Source of the DNA: Rhodoligotrophos appendicifer
Lineage (GTDB): Bacteria; Pseudomonadota; Alphaproteobacteria; Rhizobiales; Im1
DNA: 64,000 bases
Reading direction: 5' to 3'
NCBI RefSeq assembly: GCF_007474605.1
Contig: NZ_VHKL01000008.1
Span: 62,001 to 126,000, forward strand
Positions within the stretch are counted from its first letter, which is position 1; every line of letters starts with the position of its first letter. This document shows, piece by piece, positions 1 to 64,000 of the stretch. The notes beneath the pieces are model-generated. The model made no database searches. It saw nothing but the letters and a program-made list of their open reading frames with translations, and had not been told where the DNA came from. A program made the position numbers and the translations under genes.

Positions 1-381
1 CTGGATGATCAGCGCGTCAACCCTCTCAGGATGGGCCGTTGCCATCCGAAAGCCGACCGGGCCGCCATAGTCCTGCATAAAGAGGCTGTAGCGAGACAGA
101 TCCAGCGCATCGGTAAACGCGGTCATGATCTCGGCCAGGTGATCGAAGGTGTAGGCGAATTCGGATGGGGGCGGCGACGCGCTGTGTCCGAAGCCGGGAT
201 AGTCCGGCGCGATGAGCCGGTAACGATCCGCCAGTCTCAGCAGAAGCGGTTCATACATGCGCGACGACGAAGGCAGCCCGTGCAGCAGGAGGAGCGTCGG
301 GCCATCATGAGGGCCAGCCTCACGGTAGAAGATCGGAAGCTTGTTGATGTCGATCGTGTTGTAGGTCGTTGAGAGCGTCAT
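1..381 (-). CDS. alpha/beta hydrolase, haloalkane dehalogenase/epoxide hydrolase-like (3' end cut by window)
   Basis: An open frame enters from the window edge and gives 127 N-terminal residues. It shows the oxyanion-hole motif HGLPSSSRMY near residue 35 and a nucleophile elbow QDYGG near residue 105 in which the nucleophile is Asp, as in haloalkane dehalogenases and related epoxide hydrolases; the acid and His lie outside the window. The ATG at 381 fits the usual family N terminus but has no clear ribosome site. The frame stays open upstream to a GTG at 507, three bases behind a GAGGAGG, which would add 42 residues of no known similarity. It lies downstream of the Ohr remnant and the epoxide hydrolase on the same strand. 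Substrate unknown. Confidence 0.8.
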   Translation of the reverse strand, partial: MTLSTTYNTIDINKLPIFYREAGPHDGPTLLLLHGLPSSSRMYEPLLLRLADRYRLIAPDYPGFGHSASPPPSEFAYTFDHLAEIMTAFTDALDLSRYSLFMQDYGGPVGFRMATAHPERVDALIIQ

Positions 382-542
382 TTCGATCAACCACGGCTCA
401 AATCGATGACGGGGAACGCCGAAATCGGCGAGTGATAGTCGTTGCAACCGAGCCAGCGACGGCGACCGGAATCTTTCCGCTCGCACACTGATGAGCTGAT
501 CATTCACTGTCCTCCTCAGGTCGCGTGATCGCCGTCAGACTG

Positions 543-632
543 TCACCGATGCAAACTGCGAAAGGTGCTGCCTTCGCGTCCTCCGGTGGTGTGGACCTTG
601 GCGGTGTAGAGCAGCTTGTTCTGCGGATTCAT
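543..632 (-). pseudogene. truncated organic hydroperoxide resistance protein (Ohr/OsmC) remnant
   Basis: A 29-codon frame beginning ATG carries the typical Ohr N terminus KLLYTAKVHTTGGREG, then diverges into STFRSLHR and a stop. Intact Ohr proteins are about 140 residues and continue with an Arg-Ser-rich stretch and two redox Cys, none of which is found in the following bases in any frame. It sits 57 bases downstream of the epoxide hydrolase, a position where a full ohr gene would make sense as a stress-linked partner. I read it as a deletion remnant; a short functional peptide is unlikely. Confidence 0.65.
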
Positions 633-689
633 GACACTATCCTTGGTGACGACTGGGAAGGGGCGGAGGCTGTGCCGGTGCGCGGTCAC

Positions 690-1967
690 CTAAGACCGCA
701 GCGGCCGGAATGCCGTGCGCAGCTCGGCGGTGAATGCGGCCGGCTGTTCCCAGGCGGCGAAATGCCCGCCCTTGGCCAGGCGGTTGAAGTGAATGAGCCT
801 GGGGAACGCTTTTTCCGCCCAGCTCTTGGGCGCGGCGTAGATCTCGTCGGGAAATACGCTGACGGCGACCGGAATGGTAATGTTCTTGGGCGCAAAGAAA
901 GCGAGCCTGTTTTCCCAATAAAGGCGGGCCGAGGAAACCGCCGTGCCCGTCAGCCAGTAGAGTGTGATGTTGTCGAGAATATCGTCGCGCGTCAGACCTT
1001 CCGTCGCGCCGTCGAAAATACGTGCAATGAGTTCGTAGCTGCGCGCGTCGTGATCAAGCATCCAGGCTGCGAGGCCGATCGGCGAATCCTCGAGCGCGTA
1101 GAGCGTTTGCGGACGGTTCGCCATTTCCTGGGCGTAGCCGAGGCCATGCTTGTAGAAGAAACCGAGTTGCGCATAGGCGTTCGCTTCCTCGGGCGACAGG
1201 GTTTCTGGTGCCGGGCTGCCGGCCGCAAGGGCCGCAGCGATGTCTTCGGGGACCGTTGCAGGCATATTGGTGTGGATGGCGATCAGTTCGGGCGGCGCCT
1301 GGACGGCCATCTGTTCGGACACGGCGTCGCCCCAGTCGCCACCCTGGGCAACGAAGCGTGTGTATCCCAGACGCTTCATCAGCGTTGTCCAGGCACGGGC
1401 GATCCGTTGCGGATCCCATCCGGTGGTGGTCGGCTTGGCAGAGAAGCCGTGACCCGGAAGCGAGGGGATCACGACATCGAACGCGTCCTCCGGCGTACCG
1501 CCATGGGCGAGGGGATCAGTCAGCGGGCCGATGATTTTCAACTGCTCGATGACGGAGCCGGGCCAGCCATGGGTGATGATCAGCGGAAGGGCATTCGGAA
1601 GTTTTGACCGGACATGGATGAAGTGGATATCCAGCCCATCGATTTCGGTGACGAACATCGGCAGGCTGTTCAGCCGCGCTTCGATTTTTCGCCAGTCATG
1701 CTCGGTTTCCCAGTACTTGGCCAGCTTCTGCATTGTCGCGAACTGCACGCCCTGAGTGGCATCGGCGACCAGTTCCGGCGTCGGCCACCGGGTGGCGGCG
1801 ATCCGGCGACGGAGATCGGCGAGTGCCTCCTCGGGAACGTGCAGCTGGAATGGCCTGACGTCGCTGGTTTCGGCTGAGAGCGGCAGTGGCATCATGGTGA
1901 CGGCTCCGGCGACGGCGGCTGCGACCAGGACGTCGCGCCGAGTGAGAGGGGGCGGTTTTTGGGACAT
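690..1967 (-). CDS. epoxide hydrolase, Tat-exported (EHN-type)
   Basis: 425 residues. The N terminus has a twin-arginine signal (LTRRDVLVAAAVAGAV) followed by an Ala-rich stretch, so export to the periplasm is likely. The mature protein starts with the epoxide-hydrolase N-terminal (EHN) segment, then an alpha/beta hydrolase core with HGWPGS (oxyanion hole), QGGDWGD (nucleophile Asp) and GGHFAAWEQP (catalytic His) near the C terminus. The family opens epoxides to diols; the substrate is unknown. The start at 1967 is chosen for GAGGAG eight bases upstream; a longer frame to 2024 lacks a site and would bury the Tat signal. It is divergent from the crotonase operon across a shared regulatory region. 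Confidence 0.88.
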   Translation of the reverse strand: MSQKPPPLTRRDVLVAAAVAGAVTMMPLPLSAETSDVRPFQLHVPEEALADLRRRIAATRWPTPELVADATQGVQFATMQKLAKYWETEHDWRKIEARLNSLPMFVTEIDGLDIHFIHVRSKLPNALPLIITHGWPGSVIEQLKIIGPLTDPLAHGGTPEDAFDVVIPSLPGHGFSAKPTTTGWDPQRIARAWTTLMKRLGYTRFVAQGGDWGDAVSEQMAVQAPPELIAIHTNMPATVPEDIAAALAAGSPAPETLSPEEANAYAQLGFFYKHGLGYAQEMANRPQTLYALEDSPIGLAAWMLDHDARSYELIARIFDGATEGLTRDDILDNITLYWLTGTAVSSARLYWENRLAFFAPKNITIPVAVSVFPDEIYAAPKSWAEKAFPRLIHFNRLAKGGHFAAWEQPAAFTAELRTAFRPLRS

Positions 1968-2060
1968 GGCGGTTCTCCTCTGCAGCCGCCTCAGCGGGCT
2001 GAATGAGCAGGCTTCGACTGTCATCTTCGGGCCATGCTGTCCCGGTGGCGATTACACGTT

Positions 2061-2084
2061 GGTATCGCCGATATCTTGGTATCG
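2061..2084 (+). promoter_or_regulatory. operator-like element, copy A
   Basis: Contains the perfect 11-base palindrome TATCGCCGATA (2063-2073), followed four bases later by TTGGTATCG. A second copy lies inverted at 2279-2302 and matches at 20 of 24 positions. Copy A is about 95 bases upstream of the epoxide hydrolase start. The arrangement suggests one dimeric repressor or activator controlling both divergent units; the regulator is not encoded in this window. Confidence 0.55.
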
Positions 2085-2278
2085 GTGGCGTGAAGCTGCG
2101 CCACCGAGATCGGCTGGACATGTTCGATCCGACTTGAGGGACAGAAGTCTTTCCGGGAGCGGCGATTTTTCTTCAGGAACGCAAGGAAACCTTCTGGGTG
2201 CTGTCCAGAAGCGATACAGGGGACCGGAAGCTCACTCTTCCAGCTGACCCAACTTCACTGGGCACAGTGGCCAGCAGT

Positions 2279-2302
2279 CGATACCAATGTATCGTCGATA
2301 CG
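2279..2302 (-). promoter_or_regulatory. operator-like element, copy B (inverted)
   Basis: Contains the palindrome TATCGTCGATA (2290-2300) with CGATACCAA beside it, the reverse complement of the copy A layout. It is 73 bases upstream of the crotonase start at 2375. The rest of the 2025-2374 gap holds no gene I can support. Confidence 0.55.
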
Positions 2303-2374
2303 TTAGGGCTATAGAGGCTGGAGCTCCTGTCTGCCACCTAAGTCGTGCATCACCACCTGAGCACGGAGGCAGAA

Positions 2375-3202
2375 ATGTCCGGAAATTTCATTCACCTCGA
2401 ACGCCGGTCCGCCGCGTATTGGCGTGTCATCTTCGACTGCCCACCCCTCAATATCTTCGGCCCCGAGAGCATTCCGCCGCTGAGGGAGATGGTCGAAGCG
2501 CTGGAGACGGATCAAGAGGTGAAAGTGGTGGTCTTCGACAGTGCCATCGACGGCTTCTTCATCACGCATTACAATTTTCTGGCGGATCCGGAGGATACCT
2601 TAGGACTGCCACCGGGACCGACAGGGCTGCAGCAGTTACCGGATCTTCTGGTGCGCATCAGCCGGGCGCCGGTGGTCTCGATCACGAAGATCCGTGGACG
2701 AGCAACCGGTGTCGGCAGCGAACTCGCCCTTGCCAGCGACATGCGCTTTGCAAGTCGCGAAAAGGCGGTCTTGTCACAGTGGGAGGTCGGAGCTGGCCTG
2801 GTGCCGGGAGGTGGCCCTATGGCCAGGCTGCCGCGCCTTATGGGTCGTGGTCGTGCGCTCGAGGTTCTGCTCGGGGCAGATGACGTCGATGGCGAACTCG
2901 CTGAGCGCTACGGCTATGTCAATCGGTCGTTCCCCGATGCGGAGCTCGATGCCTTTGTCGATGCCCTGGCGACCCGCATCGCGACCTTCGACCGGCAGGC
3001 ATTGGTGGAGACGAAGACGTTGGTGAATGTGGCCAGCTTGCCGGCGGATTCCGACATCGCACCGGAATGGGATGCTTTTCTCAGCTCGCTCAAGCGCCCG
3101 GCGGCGCAGGATCGCATTAGAAAACTGATGGACCTCGGATTTCACAAACCCGGGGACGTCGAGACACAGCTCGGTCATTTCGTCGGCCAGATCGGTCTGT
3201 GA
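2375..3202 (+). CDS. enoyl-CoA hydratase/isomerase (crotonase) family protein
   Basis: 275 residues, crotonase fold. Both acidic positions used by enoyl-CoA hydratases appear to be kept: Glu in GSELALASD and Glu in QWEVGAGLVPGGG. The oxyanion-hole segment before FITHYNFLAD differs from the classical fatty-acid enzymes, so the acyl-CoA substrate cannot be named. The start is set by GGAGG five bases upstream; a start at 2345 has no site. Only 10 bases separate it from the SDR gene and the SDR is 15 bases from the SdhA gene, so the three are probably co-transcribed from the promoter region with operator copy B. Confidence 0.85.
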   Translation: MSGNFIHLERRSAAYWRVIFDCPPLNIFGPESIPPLREMVEALETDQEVKVVVFDSAIDGFFITHYNFLADPEDTLGLPPGPTGLQQLPDLLVRISRAPVVSITKIRGRATGVGSELALASDMRFASREKAVLSQWEVGAGLVPGGGPMARLPRLMGRGRALEVLLGADDVDGELAERYGYVNRSFPDAELDAFVDALATRIATFDRQALVETKTLVNVASLPADSDIAPEWDAFLSSLKRPAAQDRIRKLMDLGFHKPGDVETQLGHFVGQIGL

Positions 3203-3212
3203 GGGCGGCAAG

Positions 3213-3917
3213 ATGGACAAGAAAGTCGCCGTCATCACAGGCGCATCCCGCGGAATCGGCGCTGCCTTGGTCGGCGCCTATCGCACGCTCGGATACGGAG
3301 TCGTCGCGACGGCCCGCTCAATCGCGCCCTCAGGCGATCCCGATATTCTCACGGTCGCTGGAGACATTGCTGAGCGCGGCACAGCGGAGCATGTGATTTC
3401 AGAAGGAATGGCGCATTTCGGACGCATCGACACCTTGATCAACAATGCCGGGATCTTCATTGCGAAACCCTTCACACAGTATACCGAGGCAGATTACGTC
3501 GCTATTCTTGCGGTCAACACCACCGGTTTCTTCAACATCACGCAGTTCGCCATCGCAGAGATGGAGAAGCGGGGAGCGGGGCATGTGGTCCAGATCACGA
3601 CGACGCTTGCAGAGCGAGCGAGTTCAAGCGTCCAGGCCACCCTGGCGGCGCTCACAAAGGGGGGTCTCAATGCGGCCACTCGATCACTGGCCATCGAATA
3701 TGCCAGGCGAGGCATCCGCGTGAATGCCGTATCACCCGGCATCATCCGAACATCCATGCATCCGCCGGAAACACATGCCTCACTCGACCAGCTGCACCCG
3801 ATCGGCCATATGGGGGAAATCGACGATGTCGTCAAAGCCGTACTCTACCTCGAATCCGCACCATTCGTGACGGGCGAAATCCTCCACGTCGATGGTGGCC
3901 AAAGTGCTGGCCAGTGA
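3213..3917 (+). CDS. SDR family oxidoreductase with altered active site
   Basis: 234 residues, Rossmann fold with the cofactor motif TGASRGIG at residues 10-17 and NNAG near residue 78. The segment aligned to the catalytic YxxxK reads AALTK: the Lys is kept but Ala stands where Tyr should be, and no nearby Tyr replaces it. The rest of the C-terminal half, with KGGLNAATRSLAIEYA and VNAVSPG, is typical. A subgroup of SDRs with ALTKGGLN is known to me from homologues, so the change is probably not a mutation in this strain but makes ordinary alcohol dehydrogenase chemistry doubtful. Middle gene of the crotonase-SDR-SdhA unit. Confidence 0.85.
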   Translation: MDKKVAVITGASRGIGAALVGAYRTLGYGVVATARSIAPSGDPDILTVAGDIAERGTAEHVISEGMAHFGRIDTLINNAGIFIAKPFTQYTEADYVAILAVNTTGFFNITQFAIAEMEKRGAGHVVQITTTLAERASSSVQATLAALTKGGLNAATRSLAIEYARRGIRVNAVSPGIIRTSMHPPETHASLDQLHPIGHMGEIDDVVKAVLYLESAPFVTGEILHVDGGQSAGQ

Positions 3918-3932
3918 TACAGGTGCGCAGAA

Positions 3933-5726
3933 ATGGGTCACTATGAGATAACTGATCACTTTCATGACGTGGTGATTGTTGGCGCAGGCGGGGCGGGGTT
4001 GCGTGCCGCCGTGGGAATGGCCGCCTCAGGTTTGAAAACGGCCTGCGTCACCAAGCTTTTCCCCACCCGCAGCCATACCGTGGCGGCTCAAGGGGGTATG
4101 GCCGCATCTCTCGGTAATATGGAGGATGGCGATCACTGGCTATTCCACATGTACGATACCGTTAAAGGGTCCGACTGGCTCGGCGATCAGGATGCCATAG
4201 AATATATGTGCCGCGAGGCCGGCCCTGCTGTGCTCGAACTTGAGCATTTCGGAGTGCCTTTCTCTCGAACGGAAGACGGGCGGATTTACCAGCGTCCGTT
4301 CGGTGGGCAAACCCTTGATTACGGAAAGACGATGGCTCAGAGAACCTGTGCGGCTGCGGATCGCACCGGGCACGCCATTCTTCATGCTCTTTATCAACGG
4401 TGTCTCGAACTCCGTACCGAGTTCTTCGTAGAATATGTAGCGCTGGACCTGCTCATGGACGATGCAGGCGGTTGCCTCGGCCTGATCGCCTTAAGCCTCG
4501 AAGCAGGAACCCTCCACCGCTTTCATGCCCATAAAACCATTCTCGCAACGGGCGGATATGGTCGCGTTTACTTCTCCTGCACAGCCGCCCATAGCTGCAC
4601 TGGCGACGGCAACGCCATGGCGCTACGCGCTGGCTTGCCTCTGGAAGACATGGAATTCACGCAGTTCCATCCCACCGGCATATATGGCTCCGGCTGCCTG
4701 GTCACGGAGGGCGCGCGAGGCGAGGGTGGATACTTGACCAATGCCGAGGGTGAAAGGTTCATGGAGCGCTACGCGCCCAGTGCCAGGGATCTGGCTGGGC
4801 GCGATGTCGTTTGTCGTGCCATGACGATCGAAATAAACGAAGGTCGAGGATGCGGGCCGAAGAAGGATCACATCCTCCTTCACCTTGAGCACCTTGGGGC
4901 AGGCCTGCTCCATAGCCGCTTGCCAGGGATTAGCGAGACCGCGAAGGTCTTTGCCGGGGTGGATGTGACCCGGGACCCCATCCCGGTGCTGCCCACCGTC
5001 CACTACAATATGGGCGGTGTGCCGACCAACCTTCACGGTGAGGTGGTAACCAGGAGCGATGGCGACGACAAGGCCGTCGTCTCGGGTCTCATGGCCATTG
5101 GTGAAACCGCTTGTGTCTCTGTTCACGGCGCAAACCGCCTCGGCTCCAACTCTCTTCTCGACATCATAGTGTTTGGCCGAGCGGCGGCACTCAGGGCAGC
5201 GACAAGCGTCACTGCCGGCGAGAAGCACGCGCCCATTCCGCCGGAGGCCACCGAGCGGGCTCTCACGCGCTTTGACCGCATCCGCTGGGCATCTGGTCAG
5301 AGCGATGTTGGAAGCATGCGCCTGGACATGCAACTCATAATGCAGCGACACTGCGCAGTCTTTCGGGATGGACCGCTGTTGGAGGAGGGTGCAAGCAAAC
5401 TCGGCGAAGTTGCCGCTCGACTTCGGGATGACCTTCGCCTCACGGACCGTTCGATGATCTTCAACAGCGAATTCGTTGAGGCGCTCGAACTCGACAATAT
5501 GATCAGCCAGGCGATCGTTAGCCTTCGCTCGGCCATCGAACGCACCGAGAGTCGGGGCTCTCACGCGCGCGAAGATTTCCCAAAGCGTGATGATCGGAAT
5601 TGGTTAAAGCATACCTATTGCTGGCTTGACGCGCATAATCGCTGCCGCATCGGATACCGCCCCGTACATCTTACGCCACTGTCCAACGATGTCGCGTCGA
5701 TCCCGCCGGCTGCGCGTTTGTATTGA
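3933..5726 (+). CDS. sdhA: succinate dehydrogenase/fumarate reductase flavoprotein subunit paralogue (orphan)
   Basis: 597 residues, normal SdhA length. Visible are the FAD fold [11 protein letters not shown] near residue 16, the SHTVAAQGG segment with the His that binds FAD covalently in Sdh[27 protein letters not shown] with the active-site Arg, [10 protein letters not shown], and [12 protein letters not shown]. All catalytic landmarks of SdhA seem present. There is no iron-sulphur (sdhB) or membrane anchor (sdhC/D) gene beside it; it is third in an operon with a crotonase and an SDR. AT content in parts is higher than in the core genes, which may point to transfer. It could work with the housekeeping SdhB or as a separate dehydrogenase; I cannot tell which. 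Confidence 0.87.
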
Positions 5727-6151
5727 TGCCCCGAGTAAGCTGAGTTGCCTATGGCGCCGTCACGAAAGGCGCATCTCCCTCCGGCTCTGGTCGCGGCCAT
5801 GGCGAACATCCAGAGCAATCGGATGCCGGAGGCGAAGGTGTTCAAATATTCCTCACGGGACACAGCAAAGCCTCAGTGGCGCAAGGGGGAGAGAACTGTG
5901 GCACGTCGACGATGAATTTAAACTCAAAATTAACGATGTGACCTGATCATGGGATTGCTCAAGGAGCGAAGAGATGGCTCAAGGCCCGCTTTACTGGCGT
6001 ATATCTCTCGAAGGAGCCTACCCAAGCGGTCTGGCTGAGTCTCATCACGAACCAAAACTCCTCGAAGAACAAAATCGGTGGTGCGCCCGACCGGGTTTGG
6101 GACTGACCAGACCCGGAGAAAGCGTGCTCACGCTGGTGGAGGACGATTCCC
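5727..6151. other. gap of unclear coding content after the sdhA paralogue
   Basis: Holds two weak plus-strand frames: 5751-5924 (57 residues, Arg/Lys-rich, no clear ribosome site) and 5974-6183 (69 residues, GGAGCGAAGAG just before the ATG). Neither resembles a family I know. A stem-loop of 10 pairs (one G-T) lies at 6091-6116 without a T-run. I do not support a specific gene here. Confidence 0.3.
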
Positions 6152-6397
6152 ATGAACGCCTGGTCCGACGAAACCAAATATGATCGCATAGCACGGCATG
6201 TTGAGATGATCAGAGACTCAGACCGCTGGCCGCTGTCCGTGCTGCGCGTGAAGAGTCAACCCTGGGCAATAGAGCACAGTCATTTGCGGTTCGGCCGCAT
6301 TACACCGGCACAACCCACAACCGTTGCACTCGAAAGCGGAGGCGTGGAAACCTTCCGCAGCGTCGAACAGCTGGTCGAGCGCTGGGCTGTCGACTAG
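6152..6397 (+). CDS. small hypothetical protein
   Basis: 81 residues, no signal peptide or membrane segment, mixed polar composition ending in FRSVEQLVERWAVD. GGAGG lies about nine bases before the ATG, which supports translation. I do not recognise the family. It stands alone between the sdhA-like operon and the barrel cluster, convergent with the barrel gene at 6507. Confidence 0.45.
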   Translation: MNAWSDETKYDRIARHVEMIRDSDRWPLSVLRVKSQPWAIEHSHLRFGRITPAQPTTVALESGGVETFRSVEQLVERWAVD

Positions 6398-6448
6398 AGC
6401 AGAAGTCCTGACTTCCGCGTGCACGTCAAGTTCAGACAAATCGGCAAA

Positions 6449-6478
6449 GGGCCGAGCATGCTTGCGCATGCCCGACCC
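6449..6478 (-). terminator. intrinsic terminator for the barrel gene at 6507-7073
   Basis: On the minus strand a 13-pair stem with two G-T wobbles and a GCAA loop is followed by CCCTTTG. The T-run is short, so efficiency is uncertain. Confidence 0.5.
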
Positions 6479-6506
6479 TCCCCAAGCGCCCCCGGTCGCG
6501 CGGTCG

Positions 6507-7073
6507 TCAAAAACCGATTCGGAAGCCTGCCCGCAGAGAATGATCCTTAAAGTCCGCGCCGGTGACCATGATATCGCGGAAGCGATAGCCGATATCGAGG
6601 TCAAGATTGTCCAAGACAGCGAAGCTGAAGCCCGCATGAAGCGCTAAGGCGAACCCATCATCTTCTGCAGATCCCGCGTCGAGCCACCCCCAGCCAACAC
6701 CCAGTCCCACATACGGGGTTACTTCTTCGATGATCGGAACCCCGACATAGGCGTTGCCTAAGACGGTCCAGACATTCATGTCGTCCGGAAGACCGATGTC
6801 ATAGGATCCAGAGTAGTCGCCGGTCAGATCCGCCCTGAAAATCTCCGTGAAATTGTAGCCGACGCCGACCCCCACCGTGAGATTGTCGTCATTTTCAAGG
6901 AACTTCGTGTCCATAAAGGACCAGCCGATGTCACCGCGAAGATAAAATCCCGGGTCATAAACCGGCAGCGGCGGAGCCACCGGCGGCTCGATGGGAACAA
7001 GATCGGCCGCCGAGGCCGTAGCGATGGCGGCATATAGGACTGCCGCGGCCCCGAGAAACCGTAAGTACTTCAT
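6507..7073 (-). CDS. outer-membrane beta-barrel protein, Omp25/31-like (first of four)
   Basis: 188 residues. A Sec signal peptide (MKYLRFLGAAAVLY...ATASA) is cut before ADL, the mature part has alternating amphipathic strands, YLRGDIGWSF, VGYRF-type turns and a C-terminal SLRAGFRIGF with terminal Phe, the Bam insertion signature. This is the Omp25/Omp31/RopB-type small porin-like family that anchors the outer membrane in Rhizobiales. GGAGGAGAGG lies upstream of the ATG at 7073. It is a single-gene unit with its own exact CtrA-type box at 7140-7154 and its own terminator. Confidence 0.88.
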   Translation of the reverse strand: MKYLRFLGAAAVLYAAIATASAADLVPIEPPVAPPLPVYDPGFYLRGDIGWSFMDTKFLENDDNLTVGVGVGYNFTEIFRADLTGDYSGSYDIGLPDDMNVWTVLGNAYVGVPIIEEVTPYVGLGVGWGWLDAGSAEDDGFALALHAGFSFAVLDNLDLDIGYRFRDIMVTGADFKDHSLRAGFRIGF

Positions 7074-7139
7074 GTTTGCCTCTCCTCCGGTCAGGCGGTA
7101 GCCCGTCATTTCCGTGTCGATGGCACAACCCTAACACAC

Positions 7140-7154
7140 TTAAAAATTGCTTAA
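7140..7154 (-). promoter_or_regulatory. CtrA-type binding box (exact TTAA-N7-TTAA)
   Basis: Reads TTAAAAATTGCTTAA, 67 bases upstream of the barrel gene start at 7073. This is the full-site consensus of the cell-cycle regulator CtrA in alphaproteobacteria. Binding is inferred. Confidence 0.6.
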
Positions 7155-7222
7155 ATAGTGAAACATATCCTTTAGGTTGAAAGGAGAGCTCTGTGACTGG
7201 GATGCTACAAGCCTGGAGCAAA

Positions 7223-7250
7223 GAAAAAGGCGGCATCCGTGATGCCGCCT
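7223..7250 (-). terminator. intrinsic terminator for the barrel gene at 7275-7859
   Basis: Perfect nine-pair stem GGCGGCATC/GATGCCGCC with a three-base loop, followed on the minus strand by TTTTTC. Strong terminator. Confidence 0.9.
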
Positions 7251-7274
7251 CTCATTAGACCCGGTCTTTTTCTG

Positions 7275-7859
7275 TCAGAAGCCGACCCGCAAGCCCGCCC
7301 TGACGGAGTGATCATAGAAATTCGGCCCATCAATAAAGCCATCGCGGAAGCGATAGCCTACGTCCAGGGTCATATTCTCACTGACCTTGAAGCCGACACC
7401 CGCCATGGCGGCGACGGTGAATCCGTCCTCGCTATAGCCATGCGTGCCATCATACCAGCCATAGCCGGCGCCCGCTCCGAGATAGGGCACCACGGTATCG
7501 CTGATGGGAATATCGACATAGGCGTTGCCGAGCAGCGTCCAAGCATCCAGCTTGTTTCCGCCGACATTGTAGTTTCCGGAATAGTCCGCCGTCACATCGC
7601 CACGGAAATTGTTGCTGAACCGATAGCCCACACCAGCGCCTCCGGTGAAGGCATTGTCGTTCTTCCGACCGATGTCCGAATCGAGAAAGGACCAACCGAT
7701 GTCGCCACGGAGATACCAGCCGGTCTCATCCACATAGACCGTCTCGGGAACCACTTGCGGCGGAATATAAGGCTGGGCCAGATCTGCGGCCAGGACATGA
7801 CCGGAGGTGCCAGCCAGAGCGGCCAGTCCGAGCATGGCTGCTGTCAGATTGTACTTCAC
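7275..7859 (-). CDS. outer-membrane beta-barrel protein, Omp25/31-like (second of four)
   Basis: 194 residues. Signal peptide (MKYNLTAAMLGLAALAG...VLA) before ADLAQP; the mature barrel repeats the family turns WYLRGDIGWSFLDSD, GAGVGYRFSNNFRGD and ends SVRAGLRVGF. It is the closest paralogue of the gene at 6507. The start is GTG at 7859 because AAGGAGGG lies six bases upstream; the frame continues to 7976 but the extra residues have no signal-peptide character. An exact CtrA-type box lies at 8019-8033 and inverted repeats occupy the presumed leader (7903-7958). Confidence 0.88.
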   Translation of the reverse strand: MKYNLTAAMLGLAALAGTSGHVLAADLAQPYIPPQVVPETVYVDETGWYLRGDIGWSFLDSDIGRKNDNAFTGGAGVGYRFSNNFRGDVTADYSGNYNVGGNKLDAWTLLGNAYVDIPISDTVVPYLGAGAGYGWYDGTHGYSEDGFTVAAMAGVGFKVSENMTLDVGYRFRDGFIDGPNFYDHSVRAGLRVGF

Positions 7860-7902
7860 GATTTCCCTCCTTGCGTACGCACGCACTCTACTCACAGGAT
7901 CG

Positions 7903-7958
7903 GGAACGTCCCATTTGAGGCAACGTTCCATCTCCCATTCGTTAGACTGCTCAAATGA
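7903..7958 (-). promoter_or_regulatory. overlapping inverted repeats in the leader of the second barrel gene
   Basis: GGAACGT (7903-7909) pairs with ACGTTCC (7923-7929), and CATTTGAG (7912-7919) pairs with CTCAAATG (7951-7958). The two pairings overlap and are mutually exclusive, which would suit a switchable mRNA leader or two nested protein sites. No known riboswitch is recognised. Confidence 0.3.
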
Positions 7959-8018
7959 GGCTAAAATCCGAAGCAATCTGTCCTACGATGTCGCAGCTCG
8001 GCTTTGTTGCCCGCACGG

Positions 8019-8033
8019 TTAACCGGGCCTTAA
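8019..8033 (-). promoter_or_regulatory. CtrA-type binding box (exact TTAA-N7-TTAA)
   Basis: Reads TTAACCGGGCCTTAA, 160 bases upstream of the barrel gene start at 7859 and within the gap before the gene at 8064. Binding is inferred from the consensus. Confidence 0.55.
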
Positions 8034-8063
8034 TCAGCTGACCTCCCCGAAGCCGGCCCGTGC

Positions 8064-8744
8064 TCAAAAGGTGTAGCGGAGCCCGGCGCGAAGGGAATGA
8101 TCATTGAAGTCCCACGGCCCCTCCACCAGGATCTGGCGATACCGGTAGCCCAGATCAAAGCCGAACTGCTCAGTGACACTGATCCCAACACCAGCCATGG
8201 CCGCCCAGGTGAAGCCGCCGTCGGTCTTCATCTGAGCCTCCAGGGGATGGGGGCCTTTGAAGTTCTGGGTTTCGTGGGAAAAGACAGAATAGCCGGCCCC
8301 CATGCCGAGGTAAGGGCTCAGCACGGCGGTGACCGGAACCTCGACATAGGCATTGCCCATGACCGTAATTGGTTGAAAGCTGTAGCGGTTGTAGTGACCC
8401 GTCGACAGTTTCGGCAGATGTTTCCTCTGCATGTTGTAGCCACCGCCATATTCGGCTGTGGCGTCCATTCGGAAGTTACGGTTGACACGATAGCCGACAC
8501 CGCCTCCGAAGATGAAATTGTCGATGTCCGATTCGAGGTTCGGCTTGATCGCCACGTGGGCCCATGACCCACCGAAATCACCGCGGACGTAAAAGCCACT
8601 CTGCACCGGCTCCGATTCTGTGTCCGTCCAAGCGGGCTCCAAAGAGCTTGAGACGGAGCGCGGAGGCAGATCGGCGGCGGCGGCACCCGTGACGGCTGAC
8701 GCAGCGGCAAGGCATGCCGCAAAAAGAGAATTGTGAACTGACAA
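8064..8744 (-). CDS. outer-membrane beta-barrel protein, Omp25/31-like (third of four)
   Basis: 226 residues. Signal peptide ending SAVTGAAAA before DLPPRS, then barrel strands with FYVRGDFGGSWAHV, GGGVGYRVNRNFRMDATAEYGGGY and C-terminal SLRAGLRYTF. It is more divergent than the first two and has longer loops. The start is uncertain: a TTG at 8744 with GGGAG seven bases upstream is preferred; a TTG at 8789 has no site and would add basic residues before the signal. Unlike its three neighbours I find no TTAA-N7-TTAA box upstream. Confidence 0.82.
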   Translation of the reverse strand: MSVHNSLFAACLAAASAVTGAAAADLPPRSVSSSLEPAWTDTESEPVQSGFYVRGDFGGSWAHVAIKPNLESDIDNFIFGGGVGYRVNRNFRMDATAEYGGGYNMQRKHLPKLSTGHYNRYSFQPITVMGNAYVEVPVTAVLSPYLGMGAGYSVFSHETQNFKGPHPLEAQMKTDGGFTWAAMAGVGISVTEQFGFDLGYRYRQILVEGPWDFNDHSLRAGLRYTF

Positions 8745-8844
8745 AATATGGCTCCCGGATCTGCGCCTTTCCGGAAGGAAAGAACGCAAGGCTAATCCGG
8801 GATGCTAAGAGCGGAAACGTGATCGGCTCACGACGTCAATGCGC

Positions 8845-8930
8845 CGGCCTCCAGACCGATTGAGGCCGCATCGAGACGATCGTTCCGGAGCAGCACAATC
8901 CCGACGCGCTCGTTGTCAGGACTGTGCTGC
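8845..8930 (-). other. two tandem stem-loops between barrel genes three and four
   Basis: CGGCCTC (8845-8851) pairs with GAGGCCG (8862-8868), and GCAGCACAATCC (8890-8901) pairs with GGACTGTGCTGC (8919-8930) with one mismatch. They follow the stop of the fourth barrel gene on the minus strand. No T-run follows either, so they may protect the 3' end of the mRNA or act with Rho; their role is not established. Confidence 0.35.
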
Positions 8931-8944
8931 AATTCCTGCTTTGA

Positions 8945-9631
8945 TCAGTTGAAGCTATAGCGCAGACCGATGCGCGCTTCGTGGGAGACCACATTGTCCA
9001 CGTGGAATGGGTCGGGTCCGCCGGACTTTGCATCGCCCAGGTCCAAATAGCGATAGCCGACATCCAAGGCGATGTTTTCGGTGACGTCGAAGACCAGGCC
9101 CGCCTGGACGTTCCAAGCAAACTGAGTGTTCGACCCTGAGCTCGAAAGTGGCGGCCTCTTCACGTCAGAGATGTCGTGGAAGGCCACACCGACACCACCG
9201 CCAATGTAAGGCGTCACGAAATCCGTGAACATATCGAAGTCGACATAGCCATTGGCAAAGATGGTGGCCGTCGAAAGCTCCGCATCGAGACTGTTGTACT
9301 TGTCCTTCAAGCCGGTGCCGAAGTGATAGCCGCCGGTTATATCGGCACGGAACATGGAGGTGAATTGGCAGCCAACGCCACCCTCGATGAAGCCTCCATC
9401 CTTCAGCTTCTCTCCATAAGCCTTGCTCTTGCCGTACTTGCCGTGATTTTTGTAGACATTCGGGCGTTCGTGAAAGCTGCCTCCGCCATCGATCCGGAGA
9501 TAGAGGCAGCTGGCATCAACAACGGGTTCCGGAACCGGTGCGGGGAGCAAGTCGGCGGCCCAAGAAAGACCGGCGCTCGAGACCAACACCACGCCTGCAC
9601 CCAAAACGGCCCCTGTCACCTTACCTAACAT
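8945..9631 (-). CDS. outer-membrane beta-barrel protein, Omp25/31-like (fourth of four)
   Basis: 228 residues. Signal peptide MLGKVTGAVLGAGVVLVSSA...SWA before ADLLPAP; mature barrel with GGFIEGGVGCQFTSMFRADI, NIALDVGYRYLDLGD and C-terminal ARIGLRYSFN, where the final residue is Asn rather than the usual Phe. The start at 9631 is chosen for GAGGGGA upstream. The most divergent member of the cluster, with a Lys-rich insertion near residue 60. An exact CtrA-type box lies about 150 bases upstream at 9782-9796. Confidence 0.86.
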   Translation of the reverse strand: MLGKVTGAVLGAGVVLVSSAGLSWAADLLPAPVPEPVVDASCLYLRIDGGGSFHERPNVYKNHGKYGKSKAYGEKLKDGGFIEGGVGCQFTSMFRADITGGYHFGTGLKDKYNSLDAELSTATIFANGYVDFDMFTDFVTPYIGGGVGVAFHDISDVKRPPLSSSGSNTQFAWNVQAGLVFDVTENIALDVGYRYLDLGDAKSGGPDPFHVDNVVSHEARIGLRYSFN

Positions 9632-9781
9632 ACGCTGTCCCCTCGCTCGCCAGACCCTGATTCGGTTGCATGAGCCCAGCGCGCCAAGGTCCCGCCGTGG
9701 CGCGTAAGCCAACTCGATGCATCGCCAATTGAGCGCCCCCGCTCGATTGATCACTTGTATAAGTTTTATTAACCATAAAGA

Positions 9782-9796
9782 TTAATAATGCCTTAA
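9782..9796 (-). promoter_or_regulatory. CtrA-type binding box (exact TTAA-N7-TTAA)
   Basis: Reads TTAATAATGCCTTAA and is followed by CC as in many CtrA sites; a further TTAACC half site lies at 9769. It is upstream of the fourth barrel gene. Confidence 0.6.
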
Positions 9797-9843
9797 CCAT
9801 GTGCCGGTGGTTTTGAGGGTGCGACGGGTGGGATGCCGCCACG

Positions 9844-9872
9844 AAAAAGGGCCCGGTCGAGTGCCCGGGCCC
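9844..9872 (-). terminator. intrinsic terminator after glmM
   Basis: GC-rich stem GGGCCCGG/CCGGGCCC with a short loop, followed on the minus strand by TTTTT, 29 bases past the glmM stop. Confidence 0.9.
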
Positions 9873-9900
9873 TGCTCAGACTGTCGGTGATTGACTGGAT

Positions 9901-11256
9901 TCAGGCAGCTGCGGCAGTCGCAGCCGTCTGCTTCACGACACTGGTAATCTCATCGACCACGGCGCGCACGATCGTCTCGTCGTCACCCTCCGCCATAACC
10001 CGAATGACGGGTTCCGTCCCCGAGGCGCGAATGACGACGCGGCCGCTGGACCCCAGCCGCTCCGTGCCCGCATCGATCGCGGCCTTTACAACGGAGGCTT
10101 CCAGCGGATTGCCATTGGAGTAACGCACGCTCTTCAGGAGTTGCGGCACCTTCTGGAAGCGAGCGCAGACCTCACTCACGGGACGGCCGCTCGCCACGAC
10201 CACGCCGAGCACTTGAAGGGCCGCGATCAGTCCATCGCCCGTCGTGGTGAAATCATTGAGCACGATGTGTCCCGATTGCTCGCCACCAATGTTAAAGCCG
10301 TCGCGGCGCATGCACTCCACCACATAGCGGTCGCCGACCTTCGTGCGAATGAGATCGAGGCCGATCCCGTTCAGATAGCGCTCGAGGCCAAGATTCGACA
10401 TGACGGTCGCCACTACGCCGGAGCCGCGCAACCTGCCGGCGCTGGACCAGCTCTCGGCGATCAGCGCCAAGACCTGGTCGCCATCGATGATCTGGCCCTT
10501 CTCATCGACGAGGATCACCCGGTCGGCATCGCCATCCAATGCGATTCCGACATCCGCCCGCAGCTCCCTTACCCGTTCGCAAAGCCGCTCGGGTGCTGTC
10601 GAGCCACATTTGTCGTTGACGTTCAAGCCGTCCGGCTCAACCCCGAGGGGAAACACTTCAGCACCCAGCTCCCAGAGGGCAGCGGGCGCGACCTTGTAGG
10701 CTGCACCATTGGCGCAGTCGACAACGACCCGGATCCCCTCGAGGCGGAGATCCTTAGGGAAGGTGCGCTTGGCGAATTCGATGTAGCGCGCCTGAGCATC
10801 CTCGATGCGCTTGGCACGGCCCACCTTGTCGGATGCCGCCTTCTCCCCCACCCCCTCTTCGATCATGCGCTCGATTTCGAGTTCCTGCTCATCCGAGAGC
10901 TTGTAGCCATCGGGTCCGAACAACTTGATGCCGTTGTCGGCGAAGGGGTTGTGGGAGGCGGAGATCATAACGCCGAGATCGGCGCGCAGCGAACGGGTGA
11001 GCATGGCGACGGCCGGGGTGGGCAACGGACCGAACTGGAAGACGTTCATCCCCACAGAGAGGAAGCCTGCGACCAGCGCCGATTCGATCATGTAGCCGGA
11101 CAGCCGAGTGTCCTTGCCGATTACGACCCGGTGGCTGTTCTCGTCGCGGGTAAAGAGACGACCTGCCGCCATGCCGACTTTCAGCGCCGTCTCTGCATCC
11201 ATCGGCCATGCGTTGGCTTGACCTCTTATCCCGTCCGTCCCGAAATATTTGCGCAT
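9901..11256 (-). CDS. glmM: phosphoglucosamine mutase
   Basis: 451 residues, normal for GlmM. It converts glucosamine-6-phosphate to glucosamine-1-phosphate for UDP-GlcNAc, and so feeds peptidoglycan and lipopolysaccharide. Visible motifs: [11 protein letters not shown] at the start, [13 protein letters not shown] with the phosphorylated Ser near residue 100, the metal loop DGDADR, and [14 protein letters not shown] near the C terminus. The start at 11256 fits the family; the open frame upstream to 11295 overlaps folP. It follows folP by 25 bases, and ftsH-folP-glmM is a common rhizobial and enterobacterial order. Confidence 0.97.
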
Positions 11257-11281
11257 TCTGCCCCCCGTGCCTGATCCTGTT

Positions 11282-12331
11282 CTATCGCGGGTCATTCAGT
11301 CTAAACCAAACCGCGAGCGCCTGCACCGTTTCGCGCACGTCGTGAACCCGAACCATCTGGATCCCTTGCTGCATCCCCGCCATGGCCGCGGAGACGGAGC
11401 CCGATATACGGTGTCGCGCCTCCTTCTCCCCGGTGATGGTTCCGATGAAGCCTTTGCGCGACGCGCCGAGAAGCAAGGGGACGCCCAAGCCGTGAAAAAG
11501 GCTCAGGCCAGCCATCAGCTGCATATTGTGCAGGTGCGTCTTGCCAAAACCTATACCGGGATCAGCAATAATGGTGCCACGGTTAATGCCGGCCTCTTCG
11601 GCCCGCGCGATATGTCCGGCCAGGCTGTCATAGACATCGAGGAGGACGTGCTCGTAAGTGGGATCGACCTGCATGGTCTCCGGCGGCCCCTGACTGTGCA
11701 TGAGGATCACCGGAACCTGGAGGCGCGCGACCGCATCGGGAGAAGCTGCATCATAAGTGAGGGCGGAGACGTCGTTCACGATGGCTGCACCGGCGCTCAC
11801 AGCCTCGATCATCATGGAGGATTTCCGCGTATCAATCGAGATCGGCACGCCCGTGTCGCGCAGAGCTTCGATCACGGGGATCACCCGCTGCCGCTCCTCA
11901 TCGAGATCCGTGCCCTGCGAAAAGGGCCGGGTCGATTCTCCTCCGATGTCGAGGATGTCGGCGCCGGCCGCGGCGAGAGCCCTGCCCTGCCGAATCGCCT
12001 CGGCACTGTCGGCAAACTCGCCCCCATCGGAGAAACTGTCGGGCGTCACGTTGACGATGCCCATGACAAGCGGCCGCGAAAAATCCAGACCTGCCACAGG
12101 CGCGCGCGGGGCCATAAGGGCCTGCAACCGCTCTTTCAAAATCGCGTCCGACGTTGATGTCAGCCCGCCAATCTCGATGACCTTGTTCTTGGCTTCGTCG
12201 CGCGCCAAGATTTGGGCCAGACTAAAGGCTGCTGGTCCCCCCGCGAGGGGCACCGCCACTCCGCTCGCGATGGCGGCCCGAGCTTCGGCGCCGTGCAGAA
12301 TGCCCATGGGCCTCAGATAGACTTCGGCCAA
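11282..12331 (-). CDS. folP: dihydropteroate synthase with N-terminal extension
   Basis: 349 residues. It condenses dihydropterin pyrophosphate with p-aminobenzoate in folate synthesis. Family motifs are [15 protein letters not shown] near residue 90, [39 protein letters not shown] and [11 protein letters not shown]. Before the first motif there are about 70 residues more than in E. coli FolP, including [17 protein letters not shown]; similar extensions are, from memory, usual in Rhizobiales and their role is unknown. Between ftsH (45-base gap) and glmM. Confidence 0.95.
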
Positions 12332-12376
12332 TTGCGCCTCCCGAAATATGGAAAGCCGGAGAACAAGTCTCCGGCT

Positions 12377-14320
12377 TCACCTCGTCCGATGTGCAGCGCC
12401 TCCAGCCTGCGGCTGAGGCTTCATATCGCCGGTGGGCGCGTCTCCACGACGGCCGGAGCCGGCGGAGGGGACGGCGGATTTCGGAGGCAAGGGATCCTCC
12501 TTGATGGTGGTGTCTCTTACCGGCGGCCTGCCATTGAGCAGATTTTTGATCTCATCTCCGGACAAGGTCTCGTATTCGAGCAAGCCATTCGCCACGATAT
12601 GCAGCTGATCGATGTTCTTTTCGAGAATGTCCTTCGCCAGCTTGTGGCCTTCATCCACCAGCTTGAAGATCTCCGCATCGACGATCCGCTGGGTCTCCTC
12701 AGACAGGTTCTGCGTGCGGGCAACGGAATGGCCGAGGAACACCTCTTCCTCGTTGTCGCCATAGGCCAAAGGTCCGAGCTTCTCGCTCATTCCATACTGA
12801 GTGACCATGGCACGGGCCATCTGGGTTGCCATCTTGATGTCGGAGGATGCGCCGGACGTGACCTTCTCGTGGCCGAAGATCAGCTCCTCCGCCGCGCGAC
12901 CGCCCATGGCGACGCCCAGATCGGCCTTGAACTTCGCACGCGTCACCGACAGGTGATCCCGCTCGGGAAGACGCATGACCATGCCCAAGGCGCGGCCACG
13001 GGGAATGATGGTCGCCTTGTGGACGGGGTCGGAGGCCGGCAGGTTCATGGCCACGAGCGCGTGACCGCCCTCGTGATAAGCCGTCAGCTTCTTCTCCTCG
13101 TCGCTCATCATCATCGAGCGGCGCTCGGCACCCATGAGCACCTTGTCCTTGGCGTCCTCGAATTCGAGCTGAGTGACCAGCCGCTTGCCGCGACGCGCGG
13201 CCATGAGGGCTGCCTCATTCACCAGATTGGCAAGATCGGCTCCCGAGAAGCCGGGGGTTCCGCGGGCCAGCGTCTTGGCATCCACGTCGGGAGCCAAAGG
13301 CACGTTGCGCATATGAACCTTGATGATCTTCTCACGGCCGACAATGTCAGGACGCGGCACAACGATCTGGCGGTCGAAGCGACCGGGACGCAGCAAAGCG
13401 GGATCCAGCACGTCAGGCCGGTTGGTGGCGGCGACCAGGATCACGCCCTCATTGGCCTCGAAACCATCCATCTCGACCAGGAGCTGGTTCAGGGTCTGCT
13501 CGCGCTCATCATTGCCACCGCCGAGGCCTGCACCACGATGCCGGCCGACGGCATCGATTTCGTCGATGAAGATGATGCAGGGGGCATTCTTCTTCGCCTG
13601 CTCGAACATGTCCCGCACGCGGCTCGCGCCAACGCCCACGAACATTTCGACGAAGTCGGAGCCGGAGATGGTGAAGAAGGGAACATTCGCTTCGCCTGCA
13701 ATCGCGCGGGCCAGCAACGTCTTACCCGTCCCCGGAGGGCCCACCAGCAGCGCACCCTTGGGGATCCGGCCCCCGAGCCGCTGGAACTTGTGCGGGTCCT
13801 TCAGGAACTCGACGATCTCCTCGAGATCCTCCTTCGCCTCGTCAACGCCCGCGACATCGTCAAAGGTGATGCGGCCATGGCGTTCGGTCAGCAGCTTCGC
13901 CTTGGATTTCCCGAAACCCATGGCCTTGCCGCCGCCAGACTGCATCTGGCGCATGAAGAACACCCAGACCGCGATCATCAGCAGGATCGGGAACCAGGAA
14001 ATGAACACGTTCAAAAGGAAACTGTCGTCCGCAGGGGCTTTGACGCTGATGCCGACATTGCGCTCGCGCAATTCCTTGATCAGGTTCGGATCATTGGGAG
14101 CCTGAGTGGAAAAACTGCGACCGTCCGTATAGGTCCCGGTGAGCGTTTCGCCAGCGATCTGGACGTCGCGAACCTTGCCCGCTTCCACGTCGTTGAGCAG
14201 CTGCGAATAGGTGACATCGTTGCTGGAAGCCCGCTGGCCAGGGCTCTGGAAGAGCTGGAACAGAGCGAACAGCAGGAGGGCAATGATGACCCAAACAGCA
14301 AAGTTTCGAAAATTGTTCAC
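12377..14320 (-). CDS. ftsH: ATP-dependent zinc metalloprotease FtsH
   Basis: 647 residues, inner-membrane AAA+ protease that removes misassembled membrane proteins and regulatory proteins. Two N-terminal membrane segments (about residues 5-25 and 103-125) flank a periplasmic domain; then Walker A GPPGTGKT, Walker [12 protein letters not shown], the second region of homology with RPGRFDRQI, and the zinc motif HEGGH near residue 417. The C terminus is a Pro/Gly-rich tail. A CTTGGC-N17-CTATGT promoter lies at 14393-14421. Probably leads the ftsH-folP-glmM transcript. Confidence 0.98.
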
Positions 14321-14392
14321 GGATACCCTCGTAAGGTCGGTCCGACTCCACAGGCATGCGCGCTCGCGCGCCTATCGGCCCGGCTCGTCATA

Positions 14393-14421
14393 ACATAGGA
14401 ACAGGGGCTGACTTTGCCAAG
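14393..14421 (-). promoter_or_regulatory. probable housekeeping promoter of ftsH
   Basis: On the minus strand CTTGGC, 17 bases, CTATGT, close to the alphaproteobacterial sigma-70 consensus CTTGAC-N17-CTATAT. The -10 is about 73 bases before the ftsH ATG. Confidence 0.5.
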
Positions 14422-14460
14422 CGCAACAATTCTGGCCCGTCACGACTTCGTCCAAGCCTT

Positions 14461-15813
14461 TTACAAAACCTCACCGGTGAGCCGGCTCACGCACCGGGCG
14501 GTTTGTAAAAGTTCAGTTCTGAGAAGGGTCAGGGTAAGTGAAAAATCCGTGCTTTCCCAGGACAAATAGGGGACCGCGGCGATTTTGCCCCGACACCAGA
14601 CCGCCGGCAGGGTGCGCGCGATTTCGGCCGGGAAAGGGATTGTTCGTCCCAATGCGCGACGAAGATCCACCCAGCCTGCCGGTCCCACAGGACCAATCAT
14701 AGCCTCCGGGACATGTTGCCCTTCCACCCGGAAGCGCCCGTCCCAGACGCGGTCATGGACGATGGGCACCAAGGCTTGATCCATGCGCGCCCATTCGCGC
14801 GCCACGAAAAGATGCCCGCGCCGGGTCATGAGGCGGCAGCCGGCAAGGGTGGTTGCGATCTCCACGCCGCCACGGAGCTGATCCGCCACCGCCATCACCG
14901 CATCATGGCGCGGCGGATGATCCAGCCCTCCCACGACACGGAGGGCCTTTTCGAGGACTCTCCGGATGATTTCGCGTGGCGCAACGGCCAGTTTTTCGGG
15001 CTCGATCACGACAAAGCCACCGGCGTGCAGACTACAGGAGGCCGCGATGATGCCGGCAGCCACTTCCTCCAAAGCGGCGGACGCCTCGGCCATGCGTCGC
15101 GCGGTTCTGGCAATCGCCGCCGTCGTCACTCCGGCGGACTCGATACAAGGCAAAAGCCGGCGCATGCGCACGCGCTCATATTTCGGGTCATCATTGCTGG
15201 GATCCAAAGCTGCCACCAGCTTGGTTCCTTGCAGGACTCGGCCGAGCCCCGCCCGGGAGACATCAAGAAGGGGGCGCAAGATGACGACGGCGCCGCGGTT
15301 CGTGGATGCTGCCATGCCGGCAAGACCATCGACGCCGCTGCCATGGGCGAGGCGCATGAGGATCGTTTCGGCCTGATCGTCGCGGGTGTGCGCCACCAGC
15401 AGATGGCTGGCGCCGTTTTGCCCACACCAGTCCAGCATCAGCTGATAGCGCGCCGCTCTGGCGGCCTCCTGCACTCCGCCCCCAGCCCGGCGTCCTTCCC
15501 ATCGTAGAGTGACATGCGCAAGCCCCCGCCCCTCCACTTGCCTCTTGACGGACGAGGCTTCGGCAGCCGATTCGGGCCTCAGCCCGTGGTCCACGGTCAG
15601 GACCGTCAGCCGGGGTGCTGTGTCATCCCTGTGAGAACGCCAGGCATCGACCAGCGCCAGCATGGCGAGGCTGTCGGGACCTCCGGACACTGCGAGGGCA
15701 ATATGCGATGTGCCCGCCAGCTCAGCGAAGCGACGCTCCACCCCTCCAAGGAGGTCGGCCGCCTCAGGCGCAGCCAGCCTTCTTGCTTTCTTGAGTGGCG
15801 CGGCGGATCGCAT
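14461..15813 (-). CDS. tilS: tRNA(Ile)-lysidine synthase
   Basis: 450 residues from the ATG chosen. It adds lysine to C34 of the tRNA-Ile with CAU anticodon so that it reads AUA. The PP-loop SGGPDSLAML is near residue 40, followed by LTVDHGLRPES and VAHTRDDQAETILMRLAHGSG. The start is uncertain: the ATG at 15813 overlaps the end of cpoB by 50 bases, while a GTG at 15741 lies after the cpoB stop and matches the length of shorter homologues but has GGAGGG touching it. It is the last gene of the tol-pal-cpoB-tilS run and is separated from ftsH by 140 bases. Confidence 0.9.
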   Translation of the reverse strand: MRSAAPLKKARRLAAPEAADLLGGVERRFAELAGTSHIALAVSGGPDSLAMLALVDAWRSHRDDTAPRLTVLTVDHGLRPESAAEASSVKRQVEGRGLAHVTLRWEGRRAGGGVQEAARAARYQLMLDWCGQNGASHLLVAHTRDDQAETILMRLAHGSGVDGLAGMAASTNRGAVVILRPLLDVSRAGLGRVLQGTKLVAALDPSNDDPKYERVRMRRLLPCIESAGVTTAAIARTARRMAEASAALEEVAAGIIAASCSLHAGGFVVIEPEKLAVAPREIIRRVLEKALRVVGGLDHPPRHDAVMAVADQLRGGVEIATTLAGCRLMTRRGHLFVAREWARMDQALVPIVHDRVWDGRFRVEGQHVPEAMIGPVGPAGWVDLRRALGRTIPFPAEIARTLPAVWCRGKIAAVPYLSWESTDFSLTLTLLRTELLQTARCVSRLTGEVL

Positions 15814-16948
15814 CCTTGGAGCTCGGGAAGGCGCGGCTGACTTGATCGAAGGCCGCACAGGCCTGCTCCTTCTGGCCAAGCTTGTTCAAGGTCATGGCGA
15901 GCTTGAGCAGGCTATCCGGGGCCTTGCGGCCCTTCTTGTAGCTTTGATACCCCTTCAGAAACTCACCCGCAGCCTGCTTAAAATCACCCTGCGCATAATA
16001 CGTCTCGCCCAACCAATACTGAGCATTCCCCGCCAGGGGATTCTTACCATACTGGGTCAGGAACGTCCTGAAGCCCTGCTCGGCCGCAGCATAATCCTTG
16101 CCTGCATAGCTGGCATAGGCGGTTTCATAGAGCTGGTCCGGTCCCCCACCGGACGTCGTGAGCGCGGCAACCGCCGTGCCTCCAGCCGATCCGCCCGTTC
16201 CCTGCTGCGCCGGTGCGGCGGCAATCGGCGGGGCCAGACCGTTGTCGTTGAGTTCCGAACTTTCCACCGTTTCAGGCACGAGGCTAGCCGACGCGCCGTC
16301 CTGACCATTATAGGCCGGTGCCGCCGACCCGTAATTCCCCTGAACCGTGCCGTAGCTCTTCTGCAGGCCAGTGGTCAGCGAAACGGGCCCACCGCCAGCG
16401 GTTCCCGATGCTCCCGCCTCAGTGGCGTCGGCCGGTATCGTGCCCAGCACCTGGGGTCCCGATGCGCCTCTCGCGGCACCATTCGACCCGGGTGCAGCGT
16501 AAGCGCGGCTAGGATCGAGGCTGGGGTCCTGAACCACCGAGGATGCAAGCTGCTCGAGGCCTCCCTCGGCGCCATAGGACGGGACCGCCTGGGACAATGA
16601 CTGCCCGGCGGCACCGCCGCCCTGAATCGAGGCCACACGAGAATTGCCCGTTTCACTGCGACTGCCGGAGCGACCCTTGCCCTGCTCCAGTTGCTGGAGC
16701 CGGTAGTTGGAGTCGTCCTGGAGACGACGCATCTGCTCTTCCAATGTCTGAAGACGGTAGCCGGTCTCCTGCATCTGGCCGACAAGCTGACGCATCTGCT
16801 CCTGCAGCTGGTTCATCTGCATGCCAAGCTGAGCAGCCGTGCTGGGATCGTAGGATTGAGCCTGGGCCGCAGCGCCCGGCAGCAGCCACGCCGCTGCGAT
16901 CACCGCCGCGAAAATTGGCCCGCGGACGCCTAGATGCCGAGCTGTCAC
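15764..16948 (-). CDS. cpoB: cell division coordinator CpoB (YbgF), tol-pal associated
   Basis: 394 residues, periplasmic. Signal peptide (basic start, IFAAVIAAAWLLPGAAAQA), then an N-terminal coiled coil rich in Gln/Leu (MQMNQLQEQMRQLVGQM), a long Gly/Ser/Ala/Pro linker of roughly 170 residues, and a C-terminal TPR domain (YASYAGKDYAAAEQGFRTF, AQYWLGETYYAQGDFKQAA). CpoB links the Tol machine with septal peptidoglycan synthesis. The linker is much longer than in E. coli. The GTG start at 16948 has AGGAG six bases upstream; the frame reaches 17008 without a site. Confidence 0.92.
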   Translation of the reverse strand: MTARHLGVRGPIFAAVIAAAWLLPGAAAQAQSYDPSTAAQLGMQMNQLQEQMRQLVGQMQETGYRLQTLEEQMRRLQDDSNYRLQQLEQGKGRSGSRSETGNSRVASIQGGGAAGQSLSQAVPSYGAEGGLEQLASSVVQDPSLDPSRAYAAPGSNGAARGASGPQVLGTIPADATEAGASGTAGGGPVSLTTGLQKSYGTVQGNYGSAAPAYNGQDGASASLVPETVESSELNDNGLAPPIAAAPAQQGTGGSAGGTAVAALTTSGGGPDQLYETAYASYAGKDYAAAEQGFRTFLTQYGKNPLAGNAQYWLGETYYAQGDFKQAAGEFLKGYQSYKKGRKAPDSLLKLAMTLNKLGQKEQACAAFDQVSRAFPSSKDAIRRATQESKKAGCA

Positions 16949-17034
16949 ACTGTTCTCCTGACGATGTCCGTATCGCCGCAGACTACCCTGCGGCGCGTGG
17001 ATCCACAACCATCGGAGCCTTAGTGTCTTTCAAG

Positions 17035-17074
17035 GACAAAATAAGGCAGGCGGACAAGAACCTGTCCGCCTGCC
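17035..17074 (-). terminator. intrinsic terminator after pal
   Basis: Perfect 12-pair stem GGCAGGCGGACA/TGTCCGCCTGCC with a six-base loop, followed on the minus strand by TTATTTTG. It lies between pal and cpoB, so cpoB-tilS probably has its own promoter or depends on readthrough. Confidence 0.8.
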
Positions 17075-17120
17075 TAAACTTCACTCAGACTTGAAGATCG
17101 TCTGCGCCCGTGGGACCGCC

Positions 17121-17618
17121 TCAGCCGGAGACGGCCCCCGACATTATGACGGTCACAGCACGACGATTCTGTGCCCAGCAGGATTCGGCATCGCAGAGGG
17201 CGACCGGCCGTTCCTTGCCGTATGAGATGGTCGAGACCCGGTTAGGAGCTATGCCCTGGGCGAGCAGGAACTGCTTCGCATTGGCCGCACGGCGGGCAGA
17301 GAGGGCAAGATTGTACTCGCGCGTGCCGCGTTCGTCGGCATGGCCCTCAACCTGGACCGTCACGCCTGGATATTGCTTGAGCCATTGGGCCTGGCGGCGG
17401 AGCGTGTCCATATTCTCCGCGCTCAGCTGGGTCACGTCGTTGGGGAAGAAGATGCGATCGCCCACGTTCAGGGTGAAATCCCGCTCGGATCCTGGAACCG
17501 CCTGCTCCATGCCACCGGCAGAAGGGTTCGCCGGATTGTTCTTGTTAGAACACGCCGCTACGGCCAGCAATCCAAGGCACACAACTGCAGCTTTTGAGGC
17601 TGCGATCCAACGCATCAT
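17121..17618 (-). CDS. pal: peptidoglycan-associated lipoprotein Pal
   Basis: 165 residues. Lipobox LAVAAC gives lipidated Cys near residue 23; the mature protein has a short linker and an OmpA-like peptidoglycan-binding domain with VEGHADERGTREYNLALSARRA and the C-terminal NRRAVTVI. Pal ties the outer membrane to peptidoglycan and works with TolB during constriction. Two Cys (ALCDAESCW) near residue 140 may form a disulphide, as in many alphaproteobacterial Pal proteins. A strong terminator follows. Confidence 0.96.
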   Translation of the reverse strand: MMRWIAASKAAVVCLGLLAVAACSNKNNPANPSAGGMEQAVPGSERDFTLNVGDRIFFPNDVTQLSAENMDTLRRQAQWLKQYPGVTVQVEGHADERGTREYNLALSARRAANAKQFLLAQGIAPNRVSTISYGKERPVALCDAESCWAQNRRAVTVIMSGAVSG

Positions 17619-17777
17619 ATCTCAATTCCCACCTGTATAAGCACACACACCCGTGGCGAGCACCCGCCCATCCCGCTTCGTCCAGCGGACAGCATGTCCG
17701 CTCTCAAGATCCGCAGCGGCCATTCACTGCGGTCGCCTGCGTCAGCCTCGGGGAATATGGTTAATACTTCCCCGCGC

Positions 17778-19130
17778 CTACTTCAGCAAGGGCGACCAGG
17801 CAGGATCGGACGCAAAATTCGGCGTCTGCAACTGCAGCTCGTTGTAGCCGGTCAGATCGACGGTCCAGATCTTTGGTCCACCACCCTCGCCCTGGCTCTC
17901 CCGAAAAAACATTAATACTCTGCCGTTAGGCGCCCATGTTGGACCTTCATTATGAAAGCCTTCGGTTAATATTCTCTCACCAGAGCCATCCGGCTTCATC
18001 ACACCGATGAGAAATTTGCCGTTCATCTGCTTTGTGAAGGCGATCAAGTCGCCGCGCGGCGACCAGACGGGTGTGGAATAGCGCCCCTGGCCAAAACTTA
18101 TCCGCTGCTGATTCGAGCCGTCGGCGTTCATTGTGTAGATCTGCTGCGTTCCGCCGCGATCAGACTCGAAGGTGATCTGCTGCCCGTCGGGCGAGTAGCA
18201 AGGTCCCGTGTCGATAGCACCGCTGTTGGTGATCTGCCGAACCTGGCGCGAGCGCAGGTCCAAAGCGAAGATGTTGGAGTTGCCCTCGTTCTGGAGACTG
18301 AGAATCACCTGCTGGCCGTCCGGCGAGAAACGGGGTGCGAAGGCCATGTTCGGGAAAACGCCGACGATCTCGCGCTGCCCGGTCTCGATGTTGAAGAGGT
18401 AGACGCGCGGCTGGCCGCCTGCATAGGAGACGTAGGTGATTTCCTGCGCGTTGGGACTGAAGCGCGGGGTCAGCACAAGATCACTGCCATCCGTGAGGTG
18501 GCGCAAATTGGCCCCATCCTGGTCCATGATCGCCAGGCGCTTGACGCGCTTGTCTTTGCGGCCACTCTCATCGACGAAGACCACGCGACTGTCGAAATAG
18601 CCCTTTTCGCCCGTGAGCCGCTCATAGATCGCATCAGCGATCATGTGGCCGATCCGGCGCCAGTTGCGAGGGGTGGTCACGAATTGCAGCCCCAGCATCT
18701 GCTGCTGGGCAAAGATGTCCCAGAGTCTGAATTCCGCCCGCAACCGTCCATCGGGCAGCACCGTGGCACGCCCGGTCACGAGAGCCTGGGCCTGGATGAT
18801 GCGCCAATCGCCAAAGCGCGGCGGCTGATCGAAATTCGAGATCTGCTCAATGAAGGCCGATTGCGGTATCGCCTTGAACAGGGCGGAGCGCTCGAGGTCG
18901 CCGGTGATCACCTGGACGATATCGACGCCATATTTCTGCGCCTCGGGCGTGTCGCCGGTGAAGTTCGGCAGGGCGATGGGCAAGGGCTGCGGCTGCCCGC
19001 TGGTGATGTCGAGCTCGAGGACGGCATGGGCGGGGGTGACAAAGGCCGCGACCGTCAGCACGGGGGCCACGATCAGGGTCAGTACCAGGGCAACGACTTT
19101 CCGGAGCATTTCGCTCTTGTGTGGGGGCAT
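17778..19130 (-). CDS. tolB: Tol-Pal system beta-propeller protein TolB
   Basis: 450 residues, periplasmic. Signal peptide ([19 protein letters not shown]...AHA), an N-terminal alpha/beta domain with LPNFTG, and a six-bladed propeller shown by repeated [27 protein letters not shown] and [11 protein letters not shown] units. TolB passes signals between TolA and Pal. Two starts are possible, ATG 19130 (AAGAG eight bases upstream) and ATG 19109 at MLRKVV; both leave a normal signal peptide. It follows tolA by 19 bases and precedes pal by 159. Confidence 0.97.
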
Positions 19131-19149
19131 AGGTTCGCTCTTCTCGGGA

Positions 19150-20091
19150 TCAGCTCGGGAACATGTGGCTCGGGTCGAAATTCAGAATGACGTCGCGCCA
19201 GCTCTCATATTTCTCTTGCGGCATCTGGTAGGGCGCACAGCGCATCACCGCGCGCACGGCGGAATCGGCGGCAACCTGGAAAAGGGGTGAGCCGCCGCTG
19301 TTCATGATCTCGGGATAGCCCACGACCGACCCATCCATATTGAAGGCGATCCGCAGCTTCACGATAAGGTTCTGGGCGTCGGACACACCTACCGGAGGGT
19401 TCCAGCACTTCTCGATCTGGCTGCGCAACCAGTCGCGCTCGTCGGCGGTGATGGCGCTGTCGCTGCCGATCATGGCAGTCCGCTCAGCCCGCTTGGGGGC
19501 GCCGGTCTCAACGGGCGTATCGGCCGCGGCACTCTGGGCATCCGGGATCTTGTTCAGAAGCGCTGCGATATCGTCGGGGTTGAAGTCGCGCTGCGGCTTC
19601 TTCTCCGCCACTTTCGGGGCCGGCGGTTTGGGCTTGGCCTTCGGCTTGGGCGGCGGGGGGGTCTCGGCCTTCTTCTCCGGCACCTTGTCGGGCTCGGGCT
19701 TGGCGTCGGGCACCGCCTGTTCAGGCGCAGGCGTCGGCTCGCTGGGCTGCGGCATCGGCTCAGCGGTCGCCTGCTCGACGGGCTTGGGCTCGGGTTCCGG
19801 TTCCGGCGCGGGAGCCTTGGCGGCCTCGGTCGGCTCAGGGGCGGGCTCAGGCTTGGGCTTGGCCTTCTTCACTTCCTCAGGCGGCTTCGGTGGCGCGGCT
19901 TTCTCCTCTGGCTTCTCTTCGGCATCCTTCTGGACAGCCATGCGCTTCGACAGGTCACTCAAGGTCAGCAGTTCCACCGGGACAGCCGGAGGCGTCTCGG
20001 GGTGAAACTCCTCAGCCGACGGCAAGGCAATCACGCACGCCATCAGCAGCGCGACATGCAGCAGGAAGGATGTGGTGATGCTCCAGCGCAT
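19150..20091 (-). CDS. tolA: Tol-Pal system protein TolA
   Basis: 313 residues. One N-terminal membrane helix ([19 protein letters not shown]) anchors it in the inner membrane; residues about 60-175 are a Pro/Glu/Lys/Ala-rich stalk across the periplasm, here proline-rich instead of the long helical coil of E. coli; the C-terminal domain ([12 protein letters not shown]...[17 protein letters not shown]) binds TolB and Pal. The start MRWSITTSF at 20091 matches rhizobial TolA; ATG 20109 would overlap tolR by 11 bases and is also possible. Part of the tolQRAB run. Confidence 0.93.
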
Positions 20092-20098
20092 CCCCTGG

Positions 20099-20557
20099 TC
20101 AGCTCCCATCCTCTGCGGGTTCCAGGACGAGGCCGATGCGCTTGAAACCGGCAGCGCTCAGTGAACCCATGACTTGAGCAACAGTGCCATAATCGACCGC
20201 TTTGTCACCCCGAACATAGATGCGCTCGTCGTAACCCTGCTTGGTTATCGCCTCCAATTTCGGCACCAGTGTGTCGAGGGTGATCTCCGTGTCCTGCAAA
20301 AAGATCTTGCCGGCGCCGTCGACGGAGACCGTCAACGGCTCCTTATCACCTTCCATGGGGTTGCCCTTGCTTTCCGGCAATTCTACCGGCACGCCGACCG
20401 TCAGCAGGGGGGCTGCGACCATGAAGATGATGAGAAGCACGAGCATGACGTCGACCATGGGGGTGACGTTGATCTCGCTCATAGGCGCGTGGGAAGACCG
20501 TCTGCGGCGTCCGCCGCGGCGACCTCCGCTGTTGTTGGTCTGAAGGCTCGCGCCCAT
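20099..20557 (-). CDS. tolR: Tol-Pal system protein TolR
   Basis: 152 residues. A basic Arg/Gly-rich N terminus, then one membrane helix MVDVMLVLLIIFMVAAPLL with the conserved Asp used in proton flow, and a periplasmic dimer domain. With TolQ it forms the proton channel that energises TolA. 24 bases after tolQ; its stop overlaps a possible tolA start. Confidence 0.97.
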   Translation of the reverse strand: MGASLQTNNSGGRRGGRRRRSSHAPMSEINVTPMVDVMLVLLIIFMVAAPLLTVGVPVELPESKGNPMEGDKEPLTVSVDGAGKIFLQDTEITLDTLVPKLEAITKQGYDERIYVRGDKAVDYGTVAQVMGSLSAAGFKRIGLVLEPAEDGS

Positions 20558-20581
20558 CCCCTGCCTCTTTCCCTTATTGCG

Positions 20582-21292
20582 CTAGCTGCGCTCGTCCAAT
20601 TGCCGCGAGATGATCGCCGAGAACTCATCGGCAAAGTTTTCCAGACGCGCACCGATCTTGCCCAGATCGCTGTTGATCTTATTGTAGAAAATGACGGCGG
20701 GAATCGCCGCGATCAGGCCGATCGCCGTGGCGAAGAGCGCCTCGGCAATGCCGGGGGCCACCACGGCCAGATTGGTGTTCTTACTCGCGGCGATCGCCTG
20801 GAAGCTGCTCATGATGCCCCAGACCGTGCCGAACAAGCCGATGAAGGGCGCGGTGGACCCGACGGTCGCCAGGAAGAGCAATCGGCTTTCCAGGCGCGAC
20901 ATCTCCTTCTGGAGCTGTACGTCCATCACCTTCTCGATCCGCTTCTGCACGCCGTGAAAACCGGCGCGAATGGCACTGTCCTGGCTGCGCTTCCATTCGC
21001 GCATGGCAGCCATGAACAAGGACGCCATGCCCGTGTTGGTGCGCGGGCCCAAGCTCAGATAAAGCTCCTCCAGCGACTGGCCGGACCAAAACATCTGCTC
21101 GAAGCGATCCGTCGCACGCTTCATGCGCTGGACCAGGACGTATTTCTCAAACACGATGGCCCAGGTCCAGATCGATGCAGCAAGGAGGCCGATCATTACG
21201 ATCTTGACCACAATGTGCGCCTGCCAGAACAGCGCCATCAGCGAATAGTCAACGGGCGCGGCGGCAGCGCCCTGTGCAATCTCTACTGGCAT
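20582..21292 (-). CDS. tolQ: Tol-Pal system protein TolQ
   Basis: 236 residues, MotA/TolQ/ExbB family with three membrane helices (about residues 17-40, 137-160, 172-195). [25 protein letters not shown] and [21 protein letters not shown] are the channel helices. First gene of tolQRAB; the 261-base gap upstream should hold the promoter. That gap also has a near-CtrA site (TTAA-N7-TTTA, 21484-21498). Confidence 0.97.
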   Translation of the reverse strand: [236 protein letters not shown]

Positions 21293-21553
21293 TCACGTCC
21301 CCGGAAATTCGCTGAACAGCATGCCGGGAGCTTGGAGTTCAAGCTCGATCCAGGCGTGGTTAACCCACCAAGCCCGTCAAGTTTGTTCAAACTGCGGCGC
21401 ACTCTCACCTCGCGCTGGTCCCTCGCGCCGGTCACTCACCGTGTCGCCGTTGGCACCCGTCACCGATACAATACAGGACATGGTTAATAGACGATTTACC
21501 GCGCTGCGGAAATGCGGCGGGATGGCTGACTTTTTTGCCGCTCCCCGCGCGGG

Positions 21554-22021
21554 CTAGCCGGAATTCACGGCCTTCGGGGCGATGACCGCCATCAATTCAG
21601 CCGGAACGCGCCGAGGCCGTCCGCTGCGATCAACGAGGGCCACCGTCACCGCCATCTCGAACAGGCGCTCCAGACCTCGATACACCGTCTGCTCGAGTGT
21701 CAGGCGAGCCCCCGTCAGGCTGGCGATCTTTGTTGCCACCTCAAGCACATCGTCAATCACCGCCGGCTTGCGAAACTCGGCCTGCAGCTTGCGGACGACA
21801 AAACCCAAACCGCCGCCCTCCTCCGTGATCAAATCCCGGTGATGCCAGCCCAGGAGCCGTAACCAGTCGGAGCGGGCGCGTTCGCAGAACTTCAGGTAAT
21901 TGGCATGATAGACGAAGCCTGAGAAGTCGGTGTCCTCATAATAGACCCGAACCGGCAGCCGGTGCTCCGGCCCGGCCATGCGGCCAGCGAGGTCGGGCCA
22001 GGTATCGCGATCACGGGGCAT
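21554..22021 (-). CDS. ybgC: acyl-CoA thioesterase YbgC, tol-pal associated
   Basis: 155 residues, hotdog-fold 4HBT thioesterase with the catalytic Asp motif [17 protein letters not shown]. YbgC hydrolyses acyl-CoA or acyl-ACP and is almost always beside tolQ. The ATG at 22021 (ATG at 22024 directly before it) overlaps the ruvB stop by 11 bases and has GGAGAGG in front; an ATG at 21979 is also possible. Confidence 0.92.
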
Positions 22022-23054
22022 CATCCTCTCCGAAGAGCTCGACTTGCAGCGTCTGCAACCTGCCTGGTGTGGCGAGGCCGAGATGAGCAAAGGCATGCGG
22101 TGTCAATATTCGACCACGGGGCGTTCGATTCACGAAACCCTGCTGGATCAGAAAGGGTTCGATAATTTCTTCGAGAGCGTCGCGCGCCTCGCTCAGAGAC
22201 GCTGCCACCGTCTCGATACCCACCGGTCCGCCGCCGAAATTGAGCGCAATGCATTGAAGATAACGACGGTCCAACATGTCAAGACCACGATTATCCACTT
22301 CGAGCATACGGAGCGCTCCGTCGGCTGCCTTCTCGTCGATCCGCTCGACGCCGCCGACGGAGGCGAAGTCCCGGACACGGCGCAGGAGCCTGCCGGCGAT
22401 CCGCGGCGTTCCGCGAGAGCGCTTGGCGATTTCCCTGGCGCCGCTCTCGGTCATGGAGATCCCCAGAACACGGGCGCCGCGCGAGACGATCTGCAGCAGC
22501 TCTTCATCGGTGTAGAAATCGAGCCTGATGGGAATTCCGAAGCGATCCCGCAGGGGCGTGGTCAGCAAGCCCGAACGGGTCGTCGCGCCCACCAAGGTGA
22601 AACGCGCCAAGTCGATTCGCACCGAGCGGGCCGCGGGACCCTCGCCGATGATCAAATCGAGCTGAAAATCCTCCATCGCCGGATAGAGGATCTCTTCGAC
22701 CGCGGGGTTCAGGCGATGGATCTCATCGATGAACAGGACATCGCGGTCCTCAAGATTGGTGAGGAGTGCAGCAAGATCACCGGCTTTGGCAATCACCGGA
22801 CCGGAGGTCGACCGGAAATTCGATCCCAGCTCGCGGGCGACGATCTGGGCGAGAGTGGTCTTTCCAAGCCCTGGAGGCCCGGCGAAGAGAACGTGATCCA
22901 GGGCCTCGCCCCGGGACTTGGCTGCCTCGATAAAGACGCGCAGATTGGCCTTGGCCTTGCCCTGCCCGACGAACTCCTCGAGGCGCAAGGGACGCAGCGT
23001 CGTGTCGACGGCATCCTCCTCGCGGGCATCGCGGTCGATCAGACGCGCATTCAT
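22011..23054 (-). CDS. ruvB: Holliday junction branch migration helicase RuvB
   Basis: 347 residues, AAA+ motor. Visible are [11 protein letters not shown], Walker [13 protein letters not shown] near residue 60, Walker [11 protein letters not shown], the sensor [18 protein letters not shown] and the C-terminal winged helix with [10 protein letters not shown]. It pumps Holliday junctions through the RuvA tetramer. Overlaps ruvA by four bases (ATGA). Confidence 0.98.
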
Positions 23055-23671
23055 GTGGACAGCTCCCGCAGAGCGCCTCGTATCAGCTGCTCGGTGCGGG
23101 CGTCGTCACCGGCCTTGGCCAGCGCCGTCGCCACTGCAGCGCCGGCCTGGACCTGCGCATAGCCGAGATTGACGAGGGCGGATACCGCCTCGGCGGAGGC
23201 CGTGCCGGTCTTCCCGCCGGCGTCGGTAAGGGCTTGCAGCCGCACCAGGCCGGTATCGGCGTAAGTGAGCGCAGGCGCCTTGTCCTTCAGCTCCGTTACG
23301 ATCCGTTGGGCAACCTTGGGTCCGATGCCTGGGGCTCTTGCGATGGTCGCCCGGTCCTGCATGGCGATGGCGTTGGCAAGGTCCGATGCGGTCAGGGTCG
23401 AGAGCAGCGCGAGGGCCACCCGCGTCCCGACCCCCTGCACCGTCTGCAGCAACAGGAACCATTCCCGTTCCACGGGGCTCAGAAAACCGAAGAGGCGGAT
23501 CTGGTCCTCGCGCACATAGGTCTCGATCGCCAGCGATACGCTCTCGCCTGGCGCCGGCAGCGACTGAAGGGTCTTACTGGAGCAGGTGACCTGATAGCCG
23601 ACACCGCCGACATCGATGATCACCCAGTCCTCGCCGAAGCTGTCGACGAACCCCTTGAGCTTCCCGATCAT
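23051..23671 (-). CDS. ruvA: Holliday junction branch migration protein RuvA
   Basis: 206 residues. Starts [10 protein letters not shown] with the OB-fold domain, followed by the helix-hairpin-helix region ([33 protein letters not shown]) and the C-terminal domain III that touches RuvB. The frame is open far upstream inside ruvC, but 23671 is the family start and overlaps the ruvC stop by four bases. Confidence 0.97.
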
Positions 23672-24171
23672 GCGGTCACCTTCATGCGCAGGGCGATGCT
23701 CGTGCGATGATGGGCATGCGTGATGGCCACCGCGAGCGCATCGGCGGCGTCGGCACCGGTCACCTTGCAGCGGGCGAGGAGGATCTGCACCATCTCGTGC
23801 ACCTGCGTCTTGTCTGCGTGGCCGGCCCCCACCACGGCCTTCTTGACCGCGTTTGGCGCATATTCGGCCACGGACAGACCTGCGGCGGCCGGGACCAGGA
23901 GAGCGATGGCGCGGGCGTGGCCAAGTTTCAGCGTGGATCGCGGATCCTTGTTGACGAAGGTTTCCTCGACGGCTGCCTCGTGGGGCTGCCATTCCTCCAT
24001 CACTGCAACGAGCTGGCCATGGAGCTCCAGCAGACGACCCGCCAGAGACTGGGCGTCGTTCACCTTGAGTGTGCCGTGTGCGACATGAATCAGCCGGCTG
24101 CCGGCGACATCGATCACGCCCCATCCGGTCTTCCTCAGACCGGGATCAATACCGATAATGCGAATCGCCAT
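23668..24171 (-). CDS. ruvC: crossover junction endodeoxyribonuclease RuvC
   Basis: 167 residues. [15 protein letters not shown] carries the first catalytic Asp, [12 protein letters not shown] the Glu, and the C-terminal [16 protein letters not shown] the last acidic pair. It cuts Holliday junctions in the RuvABC resolvasome. The start [12 protein letters not shown] at 24171 fits homologues; ATG 24180 adds three residues. Confidence 0.96.
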
Positions 24172-24219
24172 GGCCACCATCGGCCATCAATAGCGTAAAG
24201 GAAGCAGCGTTCCCAGCGG

Positions 24220-24969
24220 TCAGGCCGCGGTGAGCTTGGCCATCACGTCGTCCTCCACCTCGAAATTCGAATAGACGTTCTGGACGTCGTCATCGTCTTC
24301 CAGGGAGGAGACCAGCTTCAGCATGCTCTGCGCACGCTCCTCATCCACAGGCGTGCCGTTCTGGGGACGCCAAAAGGGGCGAACGGATTCGGCTTCGCCC
24401 AAAGTGTCCTGCAGGGCGGCTGCGACTTCACTCAACTCTGCAAAGGCGCAGGTGATGACGTGGCCATCCGCATCGGACTGGACATCCTCCGCACCTGCAT
24501 CAATGGCAGCCTCCAAAACCGCATCGGCATCACCGATTTCGGGCTTGTAGACGATCTGCCCGACACGGTCGAACATGAAGGACACGGAGCCCGTTTCCCC
24601 CAGATTGCCGCCAAACTTCGAAAATGTGGCGCGGACATTGCTGGCCGTTCTGTTGCGATTGTCCGTCAATGTCTCGACGATCACCGCCACGCCGCCGGGG
24701 CCATAGCCCTCGTAGCGGATCTCCTCATAGGTGTCGGCATCACCCCCGGCCGCCTTCTTGATGGCGCGCTCGATATTGTCCTTGGGCATGTTCTCGGCGC
24801 GGGCATTCTGGATCGCCAGCCGGAGCCGTGCATTGCTGGCGGGGTCGGGTCCGCCGGCCTTGGCGGCAACCGTGATCTCGCGAGAGTGCTTCGAGAACAC
24901 CTTGGCGCGCTTGGCGTCCTGCGCTCCCTTGCGGTGCATGATGTTCTTAAATTGGGAATGGCCGGCCAT
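24220..24969 (-). CDS. yebC: YebC/PmpR family DNA-binding regulatory protein
   Basis: 249 residues. The N-terminal [20 protein letters not shown] and [24 protein letters not shown] are family hallmarks. Members act as transcription factors or, in recent work on YebC, assist translation of difficult sequences. It precedes ruvC by 49 bases, the standard neighbour pairing. Confidence 0.96.
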
Positions 24970-25032
24970 GATCGATCTCTTAAGGGAATTGCTTGGGCGC
25001 CGTTATAAGCGGCGCGTGCCGCGAAATCCAGT

Positions 25033-25857
25033 TCAAGCGTTCCAGAAGCCGGGAAGCACGGGTTCAAGCCGGCCACCGCAGCGAATGGGGCCGACGGCGT
25101 TGGCCAAGCCGGTCGCATCGTCGATTTCCACCCCGATGCCGCAAAGGGTGGCCTCGCCGCCCGCCGGCTCGAAGCGTCCGCTGGCCAGCTTGCGGGTGAA
25201 TCGGATCAGCGGCTCCTCGATCTCCATGCCGATGATCGAGTTGTAGTCGCCCGTCATTCCGGCATCCGTCATATAGGCGGTGCCATTGGGAAGGATCTGG
25301 TGATCGGCGGTCGGGACATGGGTGTGGGTCCCGACGACGAGACTCGCCCGACCGTCGGCGAAATGACCGACGCCCATTTTCTCCGAGGTCGCCTCAGCAT
25401 GGATATCGATCACGCAGGCATCGCAGCCCTCGGTCAGTGGGCAGGCGTCCAGCTCCCGGTCAATGGCCACAAAGGGATCGTCCAGGGGATCCATGAACAG
25501 CCTGCCCATGACGTTCATCACAAGGACGTGGCGGCCGTCGGCGGTATCGAAGAGGCCGGAGCCCCTGCCCGGCGTCCCCTTGGGATAGTTCACCGGCCGG
25601 AGGAGTGTCGGCTCCCGCTCGATGAAGACCAAAGCCTCGCGCTGATCGAAGGCGTGATTGCCCAGGGTCACCACATCCGCCCCGGCATCACGCATGTCGC
25701 GGAAGATGTCGTAGTTGATCCCAAAGCCGCCGGCCGCATTCTCGCCGTTGACGACAACGAAATCCGCCTGCAGCTGCTCGCGCAGCCGCGGCAGTTCGCG
25801 ATAGAGAGCCGTGCGTCCCGAACGGCCAACGACGTCGCCCACAAAGATCAGTCGCAT
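25033..25857 (-). CDS. ymdB: YmdB-type metallophosphoesterase
   Basis: 274 residues, TIGR00282 family. Metal-binding motifs are FVGDVVG (residues 5-11), NGENAAGGFG, TLGNHAFD and GTHTHVPTAD, with the conserved AYMTDAGMTG. Family members hydrolyse cyclic nucleotides such as cAMP; the physiological substrate is not known here. Its start overlaps the end of the upstream 5-FCL gene by 10 bases. Confidence 0.94.
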   Translation of the reverse strand: MRLIFVGDVVGRSGRTALYRELPRLREQLQADFVVVNGENAAGGFGINYDIFRDMRDAGADVVTLGNHAFDQREALVFIEREPTLLRPVNYPKGTPGRGSGLFDTADGRHVLVMNVMGRLFMDPLDDPFVAIDRELDACPLTEGCDACVIDIHAEATSEKMGVGHFADGRASLVVGTHTHVPTADHQILPNGTAYMTDAGMTGDYNSIIGMEIEEPLIRFTRKLASGRFEPAGGEATLCGIGVEIDDATGLANAVGPIRCGGRLEPVLPGFWNA

Positions 25858-26471
25858 TCCGCCTCTCGGCCGGGTCGATTGCGGGGGTAAACGGGCCCCT
25901 GTTCCGTGAGGATCCAGTCGAGGTGCTGGTCTTCGGAATCATGCGGCACGCTGTCGAGCTCCTGGCCCGAAAAGGCGATGCCGATGGCGGTGATCGGCTT
26001 CAGAGCGCGCAATTTGTGCAGGGTGCGATCGTAGAAGCCGCCTCCGTAGCCCAGTCGGTAGCCATCCCGGTCGAATGCCAGCATCGGAACGAGCAGCAGG
26101 TCGGGATCGACCATGGCCGCATGGTCGCGCGGCGCCAGGATGCCGTAATGGCCTTCGGCGGTATCCTCACCTACGGACCAACTGCGGAAGGCCAAGGGTT
26201 GATGGGGCTCGACGATGACCGGCAACGCCGTCTTCCATCCTGCTTCGCCCAGAGCTTCCAACAGCGGCATCACATCGACTTCACTGCGATAGGGATGAAA
26301 GCCCGCAACGACCCTTCCCTGGGGAGACCCAAGAAGTTCCAGCCCGAGCTTGCGAATCCGTCCGCCCGCATCGGCTCCCAGCTCCGCCTGGAGCCTCGCC
26401 CGCGTCGCACCGGCTTGCCGGCGCAACATCTTCTTCTCTTCCACGGTGTCGGCCCGGTCGCCTGGCAGCAT
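25848..26471 (-). CDS. ygfA: 5-formyltetrahydrofolate cyclo-ligase
   Basis: 207 residues. It converts 5-formyl-THF to 5,10-methenyl-THF with ATP. GFHPYRSEVD, and the family signature LLVPMLAFDRDGYRLGYGGGFYDR near residue 130 are present. It follows the 6S RNA gene, the same ssrS-ygfA linkage as in E. coli, so part of its mRNA may come from readthrough of 6S. Confidence 0.94.
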   Translation of the reverse strand: MLPGDRADTVEEKKMLRRQAGATRARLQAELGADAGGRIRKLGLELLGSPQGRVVAGFHPYRSEVDVMPLLEALGEAGWKTALPVIVEPHQPLAFRSWSVGEDTAEGHYGILAPRDHAAMVDPDLLLVPMLAFDRDGYRLGYGGGFYDRTLHKLRALKPITAIGIAFSGQELDSVPHDSEDQHLDWILTEQGPVYPRNRPGREAECD

Positions 26472-26510
26472 TAGATCCGTCCGATGGCTGAGCCGGGAAA
26501 CGTTTCAGAT

Positions 26511-26665
26511 AAAGCCACCCGGCCGTTGGAGGTTACGATCCCGGGTCCCTACTAGCGTAGGTGGGCGCCGTGTGAAAGAGGCCACGGCCTCAACCAGGGA
26601 CAGCTCCCATAGAGATCGGTTATAGGCCCCAGGGAAATTGTTCTCCTGACGCACCGGGCAGCCAT
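26511..26665 (-). ncRNA. ssrS: 6S RNA (ssrS)
   Basis: The zapA to 5-FCL gap on the minus strand folds into the 6S shape: closing stem GCTGCCCGG (26654-26662) with CCGGGTGGC (26514-26522, two G-T pairs), a second pairing AGGAG/CTCC just inside, and a large open region with TTCCCTGGGGCC and TGTCCCTGG on the two sides. This promoter-mimicking bubble binds the sigma-70 polymerase in stationary phase. Both the position and the length near 155 bases agree with alphaproteobacterial 6S. Ends are approximate. Confidence 0.85.
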
Positions 26666-26709
26666 CCCTACTTAAGCACAGGCGGCGGCGAAATCCACTG
26701 CCAAAGCGG

Positions 26710-27075
26710 TCAATCTTCGCTGACGGAATGCTCGCGCGACAAGGTCTCGAGCTTTGCGGCTGCATTGCTCAACTGCTCAGCCATACGATCCTCCTGCGCC
26801 CGGCTGCGCTCGATCGCCGCCATCCGGGCATCCTTCAGACCGGCCACTTCGTCCTGCAGCGCCTCGATGTGGCGCAGCGCCTCGGACAGTTTGTCGGCGA
26901 TCGTGATTCCCGCCATCAACAGAAGCCGGATATCGCCGACCTGGCCCACGCTTCGCTTCAGCTTCGAAACTTCACTGTCGAGAAGCTGCGCCAGCTCAAG
27001 CAGGTGCTCCTCCTCGCCATGGCCGCATTCCATCGTATAGGGGCGGTCATTCACGCGAACTACGACCTGCGCCAT
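26710..27075 (-). CDS. zapA: cell division protein ZapA
   Basis: 121 residues. MAQVVVRVNDRPYTMECGHGEEEHL is the ZapA start, with a globular N-terminal domain and a C-terminal coiled coil from about residue 60. It cross-links FtsZ filaments. The frame opens to a TTG at 27096, but the ATG at 27075 is the family start with GGAG 11 bases upstream. Directly upstream of 6S RNA. Confidence 0.92.
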   Translation of the reverse strand: MAQVVVRVNDRPYTMECGHGEEEHLLELAQLLDSEVSKLKRSVGQVGDIRLLLMAGITIADKLSEALRHIEALQDEVAGLKDARMAAIERSRAQEDRMAEQLSNAAAKLETLSREHSVSED

Positions 27076-27117
27076 GTGCTTAGAAACTCCGTTCAACCGA
27101 TAAAGAGTGCGCCGGTC

Positions 27118-27381
27118 TCATTCGCCCAGAGCCGACCGTATACGGTCCATGGCGGCGTCGATCTTGACCGAAGCCGCCGATTGCCGGTCAAGCAAGAGAG
27201 TGTTGTCGGCTCGGAGCTGCTCGATCTCCTCGGCCATGCGCCGACGCTCGTCATCGGCCCCATCGGCATCGCCAACGGCCGCACCGCGCATGCCTGCCAC
27301 CGACAGCTCTCCGTCAAGCCGCCTCAGCGCCTCTTCAAAGCGCGCAAATGCTCTGTCCAGCTTAGTGGACTCCGCCATCAT
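27118..27381 (-). CDS. DUF4164 family coiled-coil protein
   Basis: 87 residues, mostly a predicted coiled coil: FARFEEALRRLDGEL and RRMAEEIEQLRADNTLLL. No enzymatic motif. It is the usual companion directly upstream of zapA in Rhizobiales, which suggests a division-linked function, but none is established. ATG at 27381 or the next ATG at 27378. Confidence 0.8.
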   Translation of the reverse strand: MMAESTKLDRAFARFEEALRRLDGELSVAGMRGAAVGDADGADDERRRMAEEIEQLRADNTLLLDRQSAASVKIDAAMDRIRSALGE

Positions 27382-27480
27382 CCCAGCCGTTGTTCCTCGA
27401 TTGCATTGCCCGCAGCGTCATTCCAGCGATTCGCTGAAGATTAGGCTTGTGCTCACAACAGCGTCAACAGGGCTCGCCGT

Positions 27481-28440
27481 TCAACCGCCCGTCACGCCTG
27501 TGGTTGCCACCTTCGGACCCTCGCGGGCCAGCTGCCTTGCCATGAAATTACGAACCCGCAAATCGGCCTCGGCGCGCTGTTCGTCGGTGAGCTTTGCGAT
27601 CTCCGCGTCAAGGTCCGGGTCGGTGCGACCAGACTGGCTTGCCAGGATGTTCCACTTCGCGCCCTCGACCGGATCCGCCGTAAATCCCCGGCCGGTCAGG
27701 TAGAGCCGCGCCACCCGGTTCTGGGCCACGGCATTTCCTTGCCGGGCTGCGACGAGCAGCCATTGAGCGCCAATCTTTTCATCTTTCTGGACGCCCTCAC
27801 CGCGAAAGACCATGACGCCGTAATCAAGGGCCGCGTCGGGGAGCCCCTGCGCTGCGGCCTTGGAAATCCAACTGCCGGCCTGGACCATGTCCTTGTTGAC
27901 GCCTTTGCCCTCGGCATAGAGGACGCCCAAATTGTATTGGGCGTCTGCCAATCCCTGGTCGCCCGCCTTCCGAAACCATTCCGCGGATTTCGCCCAATCC
28001 TGATCGAAGCCGGCGGCACCGGCATAGAGCAGTCCGAGATTGTGCTGAGCCGGCGGATATCCAGCCTGAGCGGCCTGGAGGAGCAGTTGCTCAGCCTTTT
28101 TCGGATCCGTAGCCCCGGTGCGACCGTCCAACAACATCAGGGCGATCGCCACCATTGCGCCGGTGTGGCCACGCTCGGCTGCCTGCTCGTACCAGCGTGT
28201 AGCCAAGTCGAGGTCGCGGGTAATGCCCCAGCCGTTTTCATACATGGTGCCCATCAAGGCCTGGGCCTGAGGATCGCCGGCCTCGCCCAAGGGGGAGGCT
28301 TCCTTGAAGGCGGTCGCAAAATCGCCTGCCTCGGCCGCCCGGATCGCGGCTGCATAGTCTGCCCACAGAGGAGAGGTCGCCGTCGTCGACCCGAGAGCGG
28401 CCACTGCCATGCCGAGCGCGGTGATCCTAAGGGGCTTCAT
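27481..28440 (-). CDS. Sel1/TPR repeat protein, secreted
   Basis: 319 residues. N-terminal signal segment (ITALGMAVAALGS...SPLWA) then about six Sel1-type repeats of 36 residues, such as AQALMGTMYENGWGITRDLDLATRWYEQAA and AQYNLGVLYAEGKGVNKDMVQAGSWI written in pieces along residues 65-270. Sel1 repeats mediate protein contacts in the periplasm or at the envelope. The start MKPLRITAL at 28440 overlaps the end of the ThiE-like gene by 14 bases, so both are probably one transcript after fba. Confidence 0.87.
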   Translation of the reverse strand: MKPLRITALGMAVAALGSTTATSPLWADYAAAIRAAEAGDFATAFKEASPLGEAGDPQAQALMGTMYENGWGITRDLDLATRWYEQAAERGHTGAMVAIALMLLDGRTGATDPKKAEQLLLQAAQAGYPPAQHNLGLLYAGAAGFDQDWAKSAEWFRKAGDQGLADAQYNLGVLYAEGKGVNKDMVQAGSWISKAAAQGLPDAALDYGVMVFRGEGVQKDEKIGAQWLLVAARQGNAVAQNRVARLYLTGRGFTADPVEGAKWNILASQSGRTDPDLDAEIAKLTDEQRAEADLRVRNFMARQLAREGPKVATTGVTGG

Positions 28441-29080
28441 CGGACGCGACTTCATCCATGAGGGCATTGAGATCGGACACCATCGTCCGTGCTGCTTCGG
28501 GCGAGAGCCACATCGTATCTGATGGACGGACGAACTCCACGCTCCCCGCCGCGAGGGCGCGGACGCCCTCCGGCTCCGATGGCATCAAGGCGACGCAGGG
28601 CACCTCGAAAACAGAAGACCACCACACCGGTAGCGAGAAGTCCTCATCTTCGGGAAGATCGCCGGCAATGTCGTCGAAGGCCACAAAATCGGCACCGGCT
28701 TCGCCGAGCTCCATCGCGGCGTGACGGGAGCCTGCACAAAAAGCGCCGATGATCATGTCGGTTCCGAGCATTCGCCGAACATCCTGGTATCGCGAAAGAT
28801 CAGCGCCAATCTGCACGCCATCCACCCCTATTCTGCGCGCCAGGTCGGGACAATCGTCCAAAAGAACGGCGACATTGTGGGCGGCAGCCAAGGGCATGAC
28901 GGCCGCAGCAAGGGCCTCCACACTGGATTCGGTCTCGCCCGCGATCAACAGGCACGCCACGTCGCCCCCCAGCAAGGCAGCATCGAAAAGCTCGGTGAGC
29001 CTTTCGGGTGCGAGGCCGACAGGTGCTACGAGAAAGAGGCGCGAGCGGATCCTCGACGCGGCAGCCTGTTTCCGGGCGAT
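28427..29080 (-). CDS. ThiE-like TIM-barrel protein with no canonical start codon
   Basis: The frame encodes a thiamine-phosphate-synthase-like barrel. Strand one, RLFLVAPVGLAPERLTELF, lies upstream of every possible ATG, GTG or TTG except a TTG at 28975 that would delete it. An ATC at 29080 sits eight bases after AAGGAG and 15 bases after an in-frame TAA, and is the best start: 217 residues. GVDGVQIGADLSRYQ corresponds to the ThiE substrate loop, but the pyrophosphate-binding GPxFxTxTK stretch is missing, so catalysis is doubtful. In rhizobia a ThiE-like gene commonly follows fba. ATC starts are very rare; a start-codon mutation is the alternative. Confidence 0.7.
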   Translation of the reverse strand: MARKQAAASRIRSRLFLVAPVGLAPERLTELFDAALLGGDVACLLIAGETESSVEALAAAVMPLAAAHNVAVLLDDCPDLARRIGVDGVQIGADLSRYQDVRRMLGTDMIIGAFCAGSRHAAMELGEAGADFVAFDDIAGDLPEDEDFSLPVWWSSVFEVPCVALMPSEPEGVRALAAGSVEFVRPSDTMWLSPEAARTMVSDLNALMDEVASDEAP

Positions 29081-29130
29081 GAGCTCGTCTCCTTAATTGC
29101 TCTCAACGATGGCGAGAGAACTTATCTCCC

Positions 29131-30150
29131 TCAGGCCGCCTTCTCCAGATCCGCGCTATAACGGCCTTGGGCAGCAAGGCCGTTCATCTTCGCCCGGTGC
29201 GTAAAGGCTCGCTGGCCCGCTGCCACGTTTTCGGATTTGCCACCCCACGCCTTGATCGCGGCCGCTTGCAGGGCACGCCCATAGGAGAAGGTCAGCGGCC
29301 ATGGCAGGTCGTGACCGGCATTCATGGCGGACAGATGGGCGGTCGCGATTTCGTCGGACTGGCCACCGGACAGGAACACGATGCCCGGTACTGCGGCGGG
29401 TACCGTGCGCTTCAGCACCTTCACCGTCTTTTCGGCGACTTCCTCGATCCCAGCCTGTTGCGGGCATTCCGTACCGGAGATCACCATGTTCGGCTTCAGG
29501 AGGGTCTGCTCGAGGACCACGTCCTGCATGTTCAGTTCCGCATAGAGGCTGTGCAGCACCCGCTCCGTCACCTCCAGGCAGCGATCAATGGTGTGATCGC
29601 CGTCCATCAGCAACTCGGGCTCGACGATCGGGACCAGACCGGCTTCCTGGGCGATGGCCGCATATCGCGCAAGGGCGTGGGTGTTGGTGAGGATGCACGC
29701 CCGACTCGGTATGTCCTTGCCGATCGTGATGACGGCCCGCCACTTCGTGAAGCGAGCCCCCAGCTTGTGATATTCCTGACAGCGTTCGCGCAGGCCATCC
29801 AGGCCTTCGGTAATCTGTTCGTCCGGATGATATGCGAGGGGCTTCGTTCCGGCATCGACCTTGATGCCGGGAATGCAGCCCGCCCTGGTCAGCAGTTCGA
29901 CGAAGGGCGTCCCGTCTTTTGCGCTCTGGCGGATGGTCTCGTCAAAGAGGATCACGCCGGAGATGTGATCCGTCATGGCCTCCGTCGAGCGGAACAGCAT
30001 CTCGCGATAGTCGCGACGCGCCTCCTCGGTGGAGGTCAGGGCGATCGCATCGAAACGCTTCTTGATCGTGCTGGTGCTCTCGTCGGCCGCGAGAATTCCC
30101 TTCCCGTCGGCCACCAAGGCTTTCGCCACCTGTTCAAGGGTCATGCTCAT
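29131..30150 (-). CDS. fba: class I fructose-bisphosphate aldolase
   Basis: 339 residues. It splits fructose-1,6-bisphosphate through a Schiff base. Motifs: GKGILAADESTSTIKKRF, CIPGIKVDAG, ARFTKWRAV, VPIVEPELLMDGDH and LLKPNMV with the Schiff-base Lys, then FLSGGQSDEIAT. The start at 30150 has GAGGAA upstream; the open frame continues to 30180. Last glycolytic gene of tkt-gap-pgk-fba. Confidence 0.97.
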   Translation of the reverse strand: MSMTLEQVAKALVADGKGILAADESTSTIKKRFDAIALTSTEEARRDYREMLFRSTEAMTDHISGVILFDETIRQSAKDGTPFVELLTRAGCIPGIKVDAGTKPLAYHPDEQITEGLDGLRERCQEYHKLGARFTKWRAVITIGKDIPSRACILTNTHALARYAAIAQEAGLVPIVEPELLMDGDHTIDRCLEVTERVLHSLYAELNMQDVVLEQTLLKPNMVISGTECPQQAGIEEVAEKTVKVLKRTVPAAVPGIVFLSGGQSDEIATAHLSAMNAGHDLPWPLTFSYGRALQAAAIKAWGGKSENVAAGQRAFTHRAKMNGLAAQGRYSADLEKAA

Positions 30151-30228
30151 CGTTTCATTCCTCATGGATCGGTGGGTCAATAGACCGAATTATGCTTCAA
30201 GATGATGGCACAGCGAAAGAGGATCGCC

Positions 30229-31437
30229 TCACGCAGCCACCGCCTGTTCAAGGACCGCGACGCCCGGAAGCTCCTTGCCCTCAAGCCATTCGAGAAAGGC
30301 CCCGCCGGCGGTCGAGACATAGGTGAAATCGTCTGCCACGCCCGCATGATTGAGCGCGGATACGGTGTCGCCGCCGCCGGCGATGGAGCGCAGCTTGCCG
30401 GCGCGGCTCAACTCGGCCGCAAATTTCGCCACCGCCACCGTTCCCCGGTCGAAGGGCTCCAATTCGAAGACGCCGAACGGTCCATTCCAGACGAGGGTCT
30501 TGGCCTTCGCAAAGCGAGACTTCACAAGCTCAACGGTTTTCGGGCCAATATCGAGAATGCGCTCCTTCTCGCTGATGGCGCCGATGTCGACCGTTCGGTG
30601 ATGGGCGTGAGGCTTGAAATCCTCCGCGACCACGGCATCGACGGGCAGCAGGATCTCGCAGCCCTGATGCCCGGCTTCCTTCAGGATACTGCGGGCCTCG
30701 TTGAACAGCTCGGGTTCGCAGAGCGAGCGACCGATCGGCTTGCCCTGAGCAGCCAGAAAAGTGTTCGCCATGCCGCCGCCGATGATCAACGTGTCCACCT
30801 TCGACGTCAGATGCCCGAGCACGTCGAACTTGGTGGAGATCTTGGCACCCCCGACCACCGCAACCAAAGGACGTTCGGGATGTTCGAGCGCCGAGGACAG
30901 CGCTTCGACCTCGGCTTCCATGGCACGACCCGCAACCGAGGGAAGAAAATGCGCAATGCCTTCAGTGGAGGCATGCGCCCGGTGAGCCGCAGAGAAGGCA
31001 TCGTTCACATAGATGTCGCCCAGATCAAACAGCCGTCGAACGAAGGCGGGCTGATTTGCCTCTTCGCCTGGATGAAAGCGGGTGTTCTCCAGCAGCAGAA
31101 CGTCGCCCGGCTTGGCGGCCTCGACGGCCTTGAGGGCCTCACCGTTTTCCCAGTTCGTCTCGACGAATTTCACCGGCTGACCCAGAACCTTGGCCAAAGG
31201 CTCAGCCACCACGCGCAACGTCATGTCGGGCACCACGGTGCCCTTTGGGCGCCCGAGATGCGAGAGGAGGATCACTTTCGCCCCCTTCGAGACCAGTTCC
31301 CGAATGGTCGGGACGACACGCTCGATGCGGGTCTGGTCCTGAACCTCCTCGCCTTTCAGAGGCACGTTCAGATCGACGCGCAGGAGGACCCGCTTGCCCC
31401 TGACATCCACATCATCCAACGTCCGAAAGCTCGCCAT
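30229..31437 (-). CDS. pgk: phosphoglycerate kinase
   Basis: 402 residues. It transfers phosphate between 1,3-bisphosphoglycerate and [48 protein letters not shown] and the C-terminal [12 protein letters not shown] are conserved. The start MASFRTLDD at 31437 follows a G-rich site; the upstream extension overlaps gap. 20 bases after gap. Confidence 0.98.
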
Positions 31438-31457
31438 GACCCGCCCCCCGGATGCCG

Positions 31458-32462
31458 TTAAAGCGCGCTCCAATATGCCGCCGTGTCGTTCATGCGGTGG
31501 GAGAAACCCCATTCATTGTCATACCAAGCGGCCACGCGTACCAGACGCTTGTCGACGATCTGCGTCTGGGTGAGATCAAAGACGCAAGAGGCCGGATTAT
31601 GGTTGAAATCGGTGGAGACGAGCGGCTCGTCACATGCTTCCACGACCCCGGCCAGATTCCCTGCGGCAGCCTTGCGCACCGCATCGTTGATCGCCTCGGC
31701 GCTCACTTCGCGGGCAGGCACGAACACAAGGTCGACCAAGGACACATTGGGTACAGGGACGCGGACCGACGTCCCGTCCAGCTTGCCCTTCAGCTTCGGG
31801 AGCACTTCGCCAACGGTCTTGGCGGCCCCTGTCGTGGTGGGGATCATGGACAGTCCGGCGGCGCGGGCGCGGCGGAGATCCTTATGGCTGTTGTCCAGAA
31901 GCCGCTGATCCGTCGTATAGGCATGAATCGTCGTCATGAAGCCGCGCTCCAGACCGCAGAACTCATCGAGCAGCATGGCCATGGGCGCGAGACAGTTGGT
32001 GGTACAGGAGGCGTTGGAGACGATGGTCTGGTCCGCCTTCATATCCTTGTGGTTGACGCCATAGACGACGGTCATGTCAGCGCCCTTCGCGGGGGCCGAG
32101 CAGAGGACCTTCTTGGCGCCGTTGGTCAGGTGGATCTGCGCCTTGTCGCGACTGTTGAACTTGCCGGTGCATTCAAGAACCACGTCAACCCCATGGTCGC
32201 CCCAGCGGATGTTCGCTGGATCCTCCTCGCTGATATAGGCGATGCGACCCTTGCCGATGTCGAGGAAGCCCTCTCCCGTCTCCACCGGTCCGGGAAACCG
32301 GCCATGCACGCTATCATATTTGAAGAGATGCGCTGCGCCTTCCAGCGCCGACCGGTTGTTGATGGCCACCACCTCCATGTCGCTGCGCCCGGATTCGGCA
32401 TAGGCACGAAGGACGAGGCGGCCGATGCGGCCAAATCCATTGATGGCAACACGAACGGTCAT
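31458..32462 (-). CDS. gap: glyceraldehyde-3-phosphate dehydrogenase, type I
   Basis: 334 residues. [16 protein letters not shown] binds NAD(P); [12 protein letters not shown] has the active-site Cys near residue 154; [12 protein letters not shown] ends the catalytic domain. The residue after NN in [21 protein letters not shown] is not Asp, as in many enzymes that use NADP as well, so dual cofactor use is possible. 38 bases after tkt. Confidence 0.97.
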
Positions 32463-32500
32463 GTCGAAGCGCTATCCCTGTTGAAGCTGTGGTCGAGGTG

Positions 32501-34552
32501 TCAGTTCTTGGTACCGGCGATCCGGCTGGTCACGGCAGACACCGCCGCCTCGGCGGTAATGCCGAAGTGGCGGTAAAGTTCCTGGTAGGGTCCACTGGCG
32601 CCGAAGCCGTGCATCCCGATAAAGATGCCGTCATGGCCGATGAACCGCTCCCAGCCCATAGAAACCGCTGCTTCGATGGCGACCCGATGTTTTTCCGGGC
32701 CGAGGACCGATGCGCGATATTCCGGAGATTGTGCGGCAAAAAGCTCGAAGCTCGGGACTGAGACCACCCGGGTGTGATGCCCCGCCTTGTCAAGTTGAGC
32801 CTTGGCCGCCAAAGCGATCTCGATTTCGGATCCCGAGGCGAAGATCACCACTTCGCTGTCGGCATTGGTGCCAGCGAGCTCATAGGCGCCGCGGGCGCAC
32901 AGATTGTCGGCATCGGATTCGTGCCGTACCGCCGGCAGATTCTGGCGGGTGAGAGCCATGACGGAGGGGCCGTCCCGGTTCTCAAGAGCGATCTGCCAGC
33001 ATTCGGCCGTCTCCATGGCGTCGGCGGGCCTCAGCACCTTCAAGTTGGGGATGGCCCGCAAGGCGGCAAGCTGCTCCACCGGCTGATGGGTCGGCCCGTC
33101 CTCGCCAAGCCCGATCGAATCATGGGTGAAAACGAAGATGACGCGCTGCTGCATCAGTGCCGCCAAGCGCACGGAGGGCCTGCAGTAATCGGAGAAGATC
33201 AGGAACGTGCCGCCATAAGGGATCACGCCCCGGTGCAGCGCCATGCCGTTCATCGCCGCGGCCATGCCATGCTCGCGGATGCCGTAATGGATGAAGCGGC
33301 CGGAGAAATCCTCCGGCGTAATCGCCTTCATGTCGGCCGATTTCGTGTTGTTCGACGGGGTCAGATCGGCAGACCCCCCGATCGTCTCGGTCACCACGGC
33401 GTTGATGACGTCGAGAACCATCTGTGAAGCCGACCGCGTCGCCGTCTTCGGCTTGTCCTTGGCCAGCTTGTCCTTGAAACTGCGGATGACCGAGCCAAAC
33501 TTCGAGGGAAGGTCTCCACGCTGGCGGCGGTCGAATTCGGCACGGGTCTCGACGTCGAGTTCCGCGACATTCTGCTCCCAGGTGCGACGATGCTTGCAGG
33601 CGCGGATGCCGGCGATACGCCACAGATCGCGAATGTCGGTCGGGACGACGAAGGGCTCGTCGGTCCAGGCCAGCGACTTACGGGTGGCGGCAATCTCATC
33701 GGGCCCGAGCGGCGAGCCGTGGGCGCCCGAGGTGCCCTGCTTCTTCGGCGCCCCATAGCCAATGACGGTGCGGCACGCGATCAGCGAGGGGCGATCGTCG
33801 GACTGTGCCGCCGTTATCGCCGCCGCAATCGCCGAGGGATCATGGCCGTCGATGCCCATGGTGTGCCAGCCGGAGGCGTCAAAGCGCTTCAGCTGATCGG
33901 TCGAATCCGACAGCTTGATCGGCCCATCGATGGAAATGCCGTTGTCATCAAAGAGAACGATGAGCTTGCCGAGCTTCAAGTGACCGGCGAGCGCGATGGA
34001 TTCCTGGCTGATGCCCTCCATGAGATCGCCGTCGCTGGCAAGCACATAGGTCCGGTGGTCGACCACGGAGGCTCCGAAGCGCGTCGACAGCAGGCGTTCG
34101 GCGATCGCCATGCCGACGGCATTGCCCAGGCCCTGCCCGAGCGGCCCGGTGGTCGTCTCGATTCCCGCGGCGTGGCCATATTCCGGATGTCCCGCCGTGC
34201 GGGAGCCAAGCTGGCGGAACCGCTTGATCTCGTCGATCGTGATGTCTTCGTATCCGAGAAGATGCAGCAGCCCGTATAGCAGCATGGAGCCATGGCCGGC
34301 GGAGAGCACGAAGCGATCGCGGTCCGGCCAATGGGGCTCGGTGGCGTCAAACTTCAGGAACTGCGTAAAGAGGACGGTGGCAATGTCCGCCGCCCCCATC
34401 GGAAGTCCCGGATGGCCTGAGTTTGCTGCTTGGACAGCGTCCATGGCGAGGGCGCGAAGCGCGTTGGCCATGCGTGTATGCTTGGTGGTATCGATGGTGG
34501 TGCTACCTTGGATGTGCGCTGTCATTGCGTCCGATGCCGCCGGGTCCGTCAT
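32501..34552 (-). CDS. tkt: transketolase
   Basis: 683 residues, thiamine diphosphate enzyme of the pentose phosphate and Calvin routes. [24 protein letters not shown], the cofactor motif [13 protein letters not shown]...[25 protein letters not shown] and the C-terminal [19 protein letters not shown] are present. The start ATG at 34552 is 39 bases downstream of a likely promoter at 34591-34618; an ATG at 34525 is also possible. The frame opens much further upstream without support. Confidence 0.97.
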
Positions 34553-34590
34553 TTCAGCCGGTCTGCCGAGCCGTGGAGAACAGGCGCCAC

Positions 34591-34618
34591 ACATAGCATT
34601 TGGCGCCCCCAAGTCAAC
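34591..34618 (-). promoter_or_regulatory. probable promoter of the tkt-gap-pgk-fba run
   Basis: On the minus strand GTTGAC, 16 bases, CTATGT, near the alphaproteobacterial sigma-70 consensus. The gap to efp (34553-34766) should also hold the efp promoter on the other strand, which I could not place. Confidence 0.5.
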
Positions 34619-34766
34619 GGCCGGGCCCGCCGACGCGGCACGTAGGTGCGCATCGCTGCGCGGTTTTTGATGCATCCCGCAGGCAGAGTTGATAGGTATC
34701 GCGCCCAAGTGCTGCATATGGCGCCGTCAAGCGCCGCCAGCGCAACCCTTTTCCTTCAGGTGAAAG

Positions 34767-35330
34767 ATGAAGATCAACGGTAACGAAATCCGCCCGGGCA
34801 ACGTCATCCAGCACCAGGGCGGCCTATGGGTCGCAGTAAAGACCCAGCACGTGAAACCCGGCAAGGGCGGCGCCTACGCCCAGGTCGAGCTCAAAAATCT
34901 GGTCGACAACCGCAAGCTCAACGAGCGCTTCCGGTCTTCGGAGACCGTGGAGCGCGTCCGCCTCGAGCAGAAAGACTATCAGTATCTCTATCCGTCCGGG
35001 GACATGCTGGTGTTCATGGATCAAGAAACCTACGAGCAGATCGAGCTGTCGACCGAATTCGTGGGTGATCGCGCCGCATTTCTCCAGGACGGCATGAAGG
35101 TCACCGTCGACAGCCACGAGGGTACGCCTCTCGGCATCACCCTGCCTGACTACGTAACGCTCGAGATCGTCGAAGCCGATGCGGTCGTCAAAGGGCAGAC
35201 GGCATCGTCCTCCTATAAGCCGGCGGTCCTCGAGAATGGCCTGCGCGTCATGGTGCCCCCCTTCATCACCACGGGTGAGCGTATCATTGTTGACACCAAC
35301 GAGGTCGCCTATGTGCGACGGGCCGACTAA
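34767..35330 (+). CDS. efp: elongation factor P
   Basis: 187 residues, three beta domains. It rescues ribosomes stalled on polyproline. [18 protein letters not shown] carries the conserved Lys at residue 33 that is beta-lysylated in many bacteria; no epmA or epmB gene is in this window. The C terminus [18 protein letters not shown] is typical. Divergent from tkt; 32 bases before the inositol phosphatase gene. Confidence 0.97.
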
Positions 35331-35362
35331 CCGCCGATAATGCGACTGGAACAAGGAAGAAG

Positions 35363-36154
35363 ATGCGTTCAGCACTGATCAACGTGATGATCCAGGCTGC
35401 GCGAAAGGCCGCCCGCCGGCTTCAGCGCGACTTTGGAGAAGTAGAAAATCTGCAGGTGTCCATGAAGGGACCGGCGGATTTCGTCTCCAATGCCGATCGA
35501 CAGGCAGAGGACACGCTCGTCGAGGAGTTGTCACGAGCGCGACCCGGTTATGGCTTCCTGCTCGAGGAGCGCGGCGGCATCAAGGGGACCGATCCCAATC
35601 ATCGGTGGATCATCGATCCCCTCGACGGCACCACGAATTTCCTGCACGGGATCCCGCATTTCGCCATTTCGATCGGTCTGCAGCGCGATGACGACATGGT
35701 CGCCGCCCTGATCTACAATCCGATATCGGACGAGCTCTATACGGCCGAACGCGGCCGCGGCTCCTTTCTGAACGACAGGCGGTTGCGCGTGGCGGCGCGT
35801 CGGGATCTGTCGCAGGCCGTCATCGGCTGCGGCGTCCCGCACAATGCCCGCGGCGACCATGGGCTGTTCCGGCTGGAATTGGCGCGGATTCAAGCCAAGG
35901 CCGCAGGGATCCGTCGCCTTGGGGCGGCGGCGCTCGACCTCGCCTATGTGGCCGCAGGACGATATGACGGCTTCTGGGAGCGGGGCCTGAAGCCCTGGGA
36001 CATCGCTGCCGGAGCCCTGCTCATCCGAGAAGCCGGCGGCACGATCGGCGACATCGAAGGGCGCAAAGACTTCATGGCCACAGGCGATGTCCTGGCCGCG
36101 AACGAGTCGATCTATGGCGAGATGGAGCGGGAGCTCAAGGCAGCGCGGAAATAA
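35363..36154 (+). CDS. inositol monophosphatase family protein (SuhB-like)
   Basis: 263 residues, lithium-sensitive phosphatase fold. Metal ligands are visible in LLEERGG, IDPLDGTTNFLHG (residues 86-98) and KPWDIAAGALLIREAGG. It removes phosphate from inositol-1-phosphate or similar sugars; SuhB homologues also take part in transcription antitermination. It follows efp closely, an order common in Rhizobiales. Confidence 0.93.
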   Translation: MRSALINVMIQAARKAARRLQRDFGEVENLQVSMKGPADFVSNADRQAEDTLVEELSRARPGYGFLLEERGGIKGTDPNHRWIIDPLDGTTNFLHGIPHFAISIGLQRDDDMVAALIYNPISDELYTAERGRGSFLNDRRLRVAARRDLSQAVIGCGVPHNARGDHGLFRLELARIQAKAAGIRRLGAAALDLAYVAAGRYDGFWERGLKPWDIAAGALLIREAGGTIGDIEGRKDFMATGDVLAANESIYGEMERELKAARK

Positions 36155-36321
36155 GCGGCTGCCCACTTAAAAATGAAGTGCGGCACCTTGGCCACAGGCG
36201 CTAATTTGCTCCCGAGCGCTAATGAAATTTTCCGACTTTCGCTTTATGTTGACATGAAGATGCAAGGGCAGAGCGACAAGGAATTCCCGCGCACTAACAG
36301 ACAGAGCTCGAGGGGGAGGCC

Positions 36322-37407
36322 TTGAAGAAGAGCCTAGCCGAAGAATACGATCTGTTCGCGCTGACGCGGCCTCGGCTGTATCTCATCCGGATGACCGTCT
36401 TCACGATCCTGATGGCATTCGGGATTGCGATCCTGTTTCCCCAGATCAGGACCGCCTTCATGGTCAATCCGGGCCTGAACGGGGTCATTATCGGCACGCT
36501 GGTTCTCGGCATCGGATATGCCTTCCGCCTGGTGTGGCGTCTCTTTCCCGAAGTCGCCTGGGTCAACAGCTTCCGGATCTCGGATCCCGGCCTGGAAATC
36601 CCTCATACCCCGGTGCTCCTGGCGCCGATGTCGACTCTGCTTCGTCATCGGCAAACAGAGACCGTGCTGACCCCAGGGACCATGCGGTCGCTGCTCGACA
36701 GCCTCGCGTCGCGGCTGGATGAATCGCGGGACATCTCGCGCTATCTCATCGGACTGCTCGTCTTTCTCGGCCTGCTGGGCACGTTCTGGGGCCTGTCGCA
36801 AACCGTGAGCGCCGTGGGTCTGACCATTCGCGGGCTCGATGTCGGCGCCACGGAATCGGCCGCCATCTTCGAGCAGCTGAAGACCGGCCTCGAAGCGCCC
36901 CTGGCGGGCATGGGAACGGCGTTCGCCTCCTCGCTGTTCGGCCTCGCCGGATCGCTGATCCTGGGCTTCCTCGACCTGCAGGCGGGGCAGGCCCAGAACC
37001 GGTTCTACAATGATCTCGAAGAATGGCTGTCGACGCTGACCGACATTCATGCCGGAGACGGGCGGAGCGGCGGGCAATTGGCCGTTCCTCACTATGTCCA
37101 GCTCGATCTGCGGGAGATGCAGAACAGTCTGAACAGGATCAACACCACCTTGAGCGAAGCGCTCAGTGAACCCGATAGTGGGCCGGCCGCCAATGCCGGT
37201 CCGCAGGAGGATTCGCTGGCCATAACACGGCTGGCAAATGCGGTGCAGGGACTCGTCGCGCAGATGCGCGAAGAACAGCAGATCGTCCGAAAATGGGCCC
37301 AGGCGCAGGCGGATAATCAGGCCGAGATCAAAACGATGCTGTCGCGGATGAATCGCGAGCCCGATCGGCTGACGCGACGGCCTCGCGCCCCAGCAACGGA
37401 AGAGTAG
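36322..37407 (+). CDS. MotA/TolQ/ExbB-type proton channel protein
   Basis: 361 residues. Membrane helices are at about residues 22-42, 52-72, 140-160 and 190-215; the second pair (ISRYLIGLLVFLGLLGTFWGL, GMGTAFASSLFGLAGSLILGF) matches the channel helices of the MotA/TolQ/ExbB family. The C-terminal 120 residues are a polar, partly coiled tail. The TTG start has GGGGGAGG three bases upstream. Only seven bases separate it from the MotB-like gene, so the two form a stator-like pair. ZorA of the Zorya defence system is a relative, but its tail is much longer and no ZorC, ZorD or ZorE gene is here. Confidence 0.85.
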   Translation: MKKSLAEEYDLFALTRPRLYLIRMTVFTILMAFGIAILFPQIRTAFMVNPGLNGVIIGTLVLGIGYAFRLVWRLFPEVAWVNSFRISDPGLEIPHTPVLLAPMSTLLRHRQTETVLTPGTMRSLLDSLASRLDESRDISRYLIGLLVFLGLLGTFWGLSQTVSAVGLTIRGLDVGATESAAIFEQLKTGLEAPLAGMGTAFASSLFGLAGSLILGFLDLQAGQAQNRFYNDLEEWLSTLTDIHAGDGRSGGQLAVPHYVQLDLREMQNSLNRINTTLSEALSEPDSGPAANAGPQEDSLAITRLANAVQGLVAQMREEQQIVRKWAQAQADNQAEIKTMLSRMNREPDRLTRRPRAPATEE

Positions 37408-37414
37408 GTATTCC

Positions 37415-38452
37415 ATGGCCTTGTCGCGGCGAGGCGGTCGCGGATTTCGCGACAATTCTCATCTTCAATGGCCTGGGTTCGTGGATGCGACAGCCACCCT
37501 GCTCATGGTCTTCGTTTTCCTGGTGGCCGTCTTCACGGTCGCGCAATATCTCCTGGCCCGTGAAGTCAGCGGCCAGGACACTGCCCTGCAGCGGCTGCGC
37601 AACGAGATTGCCTCCCTGACGGAGATGCTCGCTCTGGAAAAGTCGGGCTCTGCGGAACTTGAGTCACGGCTCGCCACGCTTGTCGGTCAGCTTCAGGGTC
37701 TGTCCTCCGAACGCGACCGGCTGCAGGCCGATCTGCTCGAAGAGCGCCAGGAGGGAAGCGAGGCCGGATCGACGGTCAGTGGCCTGGAGAGTGATCTGGA
37801 GACCCAGAGGCAGGTGTCCTCGGAGGCCCTGGCTCGCGTCGAGTTGCTCAATCAGCAGATCGCAGCCCTGAGGCGCCAGATCGCCACCTTGAATGATGCC
37901 TTGGGCGCTTCCGAGAAACGGGATCAAGAATCGAAGTCGCAGATTGCCGATTTGGGCAAGCGCCTCAACATCGCGCTGGCTCAGAGGGTCCAGCAGCTTG
38001 CGCGCTATCGGTCGGAGTTTTTCGGCCGGCTGCGCGAAATCCTCAGTCAGCGGTCGGATGTGCAGGTGGTGGGAGACCGTTTCGTCTTCCAGGCTGAGGT
38101 GTTGTTCCCCAAAGGCGAGTCGGTGTTCCAGGCTGCGGGCCGCGCAGAGCTGCAAAAGTTGGCGAGCGCCATCAAGGAGCTCGAATCGGAAATTCCCGAC
38201 GATCTCGCCTGGGTCTTGCGGGTCGATGGGCATACCGATGATGATCCCATCAACACGCCGCAATACCCGTCAAACTGGGAGCTGTCGGCGGCGCGAGCGA
38301 TCGCCGTCGTCAAGTTCCTGGTGGCGCAAGGGGTCAATCCCCAGCACCTGGTGGCTGCGGGATTCGGCGAGTACCAGCCGATCGCTTCCGGGAGCACCGC
38401 TGAGGCCAAGACCCTCAATCGCCGGATCGAGCTGAAGCTGACCGAGCGATAG
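37415..38452 (+). CDS. MotB/OmpA-like peptidoglycan-binding stator partner
   Basis: 345 residues. One N-terminal membrane helix with FVDATATLLMVFVFLVAVF, where Asp24 is at the position of the proton-carrying Asp in MotB and ExbD; a long coiled coil (about residues 50-200); and a C-terminal OmpA-type domain with RVDGHTDDDPINTPQY, NWELSAARAIAVVKFL and LNRRIELKL that should bind peptidoglycan. It is paired with the MotA/TolQ-like gene. This looks like a proton-driven motor separate from the flagellar stator and from Tol-Pal; no flagellar gene is near. Role unknown. Confidence 0.86.
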   Translation: MALSRRGGRGFRDNSHLQWPGFVDATATLLMVFVFLVAVFTVAQYLLAREVSGQDTALQRLRNEIASLTEMLALEKSGSAELESRLATLVGQLQGLSSERDRLQADLLEERQEGSEAGSTVSGLESDLETQRQVSSEALARVELLNQQIAALRRQIATLNDALGASEKRDQESKSQIADLGKRLNIALAQRVQQLARYRSEFFGRLREILSQRSDVQVVGDRFVFQAEVLFPKGESVFQAAGRAELQKLASAIKELESEIPDDLAWVLRVDGHTDDDPINTPQYPSNWELSAARAIAVVKFLVAQGVNPQHLVAAGFGEYQPIASGSTAEAKTLNRRIELKLTER

Positions 38453-38482
38453 CCCGGTTCATGCCGGAGCGGCGCTCGGCGC

Positions 38483-40327
38483 TCACGGCCGCGGGTCCAG
38501 CTCCGCTCCAGCGGCCTCGGGCAGCAGTGCCGGTTCTCCGCCGCCTTCCATGAACTGGAGGCTCGCCAGACGGGCATAAAGCCCCCCATGGCGGATCAGC
38601 TCTTCATGCCGGCCTTCGGCGACGATCTTGCCTTTGTCCAAAACGATAATCCGGTCGGCATTGCGCACGGTGGCCAGTCGGTGTGCGATCACCAAGGTCG
38701 TGCGTCCCGCCATGAGCTGATCGAGCGCAGCCTGCACCGCTTGCTCACTCTCTGCGTCCAAGGCACTCGTTGCTTCGTCCAGAAGCAGGATCGGCGCATC
38801 GCGCAGCAAGGCCCGAGCAATGGCGATCCGTTGCCGCTGGCCGCCAGACAGGACAACGCCACGCTCGCCCACCTCGGTATCGAAGCCGTCGGGGAGATCT
38901 GCAATAAATTCTTCGGCCCGGGCTGCGCGCGCCGCGGCGAGAATATCCGATCGATCGGCATCCGGCCGGCCATAAAGGATATTCTCGGCAATCGTCGTCG
39001 AGAAGATCACCGAATCCTGCGGCACAAGCGCCATTCGGGCGCGGATGTCGCGCGGATCGGCGGATCTGAGATCGACGCCATCAATGCGGACCGTGCCGAA
39101 CTGGGGATCGTAATAACGCAGCAGCAGGTTGAAGATCGTGCTCTTGCCAGAGCCCGAGGGGCCCACCACCGCAACCGTCTCGCCCGGCCTGATCTGCAGA
39201 TTGAAGCCGCTCAATGCCCGGTCCAGGCCACGGGAGGGATAGGCGAAACCCACATCGTCGAACGTGACCTCCCCCCGCGGCGGAACGGGCAGAGGAACAG
39301 GCTTGGCCGGCACGGTCAGGGCTGATTTCGTGTCGAGTAGTTCCGACAGGCGTTCGGCGGCGCCGGAGGCTTGCTGCACCTCTCCCCACACTTGAGAGAG
39401 CTCCCCCAATGCACCCGCAGCGAAGGCCGCATAGAGCACGAACTGACCGAGCGCGCCCCCCGTCATGTTGCCGGCCAGGACTTCCTGGGCGCCATACCAG
39501 AGAATGCCGACGATGGACCCGAAGGTCAGGAAAATGATCGAGCCCGTAAGGAACGCGCGCGCCTTGGTGCTCGCTTTGGCCGCATTGAAGGCATTCTCAC
39601 TCGAGCCCGCGAAGAAACTGGCGGCCCTCCCCTCCTCCGTGAACGCCTGGACCAGACGTATTGCGCCAAGGCGCTCGCTGGCGAAGGCTGCGCTGTCGGC
39701 GAGCGTATCCTGCGCCGAACGGGAGAGCCGGCGGACCCATTTTCCGAACAGCACCAAGGGAATGACGATGATCGGTATCGCAACGACGACGAGCCCACTC
39801 AGCTTGGGGCTGGTCACCACCATCATCGCCAGCGCCCCGACGAACAGCATGAGATTGCGGAGCGCGATCGAGGCACTGGAGCCGAAGGCGGCCTTGATCT
39901 GAGTCGTGTCGGCCGTCAGGCGCGACATGATTTCGCCCGTGCGGGCGGTCTCGTAGAAATCGGCTCCCAGACCCAGCAGGTGCTGAAACACCGCGCTGCG
40001 CACATCGGCGACGACGCGCTCGCCCAACCAGATCACGAAGTAGTAGCGGGCCGCGCTGGCGATCGCGAGAACCAGCGCCACGCCGAGAAGGGTCGCGAAA
40101 TATTGATGGATCAGCGTGGCGTTCTCATGCGTAAAGCCGAAGTCGATCATCCGGCGCACGGCGAGAGGGACCGCAAGCGTGGCCGCGGCGGCCGTCACGA
40201 GAGCCACAAGCGCTGCCACCATTCGCCAGCGGTGCCGCAGCACGAAGGGCAAAAGGCGCAGGAGCGGTTGCAAGTTGTGGCGGGATCGCTTCTCGCCGGA
40301 TTTCTGTCTCGTCAAAAGGCTTCTCAT
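38483..40327 (-). CDS. ABC exporter, fused membrane and ATPase domains (MsbA/BmrA-like)
   Basis: 614 residues. Six membrane helices in residues about 30-320 ([40 protein letters not shown], and others), then the ATPase with Walker [11 protein letters not shown]-loop [12 protein letters not shown], signature [16 protein letters not shown], Walker [13 protein letters not shown] and His-loop VIAHRLAT. Works as a homodimer; the substrate may be a lipid or drug. The start at 40327 fits family length; the frame is open to 40672 without support. Convergent with the stator pair. Confidence 0.93.
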
Positions 40328-40408
40328 GGGCTGAGGCGAATGTGCGGCCGAACCTAACGAAAGCCTTGCGAGAATGCGAGCGCCCATGCGCCACACCCGG
40401 GCTTCGGA

Positions 40409-40437
40409 CTTGCACCCTGGTCGGGCGTCCGCTATAG
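40409..40437 (+). promoter_or_regulatory. probable promoter of rpmE
   Basis: CTTGCA, 17 bases, CTATAG, very near the alphaproteobacterial sigma-70 consensus; the predicted transcript would have a leader of about 70 bases before rpmE. Confidence 0.6.
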
Positions 40438-40513
40438 AACCGCGCAACGAGGAAGCTGCTGGTTCCGCGAGGGTGTCGGCGTTTTTCCACACATTGCAGA
40501 GAAGAGTCCTGCC

Positions 40514-40738
40514 ATGAAGCAAGAAATCCATCCCGACTATCACATGATCAAAGTGGTCATGACCGACGGCACCACCTTCGATACGCGCTCGACCTGGGGA
40601 ACTGAGGGTCAGACACTGCAGCTGGACATCGATCCCAAGACCCATCCTGCGTGGACCGGTGGCTCGAGCCATCTGCTCGACCGGGGTGGACGGGTCAGCC
40701 GCTTCAAGCAGAAATACGGCTTTCTCGGCGGCAAGTAA
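40514..40738 (+). CDS. rpmE: 50S ribosomal protein L31
   Basis: 74 residues: [32 protein letters not shown] and a C-terminal [11 protein letters not shown]. The zinc-binding Cys residues of the C+ form are absent, so this is the zinc-independent C- type. Well-formed promoter upstream and terminator downstream; single-gene unit. Confidence 0.96.
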
Positions 40739-40788
40739 GTTTCTGTCCCGTTTCGGGACTTCGAGAATTGTCGTTCACCCCTTCAGCG

Positions 40789-40813
40789 AAAACCCGGCTC
40801 TGCGCCGGGTTTT
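40789..40813. terminator. bidirectional terminator between rpmE and the DUF1465 gene
   Basis: Perfect ten-pair stem AAAACCCGGC/GCCGGGTTTT with a five-base loop. The A and T ends let it serve both convergent genes. Confidence 0.85.
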
Positions 40814-40818
40814 CTTGT

Positions 40819-41343
40819 TCAGCTCGTGGTGAATGCGCGCATCAGCATGTTGATTTGCTCGCCGACCGGGCTCGCCTGGGGCTTTGGTTTCGATCGGCGA
40901 TCATAGAGCATGCGGTCGAGCCGCAGAATTCGCTGATGAAGATGTAAGCTCTTCCCGATCAGCCGCTGCAAGCCCGGCGGCAGATCAACCGCCGTCGAGA
41001 GCGCTGGGCCGGCGCCGATGTCACGCAGATTGATGCGCTGCTTTTCGCGCCGCGCATCCTCCAGACTCAGTTCCCCTTCCTTGACCGCGCGCTGGAGCAG
41101 GAGCCATGAGGCCAGCTGCATCAGCCGTGTGGTCAGGCGCATGCTTTCCCTTGCATAGGATGCGGACCCGGACTGGCCGAGATCACGGGATTCGACACGG
41201 CCATCTCCGTCCAGATAGTCAGCGGCCTCCTCCACCAGCGACATTCCTTCGGAATAGATCCGCGTAAACAATGCCGACGTCGCAAAACGCGGCCCGAACT
41301 CGATGGTTTGTCCGAGGGACACGGTCTCGATCACTGCAACCAC
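40819..41343 (-). CDS. DUF1465 family protein, RcdA-like
   Basis: 174 residues, helical, cytoplasmic. FATSALFTRIYSEGMSLVEEAADYLDG and ARESMRLTTRLMQLASWLLLQRAV are typical of DUF1465, the family that includes Caulobacter RcdA, an adaptor for ClpXP degradation of the cell-cycle regulator CtrA. The C-terminal tail is disordered as in RcdA. GTG start at 41343. Adaptor function here is inferred from the family; the CtrA-type boxes elsewhere in the window make it plausible. Confidence 0.82.
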   Translation of the reverse strand: MVAVIETVSLGQTIEFGPRFATSALFTRIYSEGMSLVEEAADYLDGDGRVESRDLGQSGSASYARESMRLTTRLMQLASWLLLQRAVKEGELSLEDARREKQRINLRDIGAGPALSTAVDLPPGLQRLIGKSLHLHQRILRLDRMLYDRRSKPKPQASPVGEQINMLMRAFTTS

Positions 41344-41525
41344 ACTTCACCCCTGCCGCCCTGGTGCGCCTATGGCGCCCACTGCTTTCCCTGGTCCGCA
41401 GCTTCACGAAAGCATTCGTGTTCCCCGTCGAACCTCTTTTGATGTGGGATATGATGCAAAGCCCACGCCAAGGTCCAGTGCGTCGCCGGAAATAAGGGCG
41501 GGACCATGGCCAAAGCAGGAGTTTA

Positions 41526-41650
41526 TGCACAAAAAAATGGAGCCGCGCGAAGCGGCTCCAAGGTCTAACAGGGAGGCGTCAAACAGAGTGGACAGGAGCC
41601 ACTCAGAGAATCCAGATGACTGGATTACGTTAACGAAAATACACCACAGA
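41526..41650 (-). ncRNA. candidate small RNA
   Basis: The 41344-41777 gap has no convincing gene, yet a strong minus-strand terminator ends at 41531. It is about 220 bases past the DUF1192 stop and before the DUF1465 start, so it most simply ends an independent short RNA. The sequence is more AT-rich than the surroundings and has a second stem with GAGTGG/CCACTC (41588-41613). A near-CtrA site lies just upstream. The 5' end is a guess. Confidence 0.35.
41531..41560 (-). terminator. intrinsic terminator of the candidate small RNA
   Basis: Perfect nine-pair stem TGGAGCCGC/GCGGCTCCA with a five-base loop, followed on the minus strand by seven T. Confidence 0.85.
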
Positions 41651-41653
41651 TTC

Positions 41654-41668
41654 TTACTGAATAGTTAA
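41654..41668 (-). promoter_or_regulatory. near-CtrA box (one mismatch)
   Basis: Reads TTAC-N7-TTAA on the plus strand, seven of eight consensus positions. It lies directly upstream of the candidate small RNA. Confidence 0.3.
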
Positions 41669-41777
41669 TATTTATCGAAACTTCACCGAAAACTCGCGTT
41701 GCATGTTCGCGCATCCCTGTTCAAATGGGCAACTTACTGAAAAACAACTCGTTTCGGTCAGCTTAGCAAAAAAGCCA

Positions 41778-41963
41778 CTACTTGCGGAAAAGGCTTTCGG
41801 CTGCAGAGCGGACGCCCATCCGCCTTTCGAGTGCGTGGCGGATGCGCTGAATTTCATCCTCCAAGAGCGTGATGCGATGATGAAGATCCTCCACCGACAC
41901 CGAATCAAGTTCCTCACCGATCCCAATTTCGGACGGTTTTCTTCTGACTTCATCCGCTTCCAT
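41778..41963 (-). CDS. DUF1192 family protein
   Basis: 61 residues. SVEDLHHRITLLEDEIQRIR is the family core, a short coiled coil, after an acidic start MEADEVRRKP. GGGAGAGAGG lies upstream of the ATG. Found across Rhizobiales, usually close to a quinone oxidoreductase gene on the other strand; function unknown. Confidence 0.88.
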   Translation of the reverse strand: MEADEVRRKPSEIGIGEELDSVSVEDLHHRITLLEDEIQRIRHALERRMGVRSAAESLFRK

Positions 41964-42072
41964 GGCACCTCTCTCCCAACTAACACGACGCGAAGGCGAT
42001 AGGTTTGCTTGTCACCAACGTACAGGCTCGCTAGATCATTCCCACTGTCTTCCTTCCACGGTGACGCCCTCC

Positions 42073-43071
42073 ATGCACGATCTGCCCACTGAAATGACCG
42101 CGATCGAGATCACGACGCCTGGGGGACCCGAGGTGCTCCAGCCGACGCGCCTGGCGGTTCCGCGCCCCCTCGACGGGCAGATCCTGATCCAGGTGATCGC
42201 CGCCGGGGTCAACCGCCCCGATGTCGTACAGCGCCAGGGACACTATCCGCCACCGCCCGGGGCGCCGACAACCCCTGGGCTGGAGGTTGCCGGCCGGGTT
42301 GTGAAAATCGGCCCGGGCGTGACACGCTACCAGGAGGGTGACACCGTCTGCGCCCTTGTTCCGGGTGGAGGATATGCGGAATATTGCGTCGCAGCCGAGT
42401 CCAATTCCCTCCCGATCCCCTCCGGCCTCACGCCGCTTGAGGCCGGAGGACTGCCCGAGACCTATTTCACCGTCTGGACCAATGTCTTCCAGCGCGGCCG
42501 TTTGCGGCAGGGAGAGGTGTTGTTGGTTCATGGTGGCACAAGTGGGATCGGCACGACCGCGATCATGCTGGGCCGAGCCTTCGGCGCCCGAGTCTTCGCC
42601 ACCGCCGGCAGTCCGGAGAAATGCCGGGCCTGCGAGGAACTCGGCGCAGAACGAGGGATCAATTATCACGACGAAGATTTCGTGGAGATCATCCGGAAGG
42701 AGACCGAGGGCCAAGGCGCCAACGTGATCCTCGACATGGTGGGCGGCGAGTACATCCCGCGCAATATCGAGATCGCGGCTCCCGACGGGCGCATCGTCTC
42801 GATCGCGTTTCTGGGGGGATCGTCAGTGAAGGTGAATTTCCTCCCCGTCATGCTGAAGCGGCTCATCCTGACCGGCTCCACCTTGCGTCCGCGCAGCGTC
42901 GCCCAGAAGGCCGCCATCGCCCGGGAGCTCGAGGCACAGGTGTGGCCGCTCTTCACCTCCGGAGAAATCAAGCCCGTGATCGATTCGACCTTTCCCCTAG
43001 AAGAGGCAAGCCAAGCGCATCAGCGGTTGGAACAGAGCGGGCATATCGGCAAGATCATCCTCACCACGTGA
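42073..43071 (+). CDS. NAD(P)H-quinone oxidoreductase, PIG3/QOR type
   Basis: 332 residues, medium-chain dehydrogenase fold without catalytic zinc. AAGVNRPDVVQRQGHYPPPPG, EVAGRVVKIGPGV and the cofactor motif VHGGTSGIGTTAIMLGRAFG are typical of the PIG3 subgroup that reduces quinones with NADPH. Start uncertain: ATG 42073 or ATG 42094 (MTAIEITTPGG, the usual family start); neither has a strong site. Divergent from DUF1192. Confidence 0.9.
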   Translation: MHDLPTEMTAIEITTPGGPEVLQPTRLAVPRPLDGQILIQVIAAGVNRPDVVQRQGHYPPPPGAPTTPGLEVAGRVVKIGPGVTRYQEGDTVCALVPGGGYAEYCVAAESNSLPIPSGLTPLEAGGLPETYFTVWTNVFQRGRLRQGEVLLVHGGTSGIGTTAIMLGRAFGARVFATAGSPEKCRACEELGAERGINYHDEDFVEIIRKETEGQGANVILDMVGGEYIPRNIEIAAPDGRIVSIAFLGGSSVKVNFLPVMLKRLILTGSTLRPRSVAQKAAIARELEAQVWPLFTSGEIKPVIDSTFPLEEASQAHQRLEQSGHIGKIILTT

Positions 43072-43094
43072 GGGCGGAATGAGGCCACAAAAGC

Positions 43095-43124
43095 CTTTTC
43101 AACAACCGCCCATCGCGCCTATAT
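43095..43124 (+). promoter_or_regulatory. possible promoter of the DUF1013 gene
   Basis: CTTTTC, 18 bases, CTATAT. The -10 matches the alphaproteobacterial consensus; the -35 is weak. About 70 bases before the gene. Confidence 0.35.
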
Positions 43125-43193
43125 ACCCCTTTAATACATCAACACATCGATGCCCTCGTGGAACAGAGCCTGAGGTTCTGAAGGAGTGCCCCC

Positions 43194-43955
43194 ATGTCGA
43201 AAACCTTGCTCATGCCGAAAGCGACCGCCGTCTGGCTCGTGGAAAACACCTCTCTGACATTCGATCAGATTGCCAATTTCTGCACGCTGCATCCCCTGGA
43301 GGTCAAAGGCATCGCCGACGGCGACGTGGCGACGGGCATCAAGGGGATGGACCCGATCGTCTCGGGTCAGCTCACCCGGGAAGAGATCGAACGCGGACAG
43401 AGGGATGCGAACTACCGTCTGCGGATTTCGGAGTCGAAAGTGGACATCCCGGAGGTGAAGCGACGTAAGGGGCCGCGCTATACTCCCGTCTCGCGTCGCC
43501 AGGATCGCCCGGACGCCATCGCATGGCTGCTGCGCTATCACCCGGAGCTCAATGACAGCCAGATCATCAAGCTCGTCGGCACGACGAAGCCGACGATCGA
43601 ATCCATCCGCGACCGGACGCATTGGAATTCCCCCAATCTCACGCCGAAGGACCCGGTGACCCTCGGCCTCTGCGCGCAGAGCGAACTCGATGCAGCGGTC
43701 CGGAAGGCTTCCGATCGCGTGCTGCGCGAACGTGGCCCCATTGCTGTCGAAGAAGATCGGGGCGGCACATTGCGGCCGGCCGAGGAGACCCAAAGCCCCG
43801 AGGTCACGGCGGCGAACATCTTTGGTCAATCCTCGATCGTCCCGCCCGAAGCGCCCGCGGAAGAGGATCAGGAGATCGATGAGGACAAGGTCTTCGCCAA
43901 GCTTGCAGGCTTGAAGCGGGCGCCGAGCGAAGAGGACGAAGACGAGTCGCGCTGA
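43194..43955 (+). CDS. DUF1013 family protein, TrcR-like cell-cycle transcription regulator
   Basis: 253 residues. MPKATAVWLVENTSLTFDQIA, FCTLHPLEVKGIADG, and LLRYHPELNDSQIIKLVGTTKPTI are conserved blocks that look like two helix-turn-helix units; the C-terminal 80 residues are acidic and probably disordered. The family is restricted to alphaproteobacteria and is named cell cycle transcriptional regulator TrcR in current databases, from memory. Single-gene unit with AGGAG before the ATG. Confidence 0.87.
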   Translation: MSKTLLMPKATAVWLVENTSLTFDQIANFCTLHPLEVKGIADGDVATGIKGMDPIVSGQLTREEIERGQRDANYRLRISESKVDIPEVKRRKGPRYTPVSRRQDRPDAIAWLLRYHPELNDSQIIKLVGTTKPTIESIRDRTHWNSPNLTPKDPVTLGLCAQSELDAAVRKASDRVLRERGPIAVEEDRGGTLRPAEETQSPEVTAANIFGQSSIVPPEAPAEEDQEIDEDKVFAKLAGLKRAPSEEDEDESR

Positions 43956-44024
43956 CGCTCGGCCAAAGTTTCCCCTGTCCGGGATCATCCGAACAGGGGA
44001 AACCCAGTATCGAGGACGTCGCCG

Positions 44025-45956
44025 CTAGGGTGCGACCTTCGCCAGTGCTGCCGGAGGCTCGCTCGCCAGTCCCCTCCCCTTCAAAGCATCGCCGATCTCG
44101 TCCAGGATCATGGGATCGTCGATGGTCGCCGGCATCTTCCAGGGCTCACCATCGGCAATTTGGCGCATCGTCGCGCGCAGGATCTTGCCGGACCGCGTTT
44201 TTGGCAGCCGGCCGACGACGATCGCCATCCGGAACGCTGCGACCGGTCCGATCTCGTCTCGGATTTTCTGGACAACCTCTTTCTCGATGGCTTCAGCCGG
44301 TCGTGACACGCCGGATTTGAGCACCACGAAGCCCAGCGGCACCTGTCCCTTCAATGCGTCGGCAACCCCGATCACGGCACATTCGGCGATGTCAGGATGG
44401 CTCGAGAGAACCTCTTCCATCGCGCCGGTCGACAATCGGTGACCGGCACAATTGATGATGTCGTCGGTGCGGGCCATGATGTAGACATAGCCATCCTCAT
44501 CGACGAAGCCGGCATCGGCCGTCTGATAATATCCCGGAAACGTGTCGAAATAGCTCGAGCGGAAGCGGTCGTCATCGTTCCATAGGGTGGGCAGGCAGCC
44601 CGGCGGCAGGGGCAGCTTGATGCAGATCGCACCCAACTTGCCCGGCTCCAATTCGTGGCCCCCTTCGTCGAGGACATCGATCTGGTAGCCCGGCATGGGA
44701 ACCGTCGGCGAACCGTATTTCACCGGCAGCATGCCGAGGCCGACCGGATTTGCGGCGATGGGCCATCCGGTTTCGGTCTGCCACCAATGGTCTACCACCG
44801 GCACCTTTAGATGATGCTCGGCCCATTTTATGGTGTCCGGATCGGCCCTTTCGCCCGCTAAGAACAGGGTGCGGAAGCTGCCGAGGTCATGGGCGCCGAT
44901 CAAGCGTCCCTCGGGATCCTCCTTCTTGATGGCCCGGAAGGCCGTTGGTGCCGTGAACAGGGCGACCGCCTTGTGTTGTGCGATGACGCGCCAGAACGCG
45001 CCGGCGTCGGGGGTGCCGACGGGCTTGCCCTCATAGAGTATGGACGTCGCACCATGGAGAAGCGGGGCGTAGACGATGTAAGAGTGGCCGACGACCCAGC
45101 CGACGTCGGAAGCGCTCCAGAACACTTCTCCCGGCTGGACCCCATAGAGATTGTCCATGCTCCATTTCAGGGCGACCATGTGGCCGCCATTGTCGCGAAC
45201 GACGCCCTTCGGCCTGCCGGTCGTGCCTGACGTGTAGAGAATGTAGAGCGGGTCGGTCGCCTTGACAGCCACACAGTCGGCGCGCCGCCCCGCTTGCCTG
45301 GTCTCCTGCACGAGTTCGGCCCAGTCGCGGTCGCCCGGCTTCATCTCGGCGGCCTGCATGGGCCGCTGGAGAATCACGAGATGATCGGGCTTGTGGTGGG
45401 CAAGGCTCACCGCTTTGTCCAGCAAGGGCTTGTAGGCGATGATCCTGGCCCCCTCGATGCCGCAGGACGCGCTGAGGATCAGCTTCGGCTTGGCATCATC
45501 GATGCGGGTCGCAAGCTCGTTGGCGGCGAAGCCCCCGAAGACCACCGAGTGGATGGCGCCGATCCGGGCACAGGCCAGCATGGCAAATGCTGCCTCCGGC
45601 ACCATGGGCATATAGATGATGACGCGGTCGCCCCGTTCGACCCCCAGCTCAGCCATGGCGGCAGCCAAGACCTGAACCTCCTCGAGCAATTCGGAATAGG
45701 TGAACGTCTTCACCTGCCCGGTGACCGGGCTGTCATAAATTAACGCCGTCTGATCTGCTCGCCCCCGCTCCACGTGCCGGTCGATGCAGTTATAGCAGGT
45801 GTTGCATTCGGCGCCGACAAACCAGCGGTCGAGCCCTTCAACGCGATCGAAGATCGTGTCCCAAGGCTTCATCCAATCGATGCCTTGGGCGGCTGCGGCC
45901 CAGAACCCCTCCGGATCACGCTTCCAATCATCATAGACGTCACGATATCGACTCAT
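44025..45956 (-). CDS. prpE: propionyl-CoA/acetyl-CoA synthetase (PrpE-type)
   Basis: 643 residues, AMP-forming. The start MSRYRDVYDDWKRDPEGFW is the short-chain synthetase N terminus; YTSGTTGRPKGVVRDNGGH binds ATP, WWQTETGWPI selects the acyl group, and TRSGKILRATMR carries the Lys that is acetylated to switch off such enzymes. WWQTETGWPI fits the propionyl type. The frame is open for another 1.6 kb upstream, but that part is the antisense of the next gene. Divergent from the other acyl-CoA synthetase. Confidence 0.93.
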   Translation of the reverse strand: MSRYRDVYDDWKRDPEGFWAAAAQGIDWMKPWDTIFDRVEGLDRWFVGAECNTCYNCIDRHVERGRADQTALIYDSPVTGQVKTFTYSELLEEVQVLAAAMAELGVERGDRVIIYMPMVPEAAFAMLACARIGAIHSVVFGGFAANELATRIDDAKPKLILSASCGIEGARIIAYKPLLDKAVSLAHHKPDHLVILQRPMQAAEMKPGDRDWAELVQETRQAGRRADCVAVKATDPLYILYTSGTTGRPKGVVRDNGGHMVALKWSMDNLYGVQPGEVFWSASDVGWVVGHSYIVYAPLLHGATSILYEGKPVGTPDAGAFWRVIAQHKAVALFTAPTAFRAIKKEDPEGRLIGAHDLGSFRTLFLAGERADPDTIKWAEHHLKVPVVDHWWQTETGWPIAANPVGLGMLPVKYGSPTVPMPGYQIDVLDEGGHELEPGKLGAICIKLPLPPGCLPTLWNDDDRFRSSYFDTFPGYYQTADAGFVDEDGYVYIMARTDDIINCAGHRLSTGAMEEVLSSHPDIAECAVIGVADALKGQVPLGFVVLKSGVSRPAEAIEKEVVQKIRDEIGPVAAFRMAIVVGRLPKTRSGKILRATMRQIADGEPWKMPATIDDPMILDEIGDALKGRGLASEPPAALAKVAP

Positions 45957-46271
45957 CTGGTCCACCTGGCTCCCTAACGCCGGGATGAAGCACGCCGCCA
46001 CGTGACGCTCCCGGCTGATGTCTTGGCCAGGATCATATTCCGGTTCCCTGCCGACGATAAAGCGTGCGATTGGGCTGTGACGTTTTTTCAAACGTCTGAT
46101 GAGGGCCGAACGCGAAACGAGCCGCCGGGACGTCACGAGATCAGCGGGGGGGGGGCTGCGCCCTCTCGGACCCGCGGGATCGAAGTGAGGAAGGCGCCAT
46201 GAACGGATTGCTGCGGCGAGGCTGTTCTGCTTAGTGTGCTGTGCCTTGTCACGCCAGCAGAATGAACCCCC
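45957..46271. promoter_or_regulatory. divergent control region between two CoA ligase genes
   Basis: No gene supported. It contains a perfect inverted repeat GACGTTT-N4-AAACGTC (46079-46096), a possible operator, and a run of ten G (46146-46155) that could vary in length. Short open frames cross it but lack coding character. Confidence 0.4.
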
Positions 46272-47900
46272 ATGGCCCAGAGCCCTTATGATATCGATCT
46301 CGGCCGCAACTCGGCCAATTTCCAGCCGCTGACGCCGATCGGCTTTCTCGATCGCGCGGCACGCGCCTTTCCGAACCGGATCGCCATCATCCATGGCAGC
46401 AGCACGGCCACTTACCAGGAATTCTATGCCCGCAGCCGGCGTCTGGCCTCGGCACTGGCCAGCCATGGCGTGGGAAAGGGCGACACGGTCTCGGTCATGC
46501 TGCCCAATGTCCCGTCGATGCTGGAGGCCCATTACGGCATCCCCATGCTGGGTGCCGTGCTGCATTCCATCAATACCCGCCTCGACGCCGCCAATATCGC
46601 CTTCATGCTCGACCATGCCGAGACGAAGGTTCTGATCACGGACAGGGAGTTTTCCGGGGTCATGGCGGAGGCGCTGGCGCAGGCGAGCGTGAAACCCCTG
46701 ATCATCGACTATGATGATCCAGAATTCCCGCAGACGGGGGCCCGGCTCGGCGCTCTGGACTATGAGGCGTTCCTGGCCGAAGGCGATCCGCATTACCTCT
46801 GGTCGGCACCCGACGACGAGTGGGATGCGATCTCGCTCAATTATACGTCCGGCACGACCGGCAATCCCAAAGGAGTCGTGTACCATCACCGCGGCGCCCA
46901 TCTCATGGGCTATGCCAATGTCATCTCCGGCAATATGGGCAAGCATCCGGTCTATCTGTGGACATTGCCCATGTTCCACTGCAACGGCTGGTGCTTTCCC
47001 TGGTCGGTGTCGGTCGCCGTCGGCACCCATGTCTGCCTGCGCGCGGTCCGGGCGGCGGCCATGTATGAGGCCATCACCGCCCAAAAGGTGACCCATCTCT
47101 GCGGGGCACCGATCGTCATGTCGATGCTGCTCAATGCGACCGAAGAGGAGAAGCGGCCGATCACCCACACGGTGAGCTTCATCACCGCTGCCGCGCCGCC
47201 ACCGGAAGCGGTCCTTTCGGCCATGGCGGATGCCGGCTTCGAGGTTACCCATGTCTATGGCCTCACCGAGACTTATGGGCCGGCTGTCGTGAACGAGTGG
47301 AAGCAGGAGTGGGACGCCCTCGATGCAGCTGCGCGGGCGCAAAAGAAAGCGCGGCAAGGCGTCCGCTATCCCGCTCTCGACGACTTGGCGGTGATGGATC
47401 CGGACACGATGGAGGCTGTGCCCGCCAATGGAGAGGTGATCGGCGAGGTCATGTTCCGTGGCAACATCGTCATGAAAGGGTATCTCAAGAACCCCAAGGC
47501 CACCGAGGATGCCTTTGCCGGCGGCTGGTTCCATTCGGGCGATCTCGGCGTGATGCATGCCGATGGCTACATCCAGATCAAGGATCGATCCAAGGACATC
47601 ATCATTTCAGGAGGGGAGAATATCTCCTCCATCGAGGTGGAGGATGTGCTCTACAAACACCCGGCCGTGCAAGCGGCGGCGGTGGTCGCGAAGCCGGACG
47701 AGCGCTGGGGCGAGTCCCCTTGCGCGTTCGTGGAGCTCAAGCCCGGCAAATCGGCAAGTGTCGAGGATATCATAGAATATTGCCGTGGCGCGCTTGCCCG
47801 TTACAAGGCGCCGCGGCATGTCGTGTTCTTGGAACTGCCGAAAACGTCGACAGGAAAGATTCAGAAGTTCAAGCTTCGGGATCTCGCCAGGGACATCTAG
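46272..47900 (+). CDS. acyl-CoA synthetase (AMP-forming), medium/long-chain type
   Basis: 542 residues. LNYTSGTTGNPKGVVYHHRG is the ATP motif, YGLTETYGP the acyl-adenylate motif, WFHSGDLGVMHADGYIQIKDR and SGGENISSIEVEDVLY the hinge, and STGKIQKFKLR the catalytic Lys. It resembles the FadD-like family that also includes methylmercaptopropionate-CoA ligase DmdB; the acyl chain cannot be told from sequence. Start ATG at 46272, with no strong site. Confidence 0.92.
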   Translation: MAQSPYDIDLGRNSANFQPLTPIGFLDRAARAFPNRIAIIHGSSTATYQEFYARSRRLASALASHGVGKGDTVSVMLPNVPSMLEAHYGIPMLGAVLHSINTRLDAANIAFMLDHAETKVLITDREFSGVMAEALAQASVKPLIIDYDDPEFPQTGARLGALDYEAFLAEGDPHYLWSAPDDEWDAISLNYTSGTTGNPKGVVYHHRGAHLMGYANVISGNMGKHPVYLWTLPMFHCNGWCFPWSVSVAVGTHVCLRAVRAAAMYEAITAQKVTHLCGAPIVMSMLLNATEEEKRPITHTVSFITAAAPPPEAVLSAMADAGFEVTHVYGLTETYGPAVVNEWKQEWDALDAAARAQKKARQGVRYPALDDLAVMDPDTMEAVPANGEVIGEVMFRGNIVMKGYLKNPKATEDAFAGGWFHSGDLGVMHADGYIQIKDRSKDIIISGGENISSIEVEDVLYKHPAVQAAAVVAKPDERWGESPCAFVELKPGKSASVEDIIEYCRGALARYKAPRHVVFLELPKTSTGKIQKFKLRDLARDI

Positions 47901-47965
47901 GTCCCCAGTGTCCAACTCTTCGAGAGCTGCTTCCGAATGCGAAGACCGCGAGCGGAAGAGCCCGC

Positions 47966-48148
47966 CTAGTGCCTGCTGTCGAGGCGCGCCTCGATGCGGC
48001 TGATTTCGTCCTTCAATCGGAGCTTCTCTTTCTTGAGCTCCAAAACCTCCAGAGGATCTATGGATGGATGAGCCTCGGCGTCGTGTATCTTGCCGTCCAG
48101 GTTCCGGTGCTTATTCATCAGTTCATCCAGATGATTCTGAAGGGACAT
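47966..48148 (-). CDS. DUF465/YdcH family small protein
   Basis: 60 residues, a coiled-coil hairpin: LDELMNKHRNLDGKIHDAE and LKKEKLRLKDEISRIEARL. CAGGAG lies seven bases before the ATG at 48148; the longer frame has no site. Divergent from a second DUF465 gene 155 bases away. Function unknown. Confidence 0.88.
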   Translation of the reverse strand: MSLQNHLDELMNKHRNLDGKIHDAEAHPSIDPLEVLELKKEKLRLKDEISRIEARLDSRH

Positions 48149-48302
48149 GGGCACACTCCTGTCGTTGAACGTCACATGACAAGATTGACATATTGGGTTT
48201 GACTTGTCGAATTCCAGTCCTCCGCAGACCGGTGTATAGTCTGGACGCCGCCTGCGCTGCAGCGCCTCAGTCACAACAATTTGCGGTCAGGAGGATCGCC
48301 TT

Positions 48303-48506
48303 ATGGATGGCCAGTCAGAAGATCTGCGGCAGAAGCTCGCCAATCTGCGGGAGCAGCACCGTGATCTCGACGTGGCGATCGCCAGTCTCGAAGAGGCAAA
48401 TGCGCGCGACCAGCTGCAACTGCGGCGCCTGAAGAAGCAAAAGCTCATGCTCAAGGACAAGATCTCGTTGATCGAGGACCAGATGATCCCCGATATCATC
48501 GCGTGA
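48303..48506 (+). CDS. DUF465/YdcH family small protein (second copy)
   Basis: 67 residues, the same fold: LANLREQHRDLDVAIASLEE and LRRLKKQKLMLKDKISLIED. AGGAGG precedes the ATG by eight bases. It has the same final motif (LKLKDKI/LRLKDEI) as the divergent copy and precedes purE by 93 bases. Confidence 0.88.
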   Translation: MDGQSEDLRQKLANLREQHRDLDVAIASLEEANARDQLQLRRLKKQKLMLKDKISLIEDQMIPDIIA

Positions 48507-48598
48507 GCAAGGCCATCGAATTTCGCTGGTTGCAGAACCCCCTTCCTTCCTTATAATCCGCGCCTTTTTCGGGCCTCTGTTGCCCCTTCGGAGACGCC

Positions 48599-49096
48599 AT
48601 GAGCGACAAGAATCCCCAGGTTGCGGTCATCATGGGCAGTCAGTCCGACTGGACGACGATGCGGCACGCTACCGAGATATTGGAAGCGCTGGGCGTTTCT
48701 CATGAGGCGAGGATCATTTCCGCCCATCGCACACCGCATCGCCTCTATGAATTCGCGGGTTCCGCCCAGGCCAAGGGCATCAAGGTGATCATCGCCGGAG
48801 CTGGCGGTGCGGCACATCTGCCGGGCATGGCCGCATCCATGACTCCCTTGCCCGTCTTCGGCGTGCCGATCGAGAGCAAGTCGCTGCACGGGCAGGACAG
48901 CCTGCTGTCCATCGTCCAGATGCCGGCCGGCATCCCGGTCGGCACCCTGGCCATCGGCCGGCCGGGGGCAATCAATGCGGCATTGCTCGCGGCGAGCGTC
49001 CTGGCCTTGTCGGACCCGTCCCTTGCGGCGCGTCTGGCCGCCTGGCGCCGGGCGCAGACGGATGCGGTGGCCGAGTTTCCTGTCGAGGGAGCCTAA
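48599..49096 (+). CDS. purE: 5-(carboxyamino)imidazole ribonucleotide mutase
   Basis: 165 residues. [44 protein letters not shown] and [13 protein letters not shown] are the class I PurE motifs. It moves the carboxyl group of N5-CAIR to CAIR in purine synthesis, using the product of PurK. purK starts two bases after its stop. Confidence 0.98.
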
Positions 49097-49098
49097 GG

Positions 49099-50190
49099 GT
49101 GACACCCCCTCCCCTTGCCCCAGGCGGCACCATCGGCATTCTCGGCGGCGGGCAGCTCGGGCGCATGCTTGCCCTTGCCGCAGCCGAACTCGGTCTTCGC
49201 AGCCATGTCTATTGTCCCGACCCCGACAGTCCCGCCTTCGACGTCACGCGCCATCACACCTGCGCTGCCTATGACGACGAGGCGGCGCTTTCCCGCTTCG
49301 TCGACAGCGTCGACCGGGTGACCTTCGAATTCGAAAATGTGCCGCATTTCACTGTCGCTTTCCTCGCGTCGAAGGTGCCGGTCCTCCCGGGCGAACGCGC
49401 CCTGCGTCTCACCCAGGACCGTCTCGACGAGAAGCATTTCGTAAGCAGCCTCGGGCTCTCTGTCGCTCCCTTCGCCGCCGTCGATTCGGCCGCGGATCTC
49501 GGCGCAGCGCTTCGGGACATCGGCCGGCCGGCCATCCTGAAGACCCGCCGCTTCGGCTATGACGGCAAGGGGCAGATCGCCATACGTGGCGAGACAGATC
49601 CGGAGTCGGTCTGGTCTGAGATCGGGAATGCACCCTGCGTTCTCGAGGGATTCGTGCCCTTCGCGCTTGAGTGCTCCGTCATCGTGGCGCGGAGTGCCGC
49701 CGGACAGATCGCGCCCTACGAGATCGTCGAGAACCACCACGAGAACCACATCCTCAAAACCTCCACCGTACCGGCCCGCGTGTCGGCAGAGACGGCGAAC
49801 GAGGCTGAACGCATTGGTCGGGTCATCGCAGAGGCCCTCGATTTCGTCGGCGTGCTGGCGGTGGAGCTGTTCGTCACCCGGCAAAACGGAAGAGAGGCGC
49901 TGATCGTCAATGAGATCGCACCACGGGTCCATAATTCCGGACACTGGACCCAGGATGGCTGCCTCGTGTCCCAGTTCGAACAACATATGCGCGCCGTGGC
50001 GGGATGGCCGCTTGGTTCCCCTCATCGCCACAGCGACGTGGTGATGACGAATCTGCTGGGCGTGGACGCAGATCTTTGGGAGCACTATGCCAGCGAGGCC
50101 GGGACTGCTCTGCATCTTTACGGCAAAAGCTCCGCCCGTGCAGGCCGGAAGATGGGACACATCAACAGATTAGGTCTGCCACGTCGCTAA
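49099..50190 (+). CDS. purK: 5-(carboxyamino)imidazole ribonucleotide synthase
   Basis: 363 residues, ATP-grasp enzyme that carboxylates AIR with ATP and bicarbonate. IGILGGGQLGRMLALAA, KTRRFGYDGKGQ, EGFVPFALECSVIVAR and VNEIAPRVHNSGHWT are conserved. Starts GTG two bases after purE, so translation is coupled. Confidence 0.98.
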   Translation: MTPPPLAPGGTIGILGGGQLGRMLALAAAELGLRSHVYCPDPDSPAFDVTRHHTCAAYDDEAALSRFVDSVDRVTFEFENVPHFTVAFLASKVPVLPGERALRLTQDRLDEKHFVSSLGLSVAPFAAVDSAADLGAALRDIGRPAILKTRRFGYDGKGQIAIRGETDPESVWSEIGNAPCVLEGFVPFALECSVIVARSAAGQIAPYEIVENHHENHILKTSTVPARVSAETANEAERIGRVIAEALDFVGVLAVELFVTRQNGREALIVNEIAPRVHNSGHWTQDGCLVSQFEQHMRAVAGWPLGSPHRHSDVVMTNLLGVDADLWEHYASEAGTALHLYGKSSARAGRKMGHINRLGLPRR

Positions 50191-50348
50191 ATGACGATGT
50201 TGCGGTTGGCGGAGTGGACAGGCTGTTGGAGTTCTGCTAATCATCCGCGATCCGAAGCGGCGGAAGCGGCTTGCAGGGTATTTTGTTTCCTTGCTGACCC
50301 AAAATCGCTTCGTTCATCCATTCGTCAGGAATTACAAAGGCAGCACTC

Positions 50349-50579
50349 GTGCAAGTTCTCGTACGTGACAACAACGTCGAACAGGCTCTCAAAGCGCTCA
50401 AGAAGAAAATGCAGCGCGAGGGTGTATTCCGTGAGATGAAGCTGCGCAATCATTACGAGAAGCCGTCCGAGAAGCGCGCCCGCGAAAAAGCGGAAGCCGT
50501 GCGTCGCGCTCGCAAGCTCGCACGCAAGCGCGCCCAGCGCGAGGGCCTCATCCCGATGAAGCCGAAGCCGGTCCGCTAG
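50349..50579 (+). CDS. rpsU: 30S ribosomal protein S21
   Basis: 76 residues. [20 protein letters not shown] and [16 protein letters not shown] are typical; the C terminus is very Lys/Arg-rich. GTG start. A clear terminator follows. Single-gene unit 158 bases after purK. Confidence 0.95.
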
Positions 50580-50636
50580 AGGCTGCCAGGCCGCTCGGCT
50601 GCCGCAAGCTACGGACACGCCCTGTCCATACTGAAC

Positions 50637-50664
50637 AAACCGATGCCCTTCGCATCGGTTTTGT
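50637..50664 (+). terminator. intrinsic terminator after rpsU
   Basis: Perfect ten-pair stem AAACCGATGC/GCATCGGTTT followed by TTG; loop of five bases. Confidence 0.8.
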
Positions 50665-50749
50665 CGTTTGAGGGTCGCCAAGTGCCCACAGCGGAAGCGT
50701 GCCTCACACGACAAGCGCCCGCTCCGCGTCAGGGCGTTCCAGCCGCTCC

Positions 50750-51481
50750 TCATCCCAGAGTAAAGTTCTCGTACGTCAACTCACGGACGACATGAAGGGA
50801 TCGCTCGGGATAGGGCACCTCGATTCCCACCGCCGCCAATTGAGCATGGGCTTCAGACTTGAGCGCCATGGCCACCGCACGATAGTCCTGGACTTGAGTG
50901 CAGAAGCGGAGCGCGAGAACGACCCTTCCATCCGGCCGTAGCCATGTGAACACCATGGGTGGCGGCATCTCTTGGACACGCAAATCCTGCAGCGCCATGT
51001 TCAAAAGGACGCCCAGGCCGAGATTCAGATCCGCTTGAGCCTCGACGCCGAAGCGCAACTCGATTCGATAGAGTTTCGGCAGCTGCAGCCCGAGGATGAC
51101 GGCCAGCAGGAGTTCCGCCGATACCGGTCCGGGCCTGTCCAGCTCGCCGCTCCGCCTGAGCGCTGCAAAAGATACCGGCAAGGTCTCGCCCGGTGCCGCG
51201 GCCAGGAGCACACCGCGCCATCCGATCTGCAGCACCGTATGGGGCGCCAGCGCTGCCGACATGAGATCCGGTTGAAACCATTTGAGGGTCCAGAGGATGA
51301 CTATGCTGAGCCCCTCACCCAGTCGTTGTCGAGACATGAGATTTCGAAGCCAGTCAGCGATTCGGCTATCCAGGCGCTGCGGCTGACCCAGTTCTGCGTC
51401 GAAGGCGAGCGGTGGCGCGGACGAGGACGTCGACCGCACTTGAGTGGTTTTACCGAAATTTTCCTTCAGTGGCATCAGCAT
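50750..51481 (-). CDS. MscS-like protein lacking an evident pore domain
   Basis: 243 residues. The C-terminal half fits the MscS cytoplasmic cage: IGWRGVLLAAAPGETLPVSF resembles the beta domain, and YRIELRFGVEAQADLNLG, LALRFCTQVQDYRAVAMALK and AAVGIEVPYPERSLHV the alpha/beta domain. MscS channels have three or more membrane helices in front, but here there are only about 90 residues with one short hydrophobic stretch. A GTG at 51547 would add 22 residues that include a hydrophobic segment, giving at most one helix. Possibly a truncated gene or a soluble cage protein. Start uncertain. Confidence 0.6.
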   Translation of the reverse strand: MLMPLKENFGKTTQVRSTSSSAPPLAFDAELGQPQRLDSRIADWLRNLMSRQRLGEGLSIVILWTLKWFQPDLMSAALAPHTVLQIGWRGVLLAAAPGETLPVSFAALRRSGELDRPGPVSAELLLAVILGLQLPKLYRIELRFGVEAQADLNLGLGVLLNMALQDLRVQEMPPPMVFTWLRPDGRVVLALRFCTQVQDYRAVAMALKSEAHAQLAAVGIEVPYPERSLHVVRELTYENFTLG

Positions 51482-51622
51482 GAGCACGACGCTCCCACCG
51501 GCACACGGATATACAATCCATAGTAGGTCCGCCGCCCATAGCACCACTTTTAGGAATATATGGTTGTATAATCAAATGATTCCCGTCGAGGCTGTGGAGA
51601 TGCCGCCAAGCCTCAGACATGG

Positions 51623-51650
51623 AAAAGGCCGGATCCTTTCGGACCCGGCC
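51623..51650 (-). terminator. intrinsic terminator after pntB
   Basis: On the minus strand a ten-pair stem GGCCGGGTCC/GGATCCGGCC with one G-T mispair and a GAAA loop, followed by TTTT. Confidence 0.85.
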
Positions 51651-51681
51651 CCGCACTCAAATCACTCAGGATGACCTGGCG

Positions 51682-53082
51682 TTACATCGCCTTGACGATC
51701 TGCTCGACCATTTTCTTGGCGTCGCCGAACAACATCATCGTGTTGTCCCGATAGAAGAGCGAGTTGTCGATGCCGGCATAGCCGGAGGAGAGGGAGCGCT
51801 TCACGAACATCACCGTGCCCGCCTTCCACACTTCGAGAACCGGCATGCCATAGATCGGAGAGGAGGGATCCTCCTTGGCCGAGGGATTGGTGACATCGTT
51901 GGCACCGATGACGAAGGCCACGTCGGCATTCGTGAATTCGGAATTGATATCCTCAAGCTCGAAGACCTCGTCATAGGGAACGTTCGCTTCCGCCAGCAGC
52001 ACATTCATGTGCCCGGGCATCCGGCCCGCCACAGGGTGAATGGCGTAGCTGACCTCGACGCCGGCCTTCTTCAAGGAGTCGCCCATCTCGCGCAAGGCGT
52101 GCTGAGCCTGGGCGACCGCCATGCCATAGCCCGGCACGATGATGACCTTTGAGGCGTTCTTCAGCATGAAGGCTGCATCTTCCGCCGAACCCTGCTTCAC
52201 CGGCCGCTGTTCGCCGCCTGCGGCTCCACCGGCTGCGGCAGTCTCCCCACCGAAACCACCGAGGATCACGTTGAAGAAGGAGCGATTCATCCCCTTGCAC
52301 ATGATGTAAGAGAGGATGGCGCCGGAGGATCCCACCAAGGCGCCGGTGATGATGAGGGCCGTGTTGCCGAGGGTGAAGCCGATGCCGGCGGCCGCCCAGC
52401 CGGAATAAGAGTTCAGCATCGAGATCACCACCGGCATGTCGGCGCCGCCGATGGGAATGATGATCAGAACACCCAGCACCAGAGCCAGGATGGTCAGCAG
52501 CCAGAACAGGGTGTGGCTTCCGGTTGCGGCGAAGGCGATGAGCAGCACGACAAGCAGGATGCCGAGGCCCAGATTGACCATATGCTGGCCAGGGAATGAA
52601 ACCGGTGCCCCGGAGACCAGTCCCTGCAGCTTCGTGAAAGCGATGATCGATCCGGTAAAGGTGATCGCCCCGATCGCTGCCCCCAATGACATCTCCACGA
52701 GGCTCGCCATATGGACGTGATCATGGGTGCCGATCCCGAAGGCCGCGGGGGCATAGAGAGCCGCAGCGGCGACCAAAACAGCCGCAAGACCGACCAGCGA
52801 ATGAAAACCGGCGACCAGTTGGGGCATGGCCGTCATGGGGATGCGGCGCGCGATCACCGCGCCGATACCCCCGCCGATGGCGATGCCGCCGATCACCATG
52901 GCCCAGGTGCCGAATTCCCGCGGGGGCGCATAGGCCAGCGTGGTGACGATGGCAATCGCCATGCCCACCATGCCGTAGAGATTGCCGCGGCGTGAGCTTT
53001 CCGGGTGAGACAGGCCGCGCAGGGCCATGATGAACAGCACGCCGGAGACGAGGTAGAGGGTCGCTACGATGTTGACCGACAT
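51682..53082 (-). CDS. pntB: NAD(P) transhydrogenase subunit beta
   Basis: 466 residues. About eight or nine membrane helices in residues 1-270, then the NADP domain dIII with VIIVPGYGMAVAQAQHALREM, YAIHPVAGRMPGHMNVLLAEA and FVIGANDVTNPSAKED. It uses the proton gradient to make NADPH from NADH. Last of the pnt run, 10 bases after pntAB. Confidence 0.97.
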   Translation of the reverse strand: MSVNIVATLYLVSGVLFIMALRGLSHPESSRRGNLYGMVGMAIAIVTTLAYAPPREFGTWAMVIGGIAIGGGIGAVIARRIPMTAMPQLVAGFHSLVGLAAVLVAAAALYAPAAFGIGTHDHVHMASLVEMSLGAAIGAITFTGSIIAFTKLQGLVSGAPVSFPGQHMVNLGLGILLVVLLIAFAATGSHTLFWLLTILALVLGVLIIIPIGGADMPVVISMLNSYSGWAAAGIGFTLGNTALIITGALVGSSGAILSYIMCKGMNRSFFNVILGGFGGETAAAGGAAGGEQRPVKQGSAEDAAFMLKNASKVIIVPGYGMAVAQAQHALREMGDSLKKAGVEVSYAIHPVAGRMPGHMNVLLAEANVPYDEVFELEDINSEFTNADVAFVIGANDVTNPSAKEDPSSPIYGMPVLEVWKAGTVMFVKRSLSSGYAGIDNSLFYRDNTMMLFGDAKKMVEQIVKAM

Positions 53083-53092
53083 TGCGCTTCCC

Positions 53093-53542
53093 TCAACCCT
53101 TGCGGCGATACATGGCCAGCATCCGCTGGGTGACGAGGAAGCCGCCGAAGATGTTCACGGAGGCCAGGATGAGAGCGCCGAAACCGAGCCACTGGGATGC
53201 AGCGCTCGCCTCCGCGATGGTGGGCATCGCGCCGCCCGCCACGGCAATCAGGGCCCCCACCACGATCACCGAGGAGATGGCGTTGGTCACCGACATCAGT
53301 GGGGTGTGAAGGGCCGGAGTGACGCTCCAGACCACGAAATAGCCGACGAAGATGGCCAGCACGAAGATGGACAGGCGAAACACGAAGGGATCGATGCCGA
53401 CCGCCGCGCCGATGGCCTCGATGCCGCCACCCGCCAGACGGGCCGCATCGGCAAAGGCTTGAGCCTGGTCGGCCGAATCGAGAGCACGCGCCGCGGCCTC
53501 TCGCGCCGCATCGGCCGCTTGTTGGGCGGTTAGGCCTTCCAT
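53093..53542 (-). CDS. pntAB: NAD(P) transhydrogenase subunit alpha 2 (membrane part)
   Basis: 149 residues. An Ala-rich N-terminal stretch of about 50 residues is followed by three membrane helices (FRLSIFVLAIFVGYFVVW, AISSVIVVGALIAVAGG, FGALILASVNIFGGFLV). It is the dII part of the alpha subunit, split from pntAA as in Rhodospirillum-type enzymes. The Ala-rich start is longer than usual. Confidence 0.95.
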   Translation of the reverse strand: MEGLTAQQAADAAREAAARALDSADQAQAFADAARLAGGGIEAIGAAVGIDPFVFRLSIFVLAIFVGYFVVWSVTPALHTPLMSVTNAISSVIVVGALIAVAGGAMPTIAEASAASQWLGFGALILASVNIFGGFLVTQRMLAMYRRKG

Positions 53543-53558
53543 TGGTCGTCCCCCCTGA

Positions 53559-54680
53559 TCAGCTCAAAAGTGCCGGATGGACCAACTGTCCATCACGGGT
53601 GAGCGCCGTTCCCTTAATGATGTCGTCATTCCAATCGATCGCAAGCACCCCATCCTTGACGATCACGTCGAGGAAGTTCAGCAGGTTCTTGGCATAAAGG
53701 GGTGATGCGTTCCCGGCGATGCGGCCGGCAAGATTGAGGTGCCCCATGATGGTGACGCCGTTGTGGTTCACGACTTCCCCGGGTTTCGCCAGCTCGACGT
53801 TGCCCCCTCGCTCGGCCGCCAGATCGACGATGATGGAGCCGGGCTTCATGCTCTCCACCATGGCGGCCGTGATGAGGCGCGGTGCCGGGCGGCCAGGAAT
53901 GAGGGCGGTTGTGATGACGATGTCCTGAGTCTTCACGTGTTCGGCCACGAGCGCCTCCTGCCGGCGCTTGTAGTCCTCGCTCATCTCCTTGGCGTAACCG
54001 CCCTTCGTCTCCAAATCCTCGCCGTCGGCTTCGACCATCACGAATTTCGCACCCAGGCTCTGCACCTGCTCGGCCGCAGCGCGACGCACGTCCGTCGCCG
54101 TGACCACCGCACCCAGCCGGCGCGCGGTCGCGATCGCTTGCAGACCGGCAACGCCGGCCCCCATGATGAAGGCGCGGGCGGCGGGAACGGTCCCGGCCGC
54201 CGTCATCATCATCGGCAACGCCCGACCGAAGGCTGCGGCGGCATCGACGACCGCCTTGTAGCCGGCAAGGTTCGCCTGGGACGACAGCACGTCCATCGAC
54301 TGGGCCCGGGTGATGCGGGGCATCAGCTCCATGGCGAAGGCTATTGTATTCTGCCTCGCGAGTGCATCGAGTTCCTCGCGAGCGCCATAGGGATCGAGCT
54401 GGCCGACCACCACGGCTCCAGATTTGAGACTGGGAACGAGGTCTGGTGGCGGACGACGGACGGCGAGAACAATGTCGGCATCCTGCACCGCCTCGGCATT
54501 GCTGCCGGCAATCCTGGCCCCTGCAGCCTCATAGGCCGCATCGGAAAAAAAGGACCCTGCTCCGGCGCCGGTCACGATGACGACGTCCAGCCCCTTCTTC
54601 ACGAGCGCCTTTACGGAGTCTGGAACCGCCGCGACGCGGGTCTCACCGGAGGCACCTTCGGCCAGGACCGCGAGCTTCAT
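53559..54680 (-). CDS. pntAA: NAD(P) transhydrogenase subunit alpha 1 (NAD-binding)
   Basis: 373 residues. Two-domain dI: GETRVAAVPDSVKAL at the start, MGAGVAGLQAIATARRLGAVV as the NAD-binding Rossmann motif, AKFVMVEADGED, and VDLAAERGGNVE. The ATG at 54680 comes one base after the stop of the COX IV gene; a TTG at 54692 is not needed. First pnt gene in the order pntAA-pntAB-pntB. Confidence 0.96.
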   Translation of the reverse strand: MKLAVLAEGASGETRVAAVPDSVKALVKKGLDVVIVTGAGAGSFFSDAAYEAAGARIAGSNAEAVQDADIVLAVRRPPPDLVPSLKSGAVVVGQLDPYGAREELDALARQNTIAFAMELMPRITRAQSMDVLSSQANLAGYKAVVDAAAAFGRALPMMMTAAGTVPAARAFIMGAGVAGLQAIATARRLGAVVTATDVRRAAAEQVQSLGAKFVMVEADGEDLETKGGYAKEMSEDYKRRQEALVAEHVKTQDIVITTALIPGRPAPRLITAAMVESMKPGSIIVDLAAERGGNVELAKPGEVVNHNGVTIMGHLNLAGRIAGNASPLYAKNLLNFLDVIVKDGVLAIDWNDDIIKGTALTRDGQLVHPALLS

Positions 54681-54681
54681 G

Positions 54682-54972
54682 TCAGGCTGCAACCTTCATC
54701 AAGGTGACGGCGACGAACAATGCCAAAATGATCAGAGAGACCGTCCAGCGACCGCTGCCCGTCCGGGAGTCGACCACAAGGCCCACCGTCCCGAAGATGA
54801 GGCCGAGGAAGCCGTATACTGTCGCCGAGGTCCCACTGCCGAAAGCGAACATCGTCAACGCGACCAGCACGAAGATCGTGCTTAACATGAGCGCCGCCGC
54901 GCCCTTCAGTACAGCATGATAGGTCTGCACATGCGACTGCATATCGACCTGAGGGGCCGTATCGTCTGCCAT
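54682..54972 (-). CDS. aa3-type cytochrome c oxidase subunit IV
   Basis: 96 residues. Polar N terminus with TYHAVLKGAAALMLSTIF, the conserved region of the bacterial aa3 COX IV family (pfam COX4_pro_2), and three hydrophobic segments, longer than the usual one-helix proteins of about 50 residues. It accompanies pnt genes in many Rhizobiales. It shares the transcript with pntAA; a role in the oxidase or the transhydrogenase is unproven. Confidence 0.8.
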   Translation of the reverse strand: MADDTAPQVDMQSHVQTYHAVLKGAAALMLSTIFVLVALTMFAFGSGTSATVYGFLGLIFGTVGLVVDSRTGSGRWTVSLIILALFVAVTLMKVAA

Positions 54973-55077
54973 ATCTCTTGATCCCCAAATTTGGCGGTCA
55001 AACGAATTGATTTCGGCTTAGCCCATTGAGGCGAGCGCCGCAAGGCGATGCGTGTCGCTGGAGGGCGATTCGGAGGC

Positions 55078-56448
55078 TTATTTTGGGGCGATTATGCCTG
55101 CTCTGTGCAGGGCTGCCGACTGACGCTTCTCCACTTCGGCGATGGAGAAGTTTTCAATCGCGTCATTGAAGAGGCGAAAGAAGTTCATTTCCGCCTGGAG
55201 ATGGATCAGGACCGACCCCAGGCCAATGGCAGCGCGATCCATGAAGACGAACTCCCTCGGCACCTTGATCGGCCCACGCTCCTTCAGCGTCCGATGCACC
55301 GTGAAGGCTTCCTTGCGGCCATAGAGCCCGGGAGGCACGCCCTCCGCGATGGGCCGCACGCGATCGTCGAGCAGCGGTCCATAAATGAACCGGGCCCAGA
55401 TGTTCAGCGCCTCGATCAACTCCTTGGAGAGGCCGCGGAACCCCCAGGTCTCGTAGGCCGACACGATGCGTGCCTGATCATCATGCAGAAGCCCGTGATA
55501 GAGATCGACCACGCCGCCGACAAACCGGGCCTCAAAGATGCGGATGCACCCATAGTCCAGGAGATTGAGGCCAACGGGCTTGCCGGCCTCGTCCATCATG
55601 GCGCTGTAGTTTCCCAGATGGGGGTCGCCATGGATGGCGCCGAAGCGGCAGAAGGGAAGCCACCAAGCATTGAACAGATGCCGCCCCAGAAGATTGCGGG
55701 TCTCGAGGCTGTCATCCTTGAAGTCCAGCATCGGCCGGCCCTCGAGCCAGCTCATAGTCAGAAGCCGATGGGTCGATAATTCCGCGTGAACCTTGGGGAC
55801 CCTGATGGTGCTGATGCTCGACAGCATCTCACCATAGAAGGCGATATTGCGGGCTTCACGACCGTAGTCGAGCTCCTCCCGCAATCTTGCGGCGATCTCT
55901 TGGCCGATCTCGCTCGTGTCGATGGCCGGGTCCATCCGACGATGAATGGCGAAAATCAACTTGAGCTGCTGAAGATCCGCCTCCACGGCCGATTGCATCT
56001 CCGGATATTGCAGCTTGCAAGCGACCTGTTCGCCCGCATGCGTCCTTGCCCGATGGACCTGGCCCAGAGAGGCCGCGGCCGCCGCCTCATGGTCAAAACT
56101 TGCGAATTTTTGTTGCCAGTCGGCCCCCAACTCCGCGGCCATGCGGCGGCGGACGAAGGGCCATCCCATAGGCGGGGCATTCGACTGCAACTGGGCAAGC
56201 TCGGCTGCATATTCCGCCGGCAAGGCATCCGGAATCGTCGAGATCAGCTGGGCCACCTTCATCAGCGGTCCACGCAGATTTCCCAGAGCCTCTCGAAAGA
56301 GGCGCGCATTGTCGCCGTTGTTCTGGCCACGGCCGAAGAGCTGTACCTTGGCGAGGCGTGCGGCCACCGAGCCTACGCCCGTGCCGACACGGGCGTAGCG
56401 CAGCATGCGGCCGGACAGTCGATTGGCTTCCTCGTCCTGATTACTCAC
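55078..56448 (-). CDS. ABC1/UbiB (AarF) family atypical kinase
   Basis: 456 residues. AAAASLGQVHRARTHAGEQVACKLQYP holds the Ala-rich loop and Lys, GAIHGDPHLGNYSAM the catalytic loop, and LLDYGCIRIF the metal site (DYG in place of DFG). KVAQLISTIPDALP corresponds to the KxGQ helix, with Val-Ala instead of x-Gly. The family supports ubiquinone synthesis or lipid handling. GTG start at 56448 is chosen; a TTG at 56460 is the alternative. Not clearly UbiB itself. Confidence 0.88.
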   Translation of the reverse strand: MSNQDEEANRLSGRMLRYARVGTGVGSVAARLAKVQLFGRGQNNGDNARLFREALGNLRGPLMKVAQLISTIPDALPAEYAAELAQLQSNAPPMGWPFVRRRMAAELGADWQQKFASFDHEAAAAASLGQVHRARTHAGEQVACKLQYPEMQSAVEADLQQLKLIFAIHRRMDPAIDTSEIGQEIAARLREELDYGREARNIAFYGEMLSSISTIRVPKVHAELSTHRLLTMSWLEGRPMLDFKDDSLETRNLLGRHLFNAWWLPFCRFGAIHGDPHLGNYSAMMDEAGKPVGLNLLDYGCIRIFEARFVGGVVDLYHGLLHDDQARIVSAYETWGFRGLSKELIEALNIWARFIYGPLLDDRVRPIAEGVPPGLYGRKEAFTVHRTLKERGPIKVPREFVFMDRAAIGLGSVLIHLQAEMNFFRLFNDAIENFSIAEVEKRQSAALHRAGIIAPK

Positions 56449-56491
56449 GAAGCACCCCAAACGCCTCTGACCGGCTGATCGTCCGCCCTCA

Positions 56492-58309
56492 TCATCCGGG
56501 AGAGCTCGCCTGATCAGCGATCTCGAGCTCGTCGATGAGCCTCTCGATCATGGACAAGCCCTTGTTCCAGAACGCCGGATCGGAAGCATCAAGGCCAAAC
56601 GGACGGAGAAGTTCGGTGTGATGCTTCGATCCACCCGCCTTCAACATCTCGAAGTATTTTTCAACGAACCCCTCATGCGCCTCCTCATAAAGGGCATAGA
56701 GCGAATTCACCAGGCAATCGCCGAAGGCGTAAGCGTAGACATAGAAGGGTGAGTGGATGAAGTGCGGGATGTAGGTCCAGAAGGCCGCATAATCATCCGT
56801 GAAGGCAATGGCAGGCCCGAGGCTTTCCGACTGAATCTCCATCCAGATCTCGCCCAGCCGCTGCGCTGTCAGTTCGCCCTGTTGCCGCTCCGCATGAAGC
56901 CGGCGCTCGAAGGTGTAGAAGGCGATCTGCCTGACCACCGTGTTGAGCATGTCCTCGACCTTGGAGGCCAGCAACGCCTTGCGCCGCTTGGGATCCTGCG
57001 TTTCCGCCAGGATTTTCCGGAATGTCAGCATTTCGCCGAAGACGCTCGCGGTCTCTGCGAGGGTCAACGGCGTCTGCGACAATAACAGGCCCTGGCGCGC
57101 GGCGAGGACCTGGTGGACCCCATGTCCAAGTTCATGGGCGAGGGTCATGACATCGCGAAGCTTGCCCTGGTAGTTCAGCAGGACATAGGGGTGGACGCTG
57201 GGCACCGTCGAATGCGCGAAGGCGCCGGAGGTCTTGCCGGGACGCACCGGCGCATCGATCCAGGACTTGTCAAAAAACTGCCGGGCCGTGTCCGCCATGG
57301 CCGGGGCAAATTCCCCATAGGCCGACAGAACCGTCTCACGGGCCTCGTCCCAGGCGACGACACGGTTGTCCTGGTCCGGCAACGGCGCATTGCGGTCCCA
57401 AAAATTCAGGCGCTCGACGCCCATCCATTTGGCCTTCATCGCATAGTAGCGATGCGACAGACGGGGATAGGCTTCGTGCACGGAGGAGACGAGGGCCTCG
57501 ACGACCTCCGGCTCGACACTGTTGGAGAGATGCCGACTGTCGGCGATATCCTGGAATTTCCGCCACCGGTTGCCGATTTCCAGATTCTTGGACAGCGTGT
57601 TGGTGATCAGCGTGAACAGCCGCAGATTCGCCTTGAAGGTCTTCGCCAAAGCATCCGCGCCGGCCTTGCGCTTAGCGGCGTCGGGGCTCGAGAGGAGATT
57701 CAGGGTCGGCTCAAGCCGCAGTTCCTCACCGCCAACCTCGAAGGTGAGGCTCGCCAGGGTCTCGTCAAACAGCCGCTTCCACGCCGAAGGACCCGTCTGG
57801 TCGATCTCATGCAGCAGGGTCTCCGACTCATCGCTCAGCTGATGCGGCAACCATTTGCGCGTTTCGTGAATCCAGGAGGCGTAGTGGGCCAGTTGCGCGT
57901 CTTTCAACGCATCTTCAATTACGGCGTCGGGGATGTGATTGAACTCAAGCGTAAAGAAGATGATGTCGGTCGTGATCTCGGTGAGACGATCGCCGGTATC
58001 GCCGTAGAATTTGGCCCGTTGCGGATCGGTCGTATCTCCGACGTAGTAGAGTGAGGCGTAGGAGGAGATTCGGCCGACAAGCTCGCACAGCTGCTCATAG
58101 GCGCGAACGGCTTTTGCCAGAAAAGCACCGCCCTCAGCACCGTCGGCAAGCTTGCCGCGATATTCTTCGGCGAGTGACCGCGATTCTGCAGCGGCCCGAT
58201 CGAGGTCGGCCGCTAGTTCGGGAGACTCGGGGGATGAATAGAGATCATCCAGATTCCACTCTGGCAGTGCTCCAAACTGGGTGCTTTCCGAAGATTTCGA
58301 GCCGTCCAT
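56492..58309 (-). CDS. pepF: oligoendopeptidase F (M3 family)
   Basis: 605 residues, cytoplasmic zinc peptidase of peptides about 6-20 residues long. The zinc motif LAHELGHGVHQ is near residue 390, with the downstream Glu in LAETASVFGEML and the substrate loop FIHSPFYVYAYAFG. Start MDGSKSSEST at 58309 with AAAGG nine bases upstream. The N-terminal 100 residues are the usual oligoendopeptidase F domain. Single unit. Confidence 0.95.
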   Translation of the reverse strand: MDGSKSSESTQFGALPEWNLDDLYSSPESPELAADLDRAAAESRSLAEEYRGKLADGAEGGAFLAKAVRAYEQLCELVGRISSYASLYYVGDTTDPQRAKFYGDTGDRLTEITTDIIFFTLEFNHIPDAVIEDALKDAQLAHYASWIHETRKWLPHQLSDESETLLHEIDQTGPSAWKRLFDETLASLTFEVGGEELRLEPTLNLLSSPDAAKRKAGADALAKTFKANLRLFTLITNTLSKNLEIGNRWRKFQDIADSRHLSNSVEPEVVEALVSSVHEAYPRLSHRYYAMKAKWMGVERLNFWDRNAPLPDQDNRVVAWDEARETVLSAYGEFAPAMADTARQFFDKSWIDAPVRPGKTSGAFAHSTVPSVHPYVLLNYQGKLRDVMTLAHELGHGVHQVLAARQGLLLSQTPLTLAETASVFGEMLTFRKILAETQDPKRRKALLASKVEDMLNTVVRQIAFYTFERRLHAERQQGELTAQRLGEIWMEIQSESLGPAIAFTDDYAAFWTYIPHFIHSPFYVYAYAFGDCLVNSLYALYEEAHEGFVEKYFEMLKAGGSKHHTELLRPFGLDASDPAFWNKGLSMIERLIDELEIADQASSPG

Positions 58310-58628
58310 GTGAAAATACCTTTCGAATGTGTAAATCATTTAACGTGGCGGACCCCGTGCGTCAGCCTAATATCAGCGCCATATGTGACCTCTCACGCGG
58401 GGACGCAACCACTTCGGTAATCACGACGCAGGACTCCCGGCCTACGAATTTGATAAATGATGGGCTTTAAGGCTTTTTTTGTTGTTCACATCGACAATCA
58501 CTAACATCGGCGTCTTGCTGTTCGGGCGCTCAATAGTTTCCCGAAGGCACAGATCTGGCGGGCACCTTTGAGGGTGTGCGATTCTAACAGGGCAAAAAAA
58601 CGGCACCAATGAGTGTCGCGGAAAGAAC
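58310..58628. other. intergenic region between pepF and the NtrC-type gene
   Basis: 319 bases with no gene I support and no clear sigma-54 promoter. It has a T-rich stretch after a short imperfect stem near 58462-58482. It must hold the divergent promoters of pepF and the regulator. Confidence 0.4.
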
Positions 58629-60131
58629 ATGACCATGGCGCAGGCAGTTTTAGTTGTCGACGACGATCCAGTGCAGCAGCGGATCCTCCAGGAGATGATC
58701 CGCAGGTTCGGTTACGAGACTTTCACGGCCCAGGGCGGACGTGAGGCGCTCGATTTTCTCGCCGGACCGAAAGGTAAGGAGGTCGGTCTCATCGTTCTCG
58801 ATCTTGTGATGCCGGATATCGACGGCATGGAGGTGCTGGGCTATCTCGGATCGCACCGAAAGGATGTCGCGGTCGTCATCCAGACCTCCCACGGGTCGAT
58901 CGAAACGGTCGTCAAATCGATGCGCGCCGGAGCCGACGACTTCGTGGTCAAGCCGGTCAACCCTGAGCGCCTCAAGGTCTCGATCCAGAACCTGCTGAAG
59001 GTCAGCGCGCTGACCGAAGAGGTCAAGCGCCTGAACGCCAAGGCGACCGGCGCCCTCACCTTTGACGGGTTGATCGCCGCCAGCGCGGGGATGGCCAATG
59101 TCTCGCGTCTCGGCCGGCGCGCAGCGGCCTCCAACATCCCCATCCTGATCGAGGGCGAGAGCGGGGTCGGCAAGGAGATGATCGCCCGCGCCATCCAGGG
59201 AGAAAGCGACCGAAGGGGCAAGCCTTTCGTCACGGTCAATTGCGGTGCCATCCCCGAGAACCTGGTGGAGAGCATCCTGTTCGGTCACGAAAAAGGTGCC
59301 TTTACCGGCGCCGTACAGAAGCATCCGGGAAAGTTTCTGGAGGCCAATGGTGGCACATTGTTCCTGGACGAGGTGGGCGAACTTCCCTCGGACATCCAGG
59401 TGAAGCTGCTGCGCGCCATTCAGGAGGGCGAGATTGATCCCGTCGGCGCGCGGAAGCCGGTCAAGGTCAACATCCGTCTGATCTCCGCCACCAATCGCGA
59501 CATGATCGAAATGGTGAAGCGCGGTACGTTCCGGGAAGACCTCTATTACCGACTGAACGTGTTCCCCATCATGGTGCCGCCGCTGCGCGACCGGTTGGAA
59601 GACATCCCGCCGTTGGTGGATCACTTTATTGTGCGCTTCGCCGCGGAGGAGGGACGCAAGATTCGAGGCATCGCTCCTAACGCTTTAGCAATGCTCCAGG
59701 CTTATTCCTGGCCTGGTAACGTACGCCAGCTTGAGAACACTGTCTTCCGAGCCATCGTGCTTTGCGAGACCGACCGGCTCGAGATCGACGACTTTCCGCA
59801 GATCGCTGCGCAAGTCGACGGTTACGAACCGCGGATCCCATCCGTGCCGTCTGCGGCGACCCCGGGGAAACCGGAAATCGCAGCCGCTGCTGGACAGGAC
59901 GGCGGGAACGTTCCGCCGGGTCAAGTTGTTGGAGGACATGTGGCTCTTGGCATCTCGGCGGTGACCTCTGGTGGTCATATTCGAAAGCTTGAAGAGGTCG
60001 AAGCCGACATGATCCGGCTGGCAATGGAACGTTATCGGGGCCAGATGTCAGAAGTGGCTAGAAAGCTTGGAATTGGACGGTCGACACTTTACCGAAAGGT
60101 CCGCGATTTGGGCCTTGAGGCGAAAATGTAA
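58629..60131 (+). CDS. sigma-54-dependent response regulator (NtrC family)
   Basis: 500 residues. Receiver domain with DDD (11-13), phospho-acceptor Asp58 in IVLDLVMPD, and FVVKPVNPE; AAA+ domain with Walker A GESGVGKE, the sigma-54 contact GAFTGA, and LFLDEVGELP; C-terminal Fis-type helix-turn-helix RKLGIGRSTLYRKVRDLG. It remodels sigma-54 polymerase when phosphorylated. No partner histidine kinase is next to it. A linker of about 60 residues rich in Gly/Pro/Ala separates the last two domains. GGAAAGAAC precedes the ATG; an alternative ATG is at 58635. Confidence 0.95.
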   Translation: MTMAQAVLVVDDDPVQQRILQEMIRRFGYETFTAQGGREALDFLAGPKGKEVGLIVLDLVMPDIDGMEVLGYLGSHRKDVAVVIQTSHGSIETVVKSMRAGADDFVVKPVNPERLKVSIQNLLKVSALTEEVKRLNAKATGALTFDGLIAASAGMANVSRLGRRAAASNIPILIEGESGVGKEMIARAIQGESDRRGKPFVTVNCGAIPENLVESILFGHEKGAFTGAVQKHPGKFLEANGGTLFLDEVGELPSDIQVKLLRAIQEGEIDPVGARKPVKVNIRLISATNRDMIEMVKRGTFREDLYYRLNVFPIMVPPLRDRLEDIPPLVDHFIVRFAAEEGRKIRGIAPNALAMLQAYSWPGNVRQLENTVFRAIVLCETDRLEIDDFPQIAAQVDGYEPRIPSVPSAATPGKPEIAAAAGQDGGNVPPGQVVGGHVALGISAVTSGGHIRKLEEVEADMIRLAMERYRGQMSEVARKLGIGRSTLYRKVRDLGLEAKM

Positions 60132-60226
60132 CAGTCATTTTGTTTCACGGGAGCGGAGGTTCGGGCGCTTGCTCAGGCAGTTATCCGAGACTAGCGTCTG
60201 CCGCAATCAGGGTACCGGAGGGTGAT

Positions 60227-62281
60227 GTGAAGAAGGCTGGCGTGAGGCTTGGAGTGCTGGCGTGTACTATGCTCGTGGCATTGCCCATAGCGGAAGCTTC
60301 CGCAGAAATCACCGGACGGAGCCAAAACTTTACCGCCCGGAACTTTTTCGAGCGCCTGTTCAACATTGATACGCCGCCGCCCCAGGACAACTTTTTCAGC
60401 GAGCCGGGCGCCCAGGGGCCTGCCCAGCGTTACCGCCAGCAACAGCAGCGGACACGAAACGTGGTCCAGCCGCGGCGTGAAGACAATGTCGATCCGGAGG
60501 GTGATCCCGAACCTGCCGTCCGCGTCGCGCCCGACATCGCGTTCTATGTTCCCGCGCCGCTGGTTCCCCTGACCGACCAGGCCCTCACGGGTGACGACAT
60601 TACGGACCCCGTATCAGCGGCAATCCTAGCCGGACTGCGGGACGGTGTGGCCCCTGCCCTGCGTGTTCCCGCTGATGCGAAGCCCGCCATCCTCGCCTTC
60701 TACAAGGATCGCGACTTCATACCGGCCTGGACGGGGGTCTCCGGTCTGAACGGTCGGGCCGCCACCATGCTCAAGACGCTCGCTGCGGCGGATGACGAGG
60801 GTCTGCAGGCGCAGCAGTATTTGCCGCCGTCCCTCACCGGTTTCACCGACACCGGCGCAAATCTTAAGAATGATCCGAAGGCGCTAGCCTCGCTCGATCT
60901 GCAGATGACCGTCATGGCGCTCAAATATGCCCGGGATGCCATGAGCGGGCGGGTGGACCCCAACAAGATCACGCGCTTCAATGATCTCACTCCACCGAAG
61001 TTGGAGCCTGCAGAGGCCCTGGCCCAGCTCAATGCCACACGGGACCCGGGCGCCTATCTCGCTTCGCTCAACCCCACCAGCATAGGGTTCACCGCGCTTA
61101 AGAATGAGCTGAAGCGGCTTCGGGAAGCGAACGCGACGGCCGAAGCATTGCCGCCGATCGGCTCGGGCCCAGCCCTCAAACTGGGAATGCGGGATGAACG
61201 TGTCACTGTGCTCCGGGCCCATCTCTCGTCACTGGGTTTGATTGGCCCTTCGCGAGCAGGAGCGCTTGCGACGGGCGCCGCACCCAGTCGGGACATCATG
61301 CTGGTCGCCGATCTGTCGCAGACGGATCCGGACCCAAGCGAATCCGACAGCGCGATCGAGGCGATCCCCGTATCGGCACAGCTTACGGGCTCCGTCAAAG
61401 TGGCCAGCGTCGGCGATGCCGGCACAATCGATTCCACTCTGTACGACCAAAAGGTCGTGGATGCGGTCAGGGCGTTCCAGAGGCAGCAGGGGCTGTCCGC
61501 CGACGGCATCGCGGGGGTGCGCACTGTTGCCGCCTTCGAGCAGGAAAACGACGCCGACAAGATCGAGAAGATCCTCCTGAACATGGAACGCGCCCGGTGG
61601 ATGCCAAGGGATCTCGGCAAACGCTATGTGCTCGTCAACCAACCGGCCTTCGAACTGAATCTGATCGAAGACAATGTCTCGAGTTTCCAGACTCGGGTCG
61701 TCGTCGGTACCAAGGTGAACCAGACGCCCGCTTTCAACGACGTCATGGAGACGATCGAATTCAATCCCTATTGGTACGTCCCGCGTTCCATCATCAATAA
61801 GGAGATGCTGCCGAAGCAGCGTCGCGATCCCAGCTACCTCTCCCGCAATGGCTATGAGGTGACCCGAAATGGCGGCCAGATCAGCGTCCGCCAGCCCCCG
61901 GGAAAATCCAATGCCTTGGGCGAGATGAAGTTCCTGTTTCCCAACAGCCACGCGGTTTATCTGCACGACACACCTTCCAAAAGCTTGTTTGGCCGCGACG
62001 CGCGGGCCTTCAGCCATGGTTGTGTCCGCGTCCAGAATCCTCGTGATCTGGCGGAAGCGATTTTGGAGCGTGAAGGCTGGAGCCGTGAGCGGATTGAACG
62101 CGCCATCGCCGGCGGCTCCAATAATGGTGTTCGGCTGAAGCAGAAAGTCGAAGTCCATCTCGCCTATTTGACCGCATGGCCCGGAAATGATGGGGCCATT
62201 CACTACCATGACGACGTCTACGGTAGAGACGCCAAGCTCTCACAGGCTTTGGCCGGGGGCGAAAGAGTGGCCCTCCAATAG
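60227..62281 (+). CDS. L,D-transpeptidase (YkuD domain, YcbB-like)
   Basis: 684 residues, periplasmic. Signal segment KKAGVRLGVLACTMLVALPIAEASA; then a YcbB-type scaffold (ILAFYKDRDFIPAWTG), a peptidoglycan-binding domain split by a Ser/Asp-rich insert (VVDAVRAFQRQQGLSADGIAG, about residues 415-440), and a YkuD catalytic domain ending in FSHGCVRVQNP with Cys599. It makes 3-3 cross-links, the dominant type in Rhizobiales. The GTG at 60227 with GGAGGGTGAT in front is the start; the frame from 60140 lacks a site. 95 bases after the regulator. Confidence 0.94.
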   Translation: MKKAGVRLGVLACTMLVALPIAEASAEITGRSQNFTARNFFERLFNIDTPPPQDNFFSEPGAQGPAQRYRQQQQRTRNVVQPRREDNVDPEGDPEPAVRVAPDIAFYVPAPLVPLTDQALTGDDITDPVSAAILAGLRDGVAPALRVPADAKPAILAFYKDRDFIPAWTGVSGLNGRAATMLKTLAAADDEGLQAQQYLPPSLTGFTDTGANLKNDPKALASLDLQMTVMALKYARDAMSGRVDPNKITRFNDLTPPKLEPAEALAQLNATRDPGAYLASLNPTSIGFTALKNELKRLREANATAEALPPIGSGPALKLGMRDERVTVLRAHLSSLGLIGPSRAGALATGAAPSRDIMLVADLSQTDPDPSESDSAIEAIPVSAQLTGSVKVASVGDAGTIDSTLYDQKVVDAVRAFQRQQGLSADGIAGVRTVAAFEQENDADKIEKILLNMERARWMPRDLGKRYVLVNQPAFELNLIEDNVSSFQTRVVVGTKVNQTPAFNDVMETIEFNPYWYVPRSIINKEMLPKQRRDPSYLSRNGYEVTRNGGQISVRQPPGKSNALGEMKFLFPNSHAVYLHDTPSKSLFGRDARAFSHGCVRVQNPRDLAEAILEREGWSRERIERAIAGGSNNGVRLKQKVEVHLAYLTAWPGNDGAIHYHDDVYGRDAKLSQALAGGERVALQ

Positions 62282-62597
62282 AGGTGTATAGGAGCAGGCG
62301 GTGCGACAAAGCGGCACCGCCTCCCAACCTCTCCGTCTCCGGACGGATCTTTCCAAAAAACTACGAATCCTCCCTGTTTCATTAACGCCCGCTTAATCCT
62401 AAACGCGCACAGTGCGAGTGTGTAGGGTCGCCTCGCGTAATGGTGGCTGGAGGTTTTCTGACGTCTACCTCTTGTGCTCCGGATCGTCGGCGGATAATGA
62501 TTGGCTATTGAGGAGCGGGGACGAAAGCCTCAAGCGGGGTTCCCGAGTAACTGTAGTGGCGTTTAACGCGTCTTCTGAATCAAGACGGAAGAGCTCA
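62282..62597. other. intergenic region before the DUF882 gene
   Basis: 316 bases, no gene supported. The notable content is the exact CtrA-type box at 62382-62396, listed separately. Confidence 0.5.
62382..62396 (+). promoter_or_regulatory. CtrA-type binding box (exact TTAA-N7-TTAA)
   Basis: Reads TTAACGCCCGCTTAA, followed by TCCTAAACG. It is about 200 bases upstream of the DUF882 gene start. Binding is inferred from the consensus. Confidence 0.55.
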
Positions 62598-64000
62598 TTG
62601 CGACTCAAAGCACGACGCTTTGCCGTAACATGCCTGTTGTCGACCGTCGGTGTTGCCGCGGTGTTGAGCTCTGACGTGAGCTCACTCTCCGCTGTCAGCG
62701 ACACCCGCACGATCTCGATGTATCAGGTGCATACGAAGGAAAGCATTACGATCACCTATAAAAAGGATGGTCGTTACATTCCTTCGGCCTTGCGGGAATT
62801 GAATAGATTTCTGCGGGACTGGCGCAAGAATGAGATCATAAAGATCGATCCCGAGGTCATCGACCTCGTGTGGGAGCTCCACGAGGAGCTCGGCTCGAAG
62901 AAACCTGTCCACATCATTTGCGGCTACAGGAACGAAGCGACGAACAAGATGCTCAAGGGCATCGGGCGGAATGTCGCGAAGACCAGCATGCATACGCGCG
63001 GTCAGGCGATCGACATCTATTTCCCCGACGTGTCCTCGAAGAAGCTCCGCAACCATGCCCTCGTGCATCAGGTTGGCGGCGTCGGCTATTACGCGTCCTC
63101 GGGTCCCAATGGTTTCGTGCATGTCGATTCCGGCCGCGTCCGGCATTGGCCCGCCATTCCGAACCAGGAGTTTGCCTCGATCATGCGCAACGCGCCTGCG
63201 AAGGCGAAGCGCGACACCGCTCCCGCACAGATCATGGTCGCGGAAGCGGAGCCGGCCGAGGAAGAGGCCGCAAAGGCGGCCCCGCAGCCCGAGCCTGCCA
63301 AGATCATCAAGAAAAAGGCCGAGAGCGTCGTCGTCGCCGCGGCAGATGTGCCACGGCCGCGTATGAAGCCCGAATTGCCGGTGGTGCTGGCGTCCGCAAA
63401 GGCGCCGGTCGTGCCCTCTTCCAAGCCTGACGTGCCGGTGGCACCGGTCGAGGAGACGGTGGTTGCCGATGCTAGCCCGGCAAAAGCCAAAGAACTCGAG
63501 AATGCCGCGCAACGTGGCCTCGTGATCATGGCGTCGGCCGCCGCCGATATCGAGGTCGCACCCGCCTCAGCGCCGGCACCTGAGCAACAATCCTTCGCCC
63601 GCCCCTTTGGCAGCGAAGGCGCGAAGACATCGCTTGGCGGCAGTGCTCATCCCGTGGCGGGGGCCATGTCCCGGCCTCTGCCCATCGCCGCTGCGACGCA
63701 GGCGAGCATCAGCAACGACGAGTTCTGGAAAGAGCAGAACCTCAAGTTCTCGTTGAAGCCCCATTTCTTCAATTCCGCCAATGGCGATCCCTCTGACTCG
63801 AAGCCGAGCAATCGGGTCGTCAACCTATCTATCGAGGAAGCGGCGCCGGCGAGCAGCTACTCGTTCTTGCCGCCCGTGCTCAGCGAGCTGACGCGCTTGT
63901 TCCTGCCCTTCGAGACGGCCTCGGTCGAGGTCGCTGATGACGGTCAGGCACAGGCCGGAGGACCCGAGATCAACCGCTCCGACAAGGGCAATTTGTTGAT
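62598..64000 (+). CDS. DUF882 (peptidase M15-like, YcbK) family protein, 3' end cut by window
   Basis: 467 codons to the window edge without a stop. TTG start with GGAAGAG upstream; a GTG at 62556 is an alternative. Signal segment (FAVTCLLSTVGVAAVL), then the DUF882 domain with HIICGYRNEATNKML, SMHTRGQAIDIYFP and GFVHVDSGRVRHWP, where the His and Asp residues are the zinc-ligand positions of M15 DD/LD-peptidases. From about residue 200 on it is Ala/Pro/Glu/Lys-rich and low-complexity, probably a periplasmic spacer. It likely trims peptidoglycan and follows the L,D-transpeptidase gene. Confidence 0.88.
   Translation, partial: MRLKARRFAVTCLLSTVGVAAVLSSDVSSLSAVSDTRTISMYQVHTKESITITYKKDGRYIPSALRELNRFLRDWRKNEIIKIDPEVIDLVWELHEELGSKKPVHIICGYRNEATNKMLKGIGRNVAKTSMHTRGQAIDIYFPDVSSKKLRNHALVHQVGGVGYYASSGPNGFVHVDSGRVRHWPAIPNQEFASIMRNAPAKAKRDTAPAQIMVAEAEPAEEEAAKAAPQPEPAKIIKKKAESVVVAAADVPRPRMKPELPVVLASAKAPVVPSSKPDVPVAPVEETVVADASPAKAKELENAAQRGLVIMASAAADIEVAPASAPAPEQQSFARPFGSEGAKTSLGGSAHPVAGAMSRPLPIAAATQASISNDEFWKEQNLKFSLKPHFFNSANGDPSDSKPSNRVVNLSIEEAAPASSYSFLPPVLSELTRLFLPFETASVEVADDGQAQAGGPEINRSDKGNLL

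Follow-up and report, generated by a model that had tools for sequence, protein, structure and literature searches.

A conserved CtrA-type box upstream of the leading barrel gene in the glmM-linked outer-membrane locus of Rhodoligotrophos appendicifer

A link between CtrA and the outer membrane, which the first-pass annotation of the DNA analysed here had invoked for Brucella, is in print: a passage of PMC10538546, citing Francis et al. 2017, gives CtrA binding upstream of omp25 in Brucella abortus, with the bound region at -389 to -337. CtrA-activated promoters of Caulobacter carry the box at -35, as described in a section of PMC11264516, and L,D-transpeptidase genes of Agrobacterium tumefaciens are preceded by predicted CtrA sites, for which a legend in PMC11527210 gives an atypical spacing. 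The direct CtrA regulon of Sinorhizobium meliloti is published as including cell-envelope components; as a point against a link to barrels, the S. meliloti CtrA paper uses none of the terms 'outer membrane', 'porin' and 'omp' in its main text. The locus described here resembles omp25 in that a CtrA-type site precedes a gene for a small outer-membrane barrel, and both belong to the same order. It differs in that the conserved box mostly lies 60-220 nt before the start codon and that the barrel belongs to a glmM-barrel-serC locus.

The window, a 64 kb stretch of the Rhodoligotrophos appendicifer genome, contains a tandem of four barrel genes on the minus strand adjoining glmM. Gene D (8945-9631, ATG start at 9631) is the first of the tandem and is followed by gene C (8064-8744, TTG start at 8744), gene B (7275-7859, GTG start), and gene A (6507-7073); all starts were picked by eye from signal peptides and ribosome-binding sites. 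The genes had been called Omp25/31-like, which holds only at the level of the Pfam family OMP_b-brl (PF13505; 53.8-69.9 bits in all four at a cut-off of 28.7). Matches to NCBIfam models, the top one being adhesin Adr, were all far below the curated cut-offs, and these names were rejected. Gene D is predicted to form an eight-stranded barrel and has an ADL motif after the signal peptide as well as a proline-rich stretch. A counterpart of gene C was not found in the clusters of the three nearest relatives (G001-G003). The syntenic marker is glmM (9901-11295, minus strand), with ftsH (12377-14320) upstream of it; both are named after their counterparts in the annotated locus of S. meliloti (tilS-ftsH-hypothetical-glmM-porin-porin-serC-serA). 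Among the 89 fetched stretches glmM was present in 73 and serC in 55. The cluster is best read as this genome's version of an ftsH-glmM-barrel(s)-serC locus that is conserved in Hyphomicrobiales. Terminator-like hairpins on the minus strand were found 3' of glmM (9848-9873) and, with a T run, 3' of gene B (7225-7253), seven such sites being found against 3.8 expected from shuffles. To judge from the hairpin after gene B, gene A is probably transcribed from a promoter of its own. A sigma-70 consensus scan of the cluster gave a single weak match, within gene B, and was uninformative.

An exact search for TTAA-N7-TTAA recovered all four boxes previously reported for the window, compared to a shuffle expectation of 0.02 that is too low for AT-rich gaps. 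Three of them lie on the minus strand in gaps of the cluster, as had been claimed: box A (7140-7154) about 67 nt before the start of gene A, box B (8019-8033) about 160 nt upstream of gene B, and box D (9782-9796) about 150 nt before gene D, between this gene and the hairpin of glmM. Gene C is indeed without a box, its gap containing not even one TTAA. The fourth box (62382-62396, plus strand) has an L,D-transpeptidase gene (60140-62281) on one side and, on the other, the gene of a MepK-like L,D-endopeptidase (62412 to the window end). Like the A. tumefaciens sites, found in a related family, it stands beside an L,D-transpeptidase gene and concerns the envelope, but the boxes here have the exact N7 spacing and lie at barrel genes as well (compared with the legend in PMC11527210). 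In the whole genome of 5.59 Mb, for which a count had been proposed, the motif occurs 21 times compared to 25 occurrences of the backward control AATT-N7-AATT, and is therefore not over-represented against this control. However, N7 accounts for 21 of the 100 TTAA pairs with spacings N2-14 and for 25 of the 359 AATT pairs (binomial 2.1e-5), and for 18/73, 15/56, and 12/39 of the TTAA pairs in the three nearest genomes. Among the 17 boxes elsewhere in the genome at least one (L022) is within a 312-aa gene-like frame. In 19 of 20,000 uniform simulations three of the 21 sites fell as close together as 2,642 bp; the simulations were made after the cluster had been noticed and ignore intergenic bias. 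A generic rule that all barrels carry boxes was rejected, since 36 of 43 barrels in four genomes have none within 400 bp (the 43 are 48 rows minus five without a fetched stretch, with starts assigned by a rough score and some of them doubtful). The seven with a box comprise gene D in all four genomes and three of the 39 other barrels.

Comparison of orthologous clusters, which the first-pass annotation had proposed as a check, gave a clear result for box D. The box is present near the syntenic place in all of G001-G003, with projected offsets of 26-55 bp, and in 27 of 29 relatives' loci, one per genome and covering 24 families including the window's own. These 29 are the best among the 56 relatives whose genomes gave a match, 57 of 61 genomes having matched with R. 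appendicifer included. The 27 loci with the box are those of G001-G003 and all but two (L057 and L061) of the remaining 26 (L036-L061), hence 24 of 26. All nine larger stretches of the best-matching relatives have the box too; they repeat genomes of the 29-locus set and contain no control motif. The best 80 of at least 428 confirmed candidates were kept as named loci, and the following proportion therefore describes the closest relatives: an exact N7 box is present within 300 bp upstream in 69 of 78, L170 and L180 having been dropped for short upstream DNA. Leaving out L177 as well, the exact box is absent at eight of 77 named leading barrels (L136, L145, L147, L162, L176, L182, L190, and L191). 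The named loci overlap the 29-locus set by at least two (L115 and L116, which correspond to G008 and G058). Of the 21 boxes in the genome, only three recur to within 100 bp in every one of the three nearest relatives, namely box D and those in the hemE/ppsR gap and at a response-regulator locus. Box D is deeply conserved and would be the core of the locus.

Across 42 box-aligned named loci an A at position 27 is conserved to 90% and a T at position 31 to 86%. They form a -10-like element that begins 12 nt downstream of the box and would put the box at -35; by eye, box D of the window is followed by the A but not by the T. The box is the same as in the Caulobacter promoters. Unlike those promoters (as far as PMC11264516 describes them), about half of the loci here add a third half-site nine bases away at the predicted promoter. 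In the window the resulting N9 pair, TTAACCAT-N5-TTAA (9769-9785, plus strand), completes an array of three half-sites, and the ctrA promoter carries TTAACCAT-N5-TTAA in the same layout in all four genomes compared. The array at box D is similar to the promoter of ctrA itself. The genome encodes CtrA, with 85% identity to the query and 424.5 bits against the NCBIfam CtrA model (cut-off 350), and it has boxes before rpoD, ftsE, ftsK, and hemE, which the literature gives as CtrA-bound or CtrA-motif genes (rpoD, ftsE, and ftsK in a passage of PMC3616915).

Taken together, it is quite probable that the cluster is a CtrA-controlled barrel locus in which the leading barrel is governed through box D and other boxes depend on the lineage. 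CtrA would bind TTAA-N7-TTAA at the promoter of the leading barrel gene and, judging from the position of the box, most likely activate from about the -35 region while CtrA is active. The boxes before further barrels may come and go by lineage, with boxes A and B being either genuine sites that arose recently or chance matches, and gene C would not be directly governed by such a box. The claimed CtrA control of the cluster holds best for gene D, for which a spacing-specific, positionally conserved box and an encoded CtrA make control by CtrA well supported as a prediction; the case for a joint timing of the whole set is weaker. The suggestion that gene C is expressed at a different stage found no support. 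The recurrence of box D at the same place in most of the relatives compared suggests that production of the gene D protein is timed to the division cycle.

It is highly improbable that the conservation just reflects a shared AT-rich composition of promoters with no regulator involved. The 2-kb blocks of the cluster have a GC content of 0.569 and 0.585, somewhat below most of the window, but among 48 loci thinned by protein similarity the box occurs in 42, compared to a mean of 0.475 and a maximum of 3 in dinucleotide-preserving shuffles. In the same loci N6 was seen once, N8 never, and AATT-N7-AATT once, and the box density is 0.0031 per base upstream versus 3.6e-5 elsewhere. The reversed motif is close to absent, as are the majority of the other spacings, although N2 and N13 were seen in 10 and 9 of the 78 named loci, respectively. 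Binding mainly by another regulator instead of CtrA, for example MucR or another OmpR-type protein, or by both, seems unlikely. The binding protein cannot be named from the motif itself, the N9 spacing differs from the classical CtrA spacing, and CtrA sites overlapping MucR sites are reported for the Brucella bmaC promoter in a part of PMC12548446. The N7-specific TTAA pairs, TTAACCAT, the N9 pair in the ctrA promoter, and the further genome boxes at rpoD, ftsE, and ftsK (the passage of PMC3616915) nevertheless indicate CtrA.

A much closer contender, whose chance we put slightly below even, accepts box D as real and regards boxes A and B as chance matches in AT-rich promoter DNA. In the orthologous clusters their conservation was not confirmed: each has a counterpart in none of G001-G003, while for 11 of the 21 genome boxes one or more of these relatives have a counterpart no further than 100 bp away. 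The second half-site of box A is missing in both G001 and G002; one half-site is left in G002 and none in G001. By eye box A is followed by neither the A at 27 nor the T at 31 and stands directly after a CACTAT/TACTAT element shared with G001 and G002, and it could belong to the core promoter. Because box A is very close to this presumed core promoter, CtrA would more likely repress there. Box B lies about 30 bp past the stop of gene C (31 bp from position 8064); its interpretation as a hairpin was rejected (folding z-score 0.17). On the other hand, two extra exact boxes less than 2.7 kb from box D are improbable by chance, with a post hoc probability of 3.6e-5 at the genome rate and, likewise post hoc, of 3.7e-4 at an assumed ten times this rate and an assumed gap of 850 bp. 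Furthermore, later barrels have a box in 12 of 29 cases in other lineages (shuffle mean 0.065) and none in 17. No box stands before the second and third barrels in G001-G003 or before the second one in L067; both tandem barrels of S. meliloti have exact boxes. Boxes A and B are best regarded as either lineage-specific or fortuitous.

In peptidoglycan-tethered barrels the covalent link is formed at a mature Ala-Asp/Glu N-terminus. A[DE] occurs within residues 16-40 in 77 of the 80 named relatives (the best 80 of at least 428), which is compatible with tethering and no more. The fourth box, before the MepK-like L,D-endopeptidase gene and next to the L,D-transpeptidase gene, might point to a co-control of cell-wall enzymes. 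It is conceivable, if rather doubtful, that CtrA times outer-membrane anchoring across Hyphomicrobiales: L,D-transpeptidases would tether the glmM-serC barrels to peptidoglycan, and these barrels would be under joint CtrA control with the cell-wall enzymes that form or cleave the links. If true, envelope attachment would follow polar growth and division.

Since binding of CtrA ahead of omp25 has already been published for Brucella (as quoted in PMC10538546), the locus would add to a known kind. The comparison singles out one outer-membrane gene at a syntenic position. Its CtrA-type box persists in the majority of the families covered (23 in addition to that of R. appendicifer) and is better retained than the bulk of this genome's boxes. 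Because both tandem barrels of S. meliloti have exact boxes, cell-cycle control of outer-membrane composition should be testable in this model symbiont.

Four exact matches to TTAA-N7-TTAA, the CtrA-type box, are found in the 64-kb window, and three of them lie in the gaps of a run of four tandem barrel genes on the minus strand, A (6507-7073), B (7275-7859), C (8064-8744) and D (8945-9631), which all score above the Pfam cut-off for OMP_b-brl (PF13505). D is the leading gene, next to glmM (9901-11295, -). The motif scan finds every box where the first-pass annotation had placed it: A (7140-7154), B (8019-8033) and D (9782-9796), named after the gene downstream and all on the minus strand, and a fourth at 62382-62396 (+). 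It also bears out the absence of a box at gene C, since the gap upstream of this gene contains no TTAA. The predicted structure of gene D (mean pLDDT 78.6) is of low confidence up to about residue 38 and continues as an eight-stranded barrel, with NspA and OmpA-type barrels as best fold matches. Hairpins resembling terminators are located after glmM and after gene B (seven such sites found, 3.8 expected), which makes separate promoters for D and A probable.

The genome-wide count that had been proposed gives 21 sites in 5.59 Mb versus 25 for the reversed control AATT-N7-AATT, and box frequency alone is therefore no argument for more than chance. However, spacing is. Among TTAA pairs spaced 2-14 bases, exactly seven bases are found in 21 of 100, compared with 25 of 359 for the control, and in 18/73, 15/56 and 12/39 in the three nearest genomes. 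Pooled over the four genomes this amounts to 66/268 (binomial p near 2e-17 under even spacing). Three of 21 sites inside 2,642 bp were reached in 19 of 20,000 uniform simulations, a test made after the cluster had been seen.

Judged by sequence comparison, box D is conserved. An exact box precedes the D gene in the three nearest relatives (G001 and G002 from the same genus, G003 from the same family) and in all nine larger stretches from the best-matching relatives, which include these three and never carry the reversed motif there. A search of relatives gave 26 loci, one per genome, with six genomes already among the nine; 24 have the box (it is missing in L057 and L061), in agreement with the other samples, and by their labels originate from 23 families besides the window's own. 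Combined, the box is kept in 27 of 29 relatives' loci. In a scan of named genomes, 78 of the best 80 of 428 loci had enough upstream DNA, and 69 of these 78 have the exact box within 300 bp, so that the suggested comparison of orthologous clusters comes out in favour of box D. Of the 78, 40 also show an N9 pair, 10 an N2 and 9 an N13 pair, and each remaining spacing from 3 to 14 is present in none to two. A thinned set of these named loci has the box in 42/48 (shuffle mean 0.475, maximum 3). The samples overlap, at least two named loci (L115, L116) coinciding with relatives G008 and G058. In two Pseudovibrio loci (L136, L145) the leading barrel has the N9 pair and the exact N7 box is absent.

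The surroundings are also shared: glmM occurs in 73 and serC in 55 of 89 fetched stretches, some of which stop short of where these genes could show. The annotated order in S. meliloti is tilS, ftsH, hypothetical, glmM, two porin family genes, serC, serA; an exact box precedes each of the two porin genes and is absent within 300 bp for glmM, serC and serA. By barrel profile in the named loci (best 80 of 428), the box precedes 69/77 leading and 12/29 later barrels (shuffle mean for the latter 0.065, largest 1). In G001-G003, neither the second nor the third barrel has a box.

We set the flanking DNA of all 21 genome boxes against that of the 45 boxes found in G001-G003, counting boxes within 100 bp as counterparts. 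Eleven of the 21 have a counterpart in at least one relative and three in all of them, namely box D, the hemE/ppsR box and one at a response-regulator locus. The proposal of a barrel set under CtrA-type boxes is well supported by sequence for box D, which is kept in relatives, but boxes A and B have no counterpart in G001-G003 by this criterion. Because of this, because one half-site of box A is left in G002 and neither in G001, and because none of the three relatives has gene C in its cluster, boxes A and B are lineage-specific at best.

The N9 and N7 pairs often have one half-site in common, resulting in a three-half-site array (9769-9796 in the window). Among the best 80 of 428 named loci, the two pairs stand in either orientation with respect to the gene, depending on lineage, and some second barrels (L138, L172, L186) show the order of window gene D. 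The layout of 9769-9785 is also that of TTAACCAT-N5-TTAA, present in all four ctrA promoters.

Neighbours of the remaining genome boxes include ftsK, rpoD, ftsE, the hemE/ppsR gap and a DipM-like endopeptidase gene; FtsE, RpoD and HemE score over curated model cut-offs, FtsK and DipM under theirs. Another of the genome's boxes (L022) falls within a 312-aa frame. The fourth window box comes after a gene resembling L,D-transpeptidases (240.1 bits, below the cut-off of 425) and before a MepK-like L,D-endopeptidase gene (175.2 bits, below 185), with counterparts at most 2 bp off in G001 and G002 and the nearest G003 box 462 bp off. The exact box in the hemE/ppsR gap (L013 around 3055; G000:C1:597754) has counterparts in all three relatives (offsets -3, 1 and 65); in Caulobacter this is where the replication origin lies. 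In G001, a stretch of 11 kb (G001:C1:3095255-3106011) carries four exact boxes, including an identical pair, and the first of the four is near an OmpR-type response regulator gene. Passages of PMC3616915 cite rpoD and ftsE as CtrA-bound in Brucella and motifs at rpoD, ftsE and ftsK in S. meliloti, and a passage of PMC11264516 has the Caulobacter hemE promoter under CtrA control.

That CtrA acts on the Brucella outer membrane was, as the first-pass annotation had it, already known: binding upstream of omp25 has been published (cited in a passage of PMC10538546), and part of a review describes outer-membrane gene promoters bound by CtrA (PMC10787603). Among the matches listed, titles and abstract beginnings of the open-licence literature gave no description of a CtrA-controlled glmM-barrel-serC locus, and supplementary tables (e.g. 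Table S15 of PMC3616915) may include these genes. CtrA is encoded in the genome. In the named loci (best 80 of 428) a conserved -10-like element begins 12 nt downstream of the box; after box D it is matched only in part, by eye. Most CtrA-induced promoters of Caulobacter have the site at -35 according to a passage of PMC11264516. Because of the box preceding this element and of this Caulobacter position, we think that CtrA, whose binding, direction and timing we infer, would be an activator of the leading barrel gene.
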